Below, piece by piece: positions 1 through 64,000 of a stretch of 64,000 nucleotides of DNA. Each line of letters opens with the position of its first letter. Positions within the stretch are counted from its first letter, which is position 1. This stretch comes from Kutzneria chonburiensis (GTDB lineage Bacteria; Actinomycetota; Actinomycetes; Mycobacteriales; Pseudonocardiaceae): NCBI RefSeq assembly GCF_028622115.1, contig NZ_CP097263.1, forward strand, positions 2,666,001 through 2,730,000. Reading direction: 5' to 3'. Under the pieces are notes generated by a model. It saw only the letters and a program-made list of their open reading frames with translations. It had not been told where the DNA came from and searched no databases. The translations under genes were made by a program, and so were the position numbers.

Positions 1-104
1 GAGTCCTGCTGGGCGCGGCCGTACTGGCCGCGCCGCTGGCCGCCCTGCTGCCCGCGCGCCGTGCCTCGCGGCAGTCGCTCACGGCCGGGATGGCCGAGCA
101 GTGA
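1..104 (+). CDS. C-terminal end of an FtsX-like ABC transporter permease (partial)
   Basis: Only the last 33 codons are inside the window, read in the frame that ends at TGA 102-104. They give a hydrophobic helix rich in Leu and Ala followed by LLPARRASRQSLTAGMAEQ. A last membrane helix followed by a short basic ARRASR stretch is how FtsX/MacB-type permeases of ABC exporters normally end, so the gene upstream of the window is probably such a permease. Its final 26 bases overlap tail to tail with the hydratase gene on the other strand. The family call rests on this short tail alone. Confidence 0.55.
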   Translation, partial: VLLGAAVLAAPLAALLPARRASRQSLTAGMAEQ

Positions 105-1074
105 GGCGGGGATACATCCGGCGGGCGTTGTGCTCGTACACCTTGGCCCGGTCCGATTCGGACAGTGCGGCGGCGTCGATGTATCTCCGGGTGTCGTCGA
201 AATGGTGGCCGGTGCGGTCGTCGATGCCGCGGACCGCGCCGAGCGTCTCGGAGCCGAACAGGATGGCGTCCGGGGAGATGACGTCGAAGAGGAGGTCTAT
301 GCCGGGTTGGTGGTAGACGCAGGTGTCGAAGGAGACGTTGGCCAGCGCGTGCCGGGCCGGATCCGGACGGCCCAGCATGTCGGCGAGCCCTCGGTAGCGA
401 CCCCAGTGGTACGGGACGGCCCCGCCGCCGTGCGGGATCACCAGGCGCAGGTCGGGTAGGTCGGCGAACAGGTCGCCCTGCACGAGTTGCATGAACGCAG
501 TGGTGTCGGCGTTGAGGTAGTGCGCGCCGGTGGCGTGGAACGCTCGGTTGGCCGAGGCCGACACGTGGACCATGGCCGGCACGTCCAGCTCGATCATCGC
601 CTCGTAGAAGGGATACCAGGTTTGGTCGGTAAGTGGCGGCGCGGACCAGTGGCCGCCGCTGGGGTCGGGGTTGAGGTTGACGCCGACGAAGCCGAGTTCC
701 TCGACGCAGCGGCGTAGCTCCGGGATCGAGCGCTCGACGGGCACGCCCGGGGACTGTGGGAGCTGGCCGACGCCGGCGAACCGGTCCGGGTGGAGGGTGA
801 CGACCCGGTGCACCAGGTCGTTGCAGGCTCGGGCCCAGTCGGCGCTGGTGCGTTCGTCGCCGAGGTGGTGGGCCATCGCGGAGGCGCGCGGCGAGAAGAT
901 CGTGAGGTCGATGCCGCGTTCGTCCATGAGGCGCAGCTGGCCCTGCACGGACTCCCGGATCTCGTCGTCGGAGATCCTCGGGTACGTCGGGGCGTCGCCG
1001 GCGAGCTGGCGTTCGCGCCAGGCGGTGTGAGCGGCCGGCGCGGTCGTGTAGTGGCCGTGGCAGTCGATGATCAC
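79..1074 (-). CDS. ligJ: 4-oxalomesaconate hydratase, LigJ-type amidohydrolase
   Basis: 331 aa, the usual size for LigJ. It hydrates 4-oxalomesaconate (enol form) to 4-carboxy-4-hydroxy-2-oxoadipate (CHA) in the cytoplasm, a step of the protocatechuate 4,5-cleavage and gallate pathways. The amidohydrolase metal motif is at the N-terminus (IIDCHGHY), followed by family signatures FSPRASAMAHH, GFVGVNLNPDPSGGHW, IPHGGGAVPYHWGR and FDTCVYHQPG, which I recognise as LigJ-like rather than the PIG-L-type GalB. The GTG start at 1074 has GGAGGA nine bases upstream and overlaps the stop of the MFS gene by four bases (GTGA), so the two are translationally coupled. The matching aldolase and tautomerase genes are on the opposite strand about 2 kb away. 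Confidence 0.9.
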   Translation of the reverse strand: MIIDCHGHYTTAPAAHTAWRERQLAGDAPTYPRISDDEIRESVQGQLRLMDERGIDLTIFSPRASAMAHHLGDERTSADWARACNDLVHRVVTLHPDRFAGVGQLPQSPGVPVERSIPELRRCVEELGFVGVNLNPDPSGGHWSAPPLTDQTWYPFYEAMIELDVPAMVHVSASANRAFHATGAHYLNADTTAFMQLVQGDLFADLPDLRLVIPHGGGAVPYHWGRYRGLADMLGRPDPARHALANVSFDTCVYHQPGIDLLFDVISPDAILFGSETLGAVRGIDDRTGHHFDDTRRYIDAAALSESDRAKVYEHNARRMYPRLTARPSRP

Positions 1075-2516
1075 GGTGAGAGCTCCTCCAGGGCACGGTT
1101 GCGGGCACGCGGCGTGAACTGGGCCAATACCGCGGCGACGACGAGGAAGCTCGACACCAGCAGCAGTGCCGGCAGTGGCGCGAGCAGCGGCACCAGCGGG
1201 GCGATGACCAGCACGCCGGTCGCGCCGCCGAGCACGCCGATGCCGTCCACGAGGCCGAAGCCGGCGGAGCGGACGCGGGTCGGGAAGCTCTCCGCGGACA
1301 GTGCGAACGTCGGCGGCACCCACACGTTGAAACCGAAGAAGACCAGGAAGGAGCCGGCCAGTGCCCAGCCGATGTCGGTGCCGAACAACGCGATGACCAC
1401 CGCCCCGAGCACGGTCAGCGCGGCGCCGACGGGCAGCCAGTACCGGCGCTCCAGCACCTCGGAGTACCGGGCCGAGAACAGGCCCTGCACGAAGAAGCCG
1501 ACGCCGCCGGCAGCGGAGATCATGCCGGCGACCGGCGGCGTGAAGTGCAGGCTGGTGAGCACGACCGTAGAGCCGGTGGAGTAGGAGAAGACCGTGGCGT
1601 AGCCGGTGAACCACATCGCGACCAGCAGGAGCGCGCGGCGTCGGTAGCGGGGGTTGGCGAACAGCTCCCGGTAGGCGTGGCCGGCGTGCTCGGCCGGTGG
1701 CGCGATCGTGGCCGGATCGGGCTCGGGCAGCGGTTGGCCGACCCTGGCTTCGAGCCTGGTCACCACCGCGTCGGCCTCGTCGAGTCGACCGTGCTCGACC
1801 AGCCAGCGCGGGGACTCGGGCAGCCGCACCGCCGCCAACACCGCGAGCGCGCCCAGAATCACCGCCACCCAATGGATCCAGCGCCAGCCGTCGGCCAGTC
1901 CGAACGCGACCGGCATGCCCTGGGGGAAGGGGGCGGGCTCGGTCGTGAGCATGAGGCCGAGTCCGATGCCGACCATCGCGCCGAGCGTGCACAGCACGAA
2001 CGTCGTTGCGGTGTAACGGGCTCGTGCTCCGTGTGGGGCGAGTTCGCCGATGTAGGTGTTGCCGACGGCCAGCACCGCGCCCATGGCGATGCCGGTGATC
2101 GCGCGTCCGACGGTGAAGGTCGCGTAGTCGCCGGCGATCGCCGCGATCAGCGAGCCGACGGCGGCGAAGCCGATCGACCCGGCCAGCACGGTCCGCCGGC
2201 CGAGGCGGTCCGACAGCGGCGCGATCAGCAGGCAGCCGACCACGTAGCCAGCCAGGTAGGAGCACACCGGCAGCGGCAGCCAGGACTGCGCGTCGGCCGG
2301 CGTGCAGCCGGCCACGATCTGCCCGCAGGTCTGGAGGAAGGAGACGTTGATGTCGAAGTTGCAGTAGAAGATCACGAACATGGCCAGGCCGATGATGCCG
2401 GTGGCCGCGTAGCCGACGGCCCGTCTCGGCAACCGGTCCAGCCGGGCCAGCACCATGGCCCGGGAATGCGTGGTCGGAGCTGCGCTGCGTGCCGTCGTCG
2501 GCTCGTTGCCGGCCAT
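1071..2516 (-). CDS. MFS transporter, probably aromatic acid uptake
   Basis: 481 aa with about 12 membrane segments. Sugar/aromatic-acid porter marks are visible: DRLGRRTV between helices 2 and 3, and LPESPRWLVEHGRLDEA after helix 6. The ATG at 2516 is preceded by GAGGAGG. It is the first gene of a two-gene minus-strand operon with the LigJ hydratase and is divergent from the GntR regulator, so the operator region at 2574-2604 probably controls both directions. Import of the aromatic acid degraded by this locus, or of a related carboxylate, is inferred from context; the substrate cannot be read from the sequence. Confidence 0.82.
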   Translation of the reverse strand: MAGNEPTTARSAAPTTHSRAMVLARLDRLPRRAVGYAATGIIGLAMFVIFYCNFDINVSFLQTCGQIVAGCTPADAQSWLPLPVCSYLAGYVVGCLLIAPLSDRLGRRTVLAGSIGFAAVGSLIAAIAGDYATFTVGRAITGIAMGAVLAVGNTYIGELAPHGARARYTATTFVLCTLGAMVGIGLGLMLTTEPAPFPQGMPVAFGLADGWRWIHWVAVILGALAVLAAVRLPESPRWLVEHGRLDEADAVVTRLEARVGQPLPEPDPATIAPPAEHAGHAYRELFANPRYRRRALLLVAMWFTGYATVFSYSTGSTVVLTSLHFTPPVAGMISAAGGVGFFVQGLFSARYSEVLERRYWLPVGAALTVLGAVVIALFGTDIGWALAGSFLVFFGFNVWVPPTFALSAESFPTRVRSAGFGLVDGIGVLGGATGVLVIAPLVPLLAPLPALLLVSSFLVVAAVLAQFTPRARNRALEELSP

Positions 2517-2590
2517 GGACCCTCCTCGGTGGGGGCGGTGGCCACGAACCGTAGCTTCGTCGACCGGATCGTCACAAGGCTTGTCGACAG

Positions 2591-2604
2591 GATTGTTGAC
2601 AATC
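2591..2604. promoter_or_regulatory. Perfect palindrome, likely GntR operator
   Basis: GATTGT-TG-ACAATC is a perfect inverted repeat of the TTGT-NN-ACAA type used by FCD-family GntR proteins. Two more palindromes lie just upstream (ACAAG-G-CTTGT at 2574-2584 and TGTCGACA at 2582-2589), which suggests cooperative sites in the divergent control region between the MFS gene and the GntR gene. Confidence 0.65.
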
Positions 2605-2624
2605 TTGTGTGAGATGCTTAGCGT
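2596..2624 (+). promoter_or_regulatory. Promoter of the GntR-aldolase-tautomerase-dioxygenase operon
   Basis: TTGACA at 2596-2601 and TAGCGT at 2619-2624 are separated by 17 bases. The -35 box lies inside the palindrome at 2591-2604, so a bound regulator would block RNA polymerase. Expected transcription start is near 2631, giving a leader of about 18 bases before the ATG at 2649. Confidence 0.6.
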
Positions 2625-2648
2625 CCGTTGTCGAGGAAGGGAGCAGCC

Positions 2649-3299
2649 ATGTCGAGCGCGCCGCAGGAGGGCGAGGCCGGCCGGCAGGCGGCGGTGGCGG
2701 CACTGCGGGCTGCCCTGATGGCCGGGGACGTCGTGCCCGGTCAGCGCCTGGTCGAGGCCGAGCTGGCCGAGGCGTTCGGGGTGACCCGGGCCAGCATACG
2801 CGCGGCACTGATCGACCTGACCGCCGACGGCCTGGTCGAGCGCATCCCCAACCGGGGCGCGCGGGTTCGGGTCGTCACGGTCGACGAGGCGGTGGCGATC
2901 ACCGAGTGCCGCATGGTGCTGGAAGGGCTGTGCGCGGCCAAGGCGGCCGAGAAGGCGACCGACGACCAGATCGAGGCGTTGATCGAACTCGGCGAGCAGA
3001 TGCGGGCCGCGGTGTCGGACGCGGAGCCGATGAAGTACTCGGCGCTCAACCGGGAACTGCACCGGATGGTGCGCGAGATCGCCGACCAGCCGGTGGCCGG
3101 TGACCTGCTGGAACGGCTGAACGGCCAGCTCGTGCGGCACCAGTTCCGGCTGGCCATGCGGGACGGGCGCACCCACGTGTCGCTGCCGGAGCACCTCGAG
3201 ATCATCGACGCCATCGCCCGGCACGACCCCGATGCGGCCGAGCAGGCCGCCCGTGTGCATCTGCGCAGCGTGATCACCGCACTCAGGGAGACGGAGTAG
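2649..3299 (+). CDS. GntR family regulator, FadR/FCD subfamily
   Basis: 216 aa. An N-terminal winged helix-turn-helix (about residues 14-75, with LAEAFGVTRASIRAAL as recognition helix region and the wing IPNRGARVRVV) is followed by an all-helical FCD ligand domain. In that domain ECRMVLEG, the HRMVREIAD helix and the LPEHLEIIDAIARHD helix carry the Asp and His residues that usually hold a metal. The ATG at 2649 follows AGGAAGGGAG; a TTG further upstream has no such site. It is the first gene of the plus-strand catabolic operon, two bases before the aldolase gene. It probably represses its own operon and the divergent one until an aromatic acid or pathway intermediate binds; the effector is unknown. 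Confidence 0.88.
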   Translation: MSSAPQEGEAGRQAAVAALRAALMAGDVVPGQRLVEAELAEAFGVTRASIRAALIDLTADGLVERIPNRGARVRVVTVDEAVAITECRMVLEGLCAAKAAEKATDDQIEALIELGEQMRAAVSDAEPMKYSALNRELHRMVREIADQPVAGDLLERLNGQLVRHQFRLAMRDGRTHVSLPEHLEIIDAIARHDPDAAEQAARVHLRSVITALRETE

Positions 3300-3301
3300 G
3301 C

Positions 3302-4000
3302 ATGGACACAGTCGTGGTGACCGACGTTCCGCGGGCGCCGCTGGTGGCGATCGACCGGCTGGCCCTGTTCGGCGTGGCCACCGTGCACGAAGCGTTGGGG
3401 CGCACCGGTTTCCTCGGCACCGCGCACCGGCCGACCCACCTCGGCAGCCGGATCGGTGGCTCCGCGGTGACCGCGCTGTGCTGGCCGGGCGACAACCTGA
3501 TGATCCACGCCGCGGTCGAGCAGTGCCGGCCCGGGGACGTCCTTGTCGTCACCACGACGTCGCCCTGTACCGACGGCATGTTCGGGGAGCTGCTCGCGAC
3601 CTCCTTACAGGAGCGGGGAGTTCGCGGGCTGGTCATCGACGCCGGGGTGCGCGACATCGCCGAACTGCACGCGATCGGGTTTCCGGTGTGGTCGCGGGCC
3701 GTCAGCGCTCAGGGCACCGTCAAGTCGACCGCTGGCGCGGTGAACGTGCCGGTTGTCGTTGGGGCGCAACGCATCAACCCCGGTGACGTGATCCTGGCCG
3801 ACGACGACGGCGTGCTGTGCGTGCCTCGGGACGACGTGCCGTCGGCTCTCGAACGGGCCCATGCCCGGGTCGACAAGGAAGAGGCAACCCGCCAGGCTTT
3901 CCGCGACGGACAGCTCGGTCTGGACCGGTACGGGCTGCGGGAGAAGCTGGCGGCGTTGGGCGTGCGGTATGTGACGGCCGCGGAGTACGGGGTTCGGTGA
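3302..4000 (+). CDS. ligK: 4-carboxy-4-hydroxy-2-oxoadipate aldolase, RraA/LigK family
   Basis: 232 aa. The class II aldolase of the RraA fold that splits CHA into pyruvate and oxaloacetate and often also decarboxylates oxaloacetate. The active-site motif IDAGVRDIAEL has Arg117 and Asp118, equivalent to the Arg123/Asp124 pair of the Pseudomonas enzyme, and the substrate loop PGDNLMIHAA is present. The C-terminal 50 residues, which are longer than in plain RraA proteins (RNase E inhibitors), are typical of the aldolases. The next gene starts inside its stop codon (TGATG). With the LigJ hydratase and the PrpF-type tautomerase nearby, the assignment to the 4-oxalomesaconate pathway is strong. 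Confidence 0.88.
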   Translation: MDTVVVTDVPRAPLVAIDRLALFGVATVHEALGRTGFLGTAHRPTHLGSRIGGSAVTALCWPGDNLMIHAAVEQCRPGDVLVVTTTSPCTDGMFGELLATSLQERGVRGLVIDAGVRDIAELHAIGFPVWSRAVSAQGTVKSTAGAVNVPVVVGAQRINPGDVILADDDGVLCVPRDDVPSALERAHARVDKEEATRQAFRDGQLGLDRYGLREKLAALGVRYVTAAEYGVR

Positions 4001-6141
4001 TGGCCGGCATTCCGTGCATGCTCATGCGGGGCGGCACCTCCAAGGGCGCTTACTTCCTCGCGACCGACCTGCCGGCTGATCATGCCGAGCGGGACGAGCT
4101 GCTGGTCCGGATCATGGGCAGCGGGGATCCGCGCCAGATCGACGGCATCGGCGGTGCGCACCCGTTGACCAGCAAGGTCGCCGTGGTGTCGGCGAGTACC
4201 GCGCCGGGCACCGATGTCGACTATCTGTTCCTCCAGCTGGGCGTGGCGGAGGCGACGGTCTCCGACCGTCAGAACTGCGGCAATCTGCTGGCCGGCGTCG
4301 GGCCGTTCGCCGTGGCGCGTGGGCTGACGTCGCCCGGGCAGCCGGTGCGGATTCGGATGGTCAACTCGGACAGCGTTGCCACGGCTCGGTTTCCCGGCGA
4401 TGACGTGGCCATCTCCGGCGTCCCCGGCACAGCGCCCGCCATCGTGCTGGACTTCGAGGACACCGAAGGTCCCAACGGCTTGCTGCCGACGGGGAAGGTG
4501 GTGGATGTCATCGACGGCGTCGCCGTGACGTGTGTCGACAACGGCATGCCGGTCGTCGTCGCTCGGGCCGGCGATCTCGGCATCACCGGCTACGAGCCGG
4601 TCGCGACGCTCGCCGAGGATCATGCGCTGCGCGACCGCGTGCAGAGCCTTCGGTTACAGGCGGCCCGCCTGATGGGCCTGCCCGACACCACCTCGGTCCC
4701 CAAGACCACGCTGATCTCGCCGCCGGTCGACGGCGGGTCGATCTGCACCCGCACTTTCATTCCCTTGACACCGCACACTGCCATCGGCGTTCTCGGCGCC
4801 GTCAGCGTGGCCACCGCCCTGATGCTCGACGGTGCGGTCGGCAGCGACCTGTTCGCCGGATCGTCCCGCGTGGACGTCGAGCACCCCACCGGCCATCTGC
4901 ACGTCGAGGTCGAGCTGGACCGCGCCGGCCGGGTCCGCCGCAGCGGTGTCGTGCGCACCGCGCGCACGCTGTTCGACGGCGTCGTTTTCCCCGCTAGCAA
5001 GGAGATCGCCTTGGCCTTACGGCACGATGTCGCGCACCTCGGGCATGTCGAGCTGCTCACGCCCACGTTCGACCGCAGCCTGTGGTTCTTCACCGAGCTC
5101 ATGGGGCTCACCGAGATCGACCGCCGCGGCGACTCGGCGTTCCTGCGCACGTGGGACGACTACGAGCAGTACAGTCTCGTGCTCACCGCCAGCAACACGT
5201 CCGGCATCCGCCGCACCGCGCTGCGCACGTCCAGCCAGGAGGCGCTGGACCGCTTGGCCGCGCGGATCCCGGACGGCCGTTGGCTTCCCGCTGGCGACGG
5301 CATCGGTCCGAGCTACCTCTGCACCGACCCGGACGGCCATCTGATCCAGCTCTACTGGGAGACCACCTGGTTCGAGGCCCCGCCGGAGCTGGCCCCGTCG
5401 TTGAAGAACCAGCCCCAGGCCTATCCCGGCCGCGGCGTGGGTGTCCGGCGGCTCGACCACGTCAACTTCCTCGCCGCCGAGGTCGCCGCCAACGGCGCGT
5501 TCGTCACCGACTCCCTCGGCGGGTCGGTCACCGAGCAGATCGTGCTGGACGACGATTCCGTTGCCGCCCAGTGGCTCCACTTCGGCAACAAGTCCTACGA
5601 CCTCGTCTACACCACCGACTGGACCGGCAACCGCGGCCGCCTGCACCACATCGCCTTCGCCACCGACACCCGGGAGGACATCCTCCGCGGCGCCGACATC
5701 TTCCTGGACAACGACGTCTTCATCGAGACCGGTCCGCACAAGCACGCCATCCAGCAGACCTTCTTCCTCTACGTCTACGAGCCCGGCGGCAACCGCATCG
5801 AACTGTGCAACCCGTTGACCCGCCTGGTGCTCGCCCCCGACTGGCGGCCCATCACGTGGACCCAGGCCGAGCGGGCCAAGGGCCAGGCCTGGGGCCTCAA
5901 GACCATCGAGTCCTTCCACACCCACGGCACTCCCCCGTCTGAGAAAACCGCTTCCGGCGGCCGATCGGGACGGCCTACGCTGACCGGATCATGTACAGCT
6001 TCCGGCCCAACAGGAACGATGCGGACGCGATGGTGGCCGTGCGCATGGGCTGCCTTCAGCACGACGGCCTCGACGGCGACTCCGTGGTGGAGAAGATCCC
6101 AACACCGGGGCAGATCGCCGACGGCCACCAGATCCTGGTGA
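4000..6141 (+). CDS. galD: 4-oxalomesaconate tautomerase (PrpF family), reading in frame into an extradiol dioxygenase
   Basis: As written the frame is open for 713 codons. Residues 1 to about 332 are a PrpF-family isomerase: MAGIPCMLMRGGTSKGAYF at the start, DRQNCGNLLAGVGPFA (catalytic Cys) near residue 90, and the second-lobe helix IGVLGAVSVATAL. Such enzymes (GalD, LigU) convert 4-oxalomesaconate between keto and enol or double-bond isomers before hydration. The remaining residues are the dioxygenase described at 5011. The join looks artificial: one extra C in the run at 4989-4992 would end the protein as DGVVFPR with TAG at 4995-4997, directly before a ribosome site (AAGGAG, 4999-5004) and a TTG start. 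I therefore think the tautomerase really ends at 4997. The last 65 codons after about 5940 look like non-coding read-through. Confidence 0.8.
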   Translation: MAGIPCMLMRGGTSKGAYFLATDLPADHAERDELLVRIMGSGDPRQIDGIGGAHPLTSKVAVVSASTAPGTDVDYLFLQLGVAEATVSDRQNCGNLLAGVGPFAVARGLTSPGQPVRIRMVNSDSVATARFPGDDVAISGVPGTAPAIVLDFEDTEGPNGLLPTGKVVDVIDGVAVTCVDNGMPVVVARAGDLGITGYEPVATLAEDHALRDRVQSLRLQAARLMGLPDTTSVPKTTLISPPVDGGSICTRTFIPLTPHTAIGVLGAVSVATALMLDGAVGSDLFAGSSRVDVEHPTGHLHVEVELDRAGRVRRSGVVRTARTLFDGVVFPASKEIALALRHDVAHLGHVELLTPTFDRSLWFFTELMGLTEIDRRGDSAFLRTWDDYEQYSLVLTASNTSGIRRTALRTSSQEALDRLAARIPDGRWLPAGDGIGPSYLCTDPDGHLIQLYWETTWFEAPPELAPSLKNQPQAYPGRGVGVRRLDHVNFLAAEVAANGAFVTDSLGGSVTEQIVLDDDSVAAQWLHFGNKSYDLVYTTDWTGNRGRLHHIAFATDTREDILRGADIFLDNDVFIETGPHKHAIQQTFFLYVYEPGGNRIELCNPLTRLVLAPDWRPITWTQAERAKGQAWGLKTIESFHTHGTPPSEKTASGGRSGRPTLTGSCTASGPTGTMRTRWWPCAWAAFSTTASTATPWWRRSQHRGRSPTATRSW
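5011..5942 (+). CDS. Type I (VOC) extradiol ring-cleavage dioxygenase, catechol 2,3-dioxygenase-like
   Basis: About 310 aa counted from TTG 5011, which has AAGGAG seven bases upstream. Two vicinal-oxygen-chelate domains: an N-terminal structural one (HVELLTPTFDRSLWFF) and a C-terminal catalytic one carrying the Fe(II) ligands His150 (LDHVNF), His212 or 213 (LHHIAF) and Glu264 (NRIELCNP). These match His153, His214 and Glu265 of XylE almost number for number. It should cleave a catechol-type ring next to the hydroxyls. The enzymes around it act on 4-oxalomesaconate, so the substrate may be gallate, protocatechuate or a related acid. The natural end is probably HGTPPV plus TGA at 5940-5942, which needs one extra C in the run at 5932-5936; as written the frame misses that stop. 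Confidence 0.82.
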
Positions 6142-6657
6142 CCCACAACGAGAACGTCGTCGGCTACGCGACGGTGACCTGGTGGCACGAGCGAGACGGC
6201 ACCTGGCTGCATCGCGGCCGAGAACCGCATCCGCGAACTCGTCCAGCAGAACGGAACCCGGGCGACGGCGGTGTTCGGCGCGAGCGCGGCGGCTACCGAA
6301 CAGGCCGCGATGGACAGGCCTGACCTCGCGCAGCTGGCGGTCCCCGCCGCACCGGACGGGCTCCGCCTGGGACCGATCGAGGAGAGCGGCTACCTCGCGG
6401 CCTGGCGGACGGTCGTCGACTCCTCTACGGGTGCCGACGCCATCCCGCACTGGACGTACGACAGCTTCCAGGCCACGGCCGACCCGACCTGCTGGCGAGC
6501 CGCCTACGACGGCAACGACATGGTCGGCGTCGCTCTCGGCACGCAGCGCCCCAACGGGGTCGGCACGGCCAACCCCCACCGCTCCTACGACCTCTACGAA
6601 AGCGTCGGGTTCCAACGGCTGAACGAGTACGTCAGGTACCGGAAGGCACTGACCTAA
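5991..6657 (+). pseudogene. Decayed two-domain GNAT acetyltransferase
   Basis: Three pieces of one acetyltransferase can be joined. The first frame from ATG 5991 gives MYSFRPNRNDADAMVAVRMG to VVGYATVTWWHERDGTWLHRG. A second frame, from about 6211, continues AENRIRELVQQNGTRATAVFGAS and the start of a second GNAT domain. Between the pieces the acetyl-CoA loop of domain 1 is missing. In domain 2 the text jumps from VGVALGTQRPNGVGTA straight to NPHRSYDLYESVGF, so its CoA loop is lost too. These are internal deletions, unlike the single-base problems elsewhere in the window. The remnant ends with TAA at 6655-6657, overlapping the stop of the AraC gene. No activity is expected. Confidence 0.75.
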
Positions 6658-7601
6658 CCCACGACTCGGCGGTACTGTCCCGGCGCGCAGCCGTACTCGC
6701 GGCGGAAGGCGGCGGAGAACTGGGCGGCGCTCTGGTAGCCGCAGGCGAGCATGACCTGCTGCACGGTCTGTGAACTGCTGCGCAGCAGGCTGGCGGCGCG
6801 GCGCATGCGGAGGCGTACCAGGTAGCGGTGCGGGGTGGTGCCGGTGGCACGCTTGAAGCTGCGCAACAGGTGATACTTGCTCATATCGGCCTGCGCGGCG
6901 AGGTCGTCGAGGGTGACGTCCGTGTGCAGGTTCTCCCGTAGGTAGCCGAGCAGCGCGCGCAGCTCGGTGCGGCCGAGCATGGTGCGGGGCTCGTCGAGCC
7001 GCCGGGACTGCACGGCGCACAGCAGGTGCGTGGTGAGCGCGTGCGCCAGGGAATCGGCGTAAAGGCTGGCGGCCCGGCGCTCCACGGCCTGTGCGATGGC
7101 GTAGCCGGCGGCGGTGACGAACGGGTCGTCGACCGTCAGCGAGTCGGGTAGCTCGTGCGGACGCAGCATGCCCATGCCGCCCATCTCGTGGCTGATCTCG
7201 TCCACGAGGTCCGGGTAGAGGTACATGTGCACGGAGTGCAGCGGATCGGCCGACTTGGCCCGCCACCGCAGCGCGCTGGACCGCAGCGGCGACGTCACGC
7301 CGGCCGCGCCTGGCTGGTAGGCGGCGCTGCGCCACTGCCCGCCGGACCGCGCCTCGATGGTGTACATGCCTTTGGTGACAACGACCACGAGCAGCGCGGC
7401 GGTCGGCGCGGTCTCGAACTCGTCGGCCACCGAAGGGTCGTGGTAGGTGCGGGCAAGCATGGACCGCCAGCCGAGGTCGTCGCTGCCGGCCAGCCGCTGC
7501 GACGGCAGCGCTCGGTCGGCGTCCAGCACGCCGGCGAGCGCCTCGCTGTGCGACATGGAGCCACCGCCAACGGGCACGCGCGCAGCTCCGATGTCGGGCA
7601 T
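6654..7601 (-). CDS. AraC family transcriptional regulator
   Basis: 315 aa. An N-terminal sensing domain of about 200 residues of the AraC-binding-like type (contains AALLVVVVTKGMYTIEAR) is followed by the DNA-binding domain. There two helix-turn-helix units are seen, VTLDDLAAQADMSKYHLLRSF and VQQVMLACGYQSAAQFSAAF, with the family end YGCAPGQYRR. ATG 7601 has GAAGGAAG upstream. No gene is divergent from it at short distance (the LAL regulator reads in the same direction from further upstream), so its target is not evident. Confidence 0.85.
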   Translation of the reverse strand: MPDIGAARVPVGGGSMSHSEALAGVLDADRALPSQRLAGSDDLGWRSMLARTYHDPSVADEFETAPTAALLVVVVTKGMYTIEARSGGQWRSAAYQPGAAGVTSPLRSSALRWRAKSADPLHSVHMYLYPDLVDEISHEMGGMGMLRPHELPDSLTVDDPFVTAAGYAIAQAVERRAASLYADSLAHALTTHLLCAVQSRRLDEPRTMLGRTELRALLGYLRENLHTDVTLDDLAAQADMSKYHLLRSFKRATGTTPHRYLVRLRMRRAASLLRSSSQTVQQVMLACGYQSAAQFSAAFRREYGCAPGQYRRVVG

Positions 7602-7646
7602 GCCGTTCTTCCTTCGGGTCCGTACGACGCGAGCAGCGGCATTGTG

Positions 7647-10412
7647 TCATGAGCCCTCGCGGGCGGGCAGTTCGGCGAGCGCGTCACGCAGCGCAGCCCG
7701 TGAGGTGATGCCGAGCTTGGGAAAGATCTGGTACAGGTGCGCGCCGATGGTCCGGTGCGACAGGAACAGCCGCTCCCCGATCTGCTTGTTGGTCAGACCG
7801 CCGGCCGCGAGCTCGGCGATCTCGCGTTCCTGCGGGGTGAGCAGCGCCGCCGCCCCGGGCTGGGCCACGGACTCACCGGCGGCCCGCAGCTCGCCGGCCG
7901 CGCGCGCCGACCACGGCTCGGCGCCGAGCCGGTCGAAGGTGTCCAGAGCCATCCGCAGTGACGCCCGGGCCCGGCCGAGCAGCCGCATCCGGCGCAGCCG
8001 CTCGCCGAGCAGCAGCCGCGCCCGCGCGAGGTCGAAGGCCCACTGACGCGCCTCCGGCAGAGTGACAGCCGCCTCCAGCAAGGACACGGCAACGTTGTCG
8101 TCGTCTGAGACCACAAAGGAAGCGCACGCGACCAGCAGCGCCATCCGTGACGACAACTCGGAAAGCCGCGCCGAACACATGGCCTCCACGTGCGCAGCGG
8201 CCTCGACGTGCCGGTTGGTGCGCACGGCCGCTTCGACCAGATCCAGCGCCGCCCACAACGCATGCGGCACGTGCGAGGCGAGCGTGCCGGCGGGGTTCAT
8301 GACGGTGACGTGCCGGTAGGCGGCCTCGAAGTCGCCCTGCCCGATCGCCGCGAGCGCCCGTGCCTGCTGCGCGAACATCTCCGCGCCGCGTGCGCCGCGC
8401 AACGCCGCCCAGTTCACGACCTCGTCGCACAGCGCGCGGCTGGTCTCGAACTTGCCGCGCGCGGCGGCCAAAGCGGCGTGCACGTAGGCGAAGTACCAAC
8501 GGTAGAAGTGGTAGCCGTGCTCCTCGCACAGCCGGAGGCCTTCCTCGGCCAACGCCCACGACTCGTCCCACCGCCCGCTGACGAAGCCGTCGAGGCACAG
8601 GTGCATCAGCGCCCCGAGGTGCCGTCGCACGGGACCGGCGCCCTCGCGCCCCTGCCGCACCACGCGCCAGCTCGGCTCACGGCAGTCGGCCAGCCGGTCG
8701 AGGTACACCGACGCGGTGCCCACGCGAATAATGGTCGTCGGATCGGACTCCGTGGCCAGCCGCCGCAGCAGCGCGTCGAGGTCCGCCGCCGCCGCGACGC
8801 CGGTACGCGCCGGGTCGGGGAACGTGCGGCAGCACACGGCCAGCACCGGCGGCGGCGCGGGCCGCAGCTGGTCCACGGCCTCGAACACGGTCGGCCAGTG
8901 CTCGGGCGTGCCCATGAACCAGCAGAACAGCACCAGCGTGTGCAGCGCCTCCACCAGCGCGGGGTTGGCGGCGTCGTAGCCGTGGTCGCCGGTCTGCACC
9001 GCGCCCATGAGCAGCCGGAATGCCGTGATGACCTCACCGCCGCCGTTGAGCACCAGCAGCGCCGCCGCTGCGGCGGCGTGCAGCGACTGCGCCCGGTCGG
9101 CGGCCCCGCGAGCGCGGTCGAGCAGCTGCGAGGCGCTGCCGAGCTCGCCGGTCATCTCCGCAGCCAGGTACGCCGCCTCGGCCAACCGCCGGCTGCGGTC
9201 CTCACGCGCGGGGCTGAGGTCGGCGGCGCGAGTCAGTGCGCTCACGGCCCCGACGGCGTCGCCACGCCGCAGGATGGAATGCGCCGCTTCCTCCAGCTGC
9301 GCGGCCACGTCCTCATCGGCGCCGACCGCCGCTTCCGCGAGGTGCCACGCGCGGCGCTCCGGGTGCTCATACAGCACGTCGGCCAGCCGCCGGTGCGCCT
9401 GCCGCAGCTCCACGCTGGCCGCAGCCGCCACGACTGCCGCCCCAATCAGGGGGTGCCGGAACGACATGCTGTTGGTGTCCACGGTGATGAGGCGAGCGCG
9501 TTCCGCGGCGTCCAGCTCGTCCATGGCCCCGATGGCACGCAGCGGCGCCAGGCTGCCCGTCCCGTCGAGTACGGCCAGCAGCAGCGCCGCCCGTGTCGCC
9601 TCGGGCACCGCCTGCACCCGTGACAAGAACACCGCGTGCAGGCGCTGTCCCAAAGGCAACACGGGCGGCAACGTCGCCGTCGCGGCAAGCTGCGGGCCAC
9701 TCAGCGCCGAGGGCAACTCCAACAGCGCCAACGGGTTGCCGGCCGCCTCGTCGAGCAGCCGGCGGCGCACCCGTGGCGCCAGCTCGGGATAGTGCGCGTC
9801 GAGCAGCACACCGGACGCGTCGGAATCCAGCGGCGCCAGCTGGTACACGGGCATGCTGCCGCGCTCCGGGAACACGCCCTCGCCCGGCCGCGCGGCGGCC
9901 AGCAGGCCCACATCACTGCCGATCAGACGCCGTGACACGAAGCCGAGGACCGCGCCACTGGCCCGGTCCAGCCAGTGCGCGTCGTCCACGATCAAACGTA
10001 CAGAGGCTGTGTGCCGCAACAGAAGTAGTACGGAGTTGGACAGCAGCAGCCGGTCCGGCGCGGAGCCGTCGCCGAAGCCGAGGGCGGCCTTCAACGCGTC
10101 GCGGTGCAGCGGCGGCAGCGCGTCGAACTCGGCGTGCACTGGGAACAGCAGCTGGTTGAGCCCCGAGTAGCTGATGTCGGCCTCGAACTCCACGCCGGCC
10201 GCGCGCAGCACCCGGGCGCCGCCCTCGGCGAACGCCGTCGCGGCCGCGTCGAGCAGCGCCGTCTTGCCGACGCCCGGCTCGCCGAGCACGAGCAGGGCTC
10301 CGCCCTGGACCGACGCCTCGGAGAAGTAGACCCGGAGCGCCTCCAGGTCGTCCGCGCGGCCGACCAGGCCCCGCCGCTGTCCGTCCACCAGGGCAAGGAT
10401 CACGTACGTCAC
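7647..10412 (-). CDS. LAL-type LuxR regulator with AAA ATPase domain
   Basis: 921 aa, the usual size of large ATP-binding LuxR regulators (MalT-like). Walker A is GEPGVGKT (residues 44-51), Walker B is VRLIVDDAHW, and a long helical repeat region of TPR type fills the middle. The C-terminal LuxR helix-turn-helix is LTPQEREIAELAAGGLTNKQ followed by IGERLFLSHRTIGAHLYQIF. GTG 10412 is chosen; GTG 10403 is nearly as good, and neither has a clear ribosome site. Regulators of this class often control secondary metabolism or sugar catabolism. No obvious partner gene is adjacent, so the target is unknown. Confidence 0.88.
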   Translation of the reverse strand: MTYVILALVDGQRRGLVGRADDLEALRVYFSEASVQGGALLVLGEPGVGKTALLDAAATAFAEGGARVLRAAGVEFEADISYSGLNQLLFPVHAEFDALPPLHRDALKAALGFGDGSAPDRLLLSNSVLLLLRHTASVRLIVDDAHWLDRASGAVLGFVSRRLIGSDVGLLAAARPGEGVFPERGSMPVYQLAPLDSDASGVLLDAHYPELAPRVRRRLLDEAAGNPLALLELPSALSGPQLAATATLPPVLPLGQRLHAVFLSRVQAVPEATRAALLLAVLDGTGSLAPLRAIGAMDELDAAERARLITVDTNSMSFRHPLIGAAVVAAAASVELRQAHRRLADVLYEHPERRAWHLAEAAVGADEDVAAQLEEAAHSILRRGDAVGAVSALTRAADLSPAREDRSRRLAEAAYLAAEMTGELGSASQLLDRARGAADRAQSLHAAAAAALLVLNGGGEVITAFRLLMGAVQTGDHGYDAANPALVEALHTLVLFCWFMGTPEHWPTVFEAVDQLRPAPPPVLAVCCRTFPDPARTGVAAAADLDALLRRLATESDPTTIIRVGTASVYLDRLADCREPSWRVVRQGREGAGPVRRHLGALMHLCLDGFVSGRWDESWALAEEGLRLCEEHGYHFYRWYFAYVHAALAAARGKFETSRALCDEVVNWAALRGARGAEMFAQQARALAAIGQGDFEAAYRHVTVMNPAGTLASHVPHALWAALDLVEAAVRTNRHVEAAAHVEAMCSARLSELSSRMALLVACASFVVSDDDNVAVSLLEAAVTLPEARQWAFDLARARLLLGERLRRMRLLGRARASLRMALDTFDRLGAEPWSARAAGELRAAGESVAQPGAAALLTPQEREIAELAAGGLTNKQIGERLFLSHRTIGAHLYQIFPKLGITSRAALRDALAELPAREGS

Positions 10413-10567
10413 CCGGTCGGCGCCATACCCACAATTGCTATTCCGCTACCGAAACTTGCGATCTGTCCGAAAATCCCTGGACGCCTGCCCCGATCGCCGG
10501 CCCGGGGTCCACTGTGGACGCCGGACTCATGCCGCGACATCGGTCACATGACTGTCGCCGGTGCGAA

Positions 10568-10599
10568 GGGCGGTGCACCCCCCGACAGGTGCACCGCCC
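10568..10599 (-). terminator. Stem-loop after the SRPBCC gene
   Basis: GGGCGGTGCACC (10568-10579) pairs perfectly with GGTGCACCGCCC (10588-10599) around an 8-base loop. It begins five bases after the minus-strand stop at 10604. There is no U run, as is common in actinomycetes. The rest of 10413-10567 holds only the LAL promoter region and a short palindrome GTCCAC-T-GTGGAC at 10507-10519. Confidence 0.65.
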
Positions 10600-10603
10600 A
10601 AGC

Positions 10604-11062
10604 TCAGACCGCGAGCGAACGCAGCGAACGCAGCCAGCGCCGGGTGATGCCGTCGGCCCAGCTCGGCCGGCTCTCCCGGTAGGCAGCCGCGGCCGGGCCG
10701 ACCGCGACCACCTCGGTCGTCACGCGCGTGCCGGCCAGGTCCGGCGCGAACAGCCACGCCTGGTAGATCTGCACCTCGTCGGCGATGGCCGTCCAGCCGA
10801 TCCGGTGCGGCGCTTGGTGTTCGGCCACCAACACCTCGAACCGTTCACCCCGGAGATGCACCTCGAACGTGCACTGCTGGCCCACCATGCCTTGCACTGC
10901 CGTCACGTCCGGTACCCAGTCAGGCCAGCGCTCGACGTCAGCCAGCAGGCCGAACACGTGGTCGACCGGCGCGGCCACCACGGCCTCGGCATGACAGAAG
11001 CAGTCCGCCCGCTCCGGGGTGAACCCGGCGGGCCAGTGCATCGTCGGCCGGACGTCCTCCAT
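10604..11062 (-). CDS. SRPBCC family protein (START-like)
   Basis: 152 aa. The helix-grip fold is indicated by AEAVVAAPVDHVFGLLADVERWPDWVPDV near the start and by GTRVTTEVVAV in the last strand before the long C-terminal helix. This resembles the polyketide cyclase/dehydrase group, whose members bind hydrophobic ligands; the ligand here is unknown. ATG 11062 is chosen; GTG 11068 is an alternative. It follows the LLM oxidoreductase by 41 bases on the same strand and is probably co-transcribed with it. Confidence 0.72.
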   Translation of the reverse strand: MEDVRPTMHWPAGFTPERADCFCHAEAVVAAPVDHVFGLLADVERWPDWVPDVTAVQGMVGQQCTFEVHLRGERFEVLVAEHQAPHRIGWTAIADEVQIYQAWLFAPDLAGTRVTTEVVAVGPAAAAYRESRPSWADGITRRWLRSLRSLAV

Positions 11063-11103
11063 CGTCACGGCGACAACACTGCCCAGCCGTGGGCGGAACG
11101 GCT

Positions 11104-11919
11104 TCAGTCGAATGACTGCCCGGCCGACTGGGCCGCCCACTGGTCGAGCTGGTCGACGTCGCCGGGCCCGCTGTGCAGCGTGAACAGGCAGCGGTCCACG
11201 CCGGCTTCGGCGAATTCGGCCAGCATCGACGGGATCGCGCCGAACAGCGTGACCGGGACATGCCGGCCGGCGCGGTGACGGAGGCTCGCGATCCGGTCGG
11301 CGAGTTCCCGCACGGACGCGAGCGGTCCGCACTGCGGCAGCCAGCCGTCGCCGAACGCGAGCACGCGGTCCTCGACGCCGGACCCGTTGCCGCCGACAAG
11401 CACCGGCGGCTGCCGTACCGGCTTGGGGTACGACCACAGCGGGTCGAAGTCGACGTGCGGGCCGTGGTATTCAGCCTCGTCCGAAGTCCAGATTGCCCGC
11501 ATCGCCCGCACGCGATCGGCCAGCACGGCCATGCGCTGCCGTGGATCGGTGCCGTGGTTCGCGAGTTCCGCACGGTTCCAGCCGGCGCCGACGCCGAACT
11601 CGAAGCGGCCGCCGGACATCCGGTCGATGCTGGCGACCTCCTTGGCCGTGATGATCGGATCCCGCTGCGGCACCAGGCAGACCGCCGTACCGAGGCGCAG
11701 CCGGGCCGTTACGGCGGCCGCGGCGGCGAGCGCGATGAACGGATCGTAGGTGGACGCGTAGTCCTGGACGGGACGGTTGTCGTCACGCCGACTGGAGAGG
11801 GGGATGTGCGTGTGCTCGGCCCAGAACAGCGACTCGAAGCCGCGTTCCTCGACGGCACGGGCCAGTTCGGCCGGCGTCAGGCCGTCGGTCCCGGCGAACA
11901 CCGCTACCCCCAGCTGCAT
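11104..11919 (-). CDS. LLM class oxidoreductase, probably F420-dependent
   Basis: 271 aa. Luciferase-like TIM-barrel flavin/F420 enzyme: FAGTDGLTPAELARAVEERG, FWAEHTHIPLSSR, LRLGTAVCLVPQRDP and GRFEFGVGAGWNRAEL are the signatures of the actinobacterial F420-dependent group. Such enzymes move hydride to or from small ketones, alcohols or xenobiotics; the substrate cannot be told. ATG 11919 lies seven bases after a TACGGT hexamer (11932-11927) and lacks a ribosome site, so the message may be leaderless. It is upstream of the SRPBCC gene in one operon. Confidence 0.83.
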   Translation of the reverse strand: MQLGVAVFAGTDGLTPAELARAVEERGFESLFWAEHTHIPLSSRRDDNRPVQDYASTYDPFIALAAAAAVTARLRLGTAVCLVPQRDPIITAKEVASIDRMSGGRFEFGVGAGWNRAELANHGTDPRQRMAVLADRVRAMRAIWTSDEAEYHGPHVDFDPLWSYPKPVRQPPVLVGGNGSGVEDRVLAFGDGWLPQCGPLASVRELADRIASLRHRAGRHVPVTLFGAIPSMLAEFAEAGVDRCLFTLHSGPGDVDQLDQWAAQSAGQSFD

Positions 11920-11989
11920 GCGCGGCACCGTATCCCGTGACCTTTCCGCTGCCCACAGCATTGTCAGCCCTCGGATGAAAAGCTTTCCA

Positions 11990-12019
11990 TTGACAGGTCG
12001 TCAGCCTCAGTTCTAGGGT
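11990..12019 (+). promoter_or_regulatory. Promoter of the Tat-exported protein gene
   Basis: TTGACA at 11990-11995 and TAGGGT at 12014-12019 are 18 bases apart, about 100 bases before the ATG at 12119. The surrounding bases are richer in A and T than the genome around them. Confidence 0.55.
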
Positions 12020-12118
12020 CGATGCCGTTAGACATCGGATGTTCTGGCCCACCGGCCGTTCTCCCGCCGCCCGATGTGCACTCCTGTCGTTCGCCGCCAG
12101 GAAGGACACACGGAACCC

Positions 12119-12928
12119 ATGTCGTCATCCCTGCCGCAGTTCTCCCGCCGGACAGCGTTGAAGACGCTCGCCGTCACGGCGCTCGCCGCGCCGATCGCCC
12201 TGCACCCCCTGACCGCCAGCGCCGCGACCACGCTCTGGCATCCCAATCCGGCCACCGACGGGCTCAAGGCGTTCGAGGGCATCGAGGCCGACCGCGGCAA
12301 CAAGCACCCCGACCGCAAGTACGTCGTCGTCGAAGGAGGCGATCACTACCGGTTCAACATCTGGGCCGACGACCGCGACACCACCGGCGGCGGCGACCGC
12401 CAGCGCACCGAGTCGAAGGGCATGGTGCAGAACGGCACCGCCCTCAAGATGCACAACGGCGAGACCTGGACGATCAACTACGACATGTACATGCCGTCAT
12501 CCCTGCACGGCACCAGCAAGTTCACGCACATCTTCCAGACCAAGACGCCGTCGACCAACGGCGGCCCGTGGGTGACGATCGACCTCACCCGTGACGGCGG
12601 CACCGAAGTCATCCAGGCCCGCGCCTACGCCAACTCGGGCTCGCCGGCCATCGCCAAGACCAACCTGGCCCCGCTCCGCGACAAGTGGATCAACATCACG
12701 CTCACGTTGACGCCCGGTTCGAAGGGCGCAGCCACGGCGATCATCCGCAGCGGCGCCGGCACCGGCGCGCCGATCGCCGCCCAGGGCCATCTGTCCAATG
12801 TGAACATCCCCGACCAGGGCGACTACGTGCGGCCCAAGTGGGGCATCTACCGCTCGGTGCAGAGCGCCAAATCCGACATCCTCGACACGTACATCCTGTT
12901 CCGGAACTACACCGCGACCAAGGCCTAG
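12119..12928 (+). CDS. Tat-exported protein, heparin-lyase-like (polysaccharide lyase fold)
   Basis: 269 aa. A twin-arginine signal (SRRTALKTLAVTALAAPIAL) with cleavage after TASA is clear, so the mature protein is folded before export. The mature part has the jelly-roll pattern of family PL-type lyases similar to heparin lyase I and glucuronan lyase: WTINYDMYMP, FTHIFQTK, WINITLTLTPGS and, near the end, RPKWGIYRSVQS. The WGIYR-type strand is the most telling piece. A soil polysaccharide rich in uronic acid is a likely substrate, but that is inference. ATG 12119 follows CAGGAAGGACAC. It is alone, behind its own promoter, and ends before the iron-box palindrome. Confidence 0.68.
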   Translation: MSSSLPQFSRRTALKTLAVTALAAPIALHPLTASAATTLWHPNPATDGLKAFEGIEADRGNKHPDRKYVVVEGGDHYRFNIWADDRDTTGGGDRQRTESKGMVQNGTALKMHNGETWTINYDMYMPSSLHGTSKFTHIFQTKTPSTNGGPWVTIDLTRDGGTEVIQARAYANSGSPAIAKTNLAPLRDKWINITLTLTPGSKGAATAIIRSGAGTGAPIAAQGHLSNVNIPDQGDYVRPKWGIYRSVQSAKSDILDTYILFRNYTATKA

Positions 12929-12934
12929 TGATCA

Positions 12935-12969
12935 AGGTCAGCCTAGCCTAAGTTAGGCTAGGCTGACCT
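12935..12969. promoter_or_regulatory. Double iron box (DmdR/IdeR-type operator)
   Basis: AGGTCAGCCTAGCCTAA (12935-12951) and its exact reverse complement (12953-12969) flank one G. Read from 12953, TTAGGCTAGGCTGACCTAC matches 16 of 19 positions of the DmdR1/IdeR consensus TTAGGTTAGGCTAACCTAA; the other arm read on the minus strand matches 15 of 19. The site ends 28 bases before the formyltransferase ATG. It could also act as a hairpin terminator for the gene upstream, but the match to the iron box is the better explanation. Confidence 0.72.
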
Positions 12970-12997
12970 ACTCACCGATCACGGAGGGCTCCTGCGC

Positions 12998-13939
12998 ATG
13001 CGCGTCGCGATGTTCGGCTACCAGACCTGGGGGCACCGCACCCTGCGGGCCCTGATCGACGCCGGTCACGAGGTCGCGCTGGTGGTCACGCACCCGGTCA
13101 GCGACCACGCGTACGAGCGGATCTGGGCCGACTCGGTGGCCGACCTGGCCGCCGAGCACGGCATCAAGGTGCTGCTGCGGGACCGCCCCGACGACGCCGA
13201 GCTGCTGGCCGAGCTGCGCGCCGCCGACCTCGACCTGATCGTGGCCAACAACTGGCGGACCTGGCTGCCGCCGTCGGTGTTCGAGCTGCCCCGGCACGGC
13301 ACGCTCAACATCCACGACTCGCTGCTGCCGGCCTACGCCGGCTTCTCCCCGATCATCTGGGCGCTGCTCAACGACGAGCCCGCGGTCGGCGTGACCGCGC
13401 ACATGATGGACGGCGAGCTCGACGCCGGCGGCATCGTGCTCCAGCGGTCGGTCGAGGTCGGCCCCAAGGACACCGCCACCGATCTGTTCCACCGCACCGT
13501 CGATCTGATCGCGCCGCTCACCGCCGAGGCGATCAAGCTGATCGAGCAGGGTTTCGCGCCGCAGCCGCAGGACCGGTCCAAGGCCAGCTTCTTCCACAAG
13601 CGGGCCAAGCGGGACAGCCTGATCGACTGGAACTGGACGCCGGAGTACATCGAGCGCATGGTGCGGGCCCAGTCCGACCCGTACCCGAACGCGTTCACCT
13701 ACCACCGCGGCCAGGAGCTGCGGATCGTCAAGGCGTCGGTGTCGACCGGCCACTACGGCGGCACGCCCGGCCGCATCTTCTACCGCGAGGGCGACGGCGT
13801 GGTCATCGTGGCCGGGCCGGACGCGCGCCGCGGCACCTTGCCCGGTCTCGTCGTGGAGCGTGTGCGCACCGCCGACGGGACCGAGCTCGCCGCCACCGAC
13901 TACTTCACGACCATGGGCGGCTACCTCACTAGCAGCTGA
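12998..13939 (+). CDS. Formyltransferase of siderophore type (N-hydroxyornithine formyltransferase-like)
   Basis: 313 aa, methionyl-tRNA formyltransferase fold. The formyl-transfer residues are present: Asn104, His106 (LNIHDSLLP) and Asp142 (DGELDAGG), equivalent to Asn106/His108/Asp144 of Fmt. The C-terminal domain is shorter than in Fmt and resembles CchA/Rft-type enzymes, which formylate N5-hydroxyornithine for hydroxamate siderophores. ATG 12998 follows CGGAGGG. The iron box directly upstream supports an iron-starvation role. No NRPS, ornithine hydroxylase or siderophore exporter is near, so the enzyme would have to serve an assembly line encoded elsewhere, as known for rhodochelin. Confidence 0.78.
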   Translation: MRVAMFGYQTWGHRTLRALIDAGHEVALVVTHPVSDHAYERIWADSVADLAAEHGIKVLLRDRPDDAELLAELRAADLDLIVANNWRTWLPPSVFELPRHGTLNIHDSLLPAYAGFSPIIWALLNDEPAVGVTAHMMDGELDAGGIVLQRSVEVGPKDTATDLFHRTVDLIAPLTAEAIKLIEQGFAPQPQDRSKASFFHKRAKRDSLIDWNWTPEYIERMVRAQSDPYPNAFTYHRGQELRIVKASVSTGHYGGTPGRIFYREGDGVVIVAGPDARRGTLPGLVVERVRTADGTELAATDYFTTMGGYLTSS

Positions 13940-15242
13940 CCTTCGTCGTCTCACCTCGTCCGACGGTCACCGGCACGGTTCGGCCGGGGCACTTGAGGGT
14001 CCAGTTCTCCTCGATGCCCCGGCCGTCCGTGCCGGGGCGGATCGACGGGTTGACGTCCCAGGTGAACGCGCCGTCGGCGGTCATCGTGCTGCGCAGCCCG
14101 GGCTTGGACAGCTGGAGCTGGCCGTGGGCGGTACCGGTGATTCTGGCGTGGTACCGGGGATTCGCCGCCGCTTCGGCGTCGCGGAGCAGCGCCTCGCGCT
14201 CGCCGGCGTACTGGTCGAGCATGCTGCTCTTGAACGGCCCGTGGTTGCTGTCGCCATTGAGCTCGGTCTCGAACCCGAGGCCGCCGGTCGTGTAGTACGA
14301 CCATTCCTCGGCCGTGCCGCTCGTCTCGTACAGGTCGCGGCTCAGCTTGTTCGGGTAGCCGTTGGCGTCGGCCATCTGCTGGCCCAGCTCGGCGTACAGC
14401 GTCTCGTCCGGGGTGAGGGCGCTCGCGTTCTGGCCGGGCGGGCGCAGGTTCATGTCGCCGTAGGTGTGCAGGCCGACCGCGACCGTCACCTGGCGGCTCG
14501 CGACGAGATCGCGGATGTTCTGCGACTCCGGCTCGGAGAACGCCTTGGGGCCGCGGTAGTCGCCGTCGGACTGCTTGGCGCCGGAGCCGACGCCGCCCCA
14601 GTTGACGCCGAAGTTGCGGTTCAGGTCCACGCCCGCGCCGTCGGCCCCGGTCTCCGGGTCGACCTTGGTGCCGCAGGTGGGATCGCAGTTCTTGCGCTTG
14701 TCCGGGACCTTGCCGCTGCGTGAGGCGTCGAAGCCGTCGGGATTGACCACCGGCACGATGATCACCCGCACCTGGTCGAGCAGCCGGGTGACGCGTGAGT
14801 CGCGGCCGTCCTGCTCGGCCAGGTCCATGGCGAAGTCCGTCGCCACGTCCACGCCGGGCCACTCGTTGCCGTGGATGCCGCCCATCAGCAGGAACACCGG
14901 CCGGCCGTCCTCGGCGGTCACCCGGTGGGAGATCTCCAGGGCCGGGCCGTCCTTGCCCTGGACCGTCTTGTGCGCCAACGGCAGCGTGCGGACGATGTCC
15001 GGCCGGGCCTTCGCCGTCTGCTCGATGTCCGCACGGACGTCGGCCAGCTGGCGATAGTCGTTGCGACCACCGGGAAGCGGCGACGCGCCGGCCGGGTGCC
15101 GGGCGTCGGAGAGCGCTTTCCCGTCGTACGTCCTGGACGGGGTCGTCGTCGGCGACGGCGGGTCCGCCGGCGTCGGGGTGCAGGCGACGAGCGCGGCGGT
15201 GACGACAACCGTCACCGCCGCCGCTCTGGTCGTACGGGCCAA
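13929..15242 (-). CDS. M14 zinc carboxypeptidase, exported lipoprotein
   Basis: 437 aa. A lipoprotein signal ends in a lipobox-like LVAC near residue 21, followed by a Pro/Thr-rich linker. The M14 domain shows the zinc ligands in GGIHGNEWPG (His, Glu) and GLHTYGD (His), the substrate-binding VDLNRNFGVNW, and the general base Glu in GFETELNG. It trims C-terminal residues from peptides at the cell surface. A last domain of about 80 residues looks like a beta-sandwich. The start is a TTG at 15242 right after the stop of the YCII gene (TGAGTTG), so the two are coupled. It overlaps the formyltransferase end by 11 bases, tail to tail. Confidence 0.85.
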   Translation of the reverse strand: MARTTRAAAVTVVVTAALVACTPTPADPPSPTTTPSRTYDGKALSDARHPAGASPLPGGRNDYRQLADVRADIEQTAKARPDIVRTLPLAHKTVQGKDGPALEISHRVTAEDGRPVFLLMGGIHGNEWPGVDVATDFAMDLAEQDGRDSRVTRLLDQVRVIIVPVVNPDGFDASRSGKVPDKRKNCDPTCGTKVDPETGADGAGVDLNRNFGVNWGGVGSGAKQSDGDYRGPKAFSEPESQNIRDLVASRQVTVAVGLHTYGDMNLRPPGQNASALTPDETLYAELGQQMADANGYPNKLSRDLYETSGTAEEWSYYTTGGLGFETELNGDSNHGPFKSSMLDQYAGEREALLRDAEAAANPRYHARITGTAHGQLQLSKPGLRSTMTADGAFTWDVNPSIRPGTDGRGIEENWTLKCPGRTVPVTVGRGETTKVSC

Positions 15243-15243
15243 C

Positions 15244-15597
15244 TCAGAACGCCACGTGCGGCACGGGCCACATCTCGATCGGCTCCTCGTCGGCCATCGG
15301 CATGTCGGCCGCGATCTCCCGGGCCCTGGCCTCGTCGGCCACCTCGAGCAGGTAGAAGCTGGCCATGTACTCCTTGGTCTCCAGGTACGGGCCGTCGGTG
15401 ACGGCCGGCTGGCCGTTGACCCGGCGGACCAGCTTGGCCTCGGTGGCGTCGCCGAGGCCGTAGGCGCCGAGCAGCTCGCCGGTGGCGTGGTAGCGCTGGT
15501 TGAACGCGTCCACCTTGGCGATCACCTCCTGGATCTGCTCGGGCGGGAACGAGTTCCACTTCTCCTGGTTGCCGTAGATCATCAGCAGGTACTTCAT
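15244..15597 (-). CDS. YCII-related protein
   Basis: 117 aa. Starts MKYLLMIYGNQEKWNSF and has DGPYLETKEYMASFYLLEV, the normal pattern of the dimeric alpha-beta-barrel YCII family (DGPF-type proteins). These small proteins often sit beside ECF sigma factors, but none is here. ATG 15597 has GAGGGAGC upstream. It is the first gene of a two-gene minus-strand unit with the carboxypeptidase. Biochemical function is unknown for most of the family. Confidence 0.82.
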   Translation of the reverse strand: MKYLLMIYGNQEKWNSFPPEQIQEVIAKVDAFNQRYHATGELLGAYGLGDATEAKLVRRVNGQPAVTDGPYLETKEYMASFYLLEVADEARAREIAADMPMADEEPIEMWPVPHVAF

Positions 15598-15730
15598 CGC
15601 GCTGCTCCCTCGTGCTTCCGGTGCGTTGACACCCACTGGTCGGAGCCCCTCGACCCGGCCTCTACATCCCGTGTCGAGAAATTTCCGACGTCTCCGACCC
15701 CTGGTCGACAACCCGAGGGAAGGAACCGAA

Positions 15731-16144
15731 ATGGACACTACCGTCACCGCCCGCCGCACACTCCCGGTGTGGGCCGTCAGCGTGTTGGCCCTGCTCGTCG
15801 CGGCCGTCGTCACCGAGCTCTACGGCCTGCTGCTGCCGCTCGTCGGCATCCCCATGCTCGTCGGCAACATCCTGGAGGGGGTGCCCAGCCCGATCACCGT
15901 CGGCATGTTCGCCATGGGCTGCGCCTTCGCCGGCTTCTGGGGCACCATCCTGGCCGTGCTGATCGCCCGCTTCGCCCGCAGGCCCGCGCGTACTTATGTC
16001 GTCACGACATCAATACTGGTCGCCGTGTCCCTGCTCAGCCCCCTGACCGGCGTCGGGCCGCTGTCCACCCGCATCGCCCTGTGCGTCGCCCACCTCATCG
16101 CCGCCGCCATCGTCATCCCGGTGGTGGCCCGCCGCCTGGCGTAA
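15731..16144 (+). CDS. Small four-helix membrane protein (DUF6069-like)
   Basis: 137 aa with four hydrophobic segments (about residues 11-33, 52-78, 85-105 and 112-133) and almost no soluble part. The pattern of helix 1 followed by VPSPITVGMFAMGCAFAGF looks like the DUF6069 family of actinomycetes. ATG 15731 follows GAGGGAAGGAACC. It is divergent from the YCII gene and convergent with the phosphotransferase gene. No function is known. Confidence 0.7.
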   Translation: MDTTVTARRTLPVWAVSVLALLVAAVVTELYGLLLPLVGIPMLVGNILEGVPSPITVGMFAMGCAFAGFWGTILAVLIARFARRPARTYVVTTSILVAVSLLSPLTGVGPLSTRIALCVAHLIAAAIVIPVVARRLA

Positions 16145-16154
16145 CCCCCGGTTT

Positions 16155-16209
16155 TGCCACATGCGCTTCCTATGTGGCACCAGGGCGCACGTAGGAAGCG
16201 CATGTGGCA
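16155..16209. repeat. Composite inverted repeat between convergent genes
   Basis: TGCCACATGCGCTTCCTA (16155-16172) is repeated in exact reverse complement at 16192-16209, with 19 bases between. Inside the left half TGCCACAT can instead pair with ATGTGGCA at 16172-16179, so two alternative hairpins are possible. It lies 10 bases after one stop codon and 88 bases before the other, where a two-way terminator is expected. The clean 18-base arms look like a dispersed intergenic repeat; other copies were not seen in this window. The rest of 16210-16297 shows nothing further. Confidence 0.6.
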
Positions 16210-16297
16210 CTCCCCCACCGCTCGTTCGGGTTCGCCGCGGCCGCGGTGGTCATACGGATCGAGCAGCCGCTTGACGCCCGCTGTCAAGGAGCGCTGA

Positions 16298-17179
16298 TCA
16301 GCGGTCATCCGCCAAGATGCCGTCGAGCACACGACGCGCGGCTGCTGCCTCCTCGCCACCTTGAGCGCACGTGACGAGCGTCTTCCAGAGGGCCCAGCCG
16401 CGGCCGCGGGCCCAGGTCGCGTCGTCGATCGCGAGGCGCGAGCGGAACGCCTGCCGGCCGTCCGCGGTCAGCAGGGTCCAGGCGATCGCCAGGTCACAGG
16501 ACGGATCGCCGACGCCGCAGGTGCCGAAGTCGATGATCGCGGCGAGTTCCCCGTTGGACAGCAAGAGGTTTCCCGCGGCCACGTCGCCGTGGAACCAGAC
16601 GTCGACGCCGCTCCAGGGGGCGTCCAAGGCGGCCTGCCACACCGCGGCGGCCTCGGCGATGTCCAAGGTGGCGATCGCGCGCCGTGTCAGGGCGTCGAAG
16701 GTGCGCAAAGTGCCGCCACGGAACCAGTTGTGCTTGCCCGGCTGGGGACCGTCGGCGGCGTCGATGCCCTGCAACGCGGCCAGGAACTCGGCCAGGTCGA
16801 GGGCGAAGCGGACAGGGTCGGCAATGAGGTCGGCACGGGCCGGTGCGCCCGGCAGCCACCGGTAGATCGACCAGGAGAAGGGATAGTCCTCGTCTGGTTG
16901 GCCCTTGGCCAACGGGACCGGGATCGGCTGCGGCAGGCGGGGAGCCAGCGCCGGCAGCCACCGGTGTTCCTTGTCCACGGCCAACGCGTATTCGGCGGCG
17001 CTGGGCAGGCGCACCAGCATCTCGTCGCCGAGGTGGAACGTGACGTTGTCCCAACCACTCTTGGCCACCGGCCGCACCGGAAGGCCGGCCCACCGCGGAA
17101 ACTGCTCGTCGATCAGCCGGCGTACCTGCGCCGTGTGGACGGAGATCCGTCGGGGCGGCGGGCCGAGATCATGCGACAT
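16298..17179 (-). CDS. Aminoglycoside phosphotransferase-family kinase (APH)
   Basis: 293 aa. The APH/choline-kinase fold is shown by the catalytic loop VDVWFHGDVAAGNLLLSNG (Asp and Asn) and the metal site AIIDFGTCGVGDPSCDLA. The nucleotide lobe has WDNVTFHLGDEMLVRLPS. Members phosphorylate many small molecules, so resistance to an aminoglycoside should not be assumed. ATG 17179 is divergent from the SRPBCC gene at 17228, with 48 bases between. Confidence 0.83.
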   Translation of the reverse strand: MSHDLGPPPRRISVHTAQVRRLIDEQFPRWAGLPVRPVAKSGWDNVTFHLGDEMLVRLPSAAEYALAVDKEHRWLPALAPRLPQPIPVPLAKGQPDEDYPFSWSIYRWLPGAPARADLIADPVRFALDLAEFLAALQGIDAADGPQPGKHNWFRGGTLRTFDALTRRAIATLDIAEAAAVWQAALDAPWSGVDVWFHGDVAAGNLLLSNGELAAIIDFGTCGVGDPSCDLAIAWTLLTADGRQAFRSRLAIDDATWARGRGWALWKTLVTCAQGGEEAAAARRVLDGILADDR

Positions 17180-17227
17180 GCCGCGAGTCAACCAGCGAGC
17201 GCCGACCAGCCGCCTAGCATTTACGCC

Positions 17228-17683
17228 ATGCCACGCACCGACAAGGCGTCCCGCCTGATCGCCGCCCCGCCGGCGCGGGTGTACGCGGCCTTCGTCGATC
17301 CGGATGAGCTGTTGGCCTGGCTGCCGCCGGGCGACATGACCGGCCGGTTCGACCACTTCGACGCGCGGACCGGCGGCTCGTACCGGCTGACGCTGACCTA
17401 TCCGGACGCCGGCACGGGCAAGACCACGACCGACTCCGACGTGGTCGAGGCGCGTTTCGTCGAGGTCGTGCCGGGGGTGCGGGTGGTGCAGGCGGTCGAC
17501 TTCGTCTCCGACGACCCGGCCTACGCCGGCACGATGATCATGACCTGGGCGGTCGCCGCGGCGGAATCCGGGACCCGCGTGGAGATCCGGGCCGACAACG
17601 TGCCGGACGGGATCTCGGCCGAGGACCACGCCGTCGGCCTGGCCTCCTCGCTGGCCAACCTCGCCGCCCACGTGGAGAACTAG
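17228..17683 (+). CDS. SRPBCC family protein (AHSA1-like)
   Basis: 151 aa. Begins with the AHSA1 hallmark ASRLIAAPPARVYAAFVDPDELLAWLPP, then FDARTGGSYRLTLTY and the C-terminal helix AVGLASSLANLAAHVEN. These proteins bind hydrophobic ligands or act as Hsp90-activator-like folds; no partner is evident. ATG 17228 comes seven bases after TAGCAT (17215-17220) with no ribosome site, so translation is probably leaderless. It overlaps the LysR gene end by four bases. Confidence 0.8.
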   Translation: MPRTDKASRLIAAPPARVYAAFVDPDELLAWLPPGDMTGRFDHFDARTGGSYRLTLTYPDAGTGKTTTDSDVVEARFVEVVPGVRVVQAVDFVSDDPAYAGTMIMTWAVAAAESGTRVEIRADNVPDGISAEDHAVGLASSLANLAAHVEN

Positions 17684-18558
17684 GCGAGCAGCCGCTCCAC
17701 GAGGCGGCGGACGGCCAGCGGGCAGGGCTCGTCGGCCCGGCGGTGCACGGCGATCCGCCGCGTGATCACGGGTTCGGCCAGCGGCCGAGTGATCACGGGC
17801 GTCGCGGCCAGCAGGGGCAGCACGAGCTCGGGCATGGCGCTGACGCCGAGGCCGGCGGCGATCATCCCGCCGGCCGTGGCGACGGTGCGGGTTTCCAGAT
17901 GCCGCAACGGAAGCACGCCGGCCTGGGCCAGACCGAGATCGGCCAGCCGGCGGATGCTGCTGTCCGGGCTGAACTCGATGAACGGCTCGGCGGCGAGATC
18001 GGCCCACGTCAGCGTGGACGGGCCGGCGAGGGGATGCCCGGGCGGCAGCACGGCGACGAAAGGATCGTCCAGGAAGGGATCCACAGCGAAGTCGGCCGAC
18101 GCGGGACCGACCTCGGTGATGGCGAGATCGGCGGTGCCGTCCCGCAACAGGTCCAGGATCTCGGCGTTGGTGCCGTCGGCCAGCCGCACCTGCACGCCGG
18201 GATACGCCTCCAGGTACCCGCTGAGCACGGTCGGCAGCACGACGGCGGCGATCGACGGCAGCACACCGACGGTGATCTGCCGCCGCTCCCCGGCCTGGTA
18301 GCCGGCGAACCGGTCGAGCCCCCGCCGGTAGCTGGTCAACACGTGCGTGGCGACGCCGAGGAACTCCACGCCCGCCTCGGTGAGGTCGACCGATCGGGTG
18401 GTTCGCACGAACAGCGGTGTCCGCAGTTTCCGCTCCATCTCGCCGATGGTCCGGCTGACCACGGGCTGGCTGAGCACGAGCTCGTCGGCGGCCCGGGTGA
18501 ACGACCGGGTACGGGCGACGGCGGCGAAGATCTCCATCTGGTGCAGCGTGAGATCCAT
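17680..18558 (-). CDS. LysR family regulator, probable controller of the AtuA locus
   Basis: 292 aa. N-terminal helix-turn-helix MEIFAAVARTRSFTRAADEL with LSQPVVSRTIGEMERKL as recognition part, then a two-lobe periplasmic-protein-like effector domain (ITVGVLPSIAAVVLP, FVAVLPPGHPLAG). ATG 18558. It is divergent from the AtuA gene with 69 bases between, the classic LysR layout, so it most likely controls AtuA and the hydrolase in response to a substrate of theirs. Confidence 0.86.
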   Translation of the reverse strand: MDLTLHQMEIFAAVARTRSFTRAADELVLSQPVVSRTIGEMERKLRTPLFVRTTRSVDLTEAGVEFLGVATHVLTSYRRGLDRFAGYQAGERRQITVGVLPSIAAVVLPTVLSGYLEAYPGVQVRLADGTNAEILDLLRDGTADLAITEVGPASADFAVDPFLDDPFVAVLPPGHPLAGPSTLTWADLAAEPFIEFSPDSSIRRLADLGLAQAGVLPLRHLETRTVATAGGMIAAGLGVSAMPELVLPLLAATPVITRPLAEPVITRRIAVHRRADEPCPLAVRRLVERLLA

Positions 18559-18627
18559 AGCTTCAGAGCATAACCGCATGTGAAACCGGAAGTGGCGGGC
18601 CGCGTGCCGACTGTCCACGATGGAGGC

Positions 18628-19902
18628 ATGCGAACGATCAGGATCGGCGCGGGCGCCGGATTCGCCGACGACCGGGTGGAGCCGGCCGTCGAGCTGGCCG
18701 AGCGCGGCGACCTCGACTACCTGGTGTTCGAGTGCTTGGCTGAGCGCACGATCGCCCTGGCCCAGCTCGACCGGTTGCGCGACCCGGCCGCCGGCTTCAC
18801 CGAGTGGCTGCCGGAGCGGATGGCCGCCGTGCTGCCGGCCTGTGCCCGCCGCGGCACGAAGATCATCACGAACATGGGCGCGGCCAACCCGCTGCGGGCG
18901 GCCGACGTGGTCGCCGAGGTGGCCCGCGAGGCCGGGCTGACCGGGCTGACGATCGCGGCGGTGACCGGGGACGACGTGCTCGACCTGGTCGCCAGGGACG
19001 AGAACACCGTGTCGGCCAACGCCTATCTCGGCTGCGAGCCGGTGGTGCGGGCGCTGGCGCAGGGCGCGGACGTGGTCGTGACGGGACGAATCGCCGACCC
19101 GTCGCTGTTCCTGGCGCCGCTGGTGCACGAGTTCGGCTGGGCCATGGACGACTGGCCGCGGCTCGGCCGGGGCCTGTGCCTCGGGCACCTGCTGGAGTGC
19201 GCCGGCCAGGTGACCGGCGGCTACTTCGCCGATCCCGGCCACAAGGACGTCCCTGACCTCGCCCACCTCGGGTTTCCGCTGGCCGAGGCGGCCGAGGACG
19301 GCACGTTCGCGGTGACGAAGGTGGCCGGCACCGGCGGCATGGTCACCGTGGCGACCTGCACCGAACAGCTGCTGTACGAGGTGCACGACCCGGCCGCCTA
19401 CGTCTCGGCCGACGTCACCGCCGACTTCTCCGCCGTCGAGCTGACGCCGATCGGCCCCGACCGGGTGCTGGTCACCGGCGCGACCGGGCGGCCGCGGCCC
19501 GACGGCCTCAAGGTGTCCGTCGGCTACCTCGACGGGTTCCTCGGCGAGGGCGAGATCTCCTATGCCGGGCCGAATGCCGTCGCCCGCGGCCGGCTCGCGC
19601 TCGACATCCTCCGCGCACGGCTGGACGCCGACGAGCTGCGTTTCGACCTGATCGGCGTCGACGCCGTGCGCAGGGGTCCGAAGGTCGTGGCCGAGCCGCC
19701 GGAAGTGCGGGTACGGGTGGCCGGCCGCACGTCCACTGTGGACGCCGCTCGCCGCATCGGCCGTGAGGTCAGCGCCTTGTGGCTCAACGGCCCCGCCGGC
19801 GGGGCCGGTGCGACCCGGCGGGCCGAGCCGATCGTGGCCATCGACTCGACCTTCGTGGACCGCTCGGACGTCCACGCCGAACTGTCCTTTGTGGAGGTGT
19901 GA
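18628..19902 (+). CDS. AtuA family protein (acyclic terpene utilization)
   Basis: 424 aa. Starts MRTIRIGAGAGFADDRVEPAVELAERGDL, the usual start of AtuA/DUF1446 proteins, with further signatures TNMGAANPLRAADVV, VVTGRIADPSLFLAPL, HLLECAGQVTGGYFADPG and GEGEISYAGPNAVARG. AtuA of Pseudomonas is needed for growth on citronellol and geraniol, but its reaction is not known. In Pseudomonas the small C-terminal domain is part of the same protein; here it is encoded by the next gene, one base downstream. The LysR regulator is divergent. An acyclic terpenoid or another acyl-CoA catabolic role is possible. Confidence 0.83.
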   Translation: MRTIRIGAGAGFADDRVEPAVELAERGDLDYLVFECLAERTIALAQLDRLRDPAAGFTEWLPERMAAVLPACARRGTKIITNMGAANPLRAADVVAEVAREAGLTGLTIAAVTGDDVLDLVARDENTVSANAYLGCEPVVRALAQGADVVVTGRIADPSLFLAPLVHEFGWAMDDWPRLGRGLCLGHLLECAGQVTGGYFADPGHKDVPDLAHLGFPLAEAAEDGTFAVTKVAGTGGMVTVATCTEQLLYEVHDPAAYVSADVTADFSAVELTPIGPDRVLVTGATGRPRPDGLKVSVGYLDGFLGEGEISYAGPNAVARGRLALDILRARLDADELRFDLIGVDAVRRGPKVVAEPPEVRVRVAGRTSTVDAARRIGREVSALWLNGPAGGAGATRRAEPIVAIDSTFVDRSDVHAELSFVEV

Positions 19903-19903
19903 G

Positions 19904-21660
19904 ATGCGGCTGCACGACATCGCCCACGCCCGGGCCGGCGACAAGGGCACCACCTCGGACATCACGGTCATCGCCTACCGGGCCGAGGATTTCGAGCTGC
20001 TGCGCCGGGAAGTCACCGCCGACCGGGTCCGCGCGCATTTCGCCGACATCGTGCGCGGCGAGGTGCAGCGCTTCGAGTTACCGCGGCTGCGGGCGCTGAA
20101 GTTCGTGCTGCACAACACGCTCGGCGGCGTGACCCGCACGCTCGACCTCGACATCCACGGCAAAAGCCTTTCCTCCTCACTGTTGGAGCTGGACGTGACC
20201 GACACCGCGCAGCAGATGGCCGAGATGATGCGGCAGTTCGCCGCAGCCGGCGGCATGCGCCCCGGAGCGCCGACCGCCACGGTCGACGACCCGTTCTTCA
20301 CCTACGACCGCCCGACCGAGTTCGATGCGCACAGCGAGACCGTCAACGTCCCGATGCGGGACGGCAGTTACCTCGTGTGCGACCTGCTGCGCCCGGCCGG
20401 GCCTGGCGGCCAGCCGGCGGAAGGCGCTTTCCCCGGCATCGTCTACGACTTCAACGCCTACGGCGCGCGGGTCGTGTTCGCCAGCGGGGCTGCGCCGTTC
20501 GTCGAACGTGGTTACGTGGCGCTGGTTCCGTCGGTCCGCGGCAGCGGCGACTCCCCGGCCACGTCGAGCCGTTCGGCGTCCAGGAGCAGGAGGACGGCTA
20601 CGACCTGGTGGAATGGCTTGCCGCGCAACCGTTCTGCACCGGCCGGATCGGCATGCAGGGCATCAGCTACGGTGGCCACACCACCATGCTCACCGCCGTG
20701 CAGCAACCCCCGCACCTCACCGCGATCATTCCCGTGCAGGCGCTGAGCGACTGGTACGAGAACACCATCTACCACGGCGGTATCTACAACGCCCGCATCC
20801 GCGACTGGCAGCAGACCACCGCGCCCGACACGCTCGAAACCTATCCGCAGCACCCGTTGTACGACGACTTCTGGCGCGAGCGCAGCATCAGGCACCGCTA
20901 CGACCGGCTCACCGTGCCGGTCCTGGACGTCGGCGGCTGGCTCGACCAGTACCGGCAGGCCATGGTGGAGAACTTCCGGGGCGACACGTGGATGGTCGCC
21001 GGGCCGTGGCCGCACGGCATGGTGCCCGGGCAGCCCGAGGACATCGCCTTCGCCGGCTATCTCGCCTGGTGGGACCACTGGCTGGCCGACCGGCCGGCCC
21101 CGCTGCCCCGGTCCAGGGTCACCTCGTACGAGATGCCGGACCACGGCTGGCGGCACTTCGACAGCTGGCCGCCGGCCGATGCCGTGAGCAGGCAGTGGTT
21201 TCCCGGCACCGACGGCTCCCTGACCGGTGGAGAGCCCGGCATCGCCGAATTCGACCAGGACGGCGGTCAGCTGGTTTTCGAGGCCCGGTTGGCCGAGGAC
21301 CTGGTGATCACCGGCGGCCTGGTGGCCACGTTGCGTGCCGGCACCACCGGCCCCGACGGCAACATCGCCGTCGTGCTCGACGACGTCGACGCCACCGGCG
21401 AGGCGGTCCGGATCAGCCAGGGCTGGCTCAAACTCAGCCATCGCGACGGCCACGACCACCTGGCCGCGATCCAGCCCGGAACACTGTACGACGTCACCGT
21501 CCCGATCTGGGCCACGCACCATCGCATCGTCGCCGGCCACACGCTGCGGGTCACGCTGTCCAGCGAAGATCACCCGCAGATCGACACCGAGCGGCTGCCC
21601 GGCCGCATCCGAGTGGAACTCGGCGGGGCCAGCGTGATCACCGCGAGCGTGCTCACCTGA
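19904..21660 (+). pseudogene. AtuA-associated domain fused to CocE/NonD-type hydrolase, frameshifted as sequenced
   Basis: From ATG 19904, residues 1-98 (LHDIAHARAGDKGTTSDITV to HGKSLSSSLLELDV) are the small domain found at the C-terminus of long AtuA proteins. The frame runs on, with no stop, into an S15/CocE-type alpha/beta hydrolase (VNVPMRDGSYLVCDLLRPAG). At 20553-20556 the frame breaks: adding one C to this C run turns GDSPATS into GDSPGHVEPFGVQEQEDGYD and the rest follows to TGA 21658-21660. The nucleophile motif GRIGMQGISYGGHTTML, the later DVGGWLDQY and the C-terminal jelly-roll are all present, so the gene is probably intact in the organism. It should hydrolyse an ester or amide. The fusion of both domains is unusual. 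Confidence 0.72.
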
Positions 21661-21804
21661 CAATTTCGGTTGTGGCTGGCCGGATTCGTCCGGTCGAGGC
21701 GGAGTCAACGGTCACTTGAGCGCCGGCGGTCACAAAGCTTTGACCAACGGACCCGGTGATCACGATCATCGAACCACCGCCGTCCGGACCGTGAGGAGAA
21801 CACC

Positions 21805-22119
21805 GTGCGCCTTGCCGCCACCGTCGTCGCCGCACTCGGCATCGTCGCCGCCGTCGCCGGCACCGCGTCGGCCGCCGAGCCGACCGGGATCACGTTCTGG
21901 CAGGCCGACTTCAGCGGCCAGAGCGTCACCTACACCCCGGCCACCACCGCCTGCGTCACGCTGCCGTACGCGGTGCACTCGGAGCTCAACGCCAGCCAGG
22001 ACAGCTTCCGGCTCTACACCACGCCGGACTGCACCGGCTTCGCGCTCACCATCCCGGCCACCGACCTGCACAGCTTCGTCAACCGCGACGTGCACAGCTT
22101 CGCGCTGACCCGGGACTGA
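21805..22119 (+). CDS. Small secreted protein, beta/gamma-crystallin-like
   Basis: 104 aa. Signal peptide of about 23 residues ending ASA, then an 80-residue domain with a Tyr/Phe-rich pattern (FWQADFSGQSVTYTP, DSFRLYTTPDCTGFALTIP). The pattern resembles one beta/gamma-crystallin Greek-key pair. Two Cys (in TACVTLP and PDCTG) may form a disulfide. GTG 21805 has GAGGAGA upstream. Upstream, 21661-21804 contains a CAAAGCTTTG palindrome at 21733-21742 but no clear promoter. Function unknown. Confidence 0.7.
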   Translation: MRLAATVVAALGIVAAVAGTASAAEPTGITFWQADFSGQSVTYTPATTACVTLPYAVHSELNASQDSFRLYTTPDCTGFALTIPATDLHSFVNRDVHSFALTRD

Positions 22120-22126
22120 CCGCCAT

Positions 22127-22161
22127 GGCGTCGAGGGGCCGGTGGCCCGCCCCTCGGCGCC
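22127..22161 (+). terminator. Stem-loop after the small secreted protein gene
   Basis: GGCG-T-CGAGGGG (22127-22138) pairs with CCCCTCG-G-CGCC (22150-22161), with an 11-base loop and one internal mismatch, starting eight bases after the TGA. No U run follows. Confidence 0.55.
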
Positions 22162-22226
22162 TGGTACCCGAAACCGGCTGAGCACTGGTCCACCCCGACA
22201 GCCGCCGGCCCGGTTAGCGTGTGCCC

Positions 22227-23072
22227 ATGGCACGTGTTTTCCTCGCCGGCGCGACCGGGGTTCTCGGCCGCCGCCTCGTCCCGCTCCTGCTCTCGCACGG
22301 ACATCACGTCACCGGCCTGGCCCGGTCGGCGGCCAGCGCGGACCGGATCCGCGAGCTCGGCGCCTCGCCCGTCAGCGGCGACGCGCTCGACGCCGACAGC
22401 CTGCGCGTAGCGGTGACATCCGCGCGGCCGGACGTCGTCATGCACCAGCTCACCGACCTGGCCGCGGGCGACCGTGCCGCCAACTCGGCGATGCGCGCGA
22501 TCGGCACCCGCAACCTTGTCGACGCGGCGCTGGCTGCTGACGTGCGGCGTTTTGTCGTGCAGAGCATCGCTTTCGCCTACGAGCCGGGCGAGACGCCGGC
22601 TCGGGAGGACACCCCGCTCGACGTCGACGCCGACGAGCCGCGGCGGACGACTGTGCGCGGAGTGGCCTCGTTGGAAGCGGAGGCCGCCCGCGTCGCCTCC
22701 CATGTCGTGCTTCGTTACGGCACGTTCTACGGCCCCGACACGTGGTACGCACCCGGCGGTCTCATGGCGAAGGCCCCGCTCGCGGCCGACCGTGACGTCA
22801 CCAGCTTCGTGCACATCGACGACGCCGCCACCGCCGCTTTGCAGTCGCTGGACTGGGGAAACGGCGCGGTGAACGTCTGCGACGACGAACCCGCCGCCGG
22901 CATCGACTGGGTGCCGGAGTTCTGCGCCGCCGTCGGCGTCGAGCCGCCGGCCCCGTCTTCCCACCGCACCGGCTTCGCCCGCGGCGCCGACAACGGCTAC
23001 GCCCGGCACAGCCTCGGCTGGCAGCCGGCCTGGCCGTCCTGGCGCGACGGGTTCAAGGCAATGACAGCGTAG
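22227..23072 (+). CDS. NAD-dependent epimerase/dehydratase-like protein
   Basis: 281 aa. Rossmann start RVFLAGATGVLGRRLVPLLL (GxxGxxG), the extended-SDR pattern with IGTRNLVDAALAADVRRFVVQS, and a shorter substrate half. The usual YxxxK catalytic pair is not clear: the region reads RRTTVRGVASLEAEAARV, so it may be an atypical member that binds NAD(P) without classical dehydrogenase activity. TAGCGT at 22215-22220 ends six bases before the ATG, so the message is probably leaderless. It overlaps the end of the FAD enzyme gene by 20 bases. Confidence 0.75.
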   Translation: MARVFLAGATGVLGRRLVPLLLSHGHHVTGLARSAASADRIRELGASPVSGDALDADSLRVAVTSARPDVVMHQLTDLAAGDRAANSAMRAIGTRNLVDAALAADVRRFVVQSIAFAYEPGETPAREDTPLDVDADEPRRTTVRGVASLEAEAARVASHVVLRYGTFYGPDTWYAPGGLMAKAPLAADRDVTSFVHIDDAATAALQSLDWGNGAVNVCDDEPAAGIDWVPEFCAAVGVEPPAPSSHRTGFARGADNGYARHSLGWQPAWPSWRDGFKAMTA

Positions 23073-24228
23073 GAGCCATGGGGCCGTAGGCATTCGAGCG
23101 TGCGGCTCGCTTCCGGACGCCGGGCATCGCCGTGATCAGCTGGAGCAGGCGGGCCGGCACGAGCGGTCGGCCCAGCTCGCGGGCGCGGGCGGCGCGGAGC
23201 TCGATCCGCACCTGATCGTCCTGCACCAGCTTGACCGCCGGCTCCCGCTCGGCCTGCACGGCGGCCAGCACTTCGTCCGGCACCGGTCCTTGTTTCAGCG
23301 CCGGCACGAGATGGTTGGCCGCGGCGACGGCGTCCTGGATCGCCATCAGGATGCCGTTGCCGCCGACCGGCGAGATCACGTGCGCGGCGTCCCCGATCAG
23401 CAGCAACCCCGGTCGCCACCAGCGGCTCACGCGCGAGATGTCCACCGACAGCAGCGTCGTCTGCCCGAAGTCGGCCAGCAGGTGTGTGCGGTCGGCCAGC
23501 CAGGGCACGTGCCGGTCGACGAACCGCCGGATCGGCTCCACGCCGTCGGCCCGGGCCTGCGCGTAGCCGCCCTTCGGCACGCTGTATCCGAGCTGCCAGC
23601 CTTGGGTTCCGGTGAGCAGGCCGATGTAGTGGTCGCGGCCGAAGAACAGGTCGACGTCGGCGTCCGGCGGGTCGCTGTCCCGTTGCGGCAGCCGGAACCA
23701 CACGAGGTCCGTTTTCGCCCCGAGCGATTCCGCTGGCAGATCCGCCAGCCGCCGCAGCCGCGAGTTCCGGCCGTCCGCGCCGATCACCACGTCCGCTTTC
23801 ATCCCCTGGACGCCGGTCACGCGGCCGTCTTCCGTGTCGAGCTCGGTCACCTTGCTGCCCGTTTGCAGCTCACAGCCCGGCAGCTCGCGGAACTGCTCCG
23901 CCATGAAGTCCAGGAACCGCGCCTGCGGCATCAGCGCCACGTAGTTGAACCGCGTCGGCAGCCGCGTGTAGTCGGCCGTGGTCACCGGGCCGGCGGTTGT
24001 GTGCAGCCGGAATTTGCGGGCCTTGTGATGCGGCAACTCCAGCAACTTCTCGGCCAGTCCCAGACCGTCCAGCAGCTCCAGCGTGTACGGGTGCAGCGAG
24101 TCGCCGCGGAAGTCCCGGTCGAAGTCGCGATGCGTCTCGAACAACGTCACCTTGATTCCCGCGCGGCCCAGCAGATAGGCCACCATCATGCCGCCCGGAC
24201 CGCCGCCGATAATCGCTGCACCCGCCAT
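23053..24228 (-). CDS. FAD-dependent monooxygenase (PHBH fold)
   Basis: 391 aa. Dinucleotide-binding start GAAIIGGGPGGMMVAYLLGRAG, the DG motif VVIGADGRNSRLR and the second FAD motif LLLIGDAAHVISPVGGNGIL, in the right order for class A flavoprotein monooxygenases. The C-terminal 90 residues resemble the ubiquinone/aromatic hydroxylase group (ERE PAVKLVQDDQ). It should hydroxylate an aromatic or polyketide-like substrate with NAD(P)H and oxygen. ATG 24228 follows TACGGT (24241-24236) by seven bases, again leaderless in form. Divergent from the GNAT gene at 24276. Confidence 0.84.
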   Translation of the reverse strand: MAGAAIIGGGPGGMMVAYLLGRAGIKVTLFETHRDFDRDFRGDSLHPYTLELLDGLGLAEKLLELPHHKARKFRLHTTAGPVTTADYTRLPTRFNYVALMPQARFLDFMAEQFRELPGCELQTGSKVTELDTEDGRVTGVQGMKADVVIGADGRNSRLRRLADLPAESLGAKTDLVWFRLPQRDSDPPDADVDLFFGRDHYIGLLTGTQGWQLGYSVPKGGYAQARADGVEPIRRFVDRHVPWLADRTHLLADFGQTTLLSVDISRVSRWWRPGLLLIGDAAHVISPVGGNGILMAIQDAVAAANHLVPALKQGPVPDEVLAAVQAEREPAVKLVQDDQVRIELRAARARELGRPLVPARLLQLITAMPGVRKRAARSNAYGPMAPTLSLP

Positions 24229-24275
24229 GCCGCCAACCGTACGATGATCCGCTCAAGACCACCGATCGGAGGCAC

Positions 24276-25217
24276 GTGCGGTTTCTGGGCATCGCGGACG
24301 AGTCCGGGGTCGAGCGGCTGGTGTCGCTCGGCATCAAGCGGGAACCCTTGGCGTACTGGGTGACCAGCGCTCTGAAGAACGGTGAGTCGCGGCCGGCGTG
24401 GTGTCGGATGGCCTTGTCGGACGCCGGTGAGTTGCTGGCCGCGCACGTGTTCGACTCGTGGTCGGGCGCGGGCGATCCCGGTGATGTGCCGACGTTCGTG
24501 CAGCTCCTCGGGCACGTCGACGAGGCCGCCGCCAGTGCACTGCTGGCCCACGATCTGTCGGCGTTCGACGCCTCGGTGGTCGAGGCGCGGGTGGTCATCG
24601 AGTCCGATGCATCGCCCTCGCTGCGGGCACAACGGAACCGCTGGCCGGCGATCTTGGAGGCCGCCGGCTTCGTGCGGGAAGTCGACCGCGTCCGCCTGAC
24701 CTGGCCCGCCGACGCCCCCGTGCCGCGTCCCTCCTCCCGGCTCACCTTCGTTCCCGTCAGCGAGTTCCCCGAGTCGTCGCTACTGCGGATCTTCGCCGAG
24801 GTAGCGGATGGCTCCGTCGACAACTCGCAACGCACGTTTCGGGCCTCAGCCGGCCGCGACGCCGAGGCTGCCGGTCGCCTACGCCAGGCCCTTGGCCGCG
24901 ACTTCCCCGCCTCGTGGTTCGTCATCGGTGTCGACGCCGCCGGCGATCCCGTCGGCTACGTCCAGTCCGCCCGCGTCCACGGCGACCGCGCCATCCTCGC
25001 CGAGCTCGGCGTCATCGAGTCCCAGCGCGGCCGCCGCTACGCCCACGACCTGCTGGCCTACGGCACCGCTGCCGTGCTCGACGCCGGCGTCACGATGATC
25101 ACCAGCGACACCGATGAGGCCAACCGCTTCATGCGCGCCGCCTTCGCTCGCGCCGGCTACCTGGAGTTCGCCACCCGCCACGACTTCCGTTGGGTCAGGC
25201 CCCGAACCATCGGCTGA
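24276..25217 (+). CDS. GNAT family N-acetyltransferase
   Basis: 313 aa from GTG 24276 with CGGAGG upstream. The first half (about 150 residues) looks like a degenerate GNAT domain. The second half is a standard one with VIGVDAAGDPVGYVQSARV, the acetyl-CoA loop region ELGVIESQRGRRYAHDLLAYG and the final NRFMRAAFARAGYLEFATRHD. The acyl acceptor cannot be predicted. Its 3' end overlaps the convergent monooxygenase gene by 23 bases. Confidence 0.8.
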   Translation: MRFLGIADESGVERLVSLGIKREPLAYWVTSALKNGESRPAWCRMALSDAGELLAAHVFDSWSGAGDPGDVPTFVQLLGHVDEAAASALLAHDLSAFDASVVEARVVIESDASPSLRAQRNRWPAILEAAGFVREVDRVRLTWPADAPVPRPSSRLTFVPVSEFPESSLLRIFAEVADGSVDNSQRTFRASAGRDAEAAGRLRQALGRDFPASWFVIGVDAAGDPVGYVQSARVHGDRAILAELGVIESQRGRRYAHDLLAYGTAAVLDAGVTMITSDTDEANRFMRAAFARAGYLEFATRHDFRWVRPRTIG

Positions 25218-26606
25218 GCGCCGCTCGTAGCCCGTCCGGGTCGGTGCCGGTCCAGGCCAGGTAGCCGTCGGGGCGGATCAGGCGGCCCGGGCCGTCAGCC
25301 GGTTCGACGCTGACCCGATCTGCCCACGGCACAACGACATCCGTCAATGGGCCGATGTACCGGGCACGGCCGTCGAGGAGTTGCACGTCGGGGTCGAAGG
25401 TGCCGATGTCGCCGTAGCGGATGCGGAGGCCATGGCTCAGTTCCAGCAGGGTACGGGCGGCTTGCGGTTCGCGAAGAACGTCGCCGAGGACGCCCCGCAA
25501 TGCCTCGGTCTGGGGATCGGTGCGGAGCAGGGCACTTTCCGCACGGCTGTCCCGAAGTACTTGCGCACCAACGGGATACCGCTCGGTGGTGTAGGTGTCG
25601 AGCAGTTCGTCCGTAGCGACGCCGCGGGCAACCAGGGCCAGCTTCCAGCCGAGGTTGGCGGCGTCCTGGAGGCCGAGGTTGAGGCCCTGGCCACCGATCG
25701 GCGAGTGCACGTGCGCCGCGTCGCCGGCCAGCAGCACCCGGCCGCGCCGGTAGGTCGACGATTGGCGGGCGTTGTCGGTGATCCGCATCGGCTGTTCGAT
25801 GGCCGTGACCGCGATGTCGTGACCGCTGACGCGGCGCAGGCTGGCCTCGAACTCCGCGGCCGTCAACACCTCGTTGCGGTCGAAGCGTTCCGGGTCGAAC
25901 TCGATCGTCATGCTCGGTGTCGGCGCCGGCGCGATGGCGAGGATGCCACCCGGCAGGCGGTGCATTCCCGGCTCCAGCGGCAGTTCGTCGGCGTACGTCA
26001 CCACACCGACCCTGGCCAGCATCGAGGGCTCCGTGCCCGGGAAGTCGAAGCCCGCCTCCCGCCGCACCACGCTCCGGCCACCGTCGCAGCCCACCAGCCA
26101 CTCGGCCGTAGCCCTTGTCCCGTCGGCAAATACCGCCGTGACCTCGTCTTCTCCCGCCTCGACGCCGACCACTTCGACACCGCGCCGGACCGCTACCCGA
26201 CTTTCCAGCAGCCGCTCGAACTCCCCCTGCATCACCATCAGCGGTGGAGCGAGGTCTTGGAGCCGGCCGTCATGATCGATCAGCGGCAGCGTGGCGAAAT
26301 CCCCTTGAAGTCGGCCATGCCGAGGCTGGCCATCAGCTCCGCCAGGTCTTTCGGTTCTTCCCCCGTGGACGCCGCCAGCCTCCTCAGCGCCGCTTCCGTC
26401 ATCGCACGCACCGGTCCGCCCAGTCCCCGCAGGTCCAGCGTCTGCATCGTGCGGGCCGTCAGCCCTCGATCATCGTCACTCTTCGACTGATCCGGCTTCT
26501 CCAGCCGCTCCACCACCCATGGCCGCACTCCCCCGAGCCGCAGCTCCGCCGCCAGGAACAGCCCCACCGGTCCGCCCCCGACCACCAGCACCGTCACGTC
26601 CGCCAT
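25195..26606 (-). pseudogene. FAD-dependent aromatic monooxygenase, frameshifted as sequenced
   Basis: Two pieces make one class A monooxygenase of about 470 aa. The first, from ATG 26606, has VTVLVVGGGPVGLFLAAELR and ends at a false stop after MADFKG. The second carries VGCDGGRSVVRREAGFDFPG, GRVLLAGDAAHVHSPIGGQG and the thioredoxin-like tail ending DGLRAALSRWFGA. Adding one base to the run at 26301-26304 (C on the plus strand) joins them as MADFKGDFATLPLIDHDGRL without a gap. The family includes rifampicin and tetracycline-type monooxygenases (Rox, PgaE, OxyS-like). It is divergent from a MarR gene with a clear operator between them, so a drug or aromatic inducer is likely. Confidence 0.78.
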
Positions 26607-26626
26607 GCCGCCCTCCCCCGTAATAC

Positions 26627-26659
26627 TTCACATCATGTGAACAGTATGCATGATGTAAA
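26627..26659. promoter_or_regulatory. MarR operator region
   Basis: TTCACAT-C-ATGTGAA (26627-26641) is a perfect palindrome. The longer word TTCACATCATG (26627-26637) returns as CATGATGTAAA (26649-26659), its reverse complement with one change. The sites lie in the 63 bases between the divergent monooxygenase and MarR starts. TAAACT at 26656-26661, eight bases before the MarR ATG, may be its -10 box, so the regulator would shut off both directions. Confidence 0.68.
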
Positions 26660-26669
26660 CTATCCCGCA

Positions 26670-27110
26670 ATGGACAACCGGGACCGCCTCATCGAGCGCA
26701 TCGAACAGGCCGACGACCGCTTCTTGCGCCTCACCGCCGGCACCGGCGCGGCGCCGCTCCAGGACACTGACCTCACCATGCGGCAGTTGAAGGTCCTGCT
26801 CATCCTCTCGTTCCAGGACGGCCTCTCCGGCCAGGACCTCGCCCGTTCCCTCGACGTCGGCCTGGCCGCCGTCACCGGCATCACCCACCGCCTGTCCGCC
26901 CGCGGCCTCATCCGCCGCGCCGTCGACGACCACGACCGCCGCATCCGCCGGATCTACCTGACCCCCAAGGGCTCCGCCACCATCGCCGTGTTGCGGGACG
27001 CCGGCCGCACCAACAAACGCCGCCTGCTCCGCAAGTTGGACGCCGAAGCCCTCCGCAAGATGGCCGAGGCCATGGACGCCCTCAACGAAGCCGCCGAAGA
27101 GGAAAACTGA
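26670..27110 (+). CDS. MarR family regulator
   Basis: 146 aa. Winged helix-turn-helix with LTMRQLKVLLILSFQDGLSG, then DLARSLDVGLAAVTGITHRL as recognition helix and wing RRAVDDHDRRIRRIYLTPKG. ATG 26670 is preferred; ATG 26646 in the same frame would place the operator inside the gene. It is divergent from the flavin monooxygenase gene and most likely represses it until a phenolic or antibiotic ligand binds. The convergent neighbour is the argS gene. Confidence 0.87.
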   Translation: MDNRDRLIERIEQADDRFLRLTAGTGAAPLQDTDLTMRQLKVLLILSFQDGLSGQDLARSLDVGLAAVTGITHRLSARGLIRRAVDDHDRRIRRIYLTPKGSATIAVLRDAGRTNKRRLLRKLDAEALRKMAEAMDALNEAAEEEN

Positions 27111-27141
27111 CCAGGGCCTGCCCTCCCGCTGACGCCAGTGA

Positions 27142-28881
27142 TCACATCCGGGCCGGTGCCTCGATCCCCAGAAGCGCCAAGGACTGCGTGAGCACGCGGG
27201 AGGTCAGCTGGGCCAACGCCAGGCGCGAACGGCGAACCTCGTCGGTGGGCGCCTTGAGGATCGGGCAGCTCTCGTAGAAGTTCGAGAACGTCGCGGCCGT
27301 CTCGTAGAGGTACGTGCAGAGCTTGTGCGGCGCGAACTCCGTGGTGGCCACGCTCAGGACGGCGGGGAACTGGAGCAGCTTGAGAGCGAGGGCACGTTCA
27401 GCGGCGACGGAGAGGTGAACGGGGGTGTCCGGGCCGACGGCCCAGCCGGCACGGGCGATGACGGAGAGCACCCGGGCGTTGGCGTACTGGAGGTAGACAG
27501 AAGTGTTGCCCTCCAAGGCAAGCATGCGATCCCAGTCGAAGGAATAGTCCTTCTCCCGATCGGCGCACAGGTCGGCGTACTTCACGGCGCCGATGCCGAC
27601 GGCCCGTGCGATCCGAGCCCGATCGGCCCCGGAGAGATCGGACCGTGCGGCGACGACGAGCGCGGCCCGGTCGATGGCCTCCCGCAACAGGTCCACGAGT
27701 TTCACGGTCACGCCGGCTCGGGTCCGCAGCGGCTTGCCGTCCTCGCCGAGGATCGAGCCGAAGCCGATGTGCGTGGCCCGGTGTTCGGCGTCCAGCCAGC
27801 CGGCGGACTCGCAGGCGCGGAACACCATCGCGAAGTGCTGCGCCTGCGGCGAGCCGACGACGTACAACAGCTCGGTGACGCCCCGATCCCGCGTCCAATA
27901 CCGGACGGTGGCCAGATCGGTGCTGGCGTAACCGTAACCGCCGTCGGTCTTGCGAACGATCAGCGGCAGCCGGTCGCCCTCCCGGTTGACGAAGCCGGGC
28001 GGGAACACGCAGACCGCGCCCTCGCTGATCTCGGTCAGCCCCTTGGCCTCCAGCTCGGCGACCGTGTCGGCCAGGTACGGGTTGTAGAAGCTCTCGCCGT
28101 AATAGTCCTGCGGGCCGAGTTTCACGCCGAGCAGCTCGTACACCTTGGCGAAGTGCCGTTCCGACTCGGCGACCAACTCCCGCCACAGCACCAGGGTCGC
28201 CTCGTCGCCGCCCTGCAGCGCGACGACCCGACTCCGCGCGCGATCGGCGAACTCCTGGTCGGCGTCGAACTTCTTGCGGGCAGCCTGGTAGAAGCCGTTG
28301 AGGTCGCTGATCGAATGCCCGTCGGTCGCGGCGTGTCCCTCGTCGACCAGGTGCTCGATCAGCATGCCGAACGGGGTGCCCCAGTCGCCGAGGTGGTTGT
28401 GCCGCACCACCTCGTGGCCGGCGAAGTCCAGCAGCCGCACAACCGCGTCGCCGATGATGGACGACCGCAGGTGTCCGACGTGCATCTCCTTGGCGACGTT
28501 CGGGCTGCCGTAGTCGATGGCGTAGCGGATCGGGATGTCCGCGGCCGGCGCGCCGAGCCGGTCGTCGCCGAGCAGCCGCGCCGTCTGCGCCGCCAGCCAG
28601 TCGTCGTTCAGCGTGATGTTGACGAATCCCGGACCGGCCGCCTCGGCGTACTCGATCATGTCGGTGTCGAGGGTGGCGACGATCGCGTCGACGATCTCGC
28701 GCGGCGGGCGGCCGAGCCGCTTGCCGAGGCTCATCGCGACGTTGCACTGGAAGTCCGCGTCACGTCCGGTTCCGGCCGGTCGGATCAGCGTCTCCGCGGG
28801 CGCGATGTCCACGTCCAGCGCCGCCTTGAGGGACTCGGCGACCCGCAGGCCGAGTTCCAGCCCGACATCTCCACCCAACAC
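27142..28881 (-). CDS. argS: Arginyl-tRNA synthetase
   Basis: 579 aa from GTG 28881, which has GGAGGT five bases upstream; the ATG at 28965 would add 28 non-conserved residues. Class I synthetase: HIGH motif as HVGHLRSS (residues 134-137), preceded by AIDYGSPNVAKEM, then GSPQAQHFAMVFRACE, the KMSKS-region variant GEDGKPLRTRAGVTV usual in ArgRS, and the anticodon-binding helices ending LLGIEAPARM. An N-terminal Add-1 domain is present. It is not beside lysA or hom, where the main actinobacterial argS usually lies, so this could be a second copy. Confidence 0.9.
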   Translation of the reverse strand: MLGGDVGLELGLRVAESLKAALDVDIAPAETLIRPAGTGRDADFQCNVAMSLGKRLGRPPREIVDAIVATLDTDMIEYAEAAGPGFVNITLNDDWLAAQTARLLGDDRLGAPAADIPIRYAIDYGSPNVAKEMHVGHLRSSIIGDAVVRLLDFAGHEVVRHNHLGDWGTPFGMLIEHLVDEGHAATDGHSISDLNGFYQAARKKFDADQEFADRARSRVVALQGGDEATLVLWRELVAESERHFAKVYELLGVKLGPQDYYGESFYNPYLADTVAELEAKGLTEISEGAVCVFPPGFVNREGDRLPLIVRKTDGGYGYASTDLATVRYWTRDRGVTELLYVVGSPQAQHFAMVFRACESAGWLDAEHRATHIGFGSILGEDGKPLRTRAGVTVKLVDLLREAIDRAALVVAARSDLSGADRARIARAVGIGAVKYADLCADREKDYSFDWDRMLALEGNTSVYLQYANARVLSVIARAGWAVGPDTPVHLSVAAERALALKLLQFPAVLSVATTEFAPHKLCTYLYETAATFSNFYESCPILKAPTDEVRRSRLALAQLTSRVLTQSLALLGIEAPARM

Positions 28882-29005
28882 CGGCCGACCTCCGCCTTCG
28901 TTCGTGTCCGCCCAGTATCCCGACGGTGCAAAACGATTACCCCGATGGCCTGCCCTTTCGGTCATTCGTCGCCGCGCTGCTCGAACGCCGTGCCAGGATG
29001 TTCAA

Positions 29006-29695
29006 ATGGGAACTACTGTGGTGGTCGGGGGCAGTCACGGCATCGGGCGGCTGATCGCGGAGCGGGCGGCGGGGCGCGGGGATGCGGTGGTGGTGACCAG
29101 CCGGGACAAGGGGCGGGCGCAGGGGGTCGCGGCGGAGATCGGGGGCGACTGCACGGGAATCGCGCTGGATCTGGCGGCGCCGGCGACGATCGAGGGGGCG
29201 CTGGCGGAGATCACGGTGGTGGACAGCCTGGTGATCACGGCGATCGAGCAGACGGTGCAGAGCATCGGCACGTTCGACGTGGCGGACGCGATCAACTCGG
29301 TGACGATCAAGCTGGTGGGCTACGCGGAGACGGTGCGGGTGCTGACGGATCGGTTCGGGCCGAAGGCGGCGGTGGTGCTGTTCGGGGGCCTGGCGAAAGA
29401 GCGGCCGTACCCGGGCTCGACGATGGTGACGACGATCAACGCGGGCGTCACGGGACTGATGCGCACGCTGGCCAGAGAGATCGCGCCGGTGCGGGTGAAC
29501 GCGCTGCACTCGGGCGTGGTGGGCGACAGTCCGAAGTGGAGCCACGTGAAGGACAGCCACCCGGCGGTGGCCCGCACACCGCTGGGCCGGCTGGTGACGA
29601 TGGAAGAGGTGGCCGACGCGACTGAGTTCCTGCTGCGCAACGGCGGCATGACCGGCCACGACCTCAACATCGACGGCGGCTGGCTACTGACCTGA
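29006..29695 (+). CDS. SDR family oxidoreductase
   Basis: 229 aa. Start TTVVVGGSHGIGRLIAERAA has the TGxxxGIG pattern with Gly instead of Thr. The end VTMEEVADATEFLLRNGGMT and GHDLNIDGGWLLT is typical of classical SDRs. The catalytic Tyr-Lys pair is not clear: the segment reads RPYPGSTMVTTINAGVTGLM, with no Lys four residues after Tyr. It may be a non-enzymatic or altered SDR. ATG 29006 is divergent from argS and convergent with the TetX-like gene (overlap of 12 bases). Confidence 0.8.
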   Translation: MGTTVVVGGSHGIGRLIAERAAGRGDAVVVTSRDKGRAQGVAAEIGGDCTGIALDLAAPATIEGALAEITVVDSLVITAIEQTVQSIGTFDVADAINSVTIKLVGYAETVRVLTDRFGPKAAVVLFGGLAKERPYPGSTMVTTINAGVTGLMRTLAREIAPVRVNALHSGVVGDSPKWSHVKDSHPAVARTPLGRLVTMEEVADATEFLLRNGGMTGHDLNIDGGWLLT

Positions 29696-30799
29696 CATCT
29701 CGGCCATGAGCTGGCCGATCCGCTCGGCGCTGCCGGGTTCGAAGAACGCGACGAGGTTGGACGCCGACTCGGCGGCGGCGGCCTCGGCGCGGGGGAACAT
29801 GGCGGCCTCGAAGGAGGTCAGCGCGGATTCGACGTCGTCGTGGGCGGCCAAGGCCAGGCCCAGCTCGGCGGCGTCGAGCATGGCCAGATTGGCGCCCTCG
29901 CCGGCGAACGGGGACATCAGGTGGGCGGCGTCGCCCAGCAGGGTGACGCCGGGAACGCGAGACCAGCAATGGCCGACGGGCAGGGCGTGGATGGGCCGCG
30001 GCACGAAGACGCCGTCGCCGTCGGCGATGAGGCCCCGCAGCGGCTGGGCGAAGTCGTCGAAGAGGTCGAGCAGCCGCGAGCGGGTCCGCGCCGGGTCGGA
30101 GTCGACAAGGGTCGACACCCAGTTGTCGTCCTCGGTCCGAATGGCGACGTAGACCCGAATCCGGCCGTCGCCGTTGCGCTGAGCGATCACACCCTTGCCG
30201 TCCCCGAGTCCCCACATCGAGCCGACGCCGACGAACGCGGCATGCCCGGGATGACAAGCGTCCACATCGGACAGATGAGTCTCCACGAAGGACAGTCCGG
30301 AGTAGACGGGACGAGCGTCGGACAGCAGCGGCCGGACCTTCGACCACGCGCCGTCCGCGCCGACGATCAGGTCGGCCGAGACGGTTTCGCCGTCCCCCAA
30401 GGTGATCGAAGACGGCTTCACGGCCGTGACCTTGGCGCCCCACCGAACGGTCCCGGCCGGCAGCGACTCGACGAGGATGCGCTTGAGTGCGCTGCGGTCG
30501 ATCTCGGGACGGCCGCCGGGCTCGTCCGGCGTCTGGTCGACGTAGACGATCCCGTTGGCGTCGACCACGCGCAGCGCCTCGCCCTCGTCGCGGGCCAGCG
30601 CGCGGAACTGGTCGAACAGGCCGGCCTCGCGCAGCGCCCGCTGCCCGGTGTCCTCATGCAGGTCAAGGGTGCCGCCCTGATCACGGGCGGTCGGCGAGTC
30701 GTCGAGTTCGTACACAATGGACTGAATGCCGTTGACATGCAGCACCCGGGCGAGCGTCAGCCCGCCAAGGCCACCGCCGACGATGACGATCTTCTTCAT
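29684..30799 (-). CDS. TetX-like FAD-dependent monooxygenase
   Basis: 371 aa. Start KKIVIVGGGLGGLTLARVL, then RDQGGTLDLHEDTGQRALRE and RPEIDRSALKRILVESLP, both very close to the GGTLDLH and RPEINR motifs of tetracycline monooxygenase TetX; DG motif IVGADGAWSKVRPLLS and GVTLLGDAAHLMSPFAGEGA follow. Class A flavoprotein hydroxylase, cytoplasmic, using NADPH and oxygen. Whether it takes tetracyclines is open, since many TetX relatives act on other aromatics. ATG 30799 follows AAGGAG. It is 13 bases after the TetR gene in an operon with the hydrolase. Confidence 0.84.
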   Translation of the reverse strand: MKKIVIVGGGLGGLTLARVLHVNGIQSIVYELDDSPTARDQGGTLDLHEDTGQRALREAGLFDQFRALARDEGEALRVVDANGIVYVDQTPDEPGGRPEIDRSALKRILVESLPAGTVRWGAKVTAVKPSSITLGDGETVSADLIVGADGAWSKVRPLLSDARPVYSGLSFVETHLSDVDACHPGHAAFVGVGSMWGLGDGKGVIAQRNGDGRIRVYVAIRTEDDNWVSTLVDSDPARTRSRLLDLFDDFAQPLRGLIADGDGVFVPRPIHALPVGHCWSRVPGVTLLGDAAHLMSPFAGEGANLAMLDAAELGLALAAHDDVESALTSFEAAMFPRAEAAAAESASNLVAFFEPGSAERIGQLMAEMSGQ

Positions 30800-30812
30800 G
30801 GTGGAACTCCTT

Positions 30813-31481
30813 TTACGGTATGGGAATTTCGAACGCGCCGGCCAGCAGGACGTCGAACATCCAACGAGCCCGGGTCCCCGGGGCACCGGAGATCAGCTCG
30901 GTGGTGTGCGCGGCGATGGTCGGGTACGTGTCGGCGGAGACTTCCTCGATGGTGCGCGCCAACAGGTCGTGGTCGGCGGCCGACGCCTCGGGATGCTCGG
31001 TGCGGGTGCCGTGTTCCACCGCACTGGCCGTCGCCACGAGCAGTAGCAGATCGATCGCCCAGCCGGCCTGCGGCGCCGCCATGCCACCGTCCAGCAGCAG
31101 CCTGAAGACGGCCTCGACCATGGCCAGGTAGTTCTGGCCGCTGAGCCGGCTGACCAGCGCGACCCGGGCCAGGCTCGGGTTGTCGTGCAGGACCTGGCGA
31201 TACGAGTCGAGCACCTGCCACAGCCGGGCCCGCCAGTCGCCGTCGGCCGGGTCGAGGTCGACCTCGCCGAGCAGCTCGTCGAGCATCGCGGCGTGCAGTT
31301 CCTGAGTGTCCGTCACGTACACGTAGAGCGAGGCCGGGCCGGTGTCGAGCTCCTTGGCCAGCCGCCGCATGGTCACCTTGTCCATGCCCTCGGCCCGCAT
31401 CACGGCCAGCGCCGTCGCCACGATGCCGGCACGGGTCAGGGCCGGCTTGGACGGGCGTTCCCGCCGATTGTAGTCCACCAT
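30813..31481 (-). CDS. TetR family regulator
   Basis: 222 aa. DNA-binding part: LTRAGIVATALAVMRAEGMD, then VTMRRLAKELDTGPASLYVY with the usual TetR recognition helix. The ligand domain is of the TetR_C type that pairs with RPSKPALTR at the start, common in regulators of drug-modifying or efflux genes. ATG 31481 is preferred because the operator repeats end just upstream of it at 31496. It lies between the hydrolase and the TetX-like gene and probably represses all three. Confidence 0.85.
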   Translation of the reverse strand: MVDYNRRERPSKPALTRAGIVATALAVMRAEGMDKVTMRRLAKELDTGPASLYVYVTDTQELHAAMLDELLGEVDLDPADGDWRARLWQVLDSYRQVLHDNPSLARVALVSRLSGQNYLAMVEAVFRLLLDGGMAAPQAGWAIDLLLLVATASAVEHGTRTEHPEASAADHDLLARTIEEVSADTYPTIAAHTTELISGAPGTRARWMFDVLLAGAFEIPIP

Positions 31482-31495
31482 GCCGGCGAGCTTAA

Positions 31496-31522
31496 CGGAC
31501 ACGTTCGTGACGAACACGTTCG
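31496..31522. promoter_or_regulatory. TetR operator, copy 2 (internal)
   Basis: CGGACACGTTCG (31496-31507) and CGAACACGTTCG (31511-31522) are near-perfect 12-base palindromes starting 15 bases apart. The hydrolase stop codon begins at the next base (31525-31523), so the site lies between that stop and the TetR ATG at 31481. The same paired layout recurs at 32178-32204. Confidence 0.72.
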
Positions 31523-32164
31523 TCAGGCCCGCAGGAAATCGGCGACCAGGTCCAGCGTGCGCTCCGGCGCCTCGAGCAGCGGGGCGTGGCCGACCCCCGG
31601 CAGCAGCACAAACTCGGCCTTGGGAAAACGGGCCGCGTAAGCGTGCCCGTAGCCCGGGCCGGCGACCTGGTCCTCCGCGCCCCAGATGAACAACGTCGGC
31701 ACCGCCACCCGCTCCACGCGGTGCGGCAGCCTCGGGTCGCCCTGCGGGTGCCGCGCCGTGTAGTGGAACAGCGTCGCGAAGTTGGCGAGCAGCTCGTCGG
31801 GCAGCCGCGCATCGTCCACGTTCGGCATGGCAACCGGATGTCCCGGGATCTGCGGCCCGATCACGTCGATCAGCACCAACCGCGAAATCCGCCGGCCCCG
31901 GTCGCGCACCGCCATCTCGGCCGCGATCCAGCCGCCGAACGAGCCGGCCACCAGGGCCACATCCGTGCGGTCCTCGTCCTCCAGCCGGTCGAGATACTCG
32001 ATGGCCAGGTCGTCCACCCCCTCGTACCAGTCGGGCCGGACAGTGCCGTCCCAGCCCGCATGGGTCGGGGCCAGTACGTCGTACGTGTCGGCGAAGCGGT
32101 CCACGACCGGCTGAACCGGGCGCCGTCCCGGTCCGCCGTGCAGTGCCAGCAGCGAAGTGGTCAT
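31523..32164 (-). CDS. Alpha/beta hydrolase
   Basis: 213 aa. Oxyanion motif LLALHGGPG near the start, nucleophile Ser in VAGSFGGWIA, acid Asp in IWGAEDQV and catalytic His in PGVGHAPLLE, in canonical order. A small esterase or lactonase is expected; the substrate is unknown. It is the first gene of a minus-strand operon with the TetR and TetX-like genes and is flanked on both sides by the same operator. Confidence 0.83.
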   Translation of the reverse strand: MTTSLLALHGGPGRRPVQPVVDRFADTYDVLAPTHAGWDGTVRPDWYEGVDDLAIEYLDRLEDEDRTDVALVAGSFGGWIAAEMAVRDRGRRISRLVLIDVIGPQIPGHPVAMPNVDDARLPDELLANFATLFHYTARHPQGDPRLPHRVERVAVPTLFIWGAEDQVAGPGYGHAYAARFPKAEFVLLPGVGHAPLLEAPERTLDLVADFLRA

Positions 32165-32177
32165 GACACGAGATTAA

Positions 32178-32204
32178 CGAACATGTTCGTTACGAACAAG
32201 TTCG
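32178..32204. promoter_or_regulatory. TetR operator, copy 1 (upstream of the hydrolase)
   Basis: CGAACATGTTCG (32178-32189) is a perfect palindrome, and CGAACAAGTTCG (32193-32204) is a second one with a single central mismatch, 15 bases on. Spacing and sequence match the site at 31496-31522. It lies 14 bases upstream of the hydrolase ATG and 154 bases before msrA. Confidence 0.75.
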
Positions 32205-32357
32205 CGGTGACCGGGGTCACGCGGGCCGGCTTCCTCGCGACGGGGTCCCGGGAACCCTTACGTGGTGCTTACGCTGGACCGGACGTGCGTCACAGGCGGA
32301 ACCAAAACCGGCCTGACCGGTGTTGGACACACCGGGGGGACGGACAGAGAGGGAGCG

Positions 32358-32879
32358 ATGAGCAACACGACCGAGACCGCGGTGCTGGCCGGCGGCTGCT
32401 TCTGGGGCATGCAGGACCTGATCCGGCGGCAGCCCGGCGTGCTGTCCACCCGGGTCGGCTACACCGGCGGCGAGACGCCCAACGCCACCTACCGCAACCA
32501 CGGGACCCACGCCGAGGCCGTCGAGATCGTCTTCGACCCGACCGCCACCAGCTATCGGGACCTGCTGGAGTTCTTCTTCCAGGTGCACGACCCGAGCACG
32601 AAGAACCGGCAGGGCAACGACATCGGCCTCAGCTACCGGTCCGCGATCTACTACACGACCGACGAGCAGCGCAGCGTCGCGGAGGACACCATCGCCGACG
32701 TGGACGCGTCGGGCCTGTGGCCGGGCAAGGTCGTCACCGAGGTCGAGCCGGCCGGCGACTTCTGGGAGGCCGAGCCGGAGCACCAGGACTACCTGCTGCG
32801 CTACCCGAACGGCTACACCTGTCACTTCGTGCGCCCGGGCTGGAAGCTGCCCAAGCGCGCCGAGTCCACCCAGAGTTGA
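32358..32879 (+). CDS. msrA: Peptide-methionine (S)-S-oxide reductase MsrA
   Basis: 173 aa. The catalytic Cys14 is in [10 protein letters not shown], followed by the family blocks [48 protein letters not shown] and [10 protein letters not shown]. It reduces methionine-S-sulfoxide in proteins, with electrons from thioredoxin. A further Cys near the C-terminus ([11 protein letters not shown]) may act as resolving residue. ATG 32358 has AGAGAGGGAG upstream. A good hairpin follows the stop, so it is probably a single-gene unit. Confidence 0.95.
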
Positions 32880-32886
32880 TCAAGCG

Positions 32887-32913
32887 GTCGCCGCCCCGGT
32901 GCGGGGCGGCGAC
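32887..32913 (+). terminator. Terminator of msrA
   Basis: GTCGCCGCCCC (32887-32897) pairs perfectly with GGGGCGGCGAC (32903-32913) around a 5-base loop, seven bases after the msrA stop. Confidence 0.78.
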
Positions 32914-33282
32914 GCCGTCGCGGCGCGGACCTTCGGGCCCGCGCCTTTTCTCGGCCCGTGTTCGGGCCGAAAGTCACCCGACAGTGGCGAGAATCCGGTG
33001 TAAGGCCAGGTGGTGGGCCCGCTCCCGCGGGCCGCAGGCACACCGGGCGTCTCACTGGGCCCAATGTCGAAGGTCGCCCGGCCGAGGGGTAACTCGCTCG
33101 TACGGGTGAGGGGCTCTGACGCGCGGTGATTGCCCATTCACACGAACTAGCTCTGTCCGCCACCGGTGAACACGACTTAGACTTGTGCCGAAATTTGCAG
33201 ATGTGCCCATGCAGAATTACCGGCCGTCCGTCTCGAACAGTCCGTCGACGCCATGTCGCACGGGCGAGGGAGGGGCTTTATC
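32914..33282 (+). other. Gene-free control region ahead of the cyclodipeptide synthase operon
   Basis: No convincing gene. From about 33130 the sequence becomes markedly richer in A and T than its surroundings, as expected for the promoter of the biosynthetic operon. I could not settle on a -35/-10 pair with proper spacing. The ribosome site GGGAGGGG at 33267-33275 decides the start at 33283. Confidence 0.5.
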
Positions 33283-33999
33283 GTGTTCACGTTGGAGTGG
33301 TTAGCAGGCACGACAGTCCATCACGACCATGTTCTCGTCGGACTGAGCCCACAGAACGGGCGATACAAGCCGGAATACATCAGGAACCTCATTTTCTGGC
33401 TACGCCCTCGATTCAGCTCCATCGACGTGGTCATTCCTGGATTCGAGGCGGCGTACACCCTGGTGGCCGCCGGCCACCCGCCGGCGCAGGCCGTGCACCG
33501 GGCCCGCCGAGCCTACCGCCAGCTCCACAACCCCGCCGTCCGTGCCCTGGCCGACCTGGGCGTTCCCGATCCGGCTCGACACGTGACCAGTTGGACCCGG
33601 CTGCACGCCAACGCGGCCTACCGGGCATCGCTGATCCGCTCCCGCCGGGCCTATCTGATCGACCGGCGCATTCGCGCCGCCTGCCGCGCGATGACGGCCG
33701 AGGTGGTCGGCAACGCGGCGAACAGCGGTTCGGTCACGTCCGGCGATATCGACATCGCGGTTCGGTACGTCATTGCCGAAATTCCGCTGCTCACCGACGG
33801 TCCACGCCTCTTCGAGGCCGATCGGAGCGTTTTCGTGTACCACCGTCCCACTCCACTGGTGGCGGCGATCGCGGACGGCGGTTCCATTCTCCGGGCGGCG
33901 CCCGGGCAGTCATGGGCGGTCGTCGGCCAGGAGGAGGAAAATCATGGCGAACACGATCGAACCGCACCTCCCGCTGCAATACCCGTTCCCGCTCGGTGA
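33283..33999 (+). CDS. tRNA-dependent cyclodipeptide synthase, NYH subfamily
   Basis: 238 aa, the usual CDPS length. It joins two aminoacyl groups taken from charged tRNAs into a 2,5-diketopiperazine. Active-site residues follow AlbC with a constant offset: Ser22 (Ser37, GLSPQNGRY), Asn25 (Asn40), Tyr162 (Tyr178) and Glu166 (Glu182) in VRYVIAEIPLL, Tyr186 and His187 (Tyr202/His203) in VFVYHRP. Asn, Tyr and His at these places define the NYH subfamily. GTG 33283 has GGGAGGGG eight bases upstream; the ATG at 33253 is less good. The P450 gene starts 56 bases before its end. Which amino acids are used cannot be read without pocket-residue comparison. Confidence 0.9.
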   Translation: MFTLEWLAGTTVHHDHVLVGLSPQNGRYKPEYIRNLIFWLRPRFSSIDVVIPGFEAAYTLVAAGHPPAQAVHRARRAYRQLHNPAVRALADLGVPDPARHVTSWTRLHANAAYRASLIRSRRAYLIDRRIRAACRAMTAEVVGNAANSGSVTSGDIDIAVRYVIAEIPLLTDGPRLFEADRSVFVYHRPTPLVAAIADGGSILRAAPGQSWAVVGQEEENHGEHDRTAPPAAIPVPAR

Positions 34000-35149
34000 C
34001 GACGGCGCGCTGCCACCGCTGACCGCATGGGCGCAACGGGCCAGACCGGTGTGCCCGGTGCGGCTGCCCAGCGGCATCACCGCGTGGATGCTGACCCGCA
34101 AGGACGACGTGGCCCGGATGCTGGCCGACAACCGGTTCAGCCGGGACCTGGCCGAGCCGGGTTCGCCGCGCATGGTCGGCGAGGACCTCACCTCGGTCGA
34201 CGACGCGATCTTCAACCTGGACCCGCCCCGGCACGGCCGCGTCCGACAGGTGCTCAGCAGCTGGTTCACCCGCGGTGCCGTGCAGCGCCACCGCCCGCTG
34301 ATCGCCCGGCATGCCCGGCGGCTGCTGGACGCCATGGCCGACGGCCCTAACCCGGTGGACCTGATCGAGGCATACACGGCCGCCCTGCCGCTGGACGCGA
34401 TGGGTGAGCTGATGGGCGTGCCGCCGGAGCTGGCCGACGAGTGCCGGCGGGTGTACCCGATGAGCCTGGACCTGTCGTCGACCCCGGACGCGGTGCGGGA
34501 GGAGACCGACGCCGCCAAGCGGTTCATCGCCAAGCTGGTGGCCGCGCGCCGGGCCGACCCGCTGCCCGACACGCCCGTGCACGCGCTGCTGGAGGCCAGC
34601 CGGCTGGGCGTGATCACCGAGGCGGAGATGTTCGGCACGGTGTTCCTGATCTTCGTCACCTCCTTCGACCCGCTGGTCGCGCCGCTGACCACCGGCCCGA
34701 TGATCCTCATGCTGCACCGCAAGCAACTCGACGAGTGCCTGGCCGACTCCTCGTTGTGGCCCAAGGCGGTCGAGGAGGTGCTGCGCTACTTCCACAACGG
34801 CGGCCTGGGTTTTCCGCGTATCGCCCGCGAGGACGTGGACTTCGGCGGCACGGTCATCCGCCGCGGCGACGCGGTGGTGGTGCCGATGCAGGCGGTCACC
34901 TGGGACCCCCGGCACTACCGCAACCCGCAGAAGTTCACCATCCACCGGGCCACCGACGGCTCGGCCACCTTCGGCGCCGGCCCGCACTACTGCCTCGGCT
35001 CGCAGCTGGCCCGGATCGTGTTGCAGGAGGCCATCTCCGCGCTGTTCCAGCGGTTCCCGACGCTGGATCTGGCGGTCAGCCGGCGCGAGCTGCCGTGGGA
35101 CCCCAACCGCATGTTCACCCGTCCCATGCAGCTACCCGTGACCTGGTGA
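33944..35149 (+). CDS. Cytochrome P450 tailoring the cyclodipeptide
   Basis: 401 aa, soluble bacterial type. Heme-binding motif FGAGPHYCLGSQLAR with Cys350 as thiolate ligand, the ExxR pair Glu278/Arg281 in VEEVLRYF, and NLDPPRHGRVRQVL before helix C. The I-helix is odd: where AGxxTT is normal it reads FVTSFDPLVAPL (about 237-248), so the usual acid-alcohol pair for oxygen activation is missing. ATG 33944 has GAGGAGGAA upstream and lies inside the 3' end of the synthase gene. Oxidation or coupling of the diketopiperazine is the likely role, as in other CDPS-P450 loci. Confidence 0.9.
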   Translation: MANTIEPHLPLQYPFPLGDDGALPPLTAWAQRARPVCPVRLPSGITAWMLTRKDDVARMLADNRFSRDLAEPGSPRMVGEDLTSVDDAIFNLDPPRHGRVRQVLSSWFTRGAVQRHRPLIARHARRLLDAMADGPNPVDLIEAYTAALPLDAMGELMGVPPELADECRRVYPMSLDLSSTPDAVREETDAAKRFIAKLVAARRADPLPDTPVHALLEASRLGVITEAEMFGTVFLIFVTSFDPLVAPLTTGPMILMLHRKQLDECLADSSLWPKAVEEVLRYFHNGGLGFPRIAREDVDFGGTVIRRGDAVVVPMQAVTWDPRHYRNPQKFTIHRATDGSATFGAGPHYCLGSQLARIVLQEAISALFQRFPTLDLAVSRRELPWDPNRMFTRPMQLPVTW

Positions 35150-35157
35150 GGAGCGCG

Positions 35158-35889
35158 ATGACCGCCAGCCAGTTCGAGGAGTTGGCCTACCTCTACGAGC
35201 AGAGCTTCGAGGTGTGGCCGTACCGGCGGGACGTGGAGCAGTACTCGGTGATCCAGGCGCTCGGCGACGTGACCGGCCTGGCGGCGCTGGACCTGGGCTG
35301 CGGTTCCGGCGGCTATACCCGCCTGCTGGCCGCACGGGGCGCGAAACCGGTGGTCGGCATGGACGGCGCCGCCGGCATGATCGACTACGCCTGGCGGCGC
35401 GAGGCGGAGGACCCCTGCGGCGCGAGCTTCGTGCGGCACGACGCGGCCGAGCCGATGGGCGGCGCGTTCGACGTGGTGCTGGCCGTGCACCTGCTGCCGT
35501 ACGCGGAGACCTTCGACGCCCTGGTCGCCATGTGCGCCTCGGCGAGGTCGGCGCTGGCCGGCCCGGGAAAGCGATTCGTGACGGTGACCATCAATCCCGG
35601 TTTCGCCCGCGACCCCGGTTACTACCGCCGGTACGGATTCGACTTGATAGCCCCTTCGGCTGAACTTCACGACGGTGATCCGATTCGACTGCACAGCGAG
35701 TTCCGCGGCGGCACGATCGACGTCACCCCGCACTACTGGTCCCGGACCACCCAGGAACGTGCCCTGCTCCAGGCCGGATTCCGGACGGTGACCTGGTGGG
35801 ATCCGGTCTGCTCCCCCACCGCCGATGTAGTCCACTTCAGCGATTATCTGCGCACACCGCCGACCCTCGTTGTCACGGCGACCGCATGA
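35158..35889 (+). CDS. SAM-dependent methyltransferase of the cyclodipeptide locus
   Basis: 243 aa, class I fold. Motif I ALDLGCGSGGYTRLLAARG, then VVGMDGAAGMIDYA (acidic residue for the ribose) and FDVVLAVHLLPYAETFDALV as the later motifs. It starts eight bases after the P450 stop with GGTGAGGAG as ribosome site, so it belongs to the same operon. It probably methylates N or O atoms of the oxidised diketopiperazine; the position is unknown. Confidence 0.85.
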   Translation: MTASQFEELAYLYEQSFEVWPYRRDVEQYSVIQALGDVTGLAALDLGCGSGGYTRLLAARGAKPVVGMDGAAGMIDYAWRREAEDPCGASFVRHDAAEPMGGAFDVVLAVHLLPYAETFDALVAMCASARSALAGPGKRFVTVTINPGFARDPGYYRRYGFDLIAPSAELHDGDPIRLHSEFRGGTIDVTPHYWSRTTQERALLQAGFRTVTWWDPVCSPTADVVHFSDYLRTPPTLVVTATA

Positions 35890-35953
35890 GGCTGTACTAC
35901 TATTCCCGCGGCGAAAAGGGGGCGTCCGCCGAAAGTGCGTTGAACGGGAGGTC

Positions 35954-36772
35954 ATGCTCGTGCACGAATCCGCGTGGATGCCGACGGGGCTCGATCCCGA
36001 GGTGCCCAGCGCCGCCCGGGTGTACGACTACTTCCTCGGCGGCTACCACAACCTGGCCGTCGACCGGGAGTTCGCGCACCGCGCCCAGGAGACGATGCCC
36101 GACCTGCCACAGATCCTGCGCACCTCGCGCCGCTTCCTGCGGCGGGCCGTGCACTACCTGCTGGAGCAGGGCGTCACCCAGTTCCTCGACCTCGGGTCGG
36201 GCATCCCCACCGCCGGCAACGTGCACGAGATCGCCCAGGAGGCCGCGCCGCACACCCGCGTCGTGTACGTGGACCGCGACTCCGTGGCCATGGCGCACTC
36301 GGCGCTGATGCTGGAGCACAACGACAACGCCGCCGCGCTGCGGGCCGACCTGCGCCATCCCCGGGACGTCCTGCGCAGCGACACCGTGCTGACCATGCTC
36401 GACCTGAACGAGCCGGTGGCCGTGCTGATGTCGGCGGTGCTGCACTTCGTCGAGGACGACACCGAGGCGCAGTCCATCGTCGCCGGCTACCGCAACGCGC
36501 TGGCCCCCGGCAGCTACATCGTGATCTCGCAGGGCACCCAGGACTCCGCCGGTGAGCAGGGCGAACAGGTGATCCGGCTGTACGACCAGACCGACAGCCC
36601 GTTCACCGCCCGCAGCCGCGACCGGTTCGAACGGCTGTTCAAGGGACTGGACCTGGTCGAGCCGGGCGTGGTGTACGTGCCGGAGTGGCGGCCGGAGTCG
36701 CCCGAGGACGTGGACGAGCATCCCGAGCGCAGCTGCGCGTACGGGGCCATCGGGCGCAAGCCGCTCTACTGA
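35954..36772 (+). CDS. SAM-dependent methyltransferase, DUF574 (Methyltransf_19) type
   Basis: 272 aa. Family marks: VPSAARVYDYFLGGYHNLAVDRE near the start (broken here into AARVYDYFLGGYHN), QFLDLGSGIPTAGNVHEIAQ as SAM site, RVVYVDRDSVAMAHS, and AVLMSAVLHFVEDDTEA. Actinomycetes carry many of these proteins; their substrates are unknown. ATG 35954 has GGGAGGTC upstream. The 64-base gap to the previous gene is short enough for co-transcription but contains an A/T-rich stretch (TACTACTATTCC), so it may have its own promoter. Membership of the diketopiperazine operon is uncertain. Confidence 0.8.
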   Translation: MLVHESAWMPTGLDPEVPSAARVYDYFLGGYHNLAVDREFAHRAQETMPDLPQILRTSRRFLRRAVHYLLEQGVTQFLDLGSGIPTAGNVHEIAQEAAPHTRVVYVDRDSVAMAHSALMLEHNDNAAALRADLRHPRDVLRSDTVLTMLDLNEPVAVLMSAVLHFVEDDTEAQSIVAGYRNALAPGSYIVISQGTQDSAGEQGEQVIRLYDQTDSPFTARSRDRFERLFKGLDLVEPGVVYVPEWRPESPEDVDEHPERSCAYGAIGRKPLY

Positions 36773-36792
36773 TCAAGCCGTAGCATCTGTCC

Positions 36793-37611
36793 ATGGTGAC
36801 CCGCGAGAACCAACTGGGTGAGTTCCTGCGTGCCAGCCGGGCGCGGCTGGAGCCGGGCCAGGCCGGTCTGCCCGACGACCTCACCACGCGTCGGGTGGCC
36901 GGGCTGCGGCGCGAGGAGGTCGCGGTGCTGTCCGGGGTCAGCGCGGACTACTACACCCGGCTGGAGCAAGGGCGGGAACGCAATCCGTCGTCGCAGGTCG
37001 TCGGCGCGCTGGCCCGGGCGCTGCGGCTGGGCCCCGACGCCCGTGATCACCTGCTCCGGCTGGCCGGGCTGCATCCCGGGGTGCTGGAGGTGCCGCCGCT
37101 CCAGGTCGATCCGTCGCTGCTTCAGCTGCTGGACGCCTTCCCGCGGGCCGCCGCGTACGTGCTCGGACCGGCCTTCGATGTGTTGGCGGCCAACCGGATC
37201 GCCACCGCGCTGCTGTCGCCCTTCGGCAAGGAGCGCAACATGCCGCGGATCCTGTTCACGCATCCGGCCGCCCGTGTCGTGTTCGTCGAGTGGTCTCTGG
37301 TGGCCGGCGCCACCGTGCGCGCCCTTCGTCTGAACGCCGGGCTTTTCCCTTCTGATCCGGGGATTTCCGCCGTGGTCGCCGAGTTGACGGCCGCGTCGGC
37401 CGAGTTCCGTGCGCTGTGGGAGGACCAGACGGTCGGCGGGCTCATGCGGGCGTACAAGGTGTTCGTGCATCCGCGGGTGGGGCGAGTGGAGCTCACGTAC
37501 CAGACCTTCGACGTCAAGGACACGCCCGGGCAGCAGCTGCTCGTCGGCACCGCCGAGAGCCTGGCCAGCCAGGACGCCATCGACCAACTGGCCTCGTTGG
37601 CCACGGCGTAA
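36793..37611 (+). CDS. XRE family regulator with MmyB-like ligand domain
   Basis: 272 aa. Residues about 8-85 form the helix-turn-helix with the signature RRVAGLRREEVAVLSGVSAD and YYTRLEQGRERNPSSQVVGA. The rest is the MmyB-like ligand-binding domain (AFDVLAANRIATALL, FRALWEDQTVGGLM, VGRVELTYQTFDVKDTPGQQ), which binds fatty-acid-like ligands in the one known structure. TAGCAT at 36781-36786 ends six bases before the ATG, so the message is likely leaderless. It directly follows the DUF574-type gene; control of the diketopiperazine operon is possible but not shown. Confidence 0.86.
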   Translation: MVTRENQLGEFLRASRARLEPGQAGLPDDLTTRRVAGLRREEVAVLSGVSADYYTRLEQGRERNPSSQVVGALARALRLGPDARDHLLRLAGLHPGVLEVPPLQVDPSLLQLLDAFPRAAAYVLGPAFDVLAANRIATALLSPFGKERNMPRILFTHPAARVVFVEWSLVAGATVRALRLNAGLFPSDPGISAVVAELTAASAEFRALWEDQTVGGLMRAYKVFVHPRVGRVELTYQTFDVKDTPGQQLLVGTAESLASQDAIDQLASLATA

Positions 37612-37681
37612 GGGCAGTCACCCCCGACGAAAGTGACGGAACGCGCCGGCCGCGGTTGACAACCCCCGACGCCCCACCCAC

Positions 37682-37707
37682 GATAACTGACTGATCAGCC
37701 AGTTATC
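37682..37707. promoter_or_regulatory. TetR operator ahead of the acyl-CoA operon
   Basis: GATAACTG (37682-37689) and CAGTTATC (37700-37707) flank a nearly symmetric core CTGATCAG. The whole 26 bases are palindromic at 24 positions. The right half and core recur before the TetR gene at 40873-40893. Confidence 0.75.
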
Positions 37708-37726
37708 TCACCTTTCTGGGGCGACG

Positions 37727-39724
37727 ATGCAGCTGGGCGTGTTCCGCGACCCCGCGTCGGTGGCGGTGGTCGGCGCGTCGGAGAACCGGTCCAAGTGGGG
37801 CTACTGGCTGGCCTCGGGGGCGTTGGCCGGGGCTCATCGACGCCGGGTCGAGCTGGTCAACCGGCGCGGTGGCGTCGTCTGCGGACGACGATGCGCCCCC
37901 GGTCTGTCCGATGTGGACGAAGCGCCGGAGCTGGTGGCGTTGCGCGTGCCGGCGGCACAGGTGCCGGCCGTCGTGTCCGAGGGTCTTTCGCTTGGTGTCA
38001 AAGGATTCCTCGGCATCACGGCCGGCGTGCCGGAGGAACCGGCGTTGGCCGCGAAGATCCGTGCCGGCGGCGCGCGGTTGGTCGGGGCCAACAGCCTTGG
38101 CATCGTCGACACGGCCACGGACCTGCGGCTGGCCTGGGGCAGTTTCACGCCGGGCCCGCTGGCGATCGTGTCGCAGAGCGGCCAGGTCGGCTCGGAACTC
38201 GCGCTGCTCGGCGCCCGGCACGGCCTGGGCATCTCCCGCTTCGTCTCGCTGGGTAACGCCAGTGACGTTACGGCGACCGAGCTGCTGGCCGATCTGGCCG
38301 ACCACCCGTCGACCAAGGTCATCGCGGTCTACCTGGAGAACTTCGCCAACGGCCCGGCACTGCTGGATGCGTTGCGAGGATTGGGAAAGCCGACGCTGCT
38401 GCTGACCGTCGGCGGCAGTGCGGCCAGCACCCGGCTGGCCCGCACCCACACCGGCTCGCTGACCTCGCCGCTGGAAGTCGTGGACGCCGCGTGCCGGGCT
38501 GCCGGGGTCGCCCGGGTCAGCACGCCGGCCGAGCTCATCGACGTGGCCAGGGCGGTCCTGGCGACGAGCCCGCCACGCGGCGGCCGGGTGGCGATCATCG
38601 GCGACAGCGGCGGGCAGTGCGGCATCGCGGCCGACGTCGCGCACACGCATGGGCTGCTGGTACCGCACTTCACCCAGGACATCGGCGTGACGCTGGAGGC
38701 CCGGCACAATCCGGTCGACCTGGCCGGCGCGGGCGAGCAGGACCTGGCCAACTACGCCGAGATCACCGAGGCCGTGCTCCGGTCAGACGACGTGGACGCG
38801 GCCGTGCTCACCGGCTACTTCGGCCGCTACGGCCTCGACATCCCGGCCATCGCCGAGCGTGAAGTCGCTGTGGCGCAACGTATCGGACAGCTCGCCGGCC
38901 GGGGCAAGCCGGTGCTGGTGCACTCGATGGGCCCGGACAGCCCCGCCGCCGACGCGCTGTGGGCTGCCGGCGTGCCCACGTACGACCGCATCGAGCCGGC
39001 GCTCCAGGCGCTGCGGGGCATCGCCGCCCTCGGCCGGCCGGCCGAACCGCCGCTGCCCCACCAGACCCGACCGATCGGCGTACTGCCCGACGGCTACTGG
39101 GAGACCCGGCAGGTGCTCTTCGACGTGGCCTTCCCACGTGGCCTGGTGGTCCGCCGGCGCGAGGACCTCGACCAGGCCCGGAAGCTGACCGCCCCGTACG
39201 TGCTCAAGGCCGGTTGGCTGGCCCACAAGAGCGACGCCGGCGGCGTCCGAACCGGACTGTCCACGGCGGACGAGCTGCTGGACGCCTTCGACAAGATGTC
39301 GGCCCGGCTCGGGCCGGGCGAGTACGTCGTCGAGGAGCAGGACACCCGGCCCAACACGGTGGAGATCCTGGTCGGCGCCCGCCGCGACCCCGATTTCGGG
39401 CCGCTGATCGTGGTCGGGGCCGGCGGCACCGAGACCGAGCTGCACCACGACGTCGCCATCGAGCTGGCCCCCGTTTCCCACGCGACGGCACGGGAAATGC
39501 TCGACCGGCTGCGCTGTGCCATGCTGCTGCACGGCTGGCGCGGCCGGCCGCCGGTCGACATCGACGGGCTCGCCGCGCTGGTGCACCGGGTGTCGCTGCT
39601 GGTCGCGGCCTCACCGCTGGTCGGCGAGCTGGAGCTGAACCCCGTCCGCGTCGGGCCGGACGGGCCGCTGGCGGTCGACGCCCTGATCATCCCTGTTTCG
39701 CGTCAGGAGGCACGGAGAGCATGA
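37727..39724 (+). CDS. Acyl-CoA synthetase, NDP-forming type
   Basis: 665 aa. Fused alpha and beta parts of the ADP-forming acetyl/acyl-CoA synthetase family: a CoA-binding Rossmann domain (SVAVVGASENRSKWG), two succinyl-CoA-ligase-like domains (AIVSQSGQVGSELALLG; THTGSLTSPLEVV) and a C-terminal ATP-grasp half (LKAGWLAHKSDAGGVRTGL, GGTETELHHDVAIELAP). The phospho-His loop expected in domain 2 is not obvious. It activates a carboxylic acid to its CoA thioester, or works in the reverse, in the cytoplasm. It overlaps the acyl-CoA dehydrogenase start by four bases (ATGA), so both act on one pathway. Confidence 0.85.
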   Translation: MQLGVFRDPASVAVVGASENRSKWGYWLASGALAGAHRRRVELVNRRGGVVCGRRCAPGLSDVDEAPELVALRVPAAQVPAVVSEGLSLGVKGFLGITAGVPEEPALAAKIRAGGARLVGANSLGIVDTATDLRLAWGSFTPGPLAIVSQSGQVGSELALLGARHGLGISRFVSLGNASDVTATELLADLADHPSTKVIAVYLENFANGPALLDALRGLGKPTLLLTVGGSAASTRLARTHTGSLTSPLEVVDAACRAAGVARVSTPAELIDVARAVLATSPPRGGRVAIIGDSGGQCGIAADVAHTHGLLVPHFTQDIGVTLEARHNPVDLAGAGEQDLANYAEITEAVLRSDDVDAAVLTGYFGRYGLDIPAIAEREVAVAQRIGQLAGRGKPVLVHSMGPDSPAADALWAAGVPTYDRIEPALQALRGIAALGRPAEPPLPHQTRPIGVLPDGYWETRQVLFDVAFPRGLVVRRREDLDQARKLTAPYVLKAGWLAHKSDAGGVRTGLSTADELLDAFDKMSARLGPGEYVVEEQDTRPNTVEILVGARRDPDFGPLIVVGAGGTETELHHDVAIELAPVSHATAREMLDRLRCAMLLHGWRGRPPVDIDGLAALVHRVSLLVAASPLVGELELNPVRVGPDGPLAVDALIIPVSRQEARRA

Positions 39725-40875
39725 CGATCCACTTCCCGGCCTGGCCGCTCACCGACGAGCAGCGCCAGATCGTCCAGCTGTGCCGGGACTTCGCCGTCAA
39801 GGAGATCCGGCCGCGGGCCCGGGAGGTGGACGAGGCCGACGTGGTCACCCCGGTCGACCTGTTCCAGCGGGCCGGCGAGGTCGGCATCACCACCTTCATG
39901 CTGCCCGAGGAGTACGGCGGCGGCGGCTTCACCGACGTGTTCACCCAGTGCCTCGTGCAGGAGGAGCTGTGCTGGGGTGATCCCGGCATCGGCAACCTGT
40001 TGTGCTCCAACGGCTTCTACGCCGACCCGATCCTGGAGCTGGGCACCGTGGAGCAACGCAAGCAGTGGCTCACGCCGCTGACCGGCCCCGATGCCCCGAT
40101 GACGGCGCTGGCCACCACCGAGCCGAACGCCGGCTCGGACGCGGCGTCGATGATCACCACCGCGCGGCGGGTCGAGGGCGGCTACGAGCTGACCGGCCAG
40201 AAGACGTGGATCTCCAATGCCGGCGCGGCCACGTACTACGTGGTGTTCGCCAAGACCGACCGCAGCAAGCGGTCGGCCGGCGTGACCGCGTTCCTGCTGA
40301 CCCGGGACGCGCCCGGGCTGCGCTTCGGCGAGCCGATGCGGAAGATGGGCCAGCGGGCCATCGTGTGCCGGGAAGTGTTCTTCGACAACGTCTTCGTGCC
40401 GGCGCACGACCGGCTCGGCGACGAGGGCCGCGGCTTCCACGGCCTGATGGGCACCTTCGACATCTCCCGCGTCGTGCTCGGCGCCGCCGCCGTCGGGGCG
40501 GCGCGGGCGGCGTACGAGTTCGCTTTGGACTATGCCCGCAACCGCAGGCAGTTCGGCGTGCCGATCATCGAGCACCAGGCCGTCGCCTTCCGGCTGGCCG
40601 ACATGGCCACCCGCATCGAGTCCGCCCGGCTGTTGGTGCACCACGCCGCCCGGCAGATCGACGCCGGCCAGCCCGTCACCGGCTTGGCCGCGATGGCCAA
40701 GCTGACCGCGTCCGAGGCCGCCATGTTCGTCACGTGGGCCGCCGTGCAGACCTTGGGCGGGTGGGGCTATTCGCGGGAGTTCCCGGTCGAGCAGTGGCTG
40801 CGGGACGTGAAGCTGGAGGAGATCGAGGAGGGCACCTCGGACATCATGCGGCTGGTGATCTCCCGTCATCTCTGA
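39721..40875 (+). CDS. Acyl-CoA dehydrogenase
   Basis: 384 aa. FAD enzyme that makes the alpha-beta double bond in an acyl-CoA. Visible marks: FMLPEEYGGGGFTDVF, ALATTEPNAGSDAASM, GQKTWISNAGAATYYVVFAK, RNRRQFGVPIIEHQAVAFRL, TLGGWGYSREFPVEQWLRD and the base Glu in EEGTSDIMRLVIS. Acyl chain preference cannot be judged. Coupled to the synthetase upstream; the operon is bounded by two copies of the TetR operator, and the stop codon lies in the second copy. Confidence 0.92.
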   Translation: MTIHFPAWPLTDEQRQIVQLCRDFAVKEIRPRAREVDEADVVTPVDLFQRAGEVGITTFMLPEEYGGGGFTDVFTQCLVQEELCWGDPGIGNLLCSNGFYADPILELGTVEQRKQWLTPLTGPDAPMTALATTEPNAGSDAASMITTARRVEGGYELTGQKTWISNAGAATYYVVFAKTDRSKRSAGVTAFLLTRDAPGLRFGEPMRKMGQRAIVCREVFFDNVFVPAHDRLGDEGRGFHGLMGTFDISRVVLGAAAVGAARAAYEFALDYARNRRQFGVPIIEHQAVAFRLADMATRIESARLLVHHAARQIDAGQPVTGLAAMAKLTASEAAMFVTWAAVQTLGGWGYSREFPVEQWLRDVKLEEIEEGTSDIMRLVISRHL

Positions 40876-40898
40876 CTGACGGGCCAGTTATCTATACT
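40873..40898 (+). promoter_or_regulatory. TetR operator and -10 box of the tetR gene
   Basis: From 40873 to 40893 the sequence matches 37688-37708 at 18 of 21 positions (TGACTGA-NNN-GCCAGTTATCT). TATACT at 40893-40898 is a good -10 box that overlaps its end, so binding would repress the tetR gene as well. No convincing -35 box was found. Confidence 0.68.
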
Positions 40899-40927
40899 CG
40901 CGGTCACACCCATCGGGAGGAGTGACC

Positions 40928-41520
40928 GTGCCGCGTCCGAGCGTCTCGGCCGAGCGCCGGGCTCAGATCCTGGCCGCCACCTGCGCCGAGATCGCTTCCT
41001 CCGGCGTCCAGGACCTGCGGCTCACCGACGTCGCGACGCGAGCCGGCGTCAGTTCCGGCACCGTCCACTACTACTTCGACAGCAAGCAGGCCCTGCTCCA
41101 CGCCGCCTTCGAGCACAACCACCAGCAGTCCCTGGACCGTCGCGCCGCCATCCTCGCCGCCGGCGGCACCCACTGGAGCTGCTCACCCGGCTCGTCGACT
41201 CGTACGCGCCCCTCGATCCCGACAGCGTTTCGGCTTGGCGGGTGTGGATCGAGCTGTGGGTCCATGGGCTGCGTGAGCCCGAACTCCAGGAGCTCAACGA
41301 GACCATCTACGGCGAGTGGCGGCGCACCGTCGTCGGGCTGCTGCGCGACGCCCAGGACCAGGGGCTGATCGTTGACGGGGATCCCGTGCAGATGGCCAAC
41401 ACCGTGGTCGGCATGATCGACGGGCTGGCCATCCAGGTGCTTCTCGGTTCGCACAACATGACCGTGGACCGGATGCGCCTGACATGCCGGGCGTATCTCG
41501 AGGGCCTGGCTAGTACCTAG
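40928..41520 (+). pseudogene. TetR family regulator, frameshifted as sequenced
   Basis: From GTG 40928 (GGGAGGAG seven bases upstream) the first frame gives a full TetR DNA-binding domain: ERRAQILAATCAEIASSGVQ, LRLTDVATRAGVSSGTVHYY. It goes wrong after ILAAGGTH. One extra C in the run at 41169-41171 turns this into GGTPLELLTRLVDSYAPLDP and the second frame continues WIELWVHGLREPELQEL to TAG 41518-41520. The joined protein is about 197 aa with a BetI-like ligand domain. It is downstream of the acyl-CoA operon and carries the shared operator, so it should be its repressor, probably with an acyl-CoA as ligand. Confidence 0.8.
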
Positions 41521-42238
41521 CGGCATAGTGCGTGGGCGTCTCGCCGAACATCTTGGTGAAGTCCCGCACGAAATGGGCCTGGTCGGCGTAGCCGAGCTCG
41601 GCGGCCAAGCGGGCCCAGTCGATGGCAGCGCCGGCGGCGAGGCGTTCGGTGACCTCGTGCAGGCGGTAGCGGCGGATGACCCACTTGGGGTTGATGCCGA
41701 CGTACTCGGCGAACAGGCGCTGCACCTGCCGGACGGGACGGCCGAGCTGGTCGACGCGGCTGATCTCGGGGGAAGTGGCGATGGTGGTGACGAGGTCGGC
41801 GGCCTCCGCGGCCTTGGGATCGGGGAACGGCTGCTGGCGGCGGAGCATCGACTCGACGGCGTCGATGGTCGGCACAGTCGGGATTCCGGAGAAAATCTCC
41901 GAAGCGGGCAGCTGGCGGTCGGTGATGGAGGCGACGGAACGGCCCAGGAAAGGCCGGAAGCCGCCGGGGCGGAAAGCCACGCCGAAAACGGTGCGGTCGC
42001 CGTCCAGAACACGGACGCCGGCCTTGCTGCCGACGCCGGTGACGACGGCCGTGCCGTCGTCGGCGATGGTCAGGTTGACCCGCGGATAGGGGACGATCTT
42101 CTGACGGTACGGCTCGGCATAGGACCAGCTGACGATCCAGTAGTGGTCGACGAAAGCAGCGAGATCCGGGGAAGGCGGCGGAAAGTCGTGCTGCTGGAAC
42201 CGACGCCACGCCCCGCGCAGCTCCCGCTCGTCCCGCAC
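41510..42238 (-). CDS. AraC family regulator with DUF6597-type N-terminal domain
   Basis: 242 aa. The N-terminal domain starts with a pattern common in this group (PPSPDLAAFVDHYWIVSW, PYPRVNLTIADDG, VFGVAFRPGGFRPFL). The DNA-binding domain has RPVRQVQRLFAEYVGINPKW and WARLAAELGYADQAHFVRDF, ending FGETPTHYAARY. GTG 42238 is used. It is divergent from the TIGR03086-type gene, 61 bases away, which is its likely target. Confidence 0.83.
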   Translation of the reverse strand: MRDERELRGAWRRFQQHDFPPPSPDLAAFVDHYWIVSWSYAEPYRQKIVPYPRVNLTIADDGTAVVTGVGSKAGVRVLDGDRTVFGVAFRPGGFRPFLGRSVASITDRQLPASEIFSGIPTVPTIDAVESMLRRQQPFPDPKAAEAADLVTTIATSPEISRVDQLGRPVRQVQRLFAEYVGINPKWVIRRYRLHEVTERLAAGAAIDWARLAAELGYADQAHFVRDFTKMFGETPTHYAARY

Positions 42239-42299
42239 CGGCCCGATGCTAGTCGCGTTTGTTCAATACAGCCGGACCGCCACCGGATTGACTGCACGC

Positions 42300-42863
42300 A
42301 TGCTGATCGAACGTGCCGCCGCACCACTGCTCGACCTGATCCCCGCCCTGGAACCACACCTTGACGCCCGGACGCCGTGCACCGAGTACACGGTCCGAGG
42401 GCTGGTCAACCACCTGCTGTTCTGGGCCCCGTCGCTGACCGGCGGCGCCACCAAAGTGATTGTGGTACCGCCGGACGCAACGGAAGCGGAGCTTGATCTC
42501 ACCACCGGCGACTGCCTGGCCAGCCTGACCGACGCGGTCACGACGACCGTGAAGGCCTGGAGCGACCCGGCGGCCTGGACCGGCATGACACACATGGGCA
42601 GCCCGATGGAGCTCCCGGCCTCGCAGGTGGGCGGGATGATCGCCGGCGAGTTCCTGGTGCACGGCTGGGATCTCGCCCGCGCGGCCGGACGGGACCTGAC
42701 CGTCGAGGAAGAAGTCGCCGAAGCCCTGCTGGAAGAGCTGGCCAAGACGGCCGAGCTGGGCCGTCAGATGAACATCTTCGCGCCGGAGGTGGCTGTCCCG
42801 GCCGACGCGCCGGCCCTGCACCGGGTCCTCGGCCTCACCGGCCGCGATCCACAGTGGAGCTGA
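42300..42863 (+). CDS. TIGR03086 family metal-binding protein (DinB/mycothiol-type fold)
   Basis: 187 aa. Begins LIERAAAPLLDLIPALEPHL with TPCTEYTVRGLVNHLLFWAP, carrying the first His of the metal site, and later GEFLVHGWDLARAAGRDL with the second. This four-helix fold is shared with mycothiol-dependent maleylpyruvate isomerase and DinB proteins, and thiol-dependent transfer reactions are suspected for the family. ATG 42300. It overlaps the end of the convergent TetR gene by 29 bases. Confidence 0.8.
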   Translation: MLIERAAAPLLDLIPALEPHLDARTPCTEYTVRGLVNHLLFWAPSLTGGATKVIVVPPDATEAELDLTTGDCLASLTDAVTTTVKAWSDPAAWTGMTHMGSPMELPASQVGGMIAGEFLVHGWDLARAAGRDLTVEEEVAEALLEELAKTAELGRQMNIFAPEVAVPADAPALHRVLGLTGRDPQWS

Positions 42864-43410
42864 CGAACTCCCCAATCGCGGCGAAGCCCTCGCGCATCGC
42901 CTCGGCCAGCGGCACCGGCCGGTCGGCCTCGATCCACCGGTGGAACACGACCCGGCCGGTGGCAATGGCGACCTCGGCCACCAAAGCCGGCTCGGCGACG
43001 CCGCGTTCACGCAGTGCCTCGGCCAAGGTGCCGGTCCACGCGGCGAACTTGGCCAGTTCCCGTTCCCGCAGCTCGGAGCTCTGCTCGATGATCCGCTCAC
43101 GCCGGAGCAGCCGGTCGCGGCGGGCGTGCGCGGACTCGGACAGCGCGGCGAAGCCGGCCAGCACGGCGTCCATGGGCGAGGTCTCGGCCGGCGCGGCGCG
43201 GACGGCGTCGGCGATGGTCTCGGCCAGCCGGGTCTCGTCGCCGAACAGGACCTCCTTCTTGTCGGCGAAGTGCCGGAAGAAGGTCCGCTCGGTCAGACCG
43301 GCGTGCGCGGCCACCTCGGCGGCGGTGACCTCGGCGAAGCCCCGCTCGCCGTAGAGCTCCAACGCCGCGTCCTGAAGCCGACGCCGCCCGTCCGGCTGCC
43401 ACCGCGCCAT
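42835..43410 (-). CDS. TetR family regulator of the adjacent esterase
   Basis: 191 aa. DNA-binding domain LQDAALELYGERGFAEVTAA, then VAAHAGLTERTFFRHFADKK. The ligand domain is shorter and helical, with no known ligand. ATG 43410. It is divergent from the esterase gene with two large palindromes between them, so it most likely represses both. Confidence 0.85.
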   Translation of the reverse strand: MARWQPDGRRRLQDAALELYGERGFAEVTAAEVAAHAGLTERTFFRHFADKKEVLFGDETRLAETIADAVRAAPAETSPMDAVLAGFAALSESAHARRDRLLRRERIIEQSSELRERELAKFAAWTGTLAEALRERGVAEPALVAEVAIATGRVVFHRWIEADRPVPLAEAMREGFAAIGEFVSSTVDRGR

Positions 43411-43427
43411 GGATCACACCCTACCGG

Positions 43428-43480
43428 TGATGACAGGAGCTGACATCACGACCTACTCTGATGACAGTCACTGACATCAG
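43428..43480. promoter_or_regulatory. Two tandem TetR operators
   Basis: TGATGACAG-GAG-CTGACATCA (43428-43448) and CTGATGACAGT-C-ACTGACATCAG (43458-43480) are palindromes sharing the half-site TGATGNCAG. Their centres are 31 bases apart, about three helix turns, so two dimers would bind on one face of the DNA. The second ends eight bases before the esterase ATG. Confidence 0.78.
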
Positions 43481-43488
43481 GAGGCGAC

Positions 43489-44397
43489 ATGATCAGGCCC
43501 GACGTGCAGGCGCTGCTCGACCAGATCCCGCCGGAGAGCGGCCCGCCCGAGGCCACGGCCATCCGCGAGTCCATGCGCATGCTGGCCGCGGTGGTCGACC
43601 TGCCGGAACCGCCGCTGGCCACGGCCCGCATGCTCGAGACGGCCCCGCTGCCGACGCTGCTGCTCGACCGCCGCGAGCACCGCGACCCCGGCCCCGTGCT
43701 GGTATGGTTCCACGGCGGCGGCTTCGTCTTCGGCGGCATCGACACCCACCGGTCCATGGCGGCCGACATGGCCCAACGGCTGGACCTGCCGGTGCTGCTC
43801 GTCGACTACCGGCTCGCGCCGGAAGCGCCGTATCCGGCCGCGGTCGACGACGCCGAAGAGATCGCCCGGTGGGTGGCCGGCGGGCCGGCCGAGCTGGGCC
43901 GCGGGGTGACCGGTCTCGTGCTCGGCGGCGACAGTGCCGGCGGCACGATGACCATCGTCACCGCGATGGCGCTGCGGGACCGGCCGGCGGACGTGCCGGT
44001 GGTGGCGCAGCTGCTGCTGTGGCCGGCGACCGATCTGATCGGCAAGTACGCGTCGCAACGCGAGTTCGCCGAGGGCTACCTGCTCACCGAGGCCAGCCGC
44101 GTGTTCTATCAGGACTCGTACCAGCCGGTGATCACGGACGTCCGGGCGTCGCCGATGCAGGGTGACCTTGCCGGCCTGCCGCCGGCCGTGGTGCTGACCG
44201 CCGGCCTCGATCCGCTACGGGACGAGGGCCGGGCCTACGCCGCCGGGCTGATCACCGCAGGCGTGCCGACGACGTTCTTCGAAGCAGTCGGCAACATTCA
44301 CGCCTTCGGCCTGCTGCGCAAGGCGATCCCGTCGTCGGTGCCGGACCTGGCCCAGGCATTGAGCGCGCTCAGGGCCATGGTCGGCGGGCTGGCCTGA
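43489..44397 (+). CDS. HSL-type alpha/beta hydrolase (esterase/lipase)
   Basis: 302 aa. Hormone-sensitive-lipase family: oxyanion motif WFHGGGFVFGG, nucleophile in LGGDSAGGTMT, acid Asp in TAGLDPLRDEG and catalytic His in GNIHAFGLL. It should cleave short acyl esters in the cytoplasm. ATG 43489 has AGGAGG upstream. Regulated by the divergent TetR protein. Confidence 0.9.
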   Translation: MIRPDVQALLDQIPPESGPPEATAIRESMRMLAAVVDLPEPPLATARMLETAPLPTLLLDRREHRDPGPVLVWFHGGGFVFGGIDTHRSMAADMAQRLDLPVLLVDYRLAPEAPYPAAVDDAEEIARWVAGGPAELGRGVTGLVLGGDSAGGTMTIVTAMALRDRPADVPVVAQLLLWPATDLIGKYASQREFAEGYLLTEASRVFYQDSYQPVITDVRASPMQGDLAGLPPAVVLTAGLDPLRDEGRAYAAGLITAGVPTTFFEAVGNIHAFGLLRKAIPSSVPDLAQALSALRAMVGGLA

Positions 44398-44484
44398 GAC
44401 GGCGAGACGCCGGCCACATCGGCTCCAATCCGGAAATTCGTTCACGGACCGGGCGGTTGACCCGGGTGGACGAGGGAGGCGGCG

Positions 44485-45498
44485 ATGGCGGCTATCGGGT
44501 GGGCACACAAGCCGGCCGTCTTCCCGTGGCGCGCGATCCTGCACTGGGCGGTCGTCGGGGCCGCCCTCGGCTGGGTCGCCTGGCGCATTCCGGACATGGT
44601 TTCCCAGTTCACCGCAACGGGTGTGCACCTGGACCGCGTCGAGTGGGGCTGGCTGCTGGTGGCCGTGCTGAGCGGCGCCGGTGCGCTCGCGGTGTACGGC
44701 GAACTGCACCGGCAGCTGCTGGTCGTGGGCGGTGCCGAGCTGCCGGCCGGCACCGTCCAGGGCATCAACTTCGCGCAGAACGCCGTGTCGACGACCGTGC
44801 CGGTGGTCGGCGGGGCCGGCTCGCTGGGCTATGGCATCACGCAGCTGCGCAAGCGGGGCGTGACGGGGCCGGTGGCGGCGTGGTCGGTGCTGATGGCCGG
44901 CCTGATCACGACCGTCACGTTGATCGTGATTGGCGCGCTGGCGCTGGCGATCGCCGGTTCGGTGCCGGCGGCTGTGGCCGTACCGATCGCCGTTGTCGTG
45001 GGCTTCGGCACATTCGGGGCGTGGCAGCTGCTGACGCGGCCGGCGGTGCTCCGAGCCGTGGTTCGGCTGGTGCCCCGTCGGTGGGCTTCGCAGGCCGAAT
45101 CGGCGGCGGTGGCGTTGTCGGACAACGTTGCTTCGATGCGGCCCAGCGGCCGGCGGTGGCTGGTGCTGGTCGGCACAGCACTGCTCAGCTGGGTACTCGA
45201 CTTCGTGACGTTGGTGGCCAGCGTGCTCAGTGTGGACGTCGAGGTGCCGTGGGCGGCGCTCGTCGTCGGATTCCTGATCGTGCAAGGCAGTATCGCGTTG
45301 CAGATCCTCCCCGGCGGCGCCGGGCTCGCCGAGACCGGGCTGCTGGGCGTCCTGCTCAGCGCCGGCATCGCGGCCGCGCCGGCCGGCGTGATCGTGCTGT
45401 TCTACCGGGCGATCACGTGGCTTGGCCTGGCCGTGGTCGGCTGGGCCGTCTACGCCGTGATGCCGCGTCTGCGTCGCCGGCCCGAATTGGCCTTCTGA
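44485..45498 (+). CDS. Membrane protein of the lysylphosphatidylglycerol synthase TM / UPF0104 family
   Basis: 337 aa with about eight hydrophobic segments. The family pattern is seen in GINFAQNAVSTTVPVVGGAGSL, LLSWVLDFVTLVASVLSVDV and QILPGGAGLAETGLLGVLL. Proteins of this family form the flippase-like part of MprF or stand alone with unknown cargo. ATG 44485 follows GAGGGAGGCG. Preceded by 87 bases with only a tiny hairpin; likely monocistronic or coupled with the small zinc-ribbon gene. Confidence 0.82.
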   Translation: MAAIGWAHKPAVFPWRAILHWAVVGAALGWVAWRIPDMVSQFTATGVHLDRVEWGWLLVAVLSGAGALAVYGELHRQLLVVGGAELPAGTVQGINFAQNAVSTTVPVVGGAGSLGYGITQLRKRGVTGPVAAWSVLMAGLITTVTLIVIGALALAIAGSVPAAVAVPIAVVVGFGTFGAWQLLTRPAVLRAVVRLVPRRWASQAESAAVALSDNVASMRPSGRRWLVLVGTALLSWVLDFVTLVASVLSVDVEVPWAALVVGFLIVQGSIALQILPGGAGLAETGLLGVLLSAGIAAAPAGVIVLFYRAITWLGLAVVGWAVYAVMPRLRRRPELAF

Positions 45499-45566
45499 GA
45501 CGGCTGTTGTTGCCCATCGGCGTAGCATTCGAGGTGCGTGTCTCAACGGTGAAGAGGTGGGGCAGC

Positions 45567-45803
45567 ATGTTCTCGGAGCGGGTTGTCGAGCGGTATCGGT
45601 TCACCTGCGCCCGGTGCGGCGAGCACTCGGACGACGTCTACCAGGCCACGCATGTCACCGACGCGTTCGGGGACACCTTTTCCTATTACAGCCACGGCGG
45701 TTACCCGTGCGAGGCGCCGGCGGCCGAGGAGACGATGTGCCCCGGCTGCCACTGCGGGCCGGTCCACGTAGGACTGTTGTCGCGGGTCGCCCTCGCGACG
45801 TAG
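45567..45803 (+). CDS. Small putative zinc-ribbon protein
   Basis: 78 aa. Two CxxC-type pairs, CARCGEH near residue 14 and CPGCHCG near residue 58, with a Cys between them (YPCEAPA), suggest a bound zinc. ATG 45567 has GAAGAGGTGGGG upstream. It lies 68 bases after the membrane protein gene. No function can be given; similar short Cys-rich proteins are common in actinomycetes. Confidence 0.6.
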   Translation: MFSERVVERYRFTCARCGEHSDDVYQATHVTDAFGDTFSYYSHGGYPCEAPAAEETMCPGCHCGPVHVGLLSRVALAT

Positions 45804-45882
45804 CAGCATCAAGCCATCCTCAAGCCCTGGAACCGTGTTCCGGCCGACCTCGTTGCACCGCCACAGGCAACAAGGGGGCGCC

Positions 45883-46662
45883 ATGCGGGGCGAGAGACTG
45901 AGTAACGGCCTGACCGTTATCACCGTCGGCGAAGGACCGCCACTGGTCACTCTGCCGGGCCTGGGGGCCGGTGCGGACCTGGCCACCAAGGTTCCGGTGC
46001 TGGCCGCGGTCGCCGCAAGGACGCTGGCCGGCGGCCTCGGCCGGCAGGTCCACCACATTCAGCGGCCGACGAATCCGCCGGCGGGCATGACGCTGCCGGA
46101 TCTCGCGAGCTGGCATGCGGATGCTCTTCGCAGCCGGTTCGGCGGGCCGGTGGATCTCATGGGCTCCTCGGGTGGCGGCGCGACGGCGTTGCAGATCGCC
46201 CTCGATCACCCGGACGTGGTTCGGCGGCTCATCCTCTGCGTGATCGCCGGCCGGCCGGGCGCGGAAGGGCGGCGCGAGCTGGTGCGGCTCATGGACGACG
46301 AGCGGCGAGGCCGCAACAATCCTTGGGCGGCAAGCGGTCTGGTGACAAGAGGACCGCGAAGGCTGATCATCGCCGGCACATTGGCGGCCGCGACCATCAC
46401 CGGCAAGAAGCGTGCGCCGGGAGAGTTCGCGCTCGTGGAGGCGATCAAGGACTGGGACGTCATGGGGCGGCTGCCCGAGCTTCACACGCCGACACTGCTC
46501 ATCGCGGGCGGCCGGGACACGCTGATCCCGGCGGACATCGCGAAGGCGACGGCGGAAGCAATTCCGAACTGCCATCTGCTGATGATCGAGAGCGGCGATC
46601 ACCTGACGACGATGTTCGACCGCCGGGTCAGCCCGACGATCAAGGGATTCCTGGCCGCCTAA
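45883..46662 (+). CDS. Alpha/beta hydrolase
   Basis: 259 aa. Core motifs: PLVTLPGLGAG, nucleophile Ser in LMGSSGGGATALQIAL, acid Asp in AGGRDTLIP, catalytic His in SGDHLTTMF. ATG 45883 follows AAGGGGG. Substrate unknown. Convergent with the CDF transporter gene, overlap of four bases. Confidence 0.83.
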   Translation: MRGERLSNGLTVITVGEGPPLVTLPGLGAGADLATKVPVLAAVAARTLAGGLGRQVHHIQRPTNPPAGMTLPDLASWHADALRSRFGGPVDLMGSSGGGATALQIALDHPDVVRRLILCVIAGRPGAEGRRELVRLMDDERRGRNNPWAASGLVTRGPRRLIIAGTLAAATITGKKRAPGEFALVEAIKDWDVMGRLPELHTPTLLIAGGRDTLIPADIAKATAEAIPNCHLLMIESGDHLTTMFDRRVSPTIKGFLAA

Positions 46663-47684
46663 CGGTGATGGGCCAACACTTCGTGGGCGTCTACGGCGCG
46701 CGAAGCGGGCTCGGTGTGCACAACGGCGGCGGCCAGACGGGGAACGGCGTGCACCAAGCGGTGCTCGACGTCGTGGGCGATGCGGTGGGCCTGCTCGACG
46801 GTCAATGCGGCGTCGACGGTGACGGCGAGCTCGGCGCGGAGGCTGTGCCCGATCCACCGCATGCGAACCTGGCCGGCGGCAAGGACATCGGGCACGGACA
46901 AGGCGGTCTGCTCGGCCAGATCGATGGTCGCGGGGTCGACGGCGTCCATGAGACGGCGGAAGACCTCGCGGGCGGCGTCACGGAGCACGAACAGGATCGC
47001 GACGGTGATCGCCAGGCCGATGATCGGGTCAGCCAACGGGAAACCGAGCGCGACACCGCCGGCCCCGAGCACCACGGCCAGCGACGTGAACCCGTCGGTC
47101 CGGGCGTGCAGGCCATCGGCGACCAGGGCGGCGGAGCCGATGCGGCGGCCGACGACGATGCGGTACCGGGCGACGATCTCGTTGCCCAGGAAGCCGATGA
47201 CACCAGCGGCGGCGACGACCCACAGGTGGCTGACCGGCTGCGGGTGGATCAAGCGGTCGACGGCCTGCCAGCCGGCGACCACGGCCGAGCCGGCGATGAT
47301 CAGCACGACGATCACGCCGGCCAGGTCCTCGGCGCGGCCAAGGCCGTAGGTGTAGCGACGGGTGGCGGCGCGGCGGCCGAGCAGGAACGCGACGCCGAGC
47401 GGCAGAGCGGTCAAGGCGTCGGCGAAGTTGTGGATGGTGTCGCCGAGCAGCGCGACGGAGCCGCTGAGGAACACCACCACCAACTGCGCGACGGCGGTGA
47501 CGAACAGGGCGGCGAAGGACCAGCCCAGGGTCCGCATGCCCAGCCGGCTCGTCTCCAGCGCGGTGTCCACGCGGTCGGCGCTGTCATGGCTGTGCGGCTT
47601 GATCACGTGCCGGAGCCGCGCCAACCGCGAACGCCGGTGGCCGTGCCCGTGCCCATGTCCGTGGCCATGCCCGTGCTCTGTCAC
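46659..47684 (-). CDS. Cation diffusion facilitator (CDF) metal exporter
   Basis: 341 aa. The N-terminus is a run of Gly-His pairs (TEHGHGHGHGHGHGH), a metal-collecting tail. Six membrane helices follow with the CDF sites LLGDTIHNFADALTALP (helix 2, HxxxD) and LVADGLHARTDGFTSLAVV (helix 5, DxxxHARTD), then the cytoplasmic C-terminal domain (VRMRWIGHSLRAELAVTV). Exports zinc or a similar divalent metal against protons. GTG 47684. It is divergent from the ArsR gene with 37 bases between. Confidence 0.9.
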   Translation of the reverse strand: MTEHGHGHGHGHGHGHRRSRLARLRHVIKPHSHDSADRVDTALETSRLGMRTLGWSFAALFVTAVAQLVVVFLSGSVALLGDTIHNFADALTALPLGVAFLLGRRAATRRYTYGLGRAEDLAGVIVVLIIAGSAVVAGWQAVDRLIHPQPVSHLWVVAAAGVIGFLGNEIVARYRIVVGRRIGSAALVADGLHARTDGFTSLAVVLGAGGVALGFPLADPIIGLAITVAILFVLRDAAREVFRRLMDAVDPATIDLAEQTALSVPDVLAAGQVRMRWIGHSLRAELAVTVDAALTVEQAHRIAHDVEHRLVHAVPRLAAAVVHTEPASRAVDAHEVLAHHR

Positions 47685-47721
47685 GTTGCCAGAATGCGCT
47701 GATCAGGGGCAATATGCAACC

Positions 47722-48102
47722 ATGTGCGCGCACAAGAACATGGCAGGTGCCAGTGGTTCGCACCAGCAAGTCGACGGCGAACGCCTCGGCATCGCCGCCG
47801 ACGTGCTGCGCCACCTCGCCGATCCCACGCGCCTACACCTGCTGTACCTGCTCGGTGACGGCGAGCAGGACGTGACGACCCTCACCGAGCAGGTCGCCGC
47901 GTCACGCTCCTCCGTGTCGCAACACCTGGGCCGCCTGCGACTGGCCGGCCTCGTGCAGGCGCGGCGAGACGGCCGCCGCATGCTCTACCGCATCACCAGC
48001 GATCACCTGTCGGCGCTGGTCGACGAAGCGCTGGGCTTCGCCGACCACGCCGTGCGGGGAATCCCCATCACTCCGTTTAGAGGTCCACCCGCGTTCCCAT
48101 GA
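47722..48102 (+). CDS. ArsR/SmtB family metal-responsive repressor
   Basis: 126 aa. Winged helix: LGIAADVLRHLADPTRLHLL, then VTTLTEQVAASRSSVSQHLG and the wing VQARRDGRRMLYRI. His and Asp in DHLSALVDEALGFADHAV fit an alpha-5 metal site, and MCAHKNM at the start (Cys2, His4) may add ligands as in NmtR/CmtR. ATG 47722 is taken; ATG 47740 is possible. It should repress the divergent CDF exporter until metal binds. The 37-base gap holds short A/T-rich bits but no clear palindrome. It overlaps the kup gene end by 26 bases. Confidence 0.86.
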   Translation: MCAHKNMAGASGSHQQVDGERLGIAADVLRHLADPTRLHLLYLLGDGEQDVTTLTEQVAASRSSVSQHLGRLRLAGLVQARRDGRRMLYRITSDHLSALVDEALGFADHAVRGIPITPFRGPPAFP

Positions 48103-49978
48103 TGACGGTCCGCTCCACCGGCAGCCGGAAATACACCGCCGGGCTGGCGGCATTGTGGGCCAGGCCGACGAACAGCATCTTCTGCCACCGCGGCAGGCCC
48201 TTCTCCCGCGGCCCGGCCTCGATGCTCACGCGCGACAGGTAATAGAAGGCCGAGTCCGGGTCGACCTCCAGCTCGGAGGTGAGCATGAAGGCGTCCCGCA
48301 GCGCCGACGGGATGTCCTGGTCGTCCTGGAAACCGAAACGGACCGTGAGATGCACGATTCCGTCGTCGTTGCGGTGCAGGGAATCGACGTTCAGACGCTC
48401 ATTGCGCGGCACATGCGGCACGTTCTCCGGAATCACGGTCACGATGACCACGTGCTCGTGGACGACGCCGTTGAATTCGAAGTTGGCGCGCAGCGCCAGC
48501 GGCACGGTCTCCTTGGACGGATGCGGGAAGACGGCGGTGCCGGGCACGCGGACGGTGCCGGTGGCGCGGATCTCGTCGACGAATTCGGCCATGGAGCCCT
48601 CGATCTCGACCCGCCGGGCGGTGACGACACGGCGACCGCGCTGCCAGGTCAGCATCACCGTGACGACGAGCGCGCCGAGCAGCAGCGGCAGCCAGCCGCC
48701 GTGCACGATCTTGGTCAGGTTGCCGGCGAGGAACACCAGCTCCAGGCCGCCGAACACGACCGCGACCAGGGTGAGCTGCCACCACTTCCACCGCCACGCG
48801 GCGCCGGCCAGCACCAGGAACAGCGAGGTCGTGAGCAGCAGCGTGCCGGTGACGGCCAGCCCGTACGCGGTGGCCAGCGACTGCGACGAGCCGAAGGTGA
48901 CGGTGATGATGAGGACGCCGGCCAACAGGATCCAGTTGATGCCGGGCACGTAGATCTGGCCGCTTTCCTCCTTGGAGGTGTGCCGGATGGTGAGAATGGG
49001 CAGGAATCCGAGCTGCACGGCCTGCCGGGCCATGGAGAACGCGCCGGAGATCACCGACTGGGAGGCGATGACCGTGGCGATGGTGGCCAGCACGATCAGC
49101 GGGATCTGGGCCCAGCCCGGAGCCAGCAGGAAGAACGGATTCGACACCGCGTCCGGCTGGCTGAGAATCAATGCGCCCTGGCCGAGATAGTTCAGCGTCA
49201 ATGCGGGAAAGACCACGAAGAACCAGGCTCGGCTGATCGCCGGCCGGCCGAAATGGCCCATGTCGGCGTACAAAGCCTCGGCGCCGGTGATGGCGAGCAC
49301 GACCGCTCCCATGGCGACGAAGGCCAACACCGGCCGGTCCACGAAGAACGCGATCGCGGAGGTCGGCGACAAAGCCAGCAGAATGCCGGGCTTGGCGATG
49401 ACCCACGGCAGCCCGAGCAGGCCGATCACCGCGAACCACAGCACCATGATCGGCCCGAAGAACCGGCCGACCCGGTGCGTGCCCAGCCGCTGCGCCAGGA
49501 ACAGCAGCACCAGGATGGTCACGCCGATCGGCAGCACGATCTCCTTGATCTCCGGCGACACCACCTCGATGCCCTCGACCGCGGACAGCACCGAGATCGC
49601 CGGCGTGATCACGCTGTCCCCGAAGAACAGCGACGCGCCGATCACACCGAACAGCACCGCCGTGGCGACCATCTTCGTGCGGCCGGCCACGCTGCGCCGG
49701 ATCAGCGCGGCCAGGGCCATGATGCCGCCCTCGCCGTCGTTGTCGGCGCGCATCACGAAGGCCACGTACTTGATCGACACGATCAGCAGCACGGCCCAGA
49801 ACACCAGCGAGATCACGCCGTACACGTCCTGGGCGACCGGCCGGATCGCGCCGCCGTCGATGGCGAACACGGTTTGCAGTGAATACAGCGGGCTGGTGCC
49901 GATGTCGCCGAACACGACGCCGAGTGCACCGACCGCGAGCGCCGCCATACCGGTGCGCTGGTGTCCCTCGTTGCTCAC
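48077..49978 (-). CDS. kup: KUP-family potassium uptake protein
   Basis: 633 aa, normal size. Starts with ALAVGALGVVFGDIGTSPLY, the KUP hallmark, followed by about 12 membrane helices (MRADNDGEGGIMALAALI, GDSVITPAISVLSAVEGIEV, GAEALYADMGHFGRPAI) and a cytoplasmic C-terminal domain of about 190 residues. Proton-coupled potassium uptake at low external potassium. GTG 49978 (VSNEGHQRTG) is chosen over longer starts without conserved sequence. The divergent gene is the SnoaL-like one. Confidence 0.93.
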   Translation of the reverse strand: MSNEGHQRTGMAALAVGALGVVFGDIGTSPLYSLQTVFAIDGGAIRPVAQDVYGVISLVFWAVLLIVSIKYVAFVMRADNDGEGGIMALAALIRRSVAGRTKMVATAVLFGVIGASLFFGDSVITPAISVLSAVEGIEVVSPEIKEIVLPIGVTILVLLFLAQRLGTHRVGRFFGPIMVLWFAVIGLLGLPWVIAKPGILLALSPTSAIAFFVDRPVLAFVAMGAVVLAITGAEALYADMGHFGRPAISRAWFFVVFPALTLNYLGQGALILSQPDAVSNPFFLLAPGWAQIPLIVLATIATVIASQSVISGAFSMARQAVQLGFLPILTIRHTSKEESGQIYVPGINWILLAGVLIITVTFGSSQSLATAYGLAVTGTLLLTTSLFLVLAGAAWRWKWWQLTLVAVVFGGLELVFLAGNLTKIVHGGWLPLLLGALVVTVMLTWQRGRRVVTARRVEIEGSMAEFVDEIRATGTVRVPGTAVFPHPSKETVPLALRANFEFNGVVHEHVVIVTVIPENVPHVPRNERLNVDSLHRNDDGIVHLTVRFGFQDDQDIPSALRDAFMLTSELEVDPDSAFYYLSRVSIEAGPREKGLPRWQKMLFVGLAHNAASPAVYFRLPVERTVIMGTRVDL

Positions 49979-50113
49979 GGCGCACAGTCTGCCCGGCCCG
50001 AGTGGATCACGCCCACAACGACACCCGTCAGGGCAGCAACCAGCGGATTCCCGGGCATCGCCCGCCTTCACGCCCTAGCGTCGGAGAACAACCACCAGGA
50101 GGGGACGAACACC

Positions 50114-50497
50114 GTGCGGGAGATCTTCGGGCGCTATGTGCACGCCGGCGCGCTCAGCCGCGACGCCGACGCGCTGGCCGAGCTGTTCACCGAGGACGGC
50201 GTGCTGGAGGCGCCGCTGGTGCCGGAGGGGCATCCGTTCCCGAATCGGATGGCCGGCCGCGAGGCGATCCGCAAGGGCATGGCCGAGTACTACCAGCGGC
50301 CGGTCGGCGGCCCGGGTGTGGTCGACACGGCGCGGTCCAGCTTCGTGGTGCACGACACCGCCGATCCGGACGTGTTCATCGCCGAGATCGACACCGTGGT
50401 GGACGGCGCGGCGATGTCGTTGGTGCAGATCGTGCGCCTGCGCGACGGGAAGATCGCTCGCCTGCGTGACTATTTCGCGCCCGACACGCTGGCGTAG
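50114..50497 (+). CDS. SnoaL-like/NTF2-fold protein
   Basis: 127 aa. Cone-shaped NTF2 fold pattern: IFGRYVHAGALSRDADALAE, LFTEDGVLEAPLVPEGHPFP, REAIRKGMAEYY, VRLRDGKIARLRDYFAPD. These small proteins act as isomerases, hydrolases or ligand binders; the role is unknown. GTG 50114 has AGGAGGGG upstream, and TAGCGT at 50076-50081 may be its -10 box. The region 49979-50075 shows nothing else. Confidence 0.78.
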   Translation: MREIFGRYVHAGALSRDADALAELFTEDGVLEAPLVPEGHPFPNRMAGREAIRKGMAEYYQRPVGGPGVVDTARSSFVVHDTADPDVFIAEIDTVVDGAAMSLVQIVRLRDGKIARLRDYFAPDTLA

Positions 50498-50535
50498 GAG
50501 GTGCGCCGAGGCGGCGTTCGTGGTGCCCTTGAGCG

Positions 50536-51114
50536 ATGACGTTGCTCACGCGCGCCCTCGACGCCGCGTTCGGCCACCCGCGCGGCGTCGCCGGCCGGCT
50601 GGGCGGGTCGATCATGGCGCGCGGCAACCGTGAGCAGGAACGCGACGCCGTCGCCGCAGCGTCGCTGAGCTCCGGCGAATGCGCGCTGGTCATCGGGCAC
50701 GGGCCGGGGCTCGGTGTCGTGCTGGCCGCCGAGGCGGTCTCCCCCGGCGGCCACGTGATCGGCGTCGACCCGTCGGACGTCATGCGGACGATGGCCGCCG
50801 AGCGCTCCGCCGGCGCGGTCCAGACGGGCGACATCGAGCTGCGCACCGGCACCGCCGAGCACACGGGTTGCGCCACCGGGTCGGTCGACGCGGCGATCTC
50901 CGTGAACAACGTGATGCACTGGAAGCGGGCCACCGGGTTCGCCGAGCTGCGCCGGGTGCTGCGGCCGGGCGGCCGGCTGGTGGTCAGCGTCCACCGGCAC
51001 GTGTTGGACGTCGAGCCCGGCCGGCTGCGGGCCGAGGCCGAGGCGGCCGGGTTCGTGGACGTCACGGTGGCGTACCGGGATCGCGCGGTGGAGCTGGTCG
51101 GCTTCAGGGCCTGA
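50536..51114 (+). CDS. Class I SAM-dependent methyltransferase
   Basis: 192 aa, short. SAM-site LVIGHGPGLGVVLAAEAVS (motif I altered to GHGPGLG), then HVIGVDPSDVMRTMA, DAAISVNNVMHWKRATG and LRRVLRPGGRLVVSVHRHV. UbiE/Methyltransf_11-like. Substrate unknown. It follows the SnoaL-like gene by 38 bases and may be co-transcribed. Its end overlaps the reductase gene by 11 bases. Confidence 0.8.
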   Translation: MTLLTRALDAAFGHPRGVAGRLGGSIMARGNREQERDAVAAASLSSGECALVIGHGPGLGVVLAAEAVSPGGHVIGVDPSDVMRTMAAERSAGAVQTGDIELRTGTAEHTGCATGSVDAAISVNNVMHWKRATGFAELRRVLRPGGRLVVSVHRHVLDVEPGRLRAEAEAAGFVDVTVAYRDRAVELVGFRA

Positions 51115-52156
51115 TCACCGTCGCCGTGAACCGGCCGCTCGTGGCGGCGTGGTCGACGGCGTCGGCGATGTCGTCGAGCGCGAACTCCGTGACGTCGAAC
51201 TGGTTCAGGTCGAGCAGGCCCGCCTTGATCAACTCGATGAATGACCGGTTGGCCGTGCGCGGGTGCAGCCACTGACCGCGCAGGGTGATGCTGTTGCGCA
51301 TCAACCACCGGTACGGCAACGAGATGTCGTCCTGCACGCCGCCCATCAGCACCACCCGGCCGCGTTCCCGTACCGTCATCGCCGCCTGACGAACGGGTTC
51401 GTTGCCGGCCGACGGCGGCAGCAGGTCCAGCACGACGTCGATCGGCCCCGGGGCGGCGTCCAGCATCTCCTGCGTGCCGCCGAGCCTGACCGTCCTGACG
51501 CGACGGCCGAAGCGATTCTCCAGTTCCGCCAACATCTTCTCGTCACGGCCGGGCGCGATCACGGTGGCCGCGCCCATGGCCAACGCCATCGCGACGCCGG
51601 CGCTGCCGAAGTTGCCGGTGGCGCCGCTGATCAACACGGTCTCGCCGGCCTGCAACTCGGCCGCGAGCAATCCCCCGTACGGCACCAGGCACACCGTCGC
51701 GGCCGCCGCCAACCGGCCGGCGTCGGCCCGGTCGAAAGCACCCAACGGCACCGCGTTCTCCGTGGGGACAAGGAGTTGCTCCGCGAAGGAGCCGTTGCCG
51801 ACATAGTCCTGAAGGTGCAGGCCACCGTCCCCGCGAGCGCTCCAGCCCTGCAACATGATGTCGGGCGTGAGGGCATCGTCGCGGGACCGGATCGTCGGAT
51901 CGCACAGCACCCAGTCCCCCACTCGCAGCCGCGTCGCGTCGGGGCCGACGGCACGGACCCGGCCGACCGCGCCGGCGCCGAGCGTGATCGGCAGGTTCAG
52001 CTGGAAGCCGCGCGAGCCGGCGATCACCTCGTCGGTGTACGGGATGACCGACGCGGCAACGACTTCCACCAGGACCTCACCCGTGCCCGGCACGGGATCG
52101 GGCACGGTCGTCACGGTCAGCGGGGCGCCGAATCTCGTGAGCACTGCGGCCTTCAT
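51104..52156 (-). CDS. Medium-chain (zinc-independent) quinone oxidoreductase/alcohol dehydrogenase family
   Basis: 350 aa. MDR fold: MKAAVLTRFGAPLTVTTVPD, LGAGAVGRVRAVGPDATRLR, nucleotide-binding VLISGATGNFGSAGVAMAL. The catalytic zinc Cys/His and the structural Cys cluster are missing, so it belongs to the NADPH quinone oxidoreductase branch. ATG 52156. Divergent from an MmyB-like regulator, with a palindrome between them. Confidence 0.84.
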   Translation of the reverse strand: MKAAVLTRFGAPLTVTTVPDPVPGTGEVLVEVVAASVIPYTDEVIAGSRGFQLNLPITLGAGAVGRVRAVGPDATRLRVGDWVLCDPTIRSRDDALTPDIMLQGWSARGDGGLHLQDYVGNGSFAEQLLVPTENAVPLGAFDRADAGRLAAAATVCLVPYGGLLAAELQAGETVLISGATGNFGSAGVAMALAMGAATVIAPGRDEKMLAELENRFGRRVRTVRLGGTQEMLDAAPGPIDVVLDLLPPSAGNEPVRQAAMTVRERGRVVLMGGVQDDISLPYRWLMRNSITLRGQWLHPRTANRSFIELIKAGLLDLNQFDVTEFALDDIADAVDHAATSGRFTATVIRP

Positions 52157-52220
52157 CGGGTCTTCCTTCCGTTCGGTACGACCCAGCCTGCGGCGTCGGC
52201 GGCCGCGCATCCAGCCCTGG

Positions 52221-52234
52221 TATTATCCTAGGAT
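52221..52234 (+). promoter_or_regulatory. -10 box and palindrome before the MmyB-like gene
   Basis: TATTAT (52221-52226) is a perfect -10 type hexamer. It overlaps the palindrome ATCCTAGGAT (52225-52234) in the 93-base gap between the divergent reductase and regulator genes. An operator for the adjacent regulator is likely but unproved. Confidence 0.5.
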
Positions 52235-52249
52235 TGAGGAGGTCCACCG

Positions 52250-53020
52250 ATGCCTGCCGGACTGGGCGAGTTCCTGCGCTCCCGCCGCGAACGCCTGACC
52301 CCCGAAGCCGTCGGCCTCCCCCTCGGCCGCCGTCGCCGCACGCCCGGACTGCGCCGTGAAGAGGTCGCCGAGCTCGCCGGCATCGGCGTCGACTGGTACA
52401 TCCGCCTGGAGCAGGGCCGCACCGTGCGCCCGTCCGTCGCCACCGTCGACGCCCTGGCCGCCGCCCTGCGCCTCGACGACACCGAGCGGGCGCATCTCGG
52501 CCTGCTGGCCCAGCAGACCGTGCGGCCGCTGTTCGTGCGCGAAACCGTGCCGGCGGCGGTGAAAGCCGTGATCGCCGGTCTTGATCAGCCCGCGTACGCC
52601 ACCGGTCGGCGCTGGGATGTGCTGGCCTGGAACGACGCCGCCCGGGAGCTGTTCACCGACTTCGACGCCTGCGCCCCCGACGACCGCAACATCCTCGTCT
52701 ATCTGCTGCTCGATCCCGCCACCCGCAAGCTCTTCGGTCGCGGCTGGGCCGTGATGGCCCGACACACCGTCGCCCAGTTCCGTGCCGCGCACGACGTCTG
52801 GGCCGGCGATCCCCTGTTCACCAGCCTCGCCGCCCGGCTCTCCGCCGGCTCGCCCCAGTTCCGCGCCTGGTGGGAGGACCACGACATCTCCGTCGGCCGC
52901 GGCTCCGGCCGCAAGGTGCTGCACCACCCGATCCGCGGCACCGTGGCCTACGACTTCGCCAACTTCCAGGCCAACGACGAGCCGGCGGTGCGGCTCACCG
53001 TCTTCACACCGGCGGGTTGA
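52250..53020 (+). CDS. XRE family regulator with MmyB-like ligand domain
   Basis: 256 aa. Helix-turn-helix with RRTPGLRREEVAELAGIGVD and WYIRLEQGRTVRPSVATVDA, then the MmyB-like domain (RRWDVLAWNDAARELF, DPATRKLFGRGWAVMARHTV, FRAWWEDHDISVGRGSGRKV). ATG 52250 has GAGGAGG upstream. Its probable target is the divergent quinone oxidoreductase gene. Overlaps the end of the LacI gene by 17 bases. Confidence 0.85.
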   Translation: MPAGLGEFLRSRRERLTPEAVGLPLGRRRRTPGLRREEVAELAGIGVDWYIRLEQGRTVRPSVATVDALAAALRLDDTERAHLGLLAQQTVRPLFVRETVPAAVKAVIAGLDQPAYATGRRWDVLAWNDAARELFTDFDACAPDDRNILVYLLLDPATRKLFGRGWAVMARHTVAQFRAAHDVWAGDPLFTSLAARLSAGSPQFRAWWEDHDISVGRGSGRKVLHHPIRGTVAYDFANFQANDEPAVRLTVFTPAG

Positions 53021-54014
53021 GGGCGGCGGTGCTGTGGCGGATGACCAGCGAAGTCGCCAGATCGACGCGGGTGGTGGCGGGAGTTTCGCCGCGGCCCAGC
53101 GACAACGCCAGGCGGGCGGCGGTCTCGGCCATGGCCACGAGGGGTTGGCGGATGGTGGTCAGCGGCGGGCCGACCCACCGGGCCAGCGGCAGGTCGTCGA
53201 AGCCGACGACGCTGAGGTCGGCCGGCACGCGAAGCCCCAGTTCGCGGGCGGCTTCGTAGAGGCCGAGGGCCTGGAGGTCGTTGCCGGCGAAGACGGCGGT
53301 GGGCGGCGTCGCCAGGGACAGCAGGTCGCGGCCGGCGGAGTAGCCGGCCTCGAAGTGGAAGTCGCCTTCACGGACGAGCCGGGGATCGAAACGCAGACCG
53401 GCTGTTTCGAGGGCGGCGCGATAGCCGTCGAGGCGGGCACGGCTGCACAGCATGCGCGACGGGCCGCCGATGAGACCGATGCGAACGTGCCCGAGGTCGA
53501 TCAGGTGCCGGGTGGCGGTGACGCCACCGAGCCAGTTGTTGGTGCCGACGGCCGGCACACCGTCGGCCGGATCGCCGGCGGGATCGAGCACCACAAAAGG
53601 GATCTCGCGACTGGCGAGCTGGGTCCGCTGGACGGTGTCGAGGTCGCTGAGCACGAGCACGACGCCGCAGGGACGGCGGGCCAGCACACCGTCCACCCAC
53701 GACTGGCCGGGCGACAGCGCCCCGGCCGACTCGGACAGCACGACGTGCAGCTTCTCTTCGCGGGCAACGTTTTCCACGCCGCGAATGACCTCCATCGCCC
53801 ACGCGCTCTCGAGCTCGTGGAAGACGAGATCGAACAGCCGGGACGGCGGACCGGCGGCGCGACGGCGATAGCCGTGCCGCTGCAACAGCTCCTCGACCCG
53901 CGCCCGCGTGGCCGGGGCGACGTCGGCGCGCCCGTTGAGGACCTTGGAGACGGTCGGCGTGGACACGCCGGCTTCCCGGGCAATCTCCGCCAGCGTCGGC
54001 GTGCCACCACGCAT
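53004..54014 (-). CDS. LacI family regulator
   Basis: 336 aa. N-terminal helix-turn-helix TLAEIAREAGVSTPTVSKVL with hinge ARVEELLQRHGYRRR, then a sugar-binding-protein-like domain (GLIGGPSRMLCSRARLDGYR, AVFAGNDLQALGLYEAAREL, VVGFDDLPLARWVGPPLTTI). Members bind sugars or nucleosides. ATG 54014. It is the last of three minus-strand genes (SDR, hydrolase, LacI). No sugar gene is near, so its targets may lie elsewhere. Confidence 0.88.
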   Translation of the reverse strand: MRGGTPTLAEIAREAGVSTPTVSKVLNGRADVAPATRARVEELLQRHGYRRRAAGPPSRLFDLVFHELESAWAMEVIRGVENVAREEKLHVVLSESAGALSPGQSWVDGVLARRPCGVVLVLSDLDTVQRTQLASREIPFVVLDPAGDPADGVPAVGTNNWLGGVTATRHLIDLGHVRIGLIGGPSRMLCSRARLDGYRAALETAGLRFDPRLVREGDFHFEAGYSAGRDLLSLATPPTAVFAGNDLQALGLYEAARELGLRVPADLSVVGFDDLPLARWVGPPLTTIRQPLVAMAETAARLALSLGRGETPATTRVDLATSLVIRHSTAALNPPV

Positions 54015-54024
54015 GGCGAGGATG

Positions 54025-54753
54025 CTACCGGGCGTCGAAAGGTTTCGAAGACCAGTCGAGGACGGCCGTGCTGAGTTCGGGGCTGGTGAAGGCGGTCCAG
54101 TGATCGCCGGGCACCAGCAGATACTGCGACGACGGCAGGGCGGCAGCGAGGTCGGCGGCGGAGGCGCGACGCTCGTCACGATCGCCGACGACCACCAGCG
54201 TCGGCACCTCGATCCGCCGCGCCTCGTCGACCGAGGTCGGCACCTGGGCGTCGAGAACATGCAGCATGGCCTGGGGATCGGCATCGAGCTGGGACAACCA
54301 GCCCGCGAACTGCCGGGCCTCCTCGTCGAGCTCTCCGCCCCGCGCGATCGCGGCCAGCGCCCGGCGATTGCCAGCGCCGCCACCGGTAATGCCCTGACCA
54401 GCGATGATCGCCCGACGAGGCCGAGCGCCGCGAACGAGCGCCCGCAGCGTCACCCGGCCGCCCAGCGAGTACCCGCCGAGGTCGTAGTCGTCTAGCCCGA
54501 GCTCGGCGACCAGGGCCAACAGGTCGTCGGCCAGCACGTCCGGCGGATAGTCGCAGTGCCGCTCGCTGCCGCCGTGTCCGCGCAGGTCGGGCATGATCAC
54601 GCGGAAGCCCGCGGCGGCGAGTGCCGCCGCATGGCCGCCGGTGATCCACTGCGAGCCGTTGCCCATGAAACCGTGCACGAGCACGACGGGCCGGCCCACC
54701 CCCAGTTCCTGATACGCGATCCGTACGCCGTCGAAACTCCGAATGCCAGACAC
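54025..54753 (-). CDS. Alpha/beta hydrolase
   Basis: 242 aa. Canonical motifs: VVLVHGFMGNGSQW, MPDLRGHGGSERH, nucleophile Ser in LGGYSLGGRVTLRAL, acid Asp in VVGDRDERRAS and His in VPGDHWTAF. GTG 54753. It starts 19 bases after the SDR stop and ends 10 bases before the LacI gene, so the three form one unit. Substrate unknown. Confidence 0.84.
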   Translation of the reverse strand: MSGIRSFDGVRIAYQELGVGRPVVLVHGFMGNGSQWITGGHAAALAAAGFRVIMPDLRGHGGSERHCDYPPDVLADDLLALVAELGLDDYDLGGYSLGGRVTLRALVRGARPRRAIIAGQGITGGGAGNRRALAAIARGGELDEEARQFAGWLSQLDADPQAMLHVLDAQVPTSVDEARRIEVPTLVVVGDRDERRASAADLAAALPSSQYLLVPGDHWTAFTSPELSTAVLDWSSKPFDAR

Positions 54754-54772
54754 GCAACCGATCCTGGCACGT

Positions 54773-55537
54773 CTACCTGCCGTGCGGGTCGGTCCCGTTC
54801 AGCACGCTCACGACGTGGTCGTAGTCGCCGCGCGCCTCGCCGTAGCGGAGGAACTTGACCCGCTCGACCTGGATCTCCTTGGCGTCGGGCTGCGTCTCGA
54901 TCAACGTCATGACCTCGTCGATGAACTCGTCGAGCGGCATGGCGTGCTCGTTGTCCTCCTGCCCCGGCATCAGCGGCGTGCGCACCGACGGCGGCTCCAG
55001 CTCCAGGACCTTGACGGAGGTGTCGGACAGCTGCAGCCGCAGCGACTCGCTGAGCATGTGGATGGCCGCCTTGGAGGCGTTGTAACTGGGCGTGACCCTG
55101 AGCGGGGTGAACGCCAGCCCCGAGGAGACGGTGACGATGGTGGCGTCTGGCCGGGACTGAAGGTGCTCGACGAATGCGGCGACCAGGCGGATCGGGCCGA
55201 GCACGTTGGTCGTGACGACGCGTTCGGCCGAGGCCAGGAAGCCCTCGGGCCTGTGCCAGTCCTCGACCTGCATGATGCCGGCCATCGCGATGAGCACGTT
55301 CAGTGACGGGTGCCCGGCCAGCACCTCCTTGGCCGCCGCGGTGATGCTGCCCGGGTCGGCGGTGTCGATCACCACGGTGTCGATCTCCGGGTGCTCGGCG
55401 GCCAGCTGCTCCAGGATGGCGGTCCGGCGGCCGCCGATGATGACCTTGTTGCCCCGCTCGGTGAGGGCCAGCGCCAGGGCGAGGCCGATGCCGCTGGTCG
55501 CGCCGGGGATGAAGATGGTGTTTCCGCTGATGTCCAT
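54773..55537 (-). CDS. SDR family oxidoreductase, DltE-like
   Basis: 254 aa. NAD(P) site IFIPGATSGIGLALALALTE, NVLIAMAGIM (NNAG-like), catalytic Ser in VTVSSGLAFTPL and Tyr/Lys in PSYNASKAAIHML. All residues of a working classical SDR are present. ATG 55537. Divergent from an MmyB-like regulator gene; the palindrome at 55589-55603 lies between. Confidence 0.88.
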   Translation of the reverse strand: MDISGNTIFIPGATSGIGLALALALTERGNKVIIGGRRTAILEQLAAEHPEIDTVVIDTADPGSITAAAKEVLAGHPSLNVLIAMAGIMQVEDWHRPEGFLASAERVVTTNVLGPIRLVAAFVEHLQSRPDATIVTVSSGLAFTPLRVTPSYNASKAAIHMLSESLRLQLSDTSVKVLELEPPSVRTPLMPGQEDNEHAMPLDEFIDEVMTLIETQPDAKEIQVERVKFLRYGEARGDYDHVVSVLNGTDPHGR

Positions 55538-55588
55538 GACCGAAAGCCTGCTCGGATCGGCGAGGCGTGTGCAGAGAGCGCATATCGG

Positions 55589-55603
55589 GGGATCGGCGAT
55601 CCC
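55589..55603. promoter_or_regulatory. Palindrome between the SDR and MmyB-like genes
   Basis: GGGATC-GGC-GATCCC is a perfect inverted repeat in the 101-base divergent gap. GATACT at 55627-55632 ends six bases before the regulator ATG and may be its -10 box. Probable operator. Confidence 0.5.
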
Positions 55604-55638
55604 TGGCTGGCAATCCGGCGACGTCCGATACTGGGCGT

Positions 55639-56484
55639 ATGGATCGAGCTGCACTGGCCGCGTTCCTGCGGACCCGGCGGGAGGCGCTGCAACCGGCGGA
55701 CATCGGCCTGCCCACGGGTGCGCGCCGGCGTACGCAGGGGCTGCGCCGGGAGGAGGTGGCGTCGCTGGCGGCGATGTCCACCGACTACTACACGCGGCTG
55801 GAGCAGGAGCGGGGTCCGCAGCCGAGCGAGCAGATGCTGGCCGCGCTGGCCCGCGCGTTGCGGCTGACGACCCCGGAGCGGGATTACCTGTTCCAGGTGG
55901 CCGGCCGCAACGCGCCGTCCTCGGTATCCGTCACCGCGCACGTCGCCCCGGCGTTGATGCGGGTGTTGGACCGGTTGGACGACACGCCGGCGTTGATCTT
56001 GTCCAGCCTGGGCGAGATTCTCGTGCAGAACCGGATGTCCCGGGCGCTGATGGGCGATCTGACCGTCTACACCGGACACGCGCGCAGCGAGGTCTACCGC
56101 TGGTTCACCGATCCTGAACAGCGCAAGCTCTATCCGCCGGACGACCATGCCCGGCAGAGCCGGGCCATGGTGGCCAATCTCCGTGCGGCGTACGGGCAGA
56201 TGGGTCCGAAGTCCCGAGCCGGCGAGCTGGCGGCCTTGCTGTCCAAGGAAAGCGCCGAGTTCGCCGAGCTGTGGGAACGGCAGGAGGTGGCGAAGCGGTT
56301 CGTCGACCACAAGGTGCTCATGCACCCGGAGCTGGGTGCGATCGAGGTCGACTGCCAGGCCTTGTTCACGGAGGACCAGTCGCAGGCGCTGCTGGTGCTG
56401 ACCGCCGCGCCGCGGACCGAGGGCTACGAGAAGCTCCAGCTGCTCGGGGTGCTCGGCAACGAGCGTTTCGAGGTCAGTAACTGA
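55639..56484 (+). CDS. XRE family regulator with MmyB-like ligand domain
   Basis: 281 aa. Helix-turn-helix with RRTQGLRREEVASLAAMSTD and YYTRLEQERGPQPSEQMLAA, then the ligand domain (LGEILVQNRMSRALMGDL, FTDPEQRKLYPPDDHARQSR, LMHPELGAIEVDCQALFTED). Likely to control the divergent SDR gene. ATG 55639 with a -10-like box six bases upstream suggests a leaderless message. Its end overlaps the phosphatase-like gene by 11 bases. Confidence 0.86.
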   Translation: MDRAALAAFLRTRREALQPADIGLPTGARRRTQGLRREEVASLAAMSTDYYTRLEQERGPQPSEQMLAALARALRLTTPERDYLFQVAGRNAPSSVSVTAHVAPALMRVLDRLDDTPALILSSLGEILVQNRMSRALMGDLTVYTGHARSEVYRWFTDPEQRKLYPPDDHARQSRAMVANLRAAYGQMGPKSRAGELAALLSKESAEFAELWERQEVAKRFVDHKVLMHPELGAIEVDCQALFTEDQSQALLVLTAAPRTEGYEKLQLLGVLGNERFEVSN

Positions 56485-57148
56485 TCGCCGCCCGCACGGG
56501 GCTGTGGTCGGACAGGCCGTCGGCGTTGAGCACCTCGGCGTTGGTGGCCGTCGCGCCGTGCACGATCACGTGGTCGATGACCTGCTCGCCTCGGGTCTTC
56601 ACGCCGGCCGGCAGCCGCGCTGCCCGAAAGTTTTCGCCCAGGCTCGCCAGCACGGTGTCGGCGTCGGCGTTGAAGTCGCCGAGCAGCACCGCCGGCGCCG
56701 GGGCCAGCTCGGCCAGCCGGGCCAGCTGGCTTTTGCGCTTGTTTCCCCAGCTCACGTGGGTCGCGACCACGGTGAGGCCCTGCACGTCGACGGCCAGCGC
56801 GCCCTTGCCGCCATCGGTCGGGAACGCTTCCGCGCCGAGCTCGCGGCTGGGACCGTTGACCAGGAGCACGAGGTATTCCGTGTTGTCCGTCAGCGGCGAC
56901 GCCGTCACTCGAGGCCGCGGCAGCCGCGGGTACCGCATCGCGTGTACCGTCCGGCCGGTCTCGCGCAGCGCCGCGAGCAGATCACCGCTGACCTCCTGCA
57001 ACGCCACGACGTCCTCGGTCAGCTCCCCCACCCGCTGCGCGACCGCGGCGACCCGTTTCGACTCGTCCGGCCAGCTGCCGGCCACCTCCTCGCCCCAGTT
57101 GTCGGCATGGATGCGGTGCAGCACGTTCCAGGTAGCGACGGTGATCAC
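56474..57148 (-). CDS. Endonuclease/exonuclease/phosphatase (EEP) family protein
   Basis: 224 aa. Metal and catalytic residues of the DNase I-like fold are seen: TVATWNVLHRIH (Asn), VVALQEVSGD (Glu), VVATHVSWG (His), VLLGDFNADADTVL (Asp/Asn), IDHVIVHG (Asp, His) and LSDHSPVRAAI (final Asp-His). A phosphodiesterase or nuclease acting on DNA, RNA or a phospholipid head; no signal peptide is present. GTG 57148. Last of three minus-strand genes. Confidence 0.86.
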   Translation of the reverse strand: MITVATWNVLHRIHADNWGEEVAGSWPDESKRVAAVAQRVGELTEDVVALQEVSGDLLAALRETGRTVHAMRYPRLPRPRVTASPLTDNTEYLVLLVNGPSRELGAEAFPTDGGKGALAVDVQGLTVVATHVSWGNKRKSQLARLAELAPAPAVLLGDFNADADTVLASLGENFRAARLPAGVKTRGEQVIDHVIVHGATATNAEVLNADGLSDHSPVRAAISY

Positions 57149-57157
57149 CGCCCGATT

Positions 57158-57760
57158 TTAGTGGCGGGCCGAGTCGTCGATCTGCACCGGATAGCCCGCC
57201 CGCAGCACGGCGACCGTGGATGGCGGCGTGATCACGGTGGCGGTGCCGGTGGTGGGCCGGCGCAGATGACCGGTGTAGCCGGCGCGGGTCCACTGGGCGA
57301 GGCTGCCGTCGACGATCAAGGCAGGCCCGTGGTCGAGCAGCACGAAGGTGCCGTCGGGCAGGTCGGGCCACGGCAGCTGGTGGAAACGCCGGGTGTGCGT
57401 GCCGCGGAAGATCCGCTCCTGGTGCAGCTGGCGGTTCATGTCGGCGGCCGACGGCTGACCGCCCCACGCGTCGCGGTAGGCCAGGTAGGCAGGCCGTCGA
57501 CAGGCGGCGCACGGGCGGTGACCAGCGGCGAAGGACACGGCTTCGTCGTGGAAGAACAGGTGGGTCCACCGGTTGGGCAGCCACTGCTCCCGCCACCAAT
57601 CCTTGAACTCCAGCGCGCACGTGATCCACAGGTTGCTGGCGTGGAACCGGACGATCTCCCGGTCGCGGTGGATCACCCCGCGGTTGCCGGTCCAGGCCCC
57701 GCGCAAGGGAAAGGCCTCGATGTCGCCGAGCGGCGTGACGCGATTGCGTTGCGGGCTCAC
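57158..57760 (-). CDS. Conserved protein of unknown function with a CAAC metal-like motif
   Basis: 200 aa. I recognise the start SPQRNRVTPLGDIEAFPLRG and the block WTHLFFHDEAVSFAAGHRPC with AACRRPAYLAYRDAWGG from a conserved actinobacterial family with no assigned role. CAAC plus His residues nearby (HDE, GHRPC) could hold a metal, as in Ada-type zinc sites. GTG 57760 overlaps the stop of the FAD oxidase fragment by four bases, which suggests coupled translation. Function unknown. Confidence 0.72.
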   Translation of the reverse strand: MSPQRNRVTPLGDIEAFPLRGAWTGNRGVIHRDREIVRFHASNLWITCALEFKDWWREQWLPNRWTHLFFHDEAVSFAAGHRPCAACRRPAYLAYRDAWGGQPSAADMNRQLHQERIFRGTHTRRFHQLPWPDLPDGTFVLLDHGPALIVDGSLAQWTRAGYTGHLRRPTTGTATVITPPSTVAVLRAGYPVQIDDSARH

Positions 57761-58521
57761 GGGAAGATCCCCTGGCCACGGTTGTCCGGCACCCGTAGCA
57801 ACGGTGTGGTCAACACCGTGTTTCCGGAAACGGTGAAGTCCTTGTCGCCGAAGGCCTCCAGAATTTGCGACCAGCCGTCGTCCTGGAGGATGAGCCCTTC
57901 CACGTAGTCACACTGTCCACTGAGGACAAGTTCTTGCTGGGCGGCGTTCAACGCCACGGTATCGGGATAGCGGACATTGAGGCGGCGAACCACCTCCGGC
58001 GCCGGCACGAGTGCGATCGTCGCACGGGTGATGATGCCGCACTGGCCGAGGCCGCCGAGCACGGCCCGGAACAGGTCCGATCCCGGCGCGCACGTCACGA
58101 CCGAGCCGGTTCCGGTGACGACTTCCAACTCCAGCAGGTTGTCGACGTGGCTGGTGCCGCCGAGCGACAGGGTTCCGCCGACCGACAGGTCCAGGAAGTC
58201 CGGCACCACGGGCGGCGTCAGTCCATGCGGCAGGGTCGCTTCCACCACCGTCCGCCAGGACGCGCCGCCGTCAACCACGGCGTAACCGGGCACGACCCGG
58301 TGCACCGCGCCCAACCCGGCCATGTCGACCACGACACCACTGTCCACAAGCGACTTCCCGTGCGTGGAATGCCCTCGCCCGCGGGCGGTCACGGGCGTGC
58401 CGTCGCGGAGCACCGCGGCAATGTCGGCGGCTGCGCTCGGCACCAGCACGGCTTCGGGTCGCCGCCGGATCATCCCGCCGAAGTCCGTCGACACCCGATC
58501 CAGAGCCGCTTCGTCACCCAC
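57757..58521 (-). CDS. Truncated FAD-binding oxidase (cytokinin-dehydrogenase-like FAD domain)
   Basis: 254 aa, against about 430-480 aa for whole enzymes. The FAD-binding (PCMH) domain is present: ARGRGHSTHGKSLVDSGVVV with the His of the GHS motif that holds FAD covalently in cytokinin dehydrogenases, VVDGGASWRTVVEAT, LSVGGTLSLGGTSHVDNLLE. After about residue 210 the substrate domain breaks off (LRVPDNRGQGIFP). The stop is shared with the start of the next gene, so the short form is built into the operon. It may be a remnant, or a FAD domain with a new use. Confidence 0.7.
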   Translation of the reverse strand: MGDEAALDRVSTDFGGMIRRRPEAVLVPSAAADIAAVLRDGTPVTARGRGHSTHGKSLVDSGVVVDMAGLGAVHRVVPGYAVVDGGASWRTVVEATLPHGLTPPVVPDFLDLSVGGTLSLGGTSHVDNLLELEVVTGTGSVVTCAPGSDLFRAVLGGLGQCGIITRATIALVPAPEVVRRLNVRYPDTVALNAAQQELVLSGQCDYVEGLILQDDGWSQILEAFGDKDFTVSGNTVLTTPLLRVPDNRGQGIFP

Positions 58522-58632
58522 AGCTCAACCCTAGCAACGGCTCGTGACGCCTTTCGGGTGTTCGGACATCGATGGCGGGAATCCGCGACACCGCCGGCCC
58601 TCACCACCGATCCGGCCGGCATGCTTGGCCGT

Positions 58633-59256
58633 ATGGAGGCGGGTCGAGGGGTCGTCGAGGCGGCTTTCGCGGTGTTGGACCAGGTTCGGGTGCAGGAGCC
58701 CGCGCGGCTGTTGGACCTCGCCGCCGCGACCGGCATTCCGCGGCCGACCGTGCACCGGTTGCTCGGCCAGCTGCTCGCCGTCGGCGCCGTCCGCCGCGAC
58801 GGCCGCAAGTATTGGCTCGGCGCCAGCCTCTTGACCGGCGGCGGCCAGCTCGAGCGCCAGGTCCGCGCCGCCGCCACCCGGCCTTTGGCCGAGCTCGCCG
58901 CCCGCACCGGCGCCGGCGTGACCTTGGGCCTCAACATCGGCGGCCGCAGCGTCTACCTCCAGATGATCGACGCCCACGAACCGCTCGGCGTCACCGCCCA
59001 GCCCGGCGAGCCCGTCGAGTCCGGCACCGCCCAGCTCGAGGCCCTCACCGCCGGCGACTTCCGCCCGTACATCGACGCCGGCCGGGTCGTCCGCGGCCTC
59101 ACCTGCGTCGCCATGCCCATCCCCCTGCCCGGTACCGGCACCGCCGCCATCACCGCCATGGCCCGCTCCCCGCACCCCTCGCCCACGCTGCTCAACGCCA
59201 CCAGGCAGACCGCCGCACGGGTCGCCGACCGACTGGGTGCCCTTGAAGTCCGGTGA
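58633..59256 (+). CDS. IclR-type regulator, short form
   Basis: 207 aa, shorter than the usual 250. Winged helix: VVEAAFAVLDQVRVQEPARL, DLAAATGIPRPTVHRLLGQL and RRDGRKYWLGASLL. The effector domain is reduced but keeps TLGLNIGGRSVYLQMIDAHE and GLTCVAMPIPLPGTGTAAIT. ATG 58633 is preferred over ATG 58621. Possible target: the FAD enzyme gene 47 bases downstream or the divergent FAD oxidase cluster. Confidence 0.78.
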   Translation: MEAGRGVVEAAFAVLDQVRVQEPARLLDLAAATGIPRPTVHRLLGQLLAVGAVRRDGRKYWLGASLLTGGGQLERQVRAAATRPLAELAARTGAGVTLGLNIGGRSVYLQMIDAHEPLGVTAQPGEPVESGTAQLEALTAGDFRPYIDAGRVVRGLTCVAMPIPLPGTGTAAITAMARSPHPSPTLLNATRQTAARVADRLGALEVR

Positions 59257-59303
59257 GCGGACTTCGCCTGGCCGGGCCGGGTGAGCAGTCCTACCGTGCG
59301 GAC

Positions 59304-60863
59304 ATGCCGTCTTTTGATGTGATCTTCGTCGGTGCCGGGCACAACGCGCTCGTGGCGGCGGCGTATCTGGCCGAAGCGGGTCGGAGTGTCTGCCTGCTGG
59401 ATCAAGGGGACCGGGCCGGGGGCGCGGTCCGGAGCGAAGAGCTGACGCTGCCGGGGTTCGTCCACGACACGTACTCGGCGCTGCACCCGATCTTCGTGGG
59501 TGGACCGGCGTTCGCGGAGCTGAGCGAAGACCTGGGCCGGCACGGACTGCGGTACACGCAAGGCCCCGTGAGCAGCGGGGCGTCCCTCCCGGACGGGCGC
59601 AGCGCGGTGATCCCGACGGACCCGGAGGCGCTGGGGGCGGAGATGGCCCGGCTGGGTGAGCAAGAGGGCTGGTCGGGGCTGATGAACGACCTGGCGCCGC
59701 ACCTCGAGTCGCTGATGCCGCTGCTGGGCATGGATCTGACGACGCCGCAGGCGACGGACCTGATTCAACGACTCACCGGGGACCGCACGGCGGCGCTGCC
59801 GTTCCAGACGCTGCTGACCGGCAATGGTGTCGACCTGGTGACCGAACGTTTTCGAAGCGAAGAGCTGCGGACGGCGCTGCTGCCGTGGCTGCTGCACGTC
59901 GGCATCGGCACGCACGACGCGGTCGGCGCGCTGTGGCTGGCGCTGTTCGGCCTGATCCTGCCGGGCGGCAACCCGCAGCCGGTCGGCGGCAGCGGCCGCC
60001 TGGCCGAAGCGTTGACCGGCCTGGTCACGGAGCGCGGCGCGGAGATCAGGCTCAACACCAGGGTGGACTCGATCCTGACCGAGAACGGCCGGGCGGTCGG
60101 CGTGCGGACGGCCGACGGGGACGTGCTGACCGCGACGACAGTTGTTGCCAGCACCACGCCCGACCTGCTCTACGGCCATCTGCTGCGGGATGAGTCGATC
60201 AGCGGCTCGGTGCGGGCCCAGGCGTCCCGGTACAGCTATCGGCGCGGCTGCTTCCAGCTCAACCTGGCACTGTCGGCCCGGCCGAACTTCGCCGATTCGC
60301 GGCTGGACCAGGGCGGCTGCCTCAATCTGGGCCGGGGAGTCGACGAGCTGGTCCGGTCCAGCCGGCAGGCCGAGGCCGGTTTCCTGCCCGAGCATCCGAC
60401 GCTGTCCTGGCACGAGGCGACCGCCGTTGACCCGAGCCGCGCGCCGCGGGGCCGGGCGGTGGTCCGGGTCCAGGTGCTGGACGTGCCGATCCGTCCGCTG
60501 GGCGACGCCGCCGGGGAGATCAACACCGACGGCCGTTGGACAACATCTGTTGTCAACGCCTTCGCCGACCGGGTGGTGGCCGAGGCGTCCGAACACCTCA
60601 AGGGTCTCGACGAACTGGTACTGGCCCGGCACGTGCTGTCCCCGGCCGACCTGGCCCGGCACAACCCGAGCCTGGGCCCCGGCGACCACGGCGCCGGCCA
60701 CAATGCACTGTCGCAAGGGTTCACGCAGCGGCCGATTCCGGCGCACGGCGGCGGCTACGCCACGGTCGTGCCGGGGCTGTACCTGATCGGCGGCTCCACC
60801 TGGCCCGGTCCGGGGGTCAGCGGCACCTCCGGACGGACGGTCGCGCAGACGCTGCTGGCCTAA
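59304..60863 (+). CDS. FAD-dependent oxidoreductase of the phytoene-desaturase/amine-oxidase family
   Basis: 519 aa. Dinucleotide site FDVIFVGAGHNALVAAAYLA with the second glycine set in GGAVRSEELTLPGFVHDTYS, central GGSGRLAEALTGLVTERGAE and the C-terminal FAD site GLYLIGGSTWPGPGVSGTSG. This is the CrtI-like branch often annotated as NAD(P)/FAD-dependent oxidoreductase or pyridine nucleotide-disulfide oxidoreductase domain 2 proteins. No carotenoid genes are near, so the substrate is open. ATG 59304 with TACCGT (59292-59297) six bases upstream looks leaderless; a GTG at 59253 would add 17 unlikely residues. Confidence 0.83.
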   Translation: MPSFDVIFVGAGHNALVAAAYLAEAGRSVCLLDQGDRAGGAVRSEELTLPGFVHDTYSALHPIFVGGPAFAELSEDLGRHGLRYTQGPVSSGASLPDGRSAVIPTDPEALGAEMARLGEQEGWSGLMNDLAPHLESLMPLLGMDLTTPQATDLIQRLTGDRTAALPFQTLLTGNGVDLVTERFRSEELRTALLPWLLHVGIGTHDAVGALWLALFGLILPGGNPQPVGGSGRLAEALTGLVTERGAEIRLNTRVDSILTENGRAVGVRTADGDVLTATTVVASTTPDLLYGHLLRDESISGSVRAQASRYSYRRGCFQLNLALSARPNFADSRLDQGGCLNLGRGVDELVRSSRQAEAGFLPEHPTLSWHEATAVDPSRAPRGRAVVRVQVLDVPIRPLGDAAGEINTDGRWTTSVVNAFADRVVAEASEHLKGLDELVLARHVLSPADLARHNPSLGPGDHGAGHNALSQGFTQRPIPAHGGGYATVVPGLYLIGGSTWPGPGVSGTSGRTVAQTLLA

Positions 60864-60949
60864 TCGGAAAGATCTTGGTCACGGGGTGAACCAGGGGCGG
60901 GCATCGGCCGTGTGGTCTGGCATACCGATCCCCATTTGGGAGGAACCCC

Positions 60950-62272
60950 GTGACCACCACCCAGAACCTCACGGTCGCGGCGCAGGCCAGGCCCGACCGC
61001 CGCCGGACGGCGCGCGTGGCGCTGCTCGCGGCGCTGGTCGTCAACGTCCTGATCGTCGCCGCGCTGGTGGTGGCCACGGGAGCGTCACCCAACCTCCTGA
61101 TCACGCTGGGTCGGATCCTCGGCCTGGTCGCCGGACTGCTGATGGCCGGCCAGTTCCTGCTGATCGCCCGCATCCCATGGCTGGACGAGCGGTTGGGCAT
61201 GGACCGACTGACGTCCTACCACCGGTGGAACGGCATCAGTCTGATGTGGACACTGCTGGGCCACGTGGTGCTGATCGTGACCGGCTACGCGCAGCTCCAG
61301 GCGCACAGCTTCTTCGCGGAGATCGTCGTCCTCTCCGACACGTTCACCGGCGTCCTGCTGGCCGTCATCGCCTTCCTGCTGGTGATCGTGGTCGGCGCGA
61401 CCTCGGCGAGGATCGCCCGCCGACGGATGCCGTACGAGACCTGGCACGCCATCCACCTGCTGACGTACGCGGTGGTGGCGCTGGCCTTCACGCACCAGTT
61501 CATCTCCGGCACGACCATCGCCTCCACCGGCGGCCGGATCTACTGGATCCTGTTGTGGGCCACGGCGATCGGCGCGCTGGTGTCCGGCCGCCTGATCCGC
61601 CCGCTGCTGCGCAACCGCCGCTACCAGCTCCGTGTCGCCGGCATCGTCGCCGAGTCGCCCGACGTCGTGTCGGTGTACATCGAAGGCCGCAACCTGCACG
61701 AGCTTCCCGCGCGGGCCGGGCAGTTCTTCGTGTGGCGCTTCCTGGCCAAGGGCATGTGGCACCGGGCCAACCCGTTCTCGCTGTCGGCCGCACCCGACGG
61801 CCGCTACCTGCGGCTCACCGCCAAGTCCGTCGGCACCGCAAGCGCCGCCCTGCGGGAACTCAAGGTCGGCACGCGCGTCTACGCCGAAGGCCCGTACGGG
61901 GCTTTCACCACCGCCAACCAGGTCCACCCGCACGCCCTGCTGATCGCCGGCGGCGTCGGCGTCACGCCGATCCGGGCGCTGCTGGAGGAGATCCAGGGTC
62001 ACGTGGTCGTGCTGTACCGCGTCCGTGACGAGCGGGATGCCGTGCTGCTGGACGAACTCCGTGCGCTGGCCCCGGTCGTCCGTGTCCTCAGTGGACCGGC
62101 GGCCGGCCAGTTCAACCCGGAGAGCCTGCGCTACATGGTGCCGGACATCTGGTCCCGTGACGTGTTCGTGTGCGGGCCGGCGGCCATGACCAACGCCGTG
62201 CTGGCCAGCACCCGGGCATTGCAGGTGCCGGACCGCCAGGTGCACGCCGAGAAGTTCAGCCTGGCCGGCTGA
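60950..62272 (+). CDS. Ferric-reductase-like transmembrane flavocytochrome
   Basis: 440 aa. About six helices in residues 20-210, with paired His for two b-hemes (SYHRWNGISLMWTLLGHVVL and YETWHAIHLLTYAVVALAFTHQ, each cited in part). Then a ferredoxin-NADP-reductase module: FAD loop HRANPFSLSAAPDGRYLRL, NAD(P) site LLIAGGVGVTPIRALL and FVCGPAAMTNAVL. No iron-sulfur domain follows. It passes electrons from cytosolic NAD(P)H across the membrane to iron or another acceptor. GTG 60950 has GGGAGGAA upstream. A strong hairpin follows the stop. Confidence 0.86.
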   Translation: MTTTQNLTVAAQARPDRRRTARVALLAALVVNVLIVAALVVATGASPNLLITLGRILGLVAGLLMAGQFLLIARIPWLDERLGMDRLTSYHRWNGISLMWTLLGHVVLIVTGYAQLQAHSFFAEIVVLSDTFTGVLLAVIAFLLVIVVGATSARIARRRMPYETWHAIHLLTYAVVALAFTHQFISGTTIASTGGRIYWILLWATAIGALVSGRLIRPLLRNRRYQLRVAGIVAESPDVVSVYIEGRNLHELPARAGQFFVWRFLAKGMWHRANPFSLSAAPDGRYLRLTAKSVGTASAALRELKVGTRVYAEGPYGAFTTANQVHPHALLIAGGVGVTPIRALLEEIQGHVVVLYRVRDERDAVLLDELRALAPVVRVLSGPAAGQFNPESLRYMVPDIWSRDVFVCGPAAMTNAVLASTRALQVPDRQVHAEKFSLAG

Positions 62273-62278
62273 TCGGCG

Positions 62279-62325
62279 CACGACAACGCCGCCGCGTCCT
62301 CTCCTGGTGCGGCGGCGTTGTCGTG
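62279..62325. terminator. Bidirectional terminator
   Basis: CACGACAACGCCGCCGC (62279-62295) and its exact reverse complement (62309-62325) surround a 13-base loop. It lies between two convergent genes, 6 bases from each stop. Confidence 0.82.
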
Positions 62326-62330
62326 TCTGC

Positions 62331-63971
62331 TCAGGCGGCGACGGCGCGAATCCGGCGCAGCACCTCGTCCTCGCCCAGCGTGGTGGCCACGGCATGCAGG
62401 TCGGGGCTGCGGGTGGAGCCGGTCAGCGCCACCCGGATGATCTGCGACGCCTCACGGATGGAACCCGGGTAGGCGTCCGGGTTCTTCTTGTACTCCTTGG
62501 CGTTCTTGGCGTAGCCGTGCTTGGCCGCCAGGTCGCGGATCTGACCGAACCACTCCTGGCCGTCGGCCAGGTGCTGGTAGCCGTCGGCGAAGTCGGCCGC
62601 GAAGGCCCGCGCCAGCTCCGGCGTCACGCCCTCGATGCGCTCGTCGCCGGCCGTGACCGGCGTGAACAGCTCCGGGAAGAAGAAGCCGTAGGCCGGGCGG
62701 AAGTCGGACCACTTGCGCAGGTCCTTGCGCGGGTTCTCCACGCCCTCGCGCTCCACCGCCAGCGCGGCCAGCGCCAGCTCCTGGTTGCCGTCCAGCACCG
62801 GCACCAGGTCGGCGTCGTGGGTCAGCGCCCACTCCCGGACCGCGGCCAGGATCTCCGCGCCGGGCAGGGTGGCGATGTGGTCGGCGCTGATGTCGTCCAG
62901 CTTGGCCATGTCGATCAGCGGCCCGGCCAGGCCCATCTCGTCCAGCTTGATCGGCGCGTCCAGCGCCTCGGCCAGCGGCAGCTCGGCGATGCGGCCGTTG
63001 GTCAGGCCCTTGAGGTAGTACAGCACCGCCTTGGCCGGGTAGCCCTCGGCGATGTAGAAGTCGACCGAGGCCTCCGGGTCCTTGCGCTTGGACAGCTTGC
63101 GCTTGCCGCCGGAGATCTGCTTCATCAGCGGCGCGATGTGGGCGTAGGTCGGCTGCTCGAAGCCGAGCGCGGCGAACAGCTGGAGGTGGGTGGGCACCGA
63201 GGAGATCCACTCGTCGGCCCTGATCACCAGGTTCACCCGCATCAGGTGGTCGTCGACCGCGTGCGCGAAGTGGTACGTGGGCAGCCGCACGGCGTTGGCC
63301 GAGGACTTGAGGATCACCACGTCGTTGCGGTTGTCCTCGTGCTCGAGCCGGCCACGGATGGCGTCGGTGAACACGGCCCGGCCGTCGACCTGGCCCGGCG
63401 AGCGGAACCGCACCACGTACGGCGCGCCCTCGGCCAGCTTGGCCTGCACGTCCTCGTCGGGCCGGTCGCGCCAGATGGCCCAGCCGCCGTAGTAGCCGGG
63501 CGGGATCTTGCTGGCCTCCTGGCGGCGGCGGATGTCGGCCAGCTCGTCCTCGGTGGCGAAGCACAGGTACGCCTTGCCCTCGCGCAGCAGCTCGCGCGCG
63601 TAGGTCAGGTACTGCTGCTCGCGCTCGGACTGGAAGTACGGTCCGTAGTCGCCGTGCCCCTCGGCCTCGTCGGCCGGCAGGCCGAAGTAGTCGAACGCGC
63701 GGGTGAACTGCTCGACCGCGCCCTGCACCTCGCGGGCCTGGTCGGTGTCCTCGATGCGCAGCAGATAGCGGCCGCCGGTGCGGTGCGCGATGTCCCGGTT
63801 GATCGCGCCCACGTACAGCGCGCCGATGTGCAGCCAGCCGGTGGGCGACGGGCCGACGCGGGTGACCATGGCGCCGTCGGGGAGGTCCCGCTGCGGGTAG
63901 CGCTGCTCCCAGTACGCCGGCTCCGGCAGGTCCGCGGGGAACAACGCGTCGATCACGGCACGGTCAGGCAT
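62331..63971 (-). CDS. gltX: Glutamyl-tRNA synthetase, Firmicutes-like form
   Basis: 546 aa, longer than the usual 490. Class I synthetase with HIGH as HIGA (residues 48-51, in VGPSPTGWLHIGALYVG) and KMSKS as KLSKR (292-296, followed by KDPEASVDF). The 35-residue extension before the Rossmann fold (FPADLPEPAYWEQRYPQRDL) and segments such as YHFAHAVDDHLMRVNLVIRA and EGYPAKAVLYYLKGL are those of the clostridial-type GluRS I recall, not of the standard actinobacterial enzyme. It may be a second, horizontally acquired copy or the only one. ATG 63971. The last 29 bases of the window hold only its upstream sequence. Confidence 0.88.
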   Translation of the reverse strand: MPDRAVIDALFPADLPEPAYWEQRYPQRDLPDGAMVTRVGPSPTGWLHIGALYVGAINRDIAHRTGGRYLLRIEDTDQAREVQGAVEQFTRAFDYFGLPADEAEGHGDYGPYFQSEREQQYLTYARELLREGKAYLCFATEDELADIRRRQEASKIPPGYYGGWAIWRDRPDEDVQAKLAEGAPYVVRFRSPGQVDGRAVFTDAIRGRLEHEDNRNDVVILKSSANAVRLPTYHFAHAVDDHLMRVNLVIRADEWISSVPTHLQLFAALGFEQPTYAHIAPLMKQISGGKRKLSKRKDPEASVDFYIAEGYPAKAVLYYLKGLTNGRIAELPLAEALDAPIKLDEMGLAGPLIDMAKLDDISADHIATLPGAEILAAVREWALTHDADLVPVLDGNQELALAALAVEREGVENPRKDLRKWSDFRPAYGFFFPELFTPVTAGDERIEGVTPELARAFAADFADGYQHLADGQEWFGQIRDLAAKHGYAKNAKEYKKNPDAYPGSIREASQIIRVALTGSTRSPDLHAVATTLGEDEVLRRIRAVAA

Positions 63972-64000
63972 CGGGTCTCGGTCTCCAGCACGCAGGTCAA

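Follow-up and report, generated by a model that had tools for sequence, protein, structure and literature searches.

Gene organization of the locus

The window, a stretch of 64,000 nucleotides from the genome of the soil bacterium Kutzneria chonburiensis SMC256T (10,411,187 bp), harbored on its forward strand three consecutive genes for a cyclodipeptide synthase (CDPS; 33283..33999), a cytochrome P450 (33944..35149) and a class I SAM methyltransferase (MT; 35158..35889), followed by an accessory S-adenosyl methyltransferase gene of family PF04672 (DUF574, Methyltransf_19; 35954..36772, 303 bits). The CDPS and P450 genes overlapped by 56 bases and the MT gene began 8 bases past the P450 stop, both spacings being as given in the preliminary description. 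The same overlap was displayed by loci L033, L034 and L035, with P450 starts chosen by us, and the P450 start was uncertain in K. buriramensis (L036). All four reading frames were open in five Kutzneria genomes and displayed dN/dS ratios of 0.23-0.37 in each of the 16 comparisons made with the window, gene by gene and genome by genome; they are therefore not chance ORFs. Overlapping or closely spaced, the CDPS, P450 and MT genes would form a single operon.

Two blocks were encountered upstream of the CDPS gene (33137..33202, forward strand), namely TTCACACGAACTAGnnCTGT (33137-33156) and TAGACTTrTGCCGAAwTTTGCAGAT (33178-33202), both almost invariant among five Kutzneria genomes. A genome-wide search with the first block alone returned one occurrence in 10.4 Mb at up to three mismatches, and the reversed-pattern control returned 1 and 1. 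No sigma-70 consensus site was found in the CDPS upstream region; an Rfam scan gave no gathering-level match there and, in other parts of the window, two matches of chance level. Judged from its conservation, 33137-33202 is likely to be a promoter or operator region.

Distribution and gene order

The CDPS-P450-MT set was found in five of the seven Kutzneria genomes searched (its own included), and was kept together with the PF04672 gene in four of the six others. Outside Kutzneria, P450 relatives at E<=1e-70 were restricted, among the sampled genomes, to Streptomyces, where some were located on linear plasmids. The 392 Streptomyces genomes yielded 13 such P450s, adjoined by a CDPS gene in 12 cases and by an MT gene in 11. 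Two gene orders were displayed by the 22 loci of the P450 clade, CDPS-P450-MT (11 loci) and MT-CDPS-P450 (10 loci), and one locus had no MT. The search for this gene order in other genomes, suggested at the outset, showed a joint recurrence of the three genes in Kutzneria and Streptomyces, which upheld the initial view of a locus for a tailored diketopiperazine (DKP). To our knowledge, no product is known for the Kutzneria set or for the related Streptomyces sets.

The order CDPS-P450-MT was also that of plasmid pST1 from Streptomyces tsukubensis AT3, an 18.8-kb linear replicon on which the operon (P450 59%, CDPS 46% and MT 43% identical to those of the window) lay beside TniQ, TnsA-like and transposase genes. 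It differed from the window in having a 4-base overlap instead of 56, a P2 pocket reading TEAGRMA and no annotated PF04672 gene; we know of no product for this operon.

The comparison set comprised 52 stretches among the CDPS matches listed, seven of them high-scoring and the rest lower-scoring; one of the 52 (L182) had no CDPS. When genome contigs were searched with the CDPS alignment, only one peptide pattern was applied and five loci were obtained; this search therefore shows no absence of CDPS elsewhere. Viral contigs searched with the CDPS and with the P450 contained no relatives of either. A plasmid P450 of Burkholderia glumae (33%) was rejected as a member of the set: it lay among acyl-CoA dehydrogenase genes, with no annotated CDPS beside it.

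The cyclodipeptide synthase

The CDPS (238 aa, GTG start) scored 164 bits against PF16715 (cut-off 27) and 212.5 bits against TIGR04539 (cut-off 45). It displayed all six catalytic residues (S37, N40, Y178, E182, Y202 and H203 in AlbC numbering), and this SNYEYH set was common to the four Kutzneria orthologues; the original assignment to subfamily NYH, with complete catalytic residues, is therefore correct. In the comparison of these residues, eight of 25 further loci were skipped (stops in frame) and nine ignored (non-CDPS frames). The structurally solved relatives were YvmC and AlbC. The start at 33283 is supported by an ATG at this position in Kutzneria sp. CA-103260; the upstream ATG at 33253 was not kept, being TTG in that strain and in K. 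buriramensis. The enzyme is predicted to form a cyclodipeptide from aminoacyl-tRNAs.

Its pockets P1 (LGVPWLLF) and P2 (MEVNRTP) were compared, as had been suggested, with the NYH enzymes of Table 2 in PMC5816076 (25 rows), out of a larger body of characterised CDPSs that counts about 66 more. None of the rows was identical, the nearest over the 15 positions being the F/I row (cFI) with nine. P1 was identical at six of eight positions to L and P rows and likewise to the Trp row LGVPLLLA. P2 was as near to AlbC (MAVNITP) as to the cWW synthase of Actinosynnema mirum (MEVLRLP), with five of seven positions identical in each case. On these letters the comparison is ambiguous as to substrate. The P1 pair Trp 119 and Phe 200 was shared with only five rows, of which three were assigned to P, one to L and one to F/I.

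In the CDPS tree (78 entries; seven broken or truncated entries left out), the window enzyme was the sister group of L070 (support 0.85). Streptomyces scabrisporus, the source of CDPS 77, bears the current name Embleya scabrispora. All 15 pocket letters of L070 were those of the L / V,L,I row, which was matched via product and organism to CDPS 77 (Gondry 2018); Table 2 of PMC5816076 carries no CDPS numbers, and rows were assigned to CDPS 77, 84 and 103 by their products. CDPS 77, producing cLV (56%), cLI (18%) and cLL (18%; Table 1, PMC5816076), was accordingly the nearest characterised enzyme in the tree. Its P1 was identical to that of the window at six of eight positions, and at all eight in the relatives L056 and L125. 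P2, however, read TGARRMD against MEVNRTP, overall identity was 42-47%, and no P450 or MT of the window families was found in the 12.6 kb of L070. In Streptomyces, subgroups whose pockets read VGVPMLLF and VGLPWYLF may accept different amino acids.

A Trp-containing product such as cyclo(Leu-Trp) or cyclo(Pro-Trp), oxidised and N-methylated in an A. mirum-like pathway supplemented with a P450, would agree with the P2 likeness to the cWW synthase, with the P1 likeness to one Trp row and with the relationship of the MT to Amir_4628 (see below). P2 was nevertheless equally near AlbC, no Trp row of Table 2 (PMC5816076) contained the Trp119-Phe200 pair, and the A. mirum CDPS (P1 VGVPMFFN, product cWW) stood apart in the tree with 30% identity. 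We regard such a product as unlikely. The A. mirum locus also differed from the window in having no P450 match nearby.

The P450 and its clade

The P450 (401 aa, PF00067) was classified as CYP107-like from alignment, tree and fold model. Its model (pLDDT 79.9, pTM 0.83) matched the folds of SgvP, GfsF, OleP, PikC and HinD/TleB, which are CYP107-like. The heme loop FGAGPHYCLG and the ExxR motif (EVLR) were present, and all 22 clade members displayed an intact cysteine loop, an intact ExxR and a following HNG. Standard oxygen activation by P450s involves an I-helix motif [AG]Gx[DE][TS], from which the window enzyme (VTSFDP) departed: in TSFDP the acid is retained and the usual Thr is replaced by Pro. 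Of the 22 members, three had Ala and one had Ser at this position. Locus L180, with a P450 split over two ORFs and no HNG, joined the clade at 0.84 support and is counted outside the 22. Two of 40 P450s were dropped from the tree as too short, and the tree was confined to loci with a CDPS, to the exclusion of L094 for example.

Coupling, which the preliminary description had evoked from known CDPS-P450 pairs, lost ground because the P450 fell outside the clades standing for known coupling enzymes. These were represented by the P450s of cYY, cWW and gut-like loci, the published CYP121, GutD and NascB sequences being absent from the tree; identity to them was 23-26%, in a separate clade with I-helix VTSFDP and not the GAGxxS type. 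The mycocyclosin and guatyromycine loci (Rv2275/CYP121, gym) likewise have a P450 gene behind or overlapping the CDPS gene, but P450s of cYY loci were 23-25% identical to that of the window, with I-helix GAGVIS, and cYY pockets read VG[VI]TMLFN. CYP121-type coupling was rejected on the separate clade and the different I-helix.

Pulcherriminic acid formation (YvmC-CypX) similarly joins a CDPS and a P450 on an aliphatic cyclodipeptide, in a pathway without MT. By analogy, the window P450 might N-oxidise and aromatise the ring of cLL or cLV as CypX does, and the MT cap the hydroxamate or enol oxygen, giving a methoxy-pyrazine. The window CDPS adjoins a cLV/cLL synthase in the tree, CypX works on the cLL ring (excerpted text of PMC7954767), and the DKP methylase Ndas_1145, likened here by description only, reportedly O-methylates a DKP carbonyl oxygen (excerpt of PMC4519757). 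The P450, however, reached only 79 bits against TIGR04538 (CDPS-associated P450, CypX/CYP134), far under the cut-off of 500, as compared with 157 bits against the pentalenolactone synthase model (cut-off 700), and YvmC was found in another part of the CDPS tree with pockets LGLAFFFL/MAAGRWK. This route appears improbable.

As treated in the excerpted 2021 review (PMC7954767), only BcmD and CypX among CDPS-linked P450s act on aliphatic DKPs, and the others on Trp- or Tyr-containing ones. Tentatively, the clade might consist of separately recruited CDPS-linked P450s whose I-helix acid without the oxygen-activating Thr, together with the invariant HNG in the substrate region, would serve a ring oxidation, cyclisation or coupling new to CDPS pathways, on a largely aliphatic DKP later N-methylated by the MT; the resulting DKP class would be new, spread in Streptomyces by plasmids and fixed in some members of Kutzneria.

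The methyltransferase

The MT (243 aa, PF13649/PF08241) confirmed the class I assignment made initially. Its family profile matched the ToxA protein 8rdl at E 1.7e-50 and, at E 4.4e-48, a further ToxA structure, 5jdy. ToxA is an N-methylase. The window MT was also 38-39% identical over its whole length to the A. mirum MT whose gene immediately follows that of the CDPS (profile match E 3.9e-52); a single CDPS was found in that genome, so that this MT is Amir_4628. According to the excerpted PMC4159871, Amir_4628 methylates both ring nitrogens of cWW and of other cyclodipeptides with large and/or aromatic residues. The window MT is accordingly described as a putative, Amir_4628-like DKP ring N-methyltransferase.

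Guanitrypmycin and purincyclamide clusters (gut, pcm) likewise group a CDPS, a P450 and an MT (for gut, excerpted text of PMC7954767), which would fit with coupling to a nucleobase and methylation of guanine. They possess, however, a Trp-type CDPS and, in five-gene forms, a cyclodipeptide oxidase. Neither this oxidase nor a GutE-like MT was found among the Pfam-identified window genes around the operon or in the annotation of L125. Locus L159, called gut-like from pockets fitting a cWY row (CDPS 69 or 71) and from ORFs judged by eye, displayed a P450 of another clade with a different I-helix, and an MT with no phmmer match to that of the window (E 0.1; 24% in the alignment), on which GutE-type purine methylation was rejected. 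The cyclodipeptide-oxidase ORFs of L159 and L163 were likewise recognised by eye only. Nucleobase coupling is thus considered very unlikely.

Proposed pathway

The product is, with modest confidence, held to be an oxidised, N-methylated DKP with at least one aliphatic residue. From two aminoacyl-tRNAs, the CDPS would make a cyclodipeptide in which one residue or both are aliphatic, Leu being the most likely, or else Val/Ile/Pro. The P450 would oxidise the ring or side chain of this compound, and the MT would methylate a ring amide nitrogen, or else an oxygen that the P450 has introduced. Observed were the catalytic residues, the gene set with its conservation and selection, and the clade membership; we infer the substrates, the order of the last two steps and the positions of oxidation and methylation. 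The gene-set recurrence, the sister position to CDPS 77, the Trp119/Phe200 pair, the Amir_4628-like MT and the intact P450 heme loop and ExxR speak for this reading; the ambiguous pockets, the distance to CDPS 77, the large or aromatic substrates of Amir_4628 and the differing subgroup pockets speak against it. A rearrangeable cassette of three genes that provided a P450 of a separate clade, a ring N-methylase and a probably aliphatic cyclodipeptide would be a compact addition to the enzymes available for robust DKPs.

Flanking genes

The PF04672 gene was present in all five Kutzneria loci having the operon (dN/dS 0.24-0.37). Among 93 fetched loci tested, matches were restricted to four Kutzneria loci and L070, none lying beside the Streptomyces operons, and the K. 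chonburiensis genome contained 18 copies of the family. An MmyB-like XRE regulator gene (36793..37611, forward strand; PF17765 150 bits, HTH_31) followed and is a doubtful member. It was absent between the PF04672 and CoA-ligase genes of Kutzneria sp. CA-103260, and in K. buriramensis it was matched only from residue 91 onward.

A four-gene Kutzneria pathway, regulated by the MmyB-like protein and with the PF04672 protein as a further tailoring methyltransferase, would be compatible with the other readings. Besides the constant position of the PF04672 gene behind the MT gene, it is favoured by a PF04672-type gene immediately preceding the CDPS 77-like gene of Embleya scabrispora and by an MmyB-like gene (39%) about 1.9 kb beyond the MT gene of Streptomyces L056. 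The surrounding genes are nonetheless conserved chromosomal backbone, so that synteny alone can retain the PF04672 gene; with the 18 copies, their absence beside Streptomyces operons and the missing regulator in one species, this pathway is doubtful, if conceivable. Membership of the DUF574-type protein and the MmyB-like regulator, both initially counted in the set, is accordingly not supported, the L056 gene being a contrary point for the latter. As to the accompanying statement that no named pathway matched, no pocket was identical among the 25 rows, and searches of an open-licence paper library showed no locus of this P450 clade that had been characterised.

The ArgRS gene (27142-28965) was rejected as part of the locus, since 20-kb stretches from four further Kutzneria contained nothing that matched it, as were the MsrA, CoA-ligase and acyl-CoA dehydrogenase genes, which belong to the collinear backbone. 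The regulator gene lies beyond 36772, the end initially given to the locus. MmyB-like genes were also encountered at L136, L146 and L149, which are CDPS loci of other kinds.

Organization of the operon and conservation in Kutzneria

The genes for the cyclodipeptide synthase (CDPS, 33283-33999), the P450 (33944-35149), the methyltransferase (MT, 35158-35889), the PF04672 protein (35954-36772) and the MmyB-like regulator (36793-37611), all on the + strand, were found where the preliminary description had placed them. Its structural details were also confirmed: the P450 gene overlapped the CDPS gene by 56 bases, the MT gene started 8 bases past the P450 gene, and the CDPS displayed every catalytic residue (S37, N40, Y178, E182, Y202 and H203). 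The operon is real and functional-looking. It belongs to the CDPS-P450-MT kind rather than to a new kind of system and is a good target for genome mining. A CDPS cluster type is listed for K. chonburiensis SMC256T in PMC10232511.

When the CDPS was used as query against 297 genomes of the family, orthologues of 74-84 % identity were found in four of the six other Kutzneria genomes, among them Kutzneria sp. 744, Kutzneria sp. CA-103260 and K. buriramensis. Elsewhere among the 297 genomes, matches covering most of the protein never exceeded 37 % identity; two short partial matches reached 40 and 44 %. Identities to the window across all four Kutzneria were 74-85 % for CDPS, 86-87 % for P450, 77-85 % for MT and 77-89 % for PF04672 proteins, and dN/dS values of these four genes ranged from 0.23 to 0.37. 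The MmyB-like gene was missing from the Kutzneria sp. CA-103260 locus in the comparison of the four loci and was only partially matched in K. buriramensis. Flanking MsrA, CoA ligase and acyl-CoA dehydrogenase genes represented chromosomal backbone, MsrA being farther away in K. buriramensis.

Two blocks located 5' of the CDPS gene (33137-33202) were nearly invariant in five Kutzneria genomes, and the first occurred only once in the K. chonburiensis genome. They are probably the control region of the operon and possibly its operator.

A second CDPS was encoded elsewhere in this 10,411,187-base genome (G000:C1:1601992-1602648). Its pockets were of the CGFPxLFF type, as in Kutzneria loci L038 and L039. 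A Kutzneria albida CDPS is reported in PMC4210621 to produce cFL, cFM, cFY and cFF.

Distribution of the cassette outside Kutzneria

At a cut-off of E<=1e-70, 13 relatives of the P450 were detected in 12 out of 392 Streptomyces genomes. A class-wide sample (394 genomes, 138 genera) yielded relatives at this cut-off only in two Streptomyces genomes, besides the window's own. Twelve of the 13 Streptomyces P450 genes adjoined a CDPS gene and 11 an MT gene. The former is the unbiased figure for CDPS linkage, since loci lacking a CDPS were left out of the P450 tree and its 22 clade loci thus contain one by construction. MT accompanied CDPS and P450 in 21 of these 22 loci. Eleven were arranged as CDPS-P450-MT and ten as MT-CDPS-P450 (counts allow for an over-long ORF disturbing the order listed at L090). 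The cassette was rearranged yet kept together, a gene arrangement providing good evidence that the three proteins would act in one pathway.

Fifteen plasmid records displayed a match at E<=1e-50. Among the six examined, CDPS, P450 and MT sets were carried by plasmids of S. tsukubensis AT3 (pST1), S. microflavus, S. anulatus and Streptomyces sp. NBC_00342. On pST1, which is linear (18.8 kb), the CDPS-P450-MT set had TniQ and TnsA-like genes, transposase genes and a gene for a DarT-family protein as neighbours. In the S. subrutilus plasmid the CDPS was an unannotated ORF and an IS3 element separated it from the MT gene. A match on a B. glumae plasmid was unrelated.

Shortened or frame-broken CDPS, MT or P450 genes in Streptomyces loci L086, L087, L088 and L180 suggest repeated loss of the pathway: L086 had a short CDPS and an MT split across two frames; in L087 and L088, the reading frames of the CDPS failed to align through the pockets.

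The P450 clade

A tree computed from 38 CDPS-linked P450s placed the window P450 and 21 others in one clade, together with the split P450 of L180. Clade members were 40-87 % identical to the window P450. The remaining 15 P450s, among them those from cYY, cWW, guanitrypmycin-like and cWP-like loci, shared 20-27 % identity with it. All 22 retained ExxR, directly followed by HNG, and the Cys loop; all 22 lacked the standard I-helix pattern, displaying VTSFDP in Kutzneria and FTGSDA, VTGSEP, VTGGES, VTGVDP or VTSAEP elsewhere. An altered oxygen-activation site is frequent in P450s with unusual reactions. Since a substrate group can replace the I-helix threonine, clade members may nevertheless be hydroxylases. 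The best 50 of 1669 fold matches to the predicted model (pLDDT 79.9, pTM 0.83) included SgvP, GfsF, OleP, PikC, HinD/TleB and FrazP2, and CYP121 was not among these 50.

The preliminary description had considered a possibly new diketopiperazine pathway. No characterised pathway with a P450 of this clade was found in searches of an open-licence paper library, nor any characterised CDPS-P450-MT set acting on an aliphatic diketopiperazine. One report is said to describe 829 P450-associated CDPS clusters; the clade may stand in its tables or in those of other subscription papers, because the search covered open-licence papers.

CDPS pockets and predicted substrate

Pocket positions were taken from PMC5816076. 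As a positional check, pockets of L070 (Embleya scabrispora), L011, L159 and L163 reproduced published rows letter for letter. The window CDPS displayed LGVPWLLF in P1 and MEVNRTP in P2. The pair Trp119 and Phe200 occurred in five rows of Table 2 of that paper (P, P, P, L and F/I) and in none of its Trp or Tyr rows. In the CDPS tree, the window enzyme grouped with L056, L125 and L085 next to CDPS 77 (support 0.85), which produces cLV, cLI and cLL. Against an aliphatic reading, the closest whole-pocket row was cFI (9/15), and P1 was also identical to one Trp row at six of eight positions. P2 matched AlbC and the A. mirum cWW synthase equally (5/7 each). The predicted cyclodipeptide likely contains at least one aliphatic residue.

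The E. scabrispora locus also carried a PF04672-type gene (L070:4963-6726) directly upstream of its CDPS 77-like gene, recalling that of the Kutzneria operon; it was the only one outside Kutzneria among 93 fetched loci.

The methyltransferase

The closest solved structures to the window MT were 8rdl (ToxA protein) and 5jdy/5jdz/5je3, which we take to be N-methylases. The Actinosynnema mirum genome displayed one CDPS match, and the MT directly behind it was accordingly identified as Amir_4628, 38-39 % identical to the window MT. PMC4159871 reports methylation of both ring nitrogens of cWW by Amir_4628, which also takes other cyclodipeptides bearing large and/or aromatic residues as substrates. 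The MT of L163, beside a CDPS 103-like gene, belonged to the same family (35 % identity to the window MT, 46 % to that of A. mirum). In contrast, the C3-methylase SgMT (9gdj) matched the window MT over the SAM-binding part only, and the MT of the guanitrypmycin-like locus L159 gave no phmmer match to it.

In L163 (genome G1034), an AlbA-like oxidase ORF recognized by eye, a CDPS with cFL-row pockets and the Amir_4628-family MT were consecutive, a set resembling the nitroreductase-methyltransferase cluster reported for Streptomyces sp. HPH0547 in PMC5767969.

Other genes upstream of the operon

A 607-aa arginyl-tRNA synthetase (27142-28965, - strand) was a second, strongly diverged copy in the genome, 28-34 % identical to pieces at G000:C1:6149920-6151527; no match to it was found near the CDPS in the four other Kutzneria loci. 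The product of 29684-30886 (- strand) displayed distant similarity to Tet(X), at 162 bits versus a cut-off of 750, and is most likely an ordinary FAD monooxygenase; its gene is adjoined by one of the TetR family (30813-31517).
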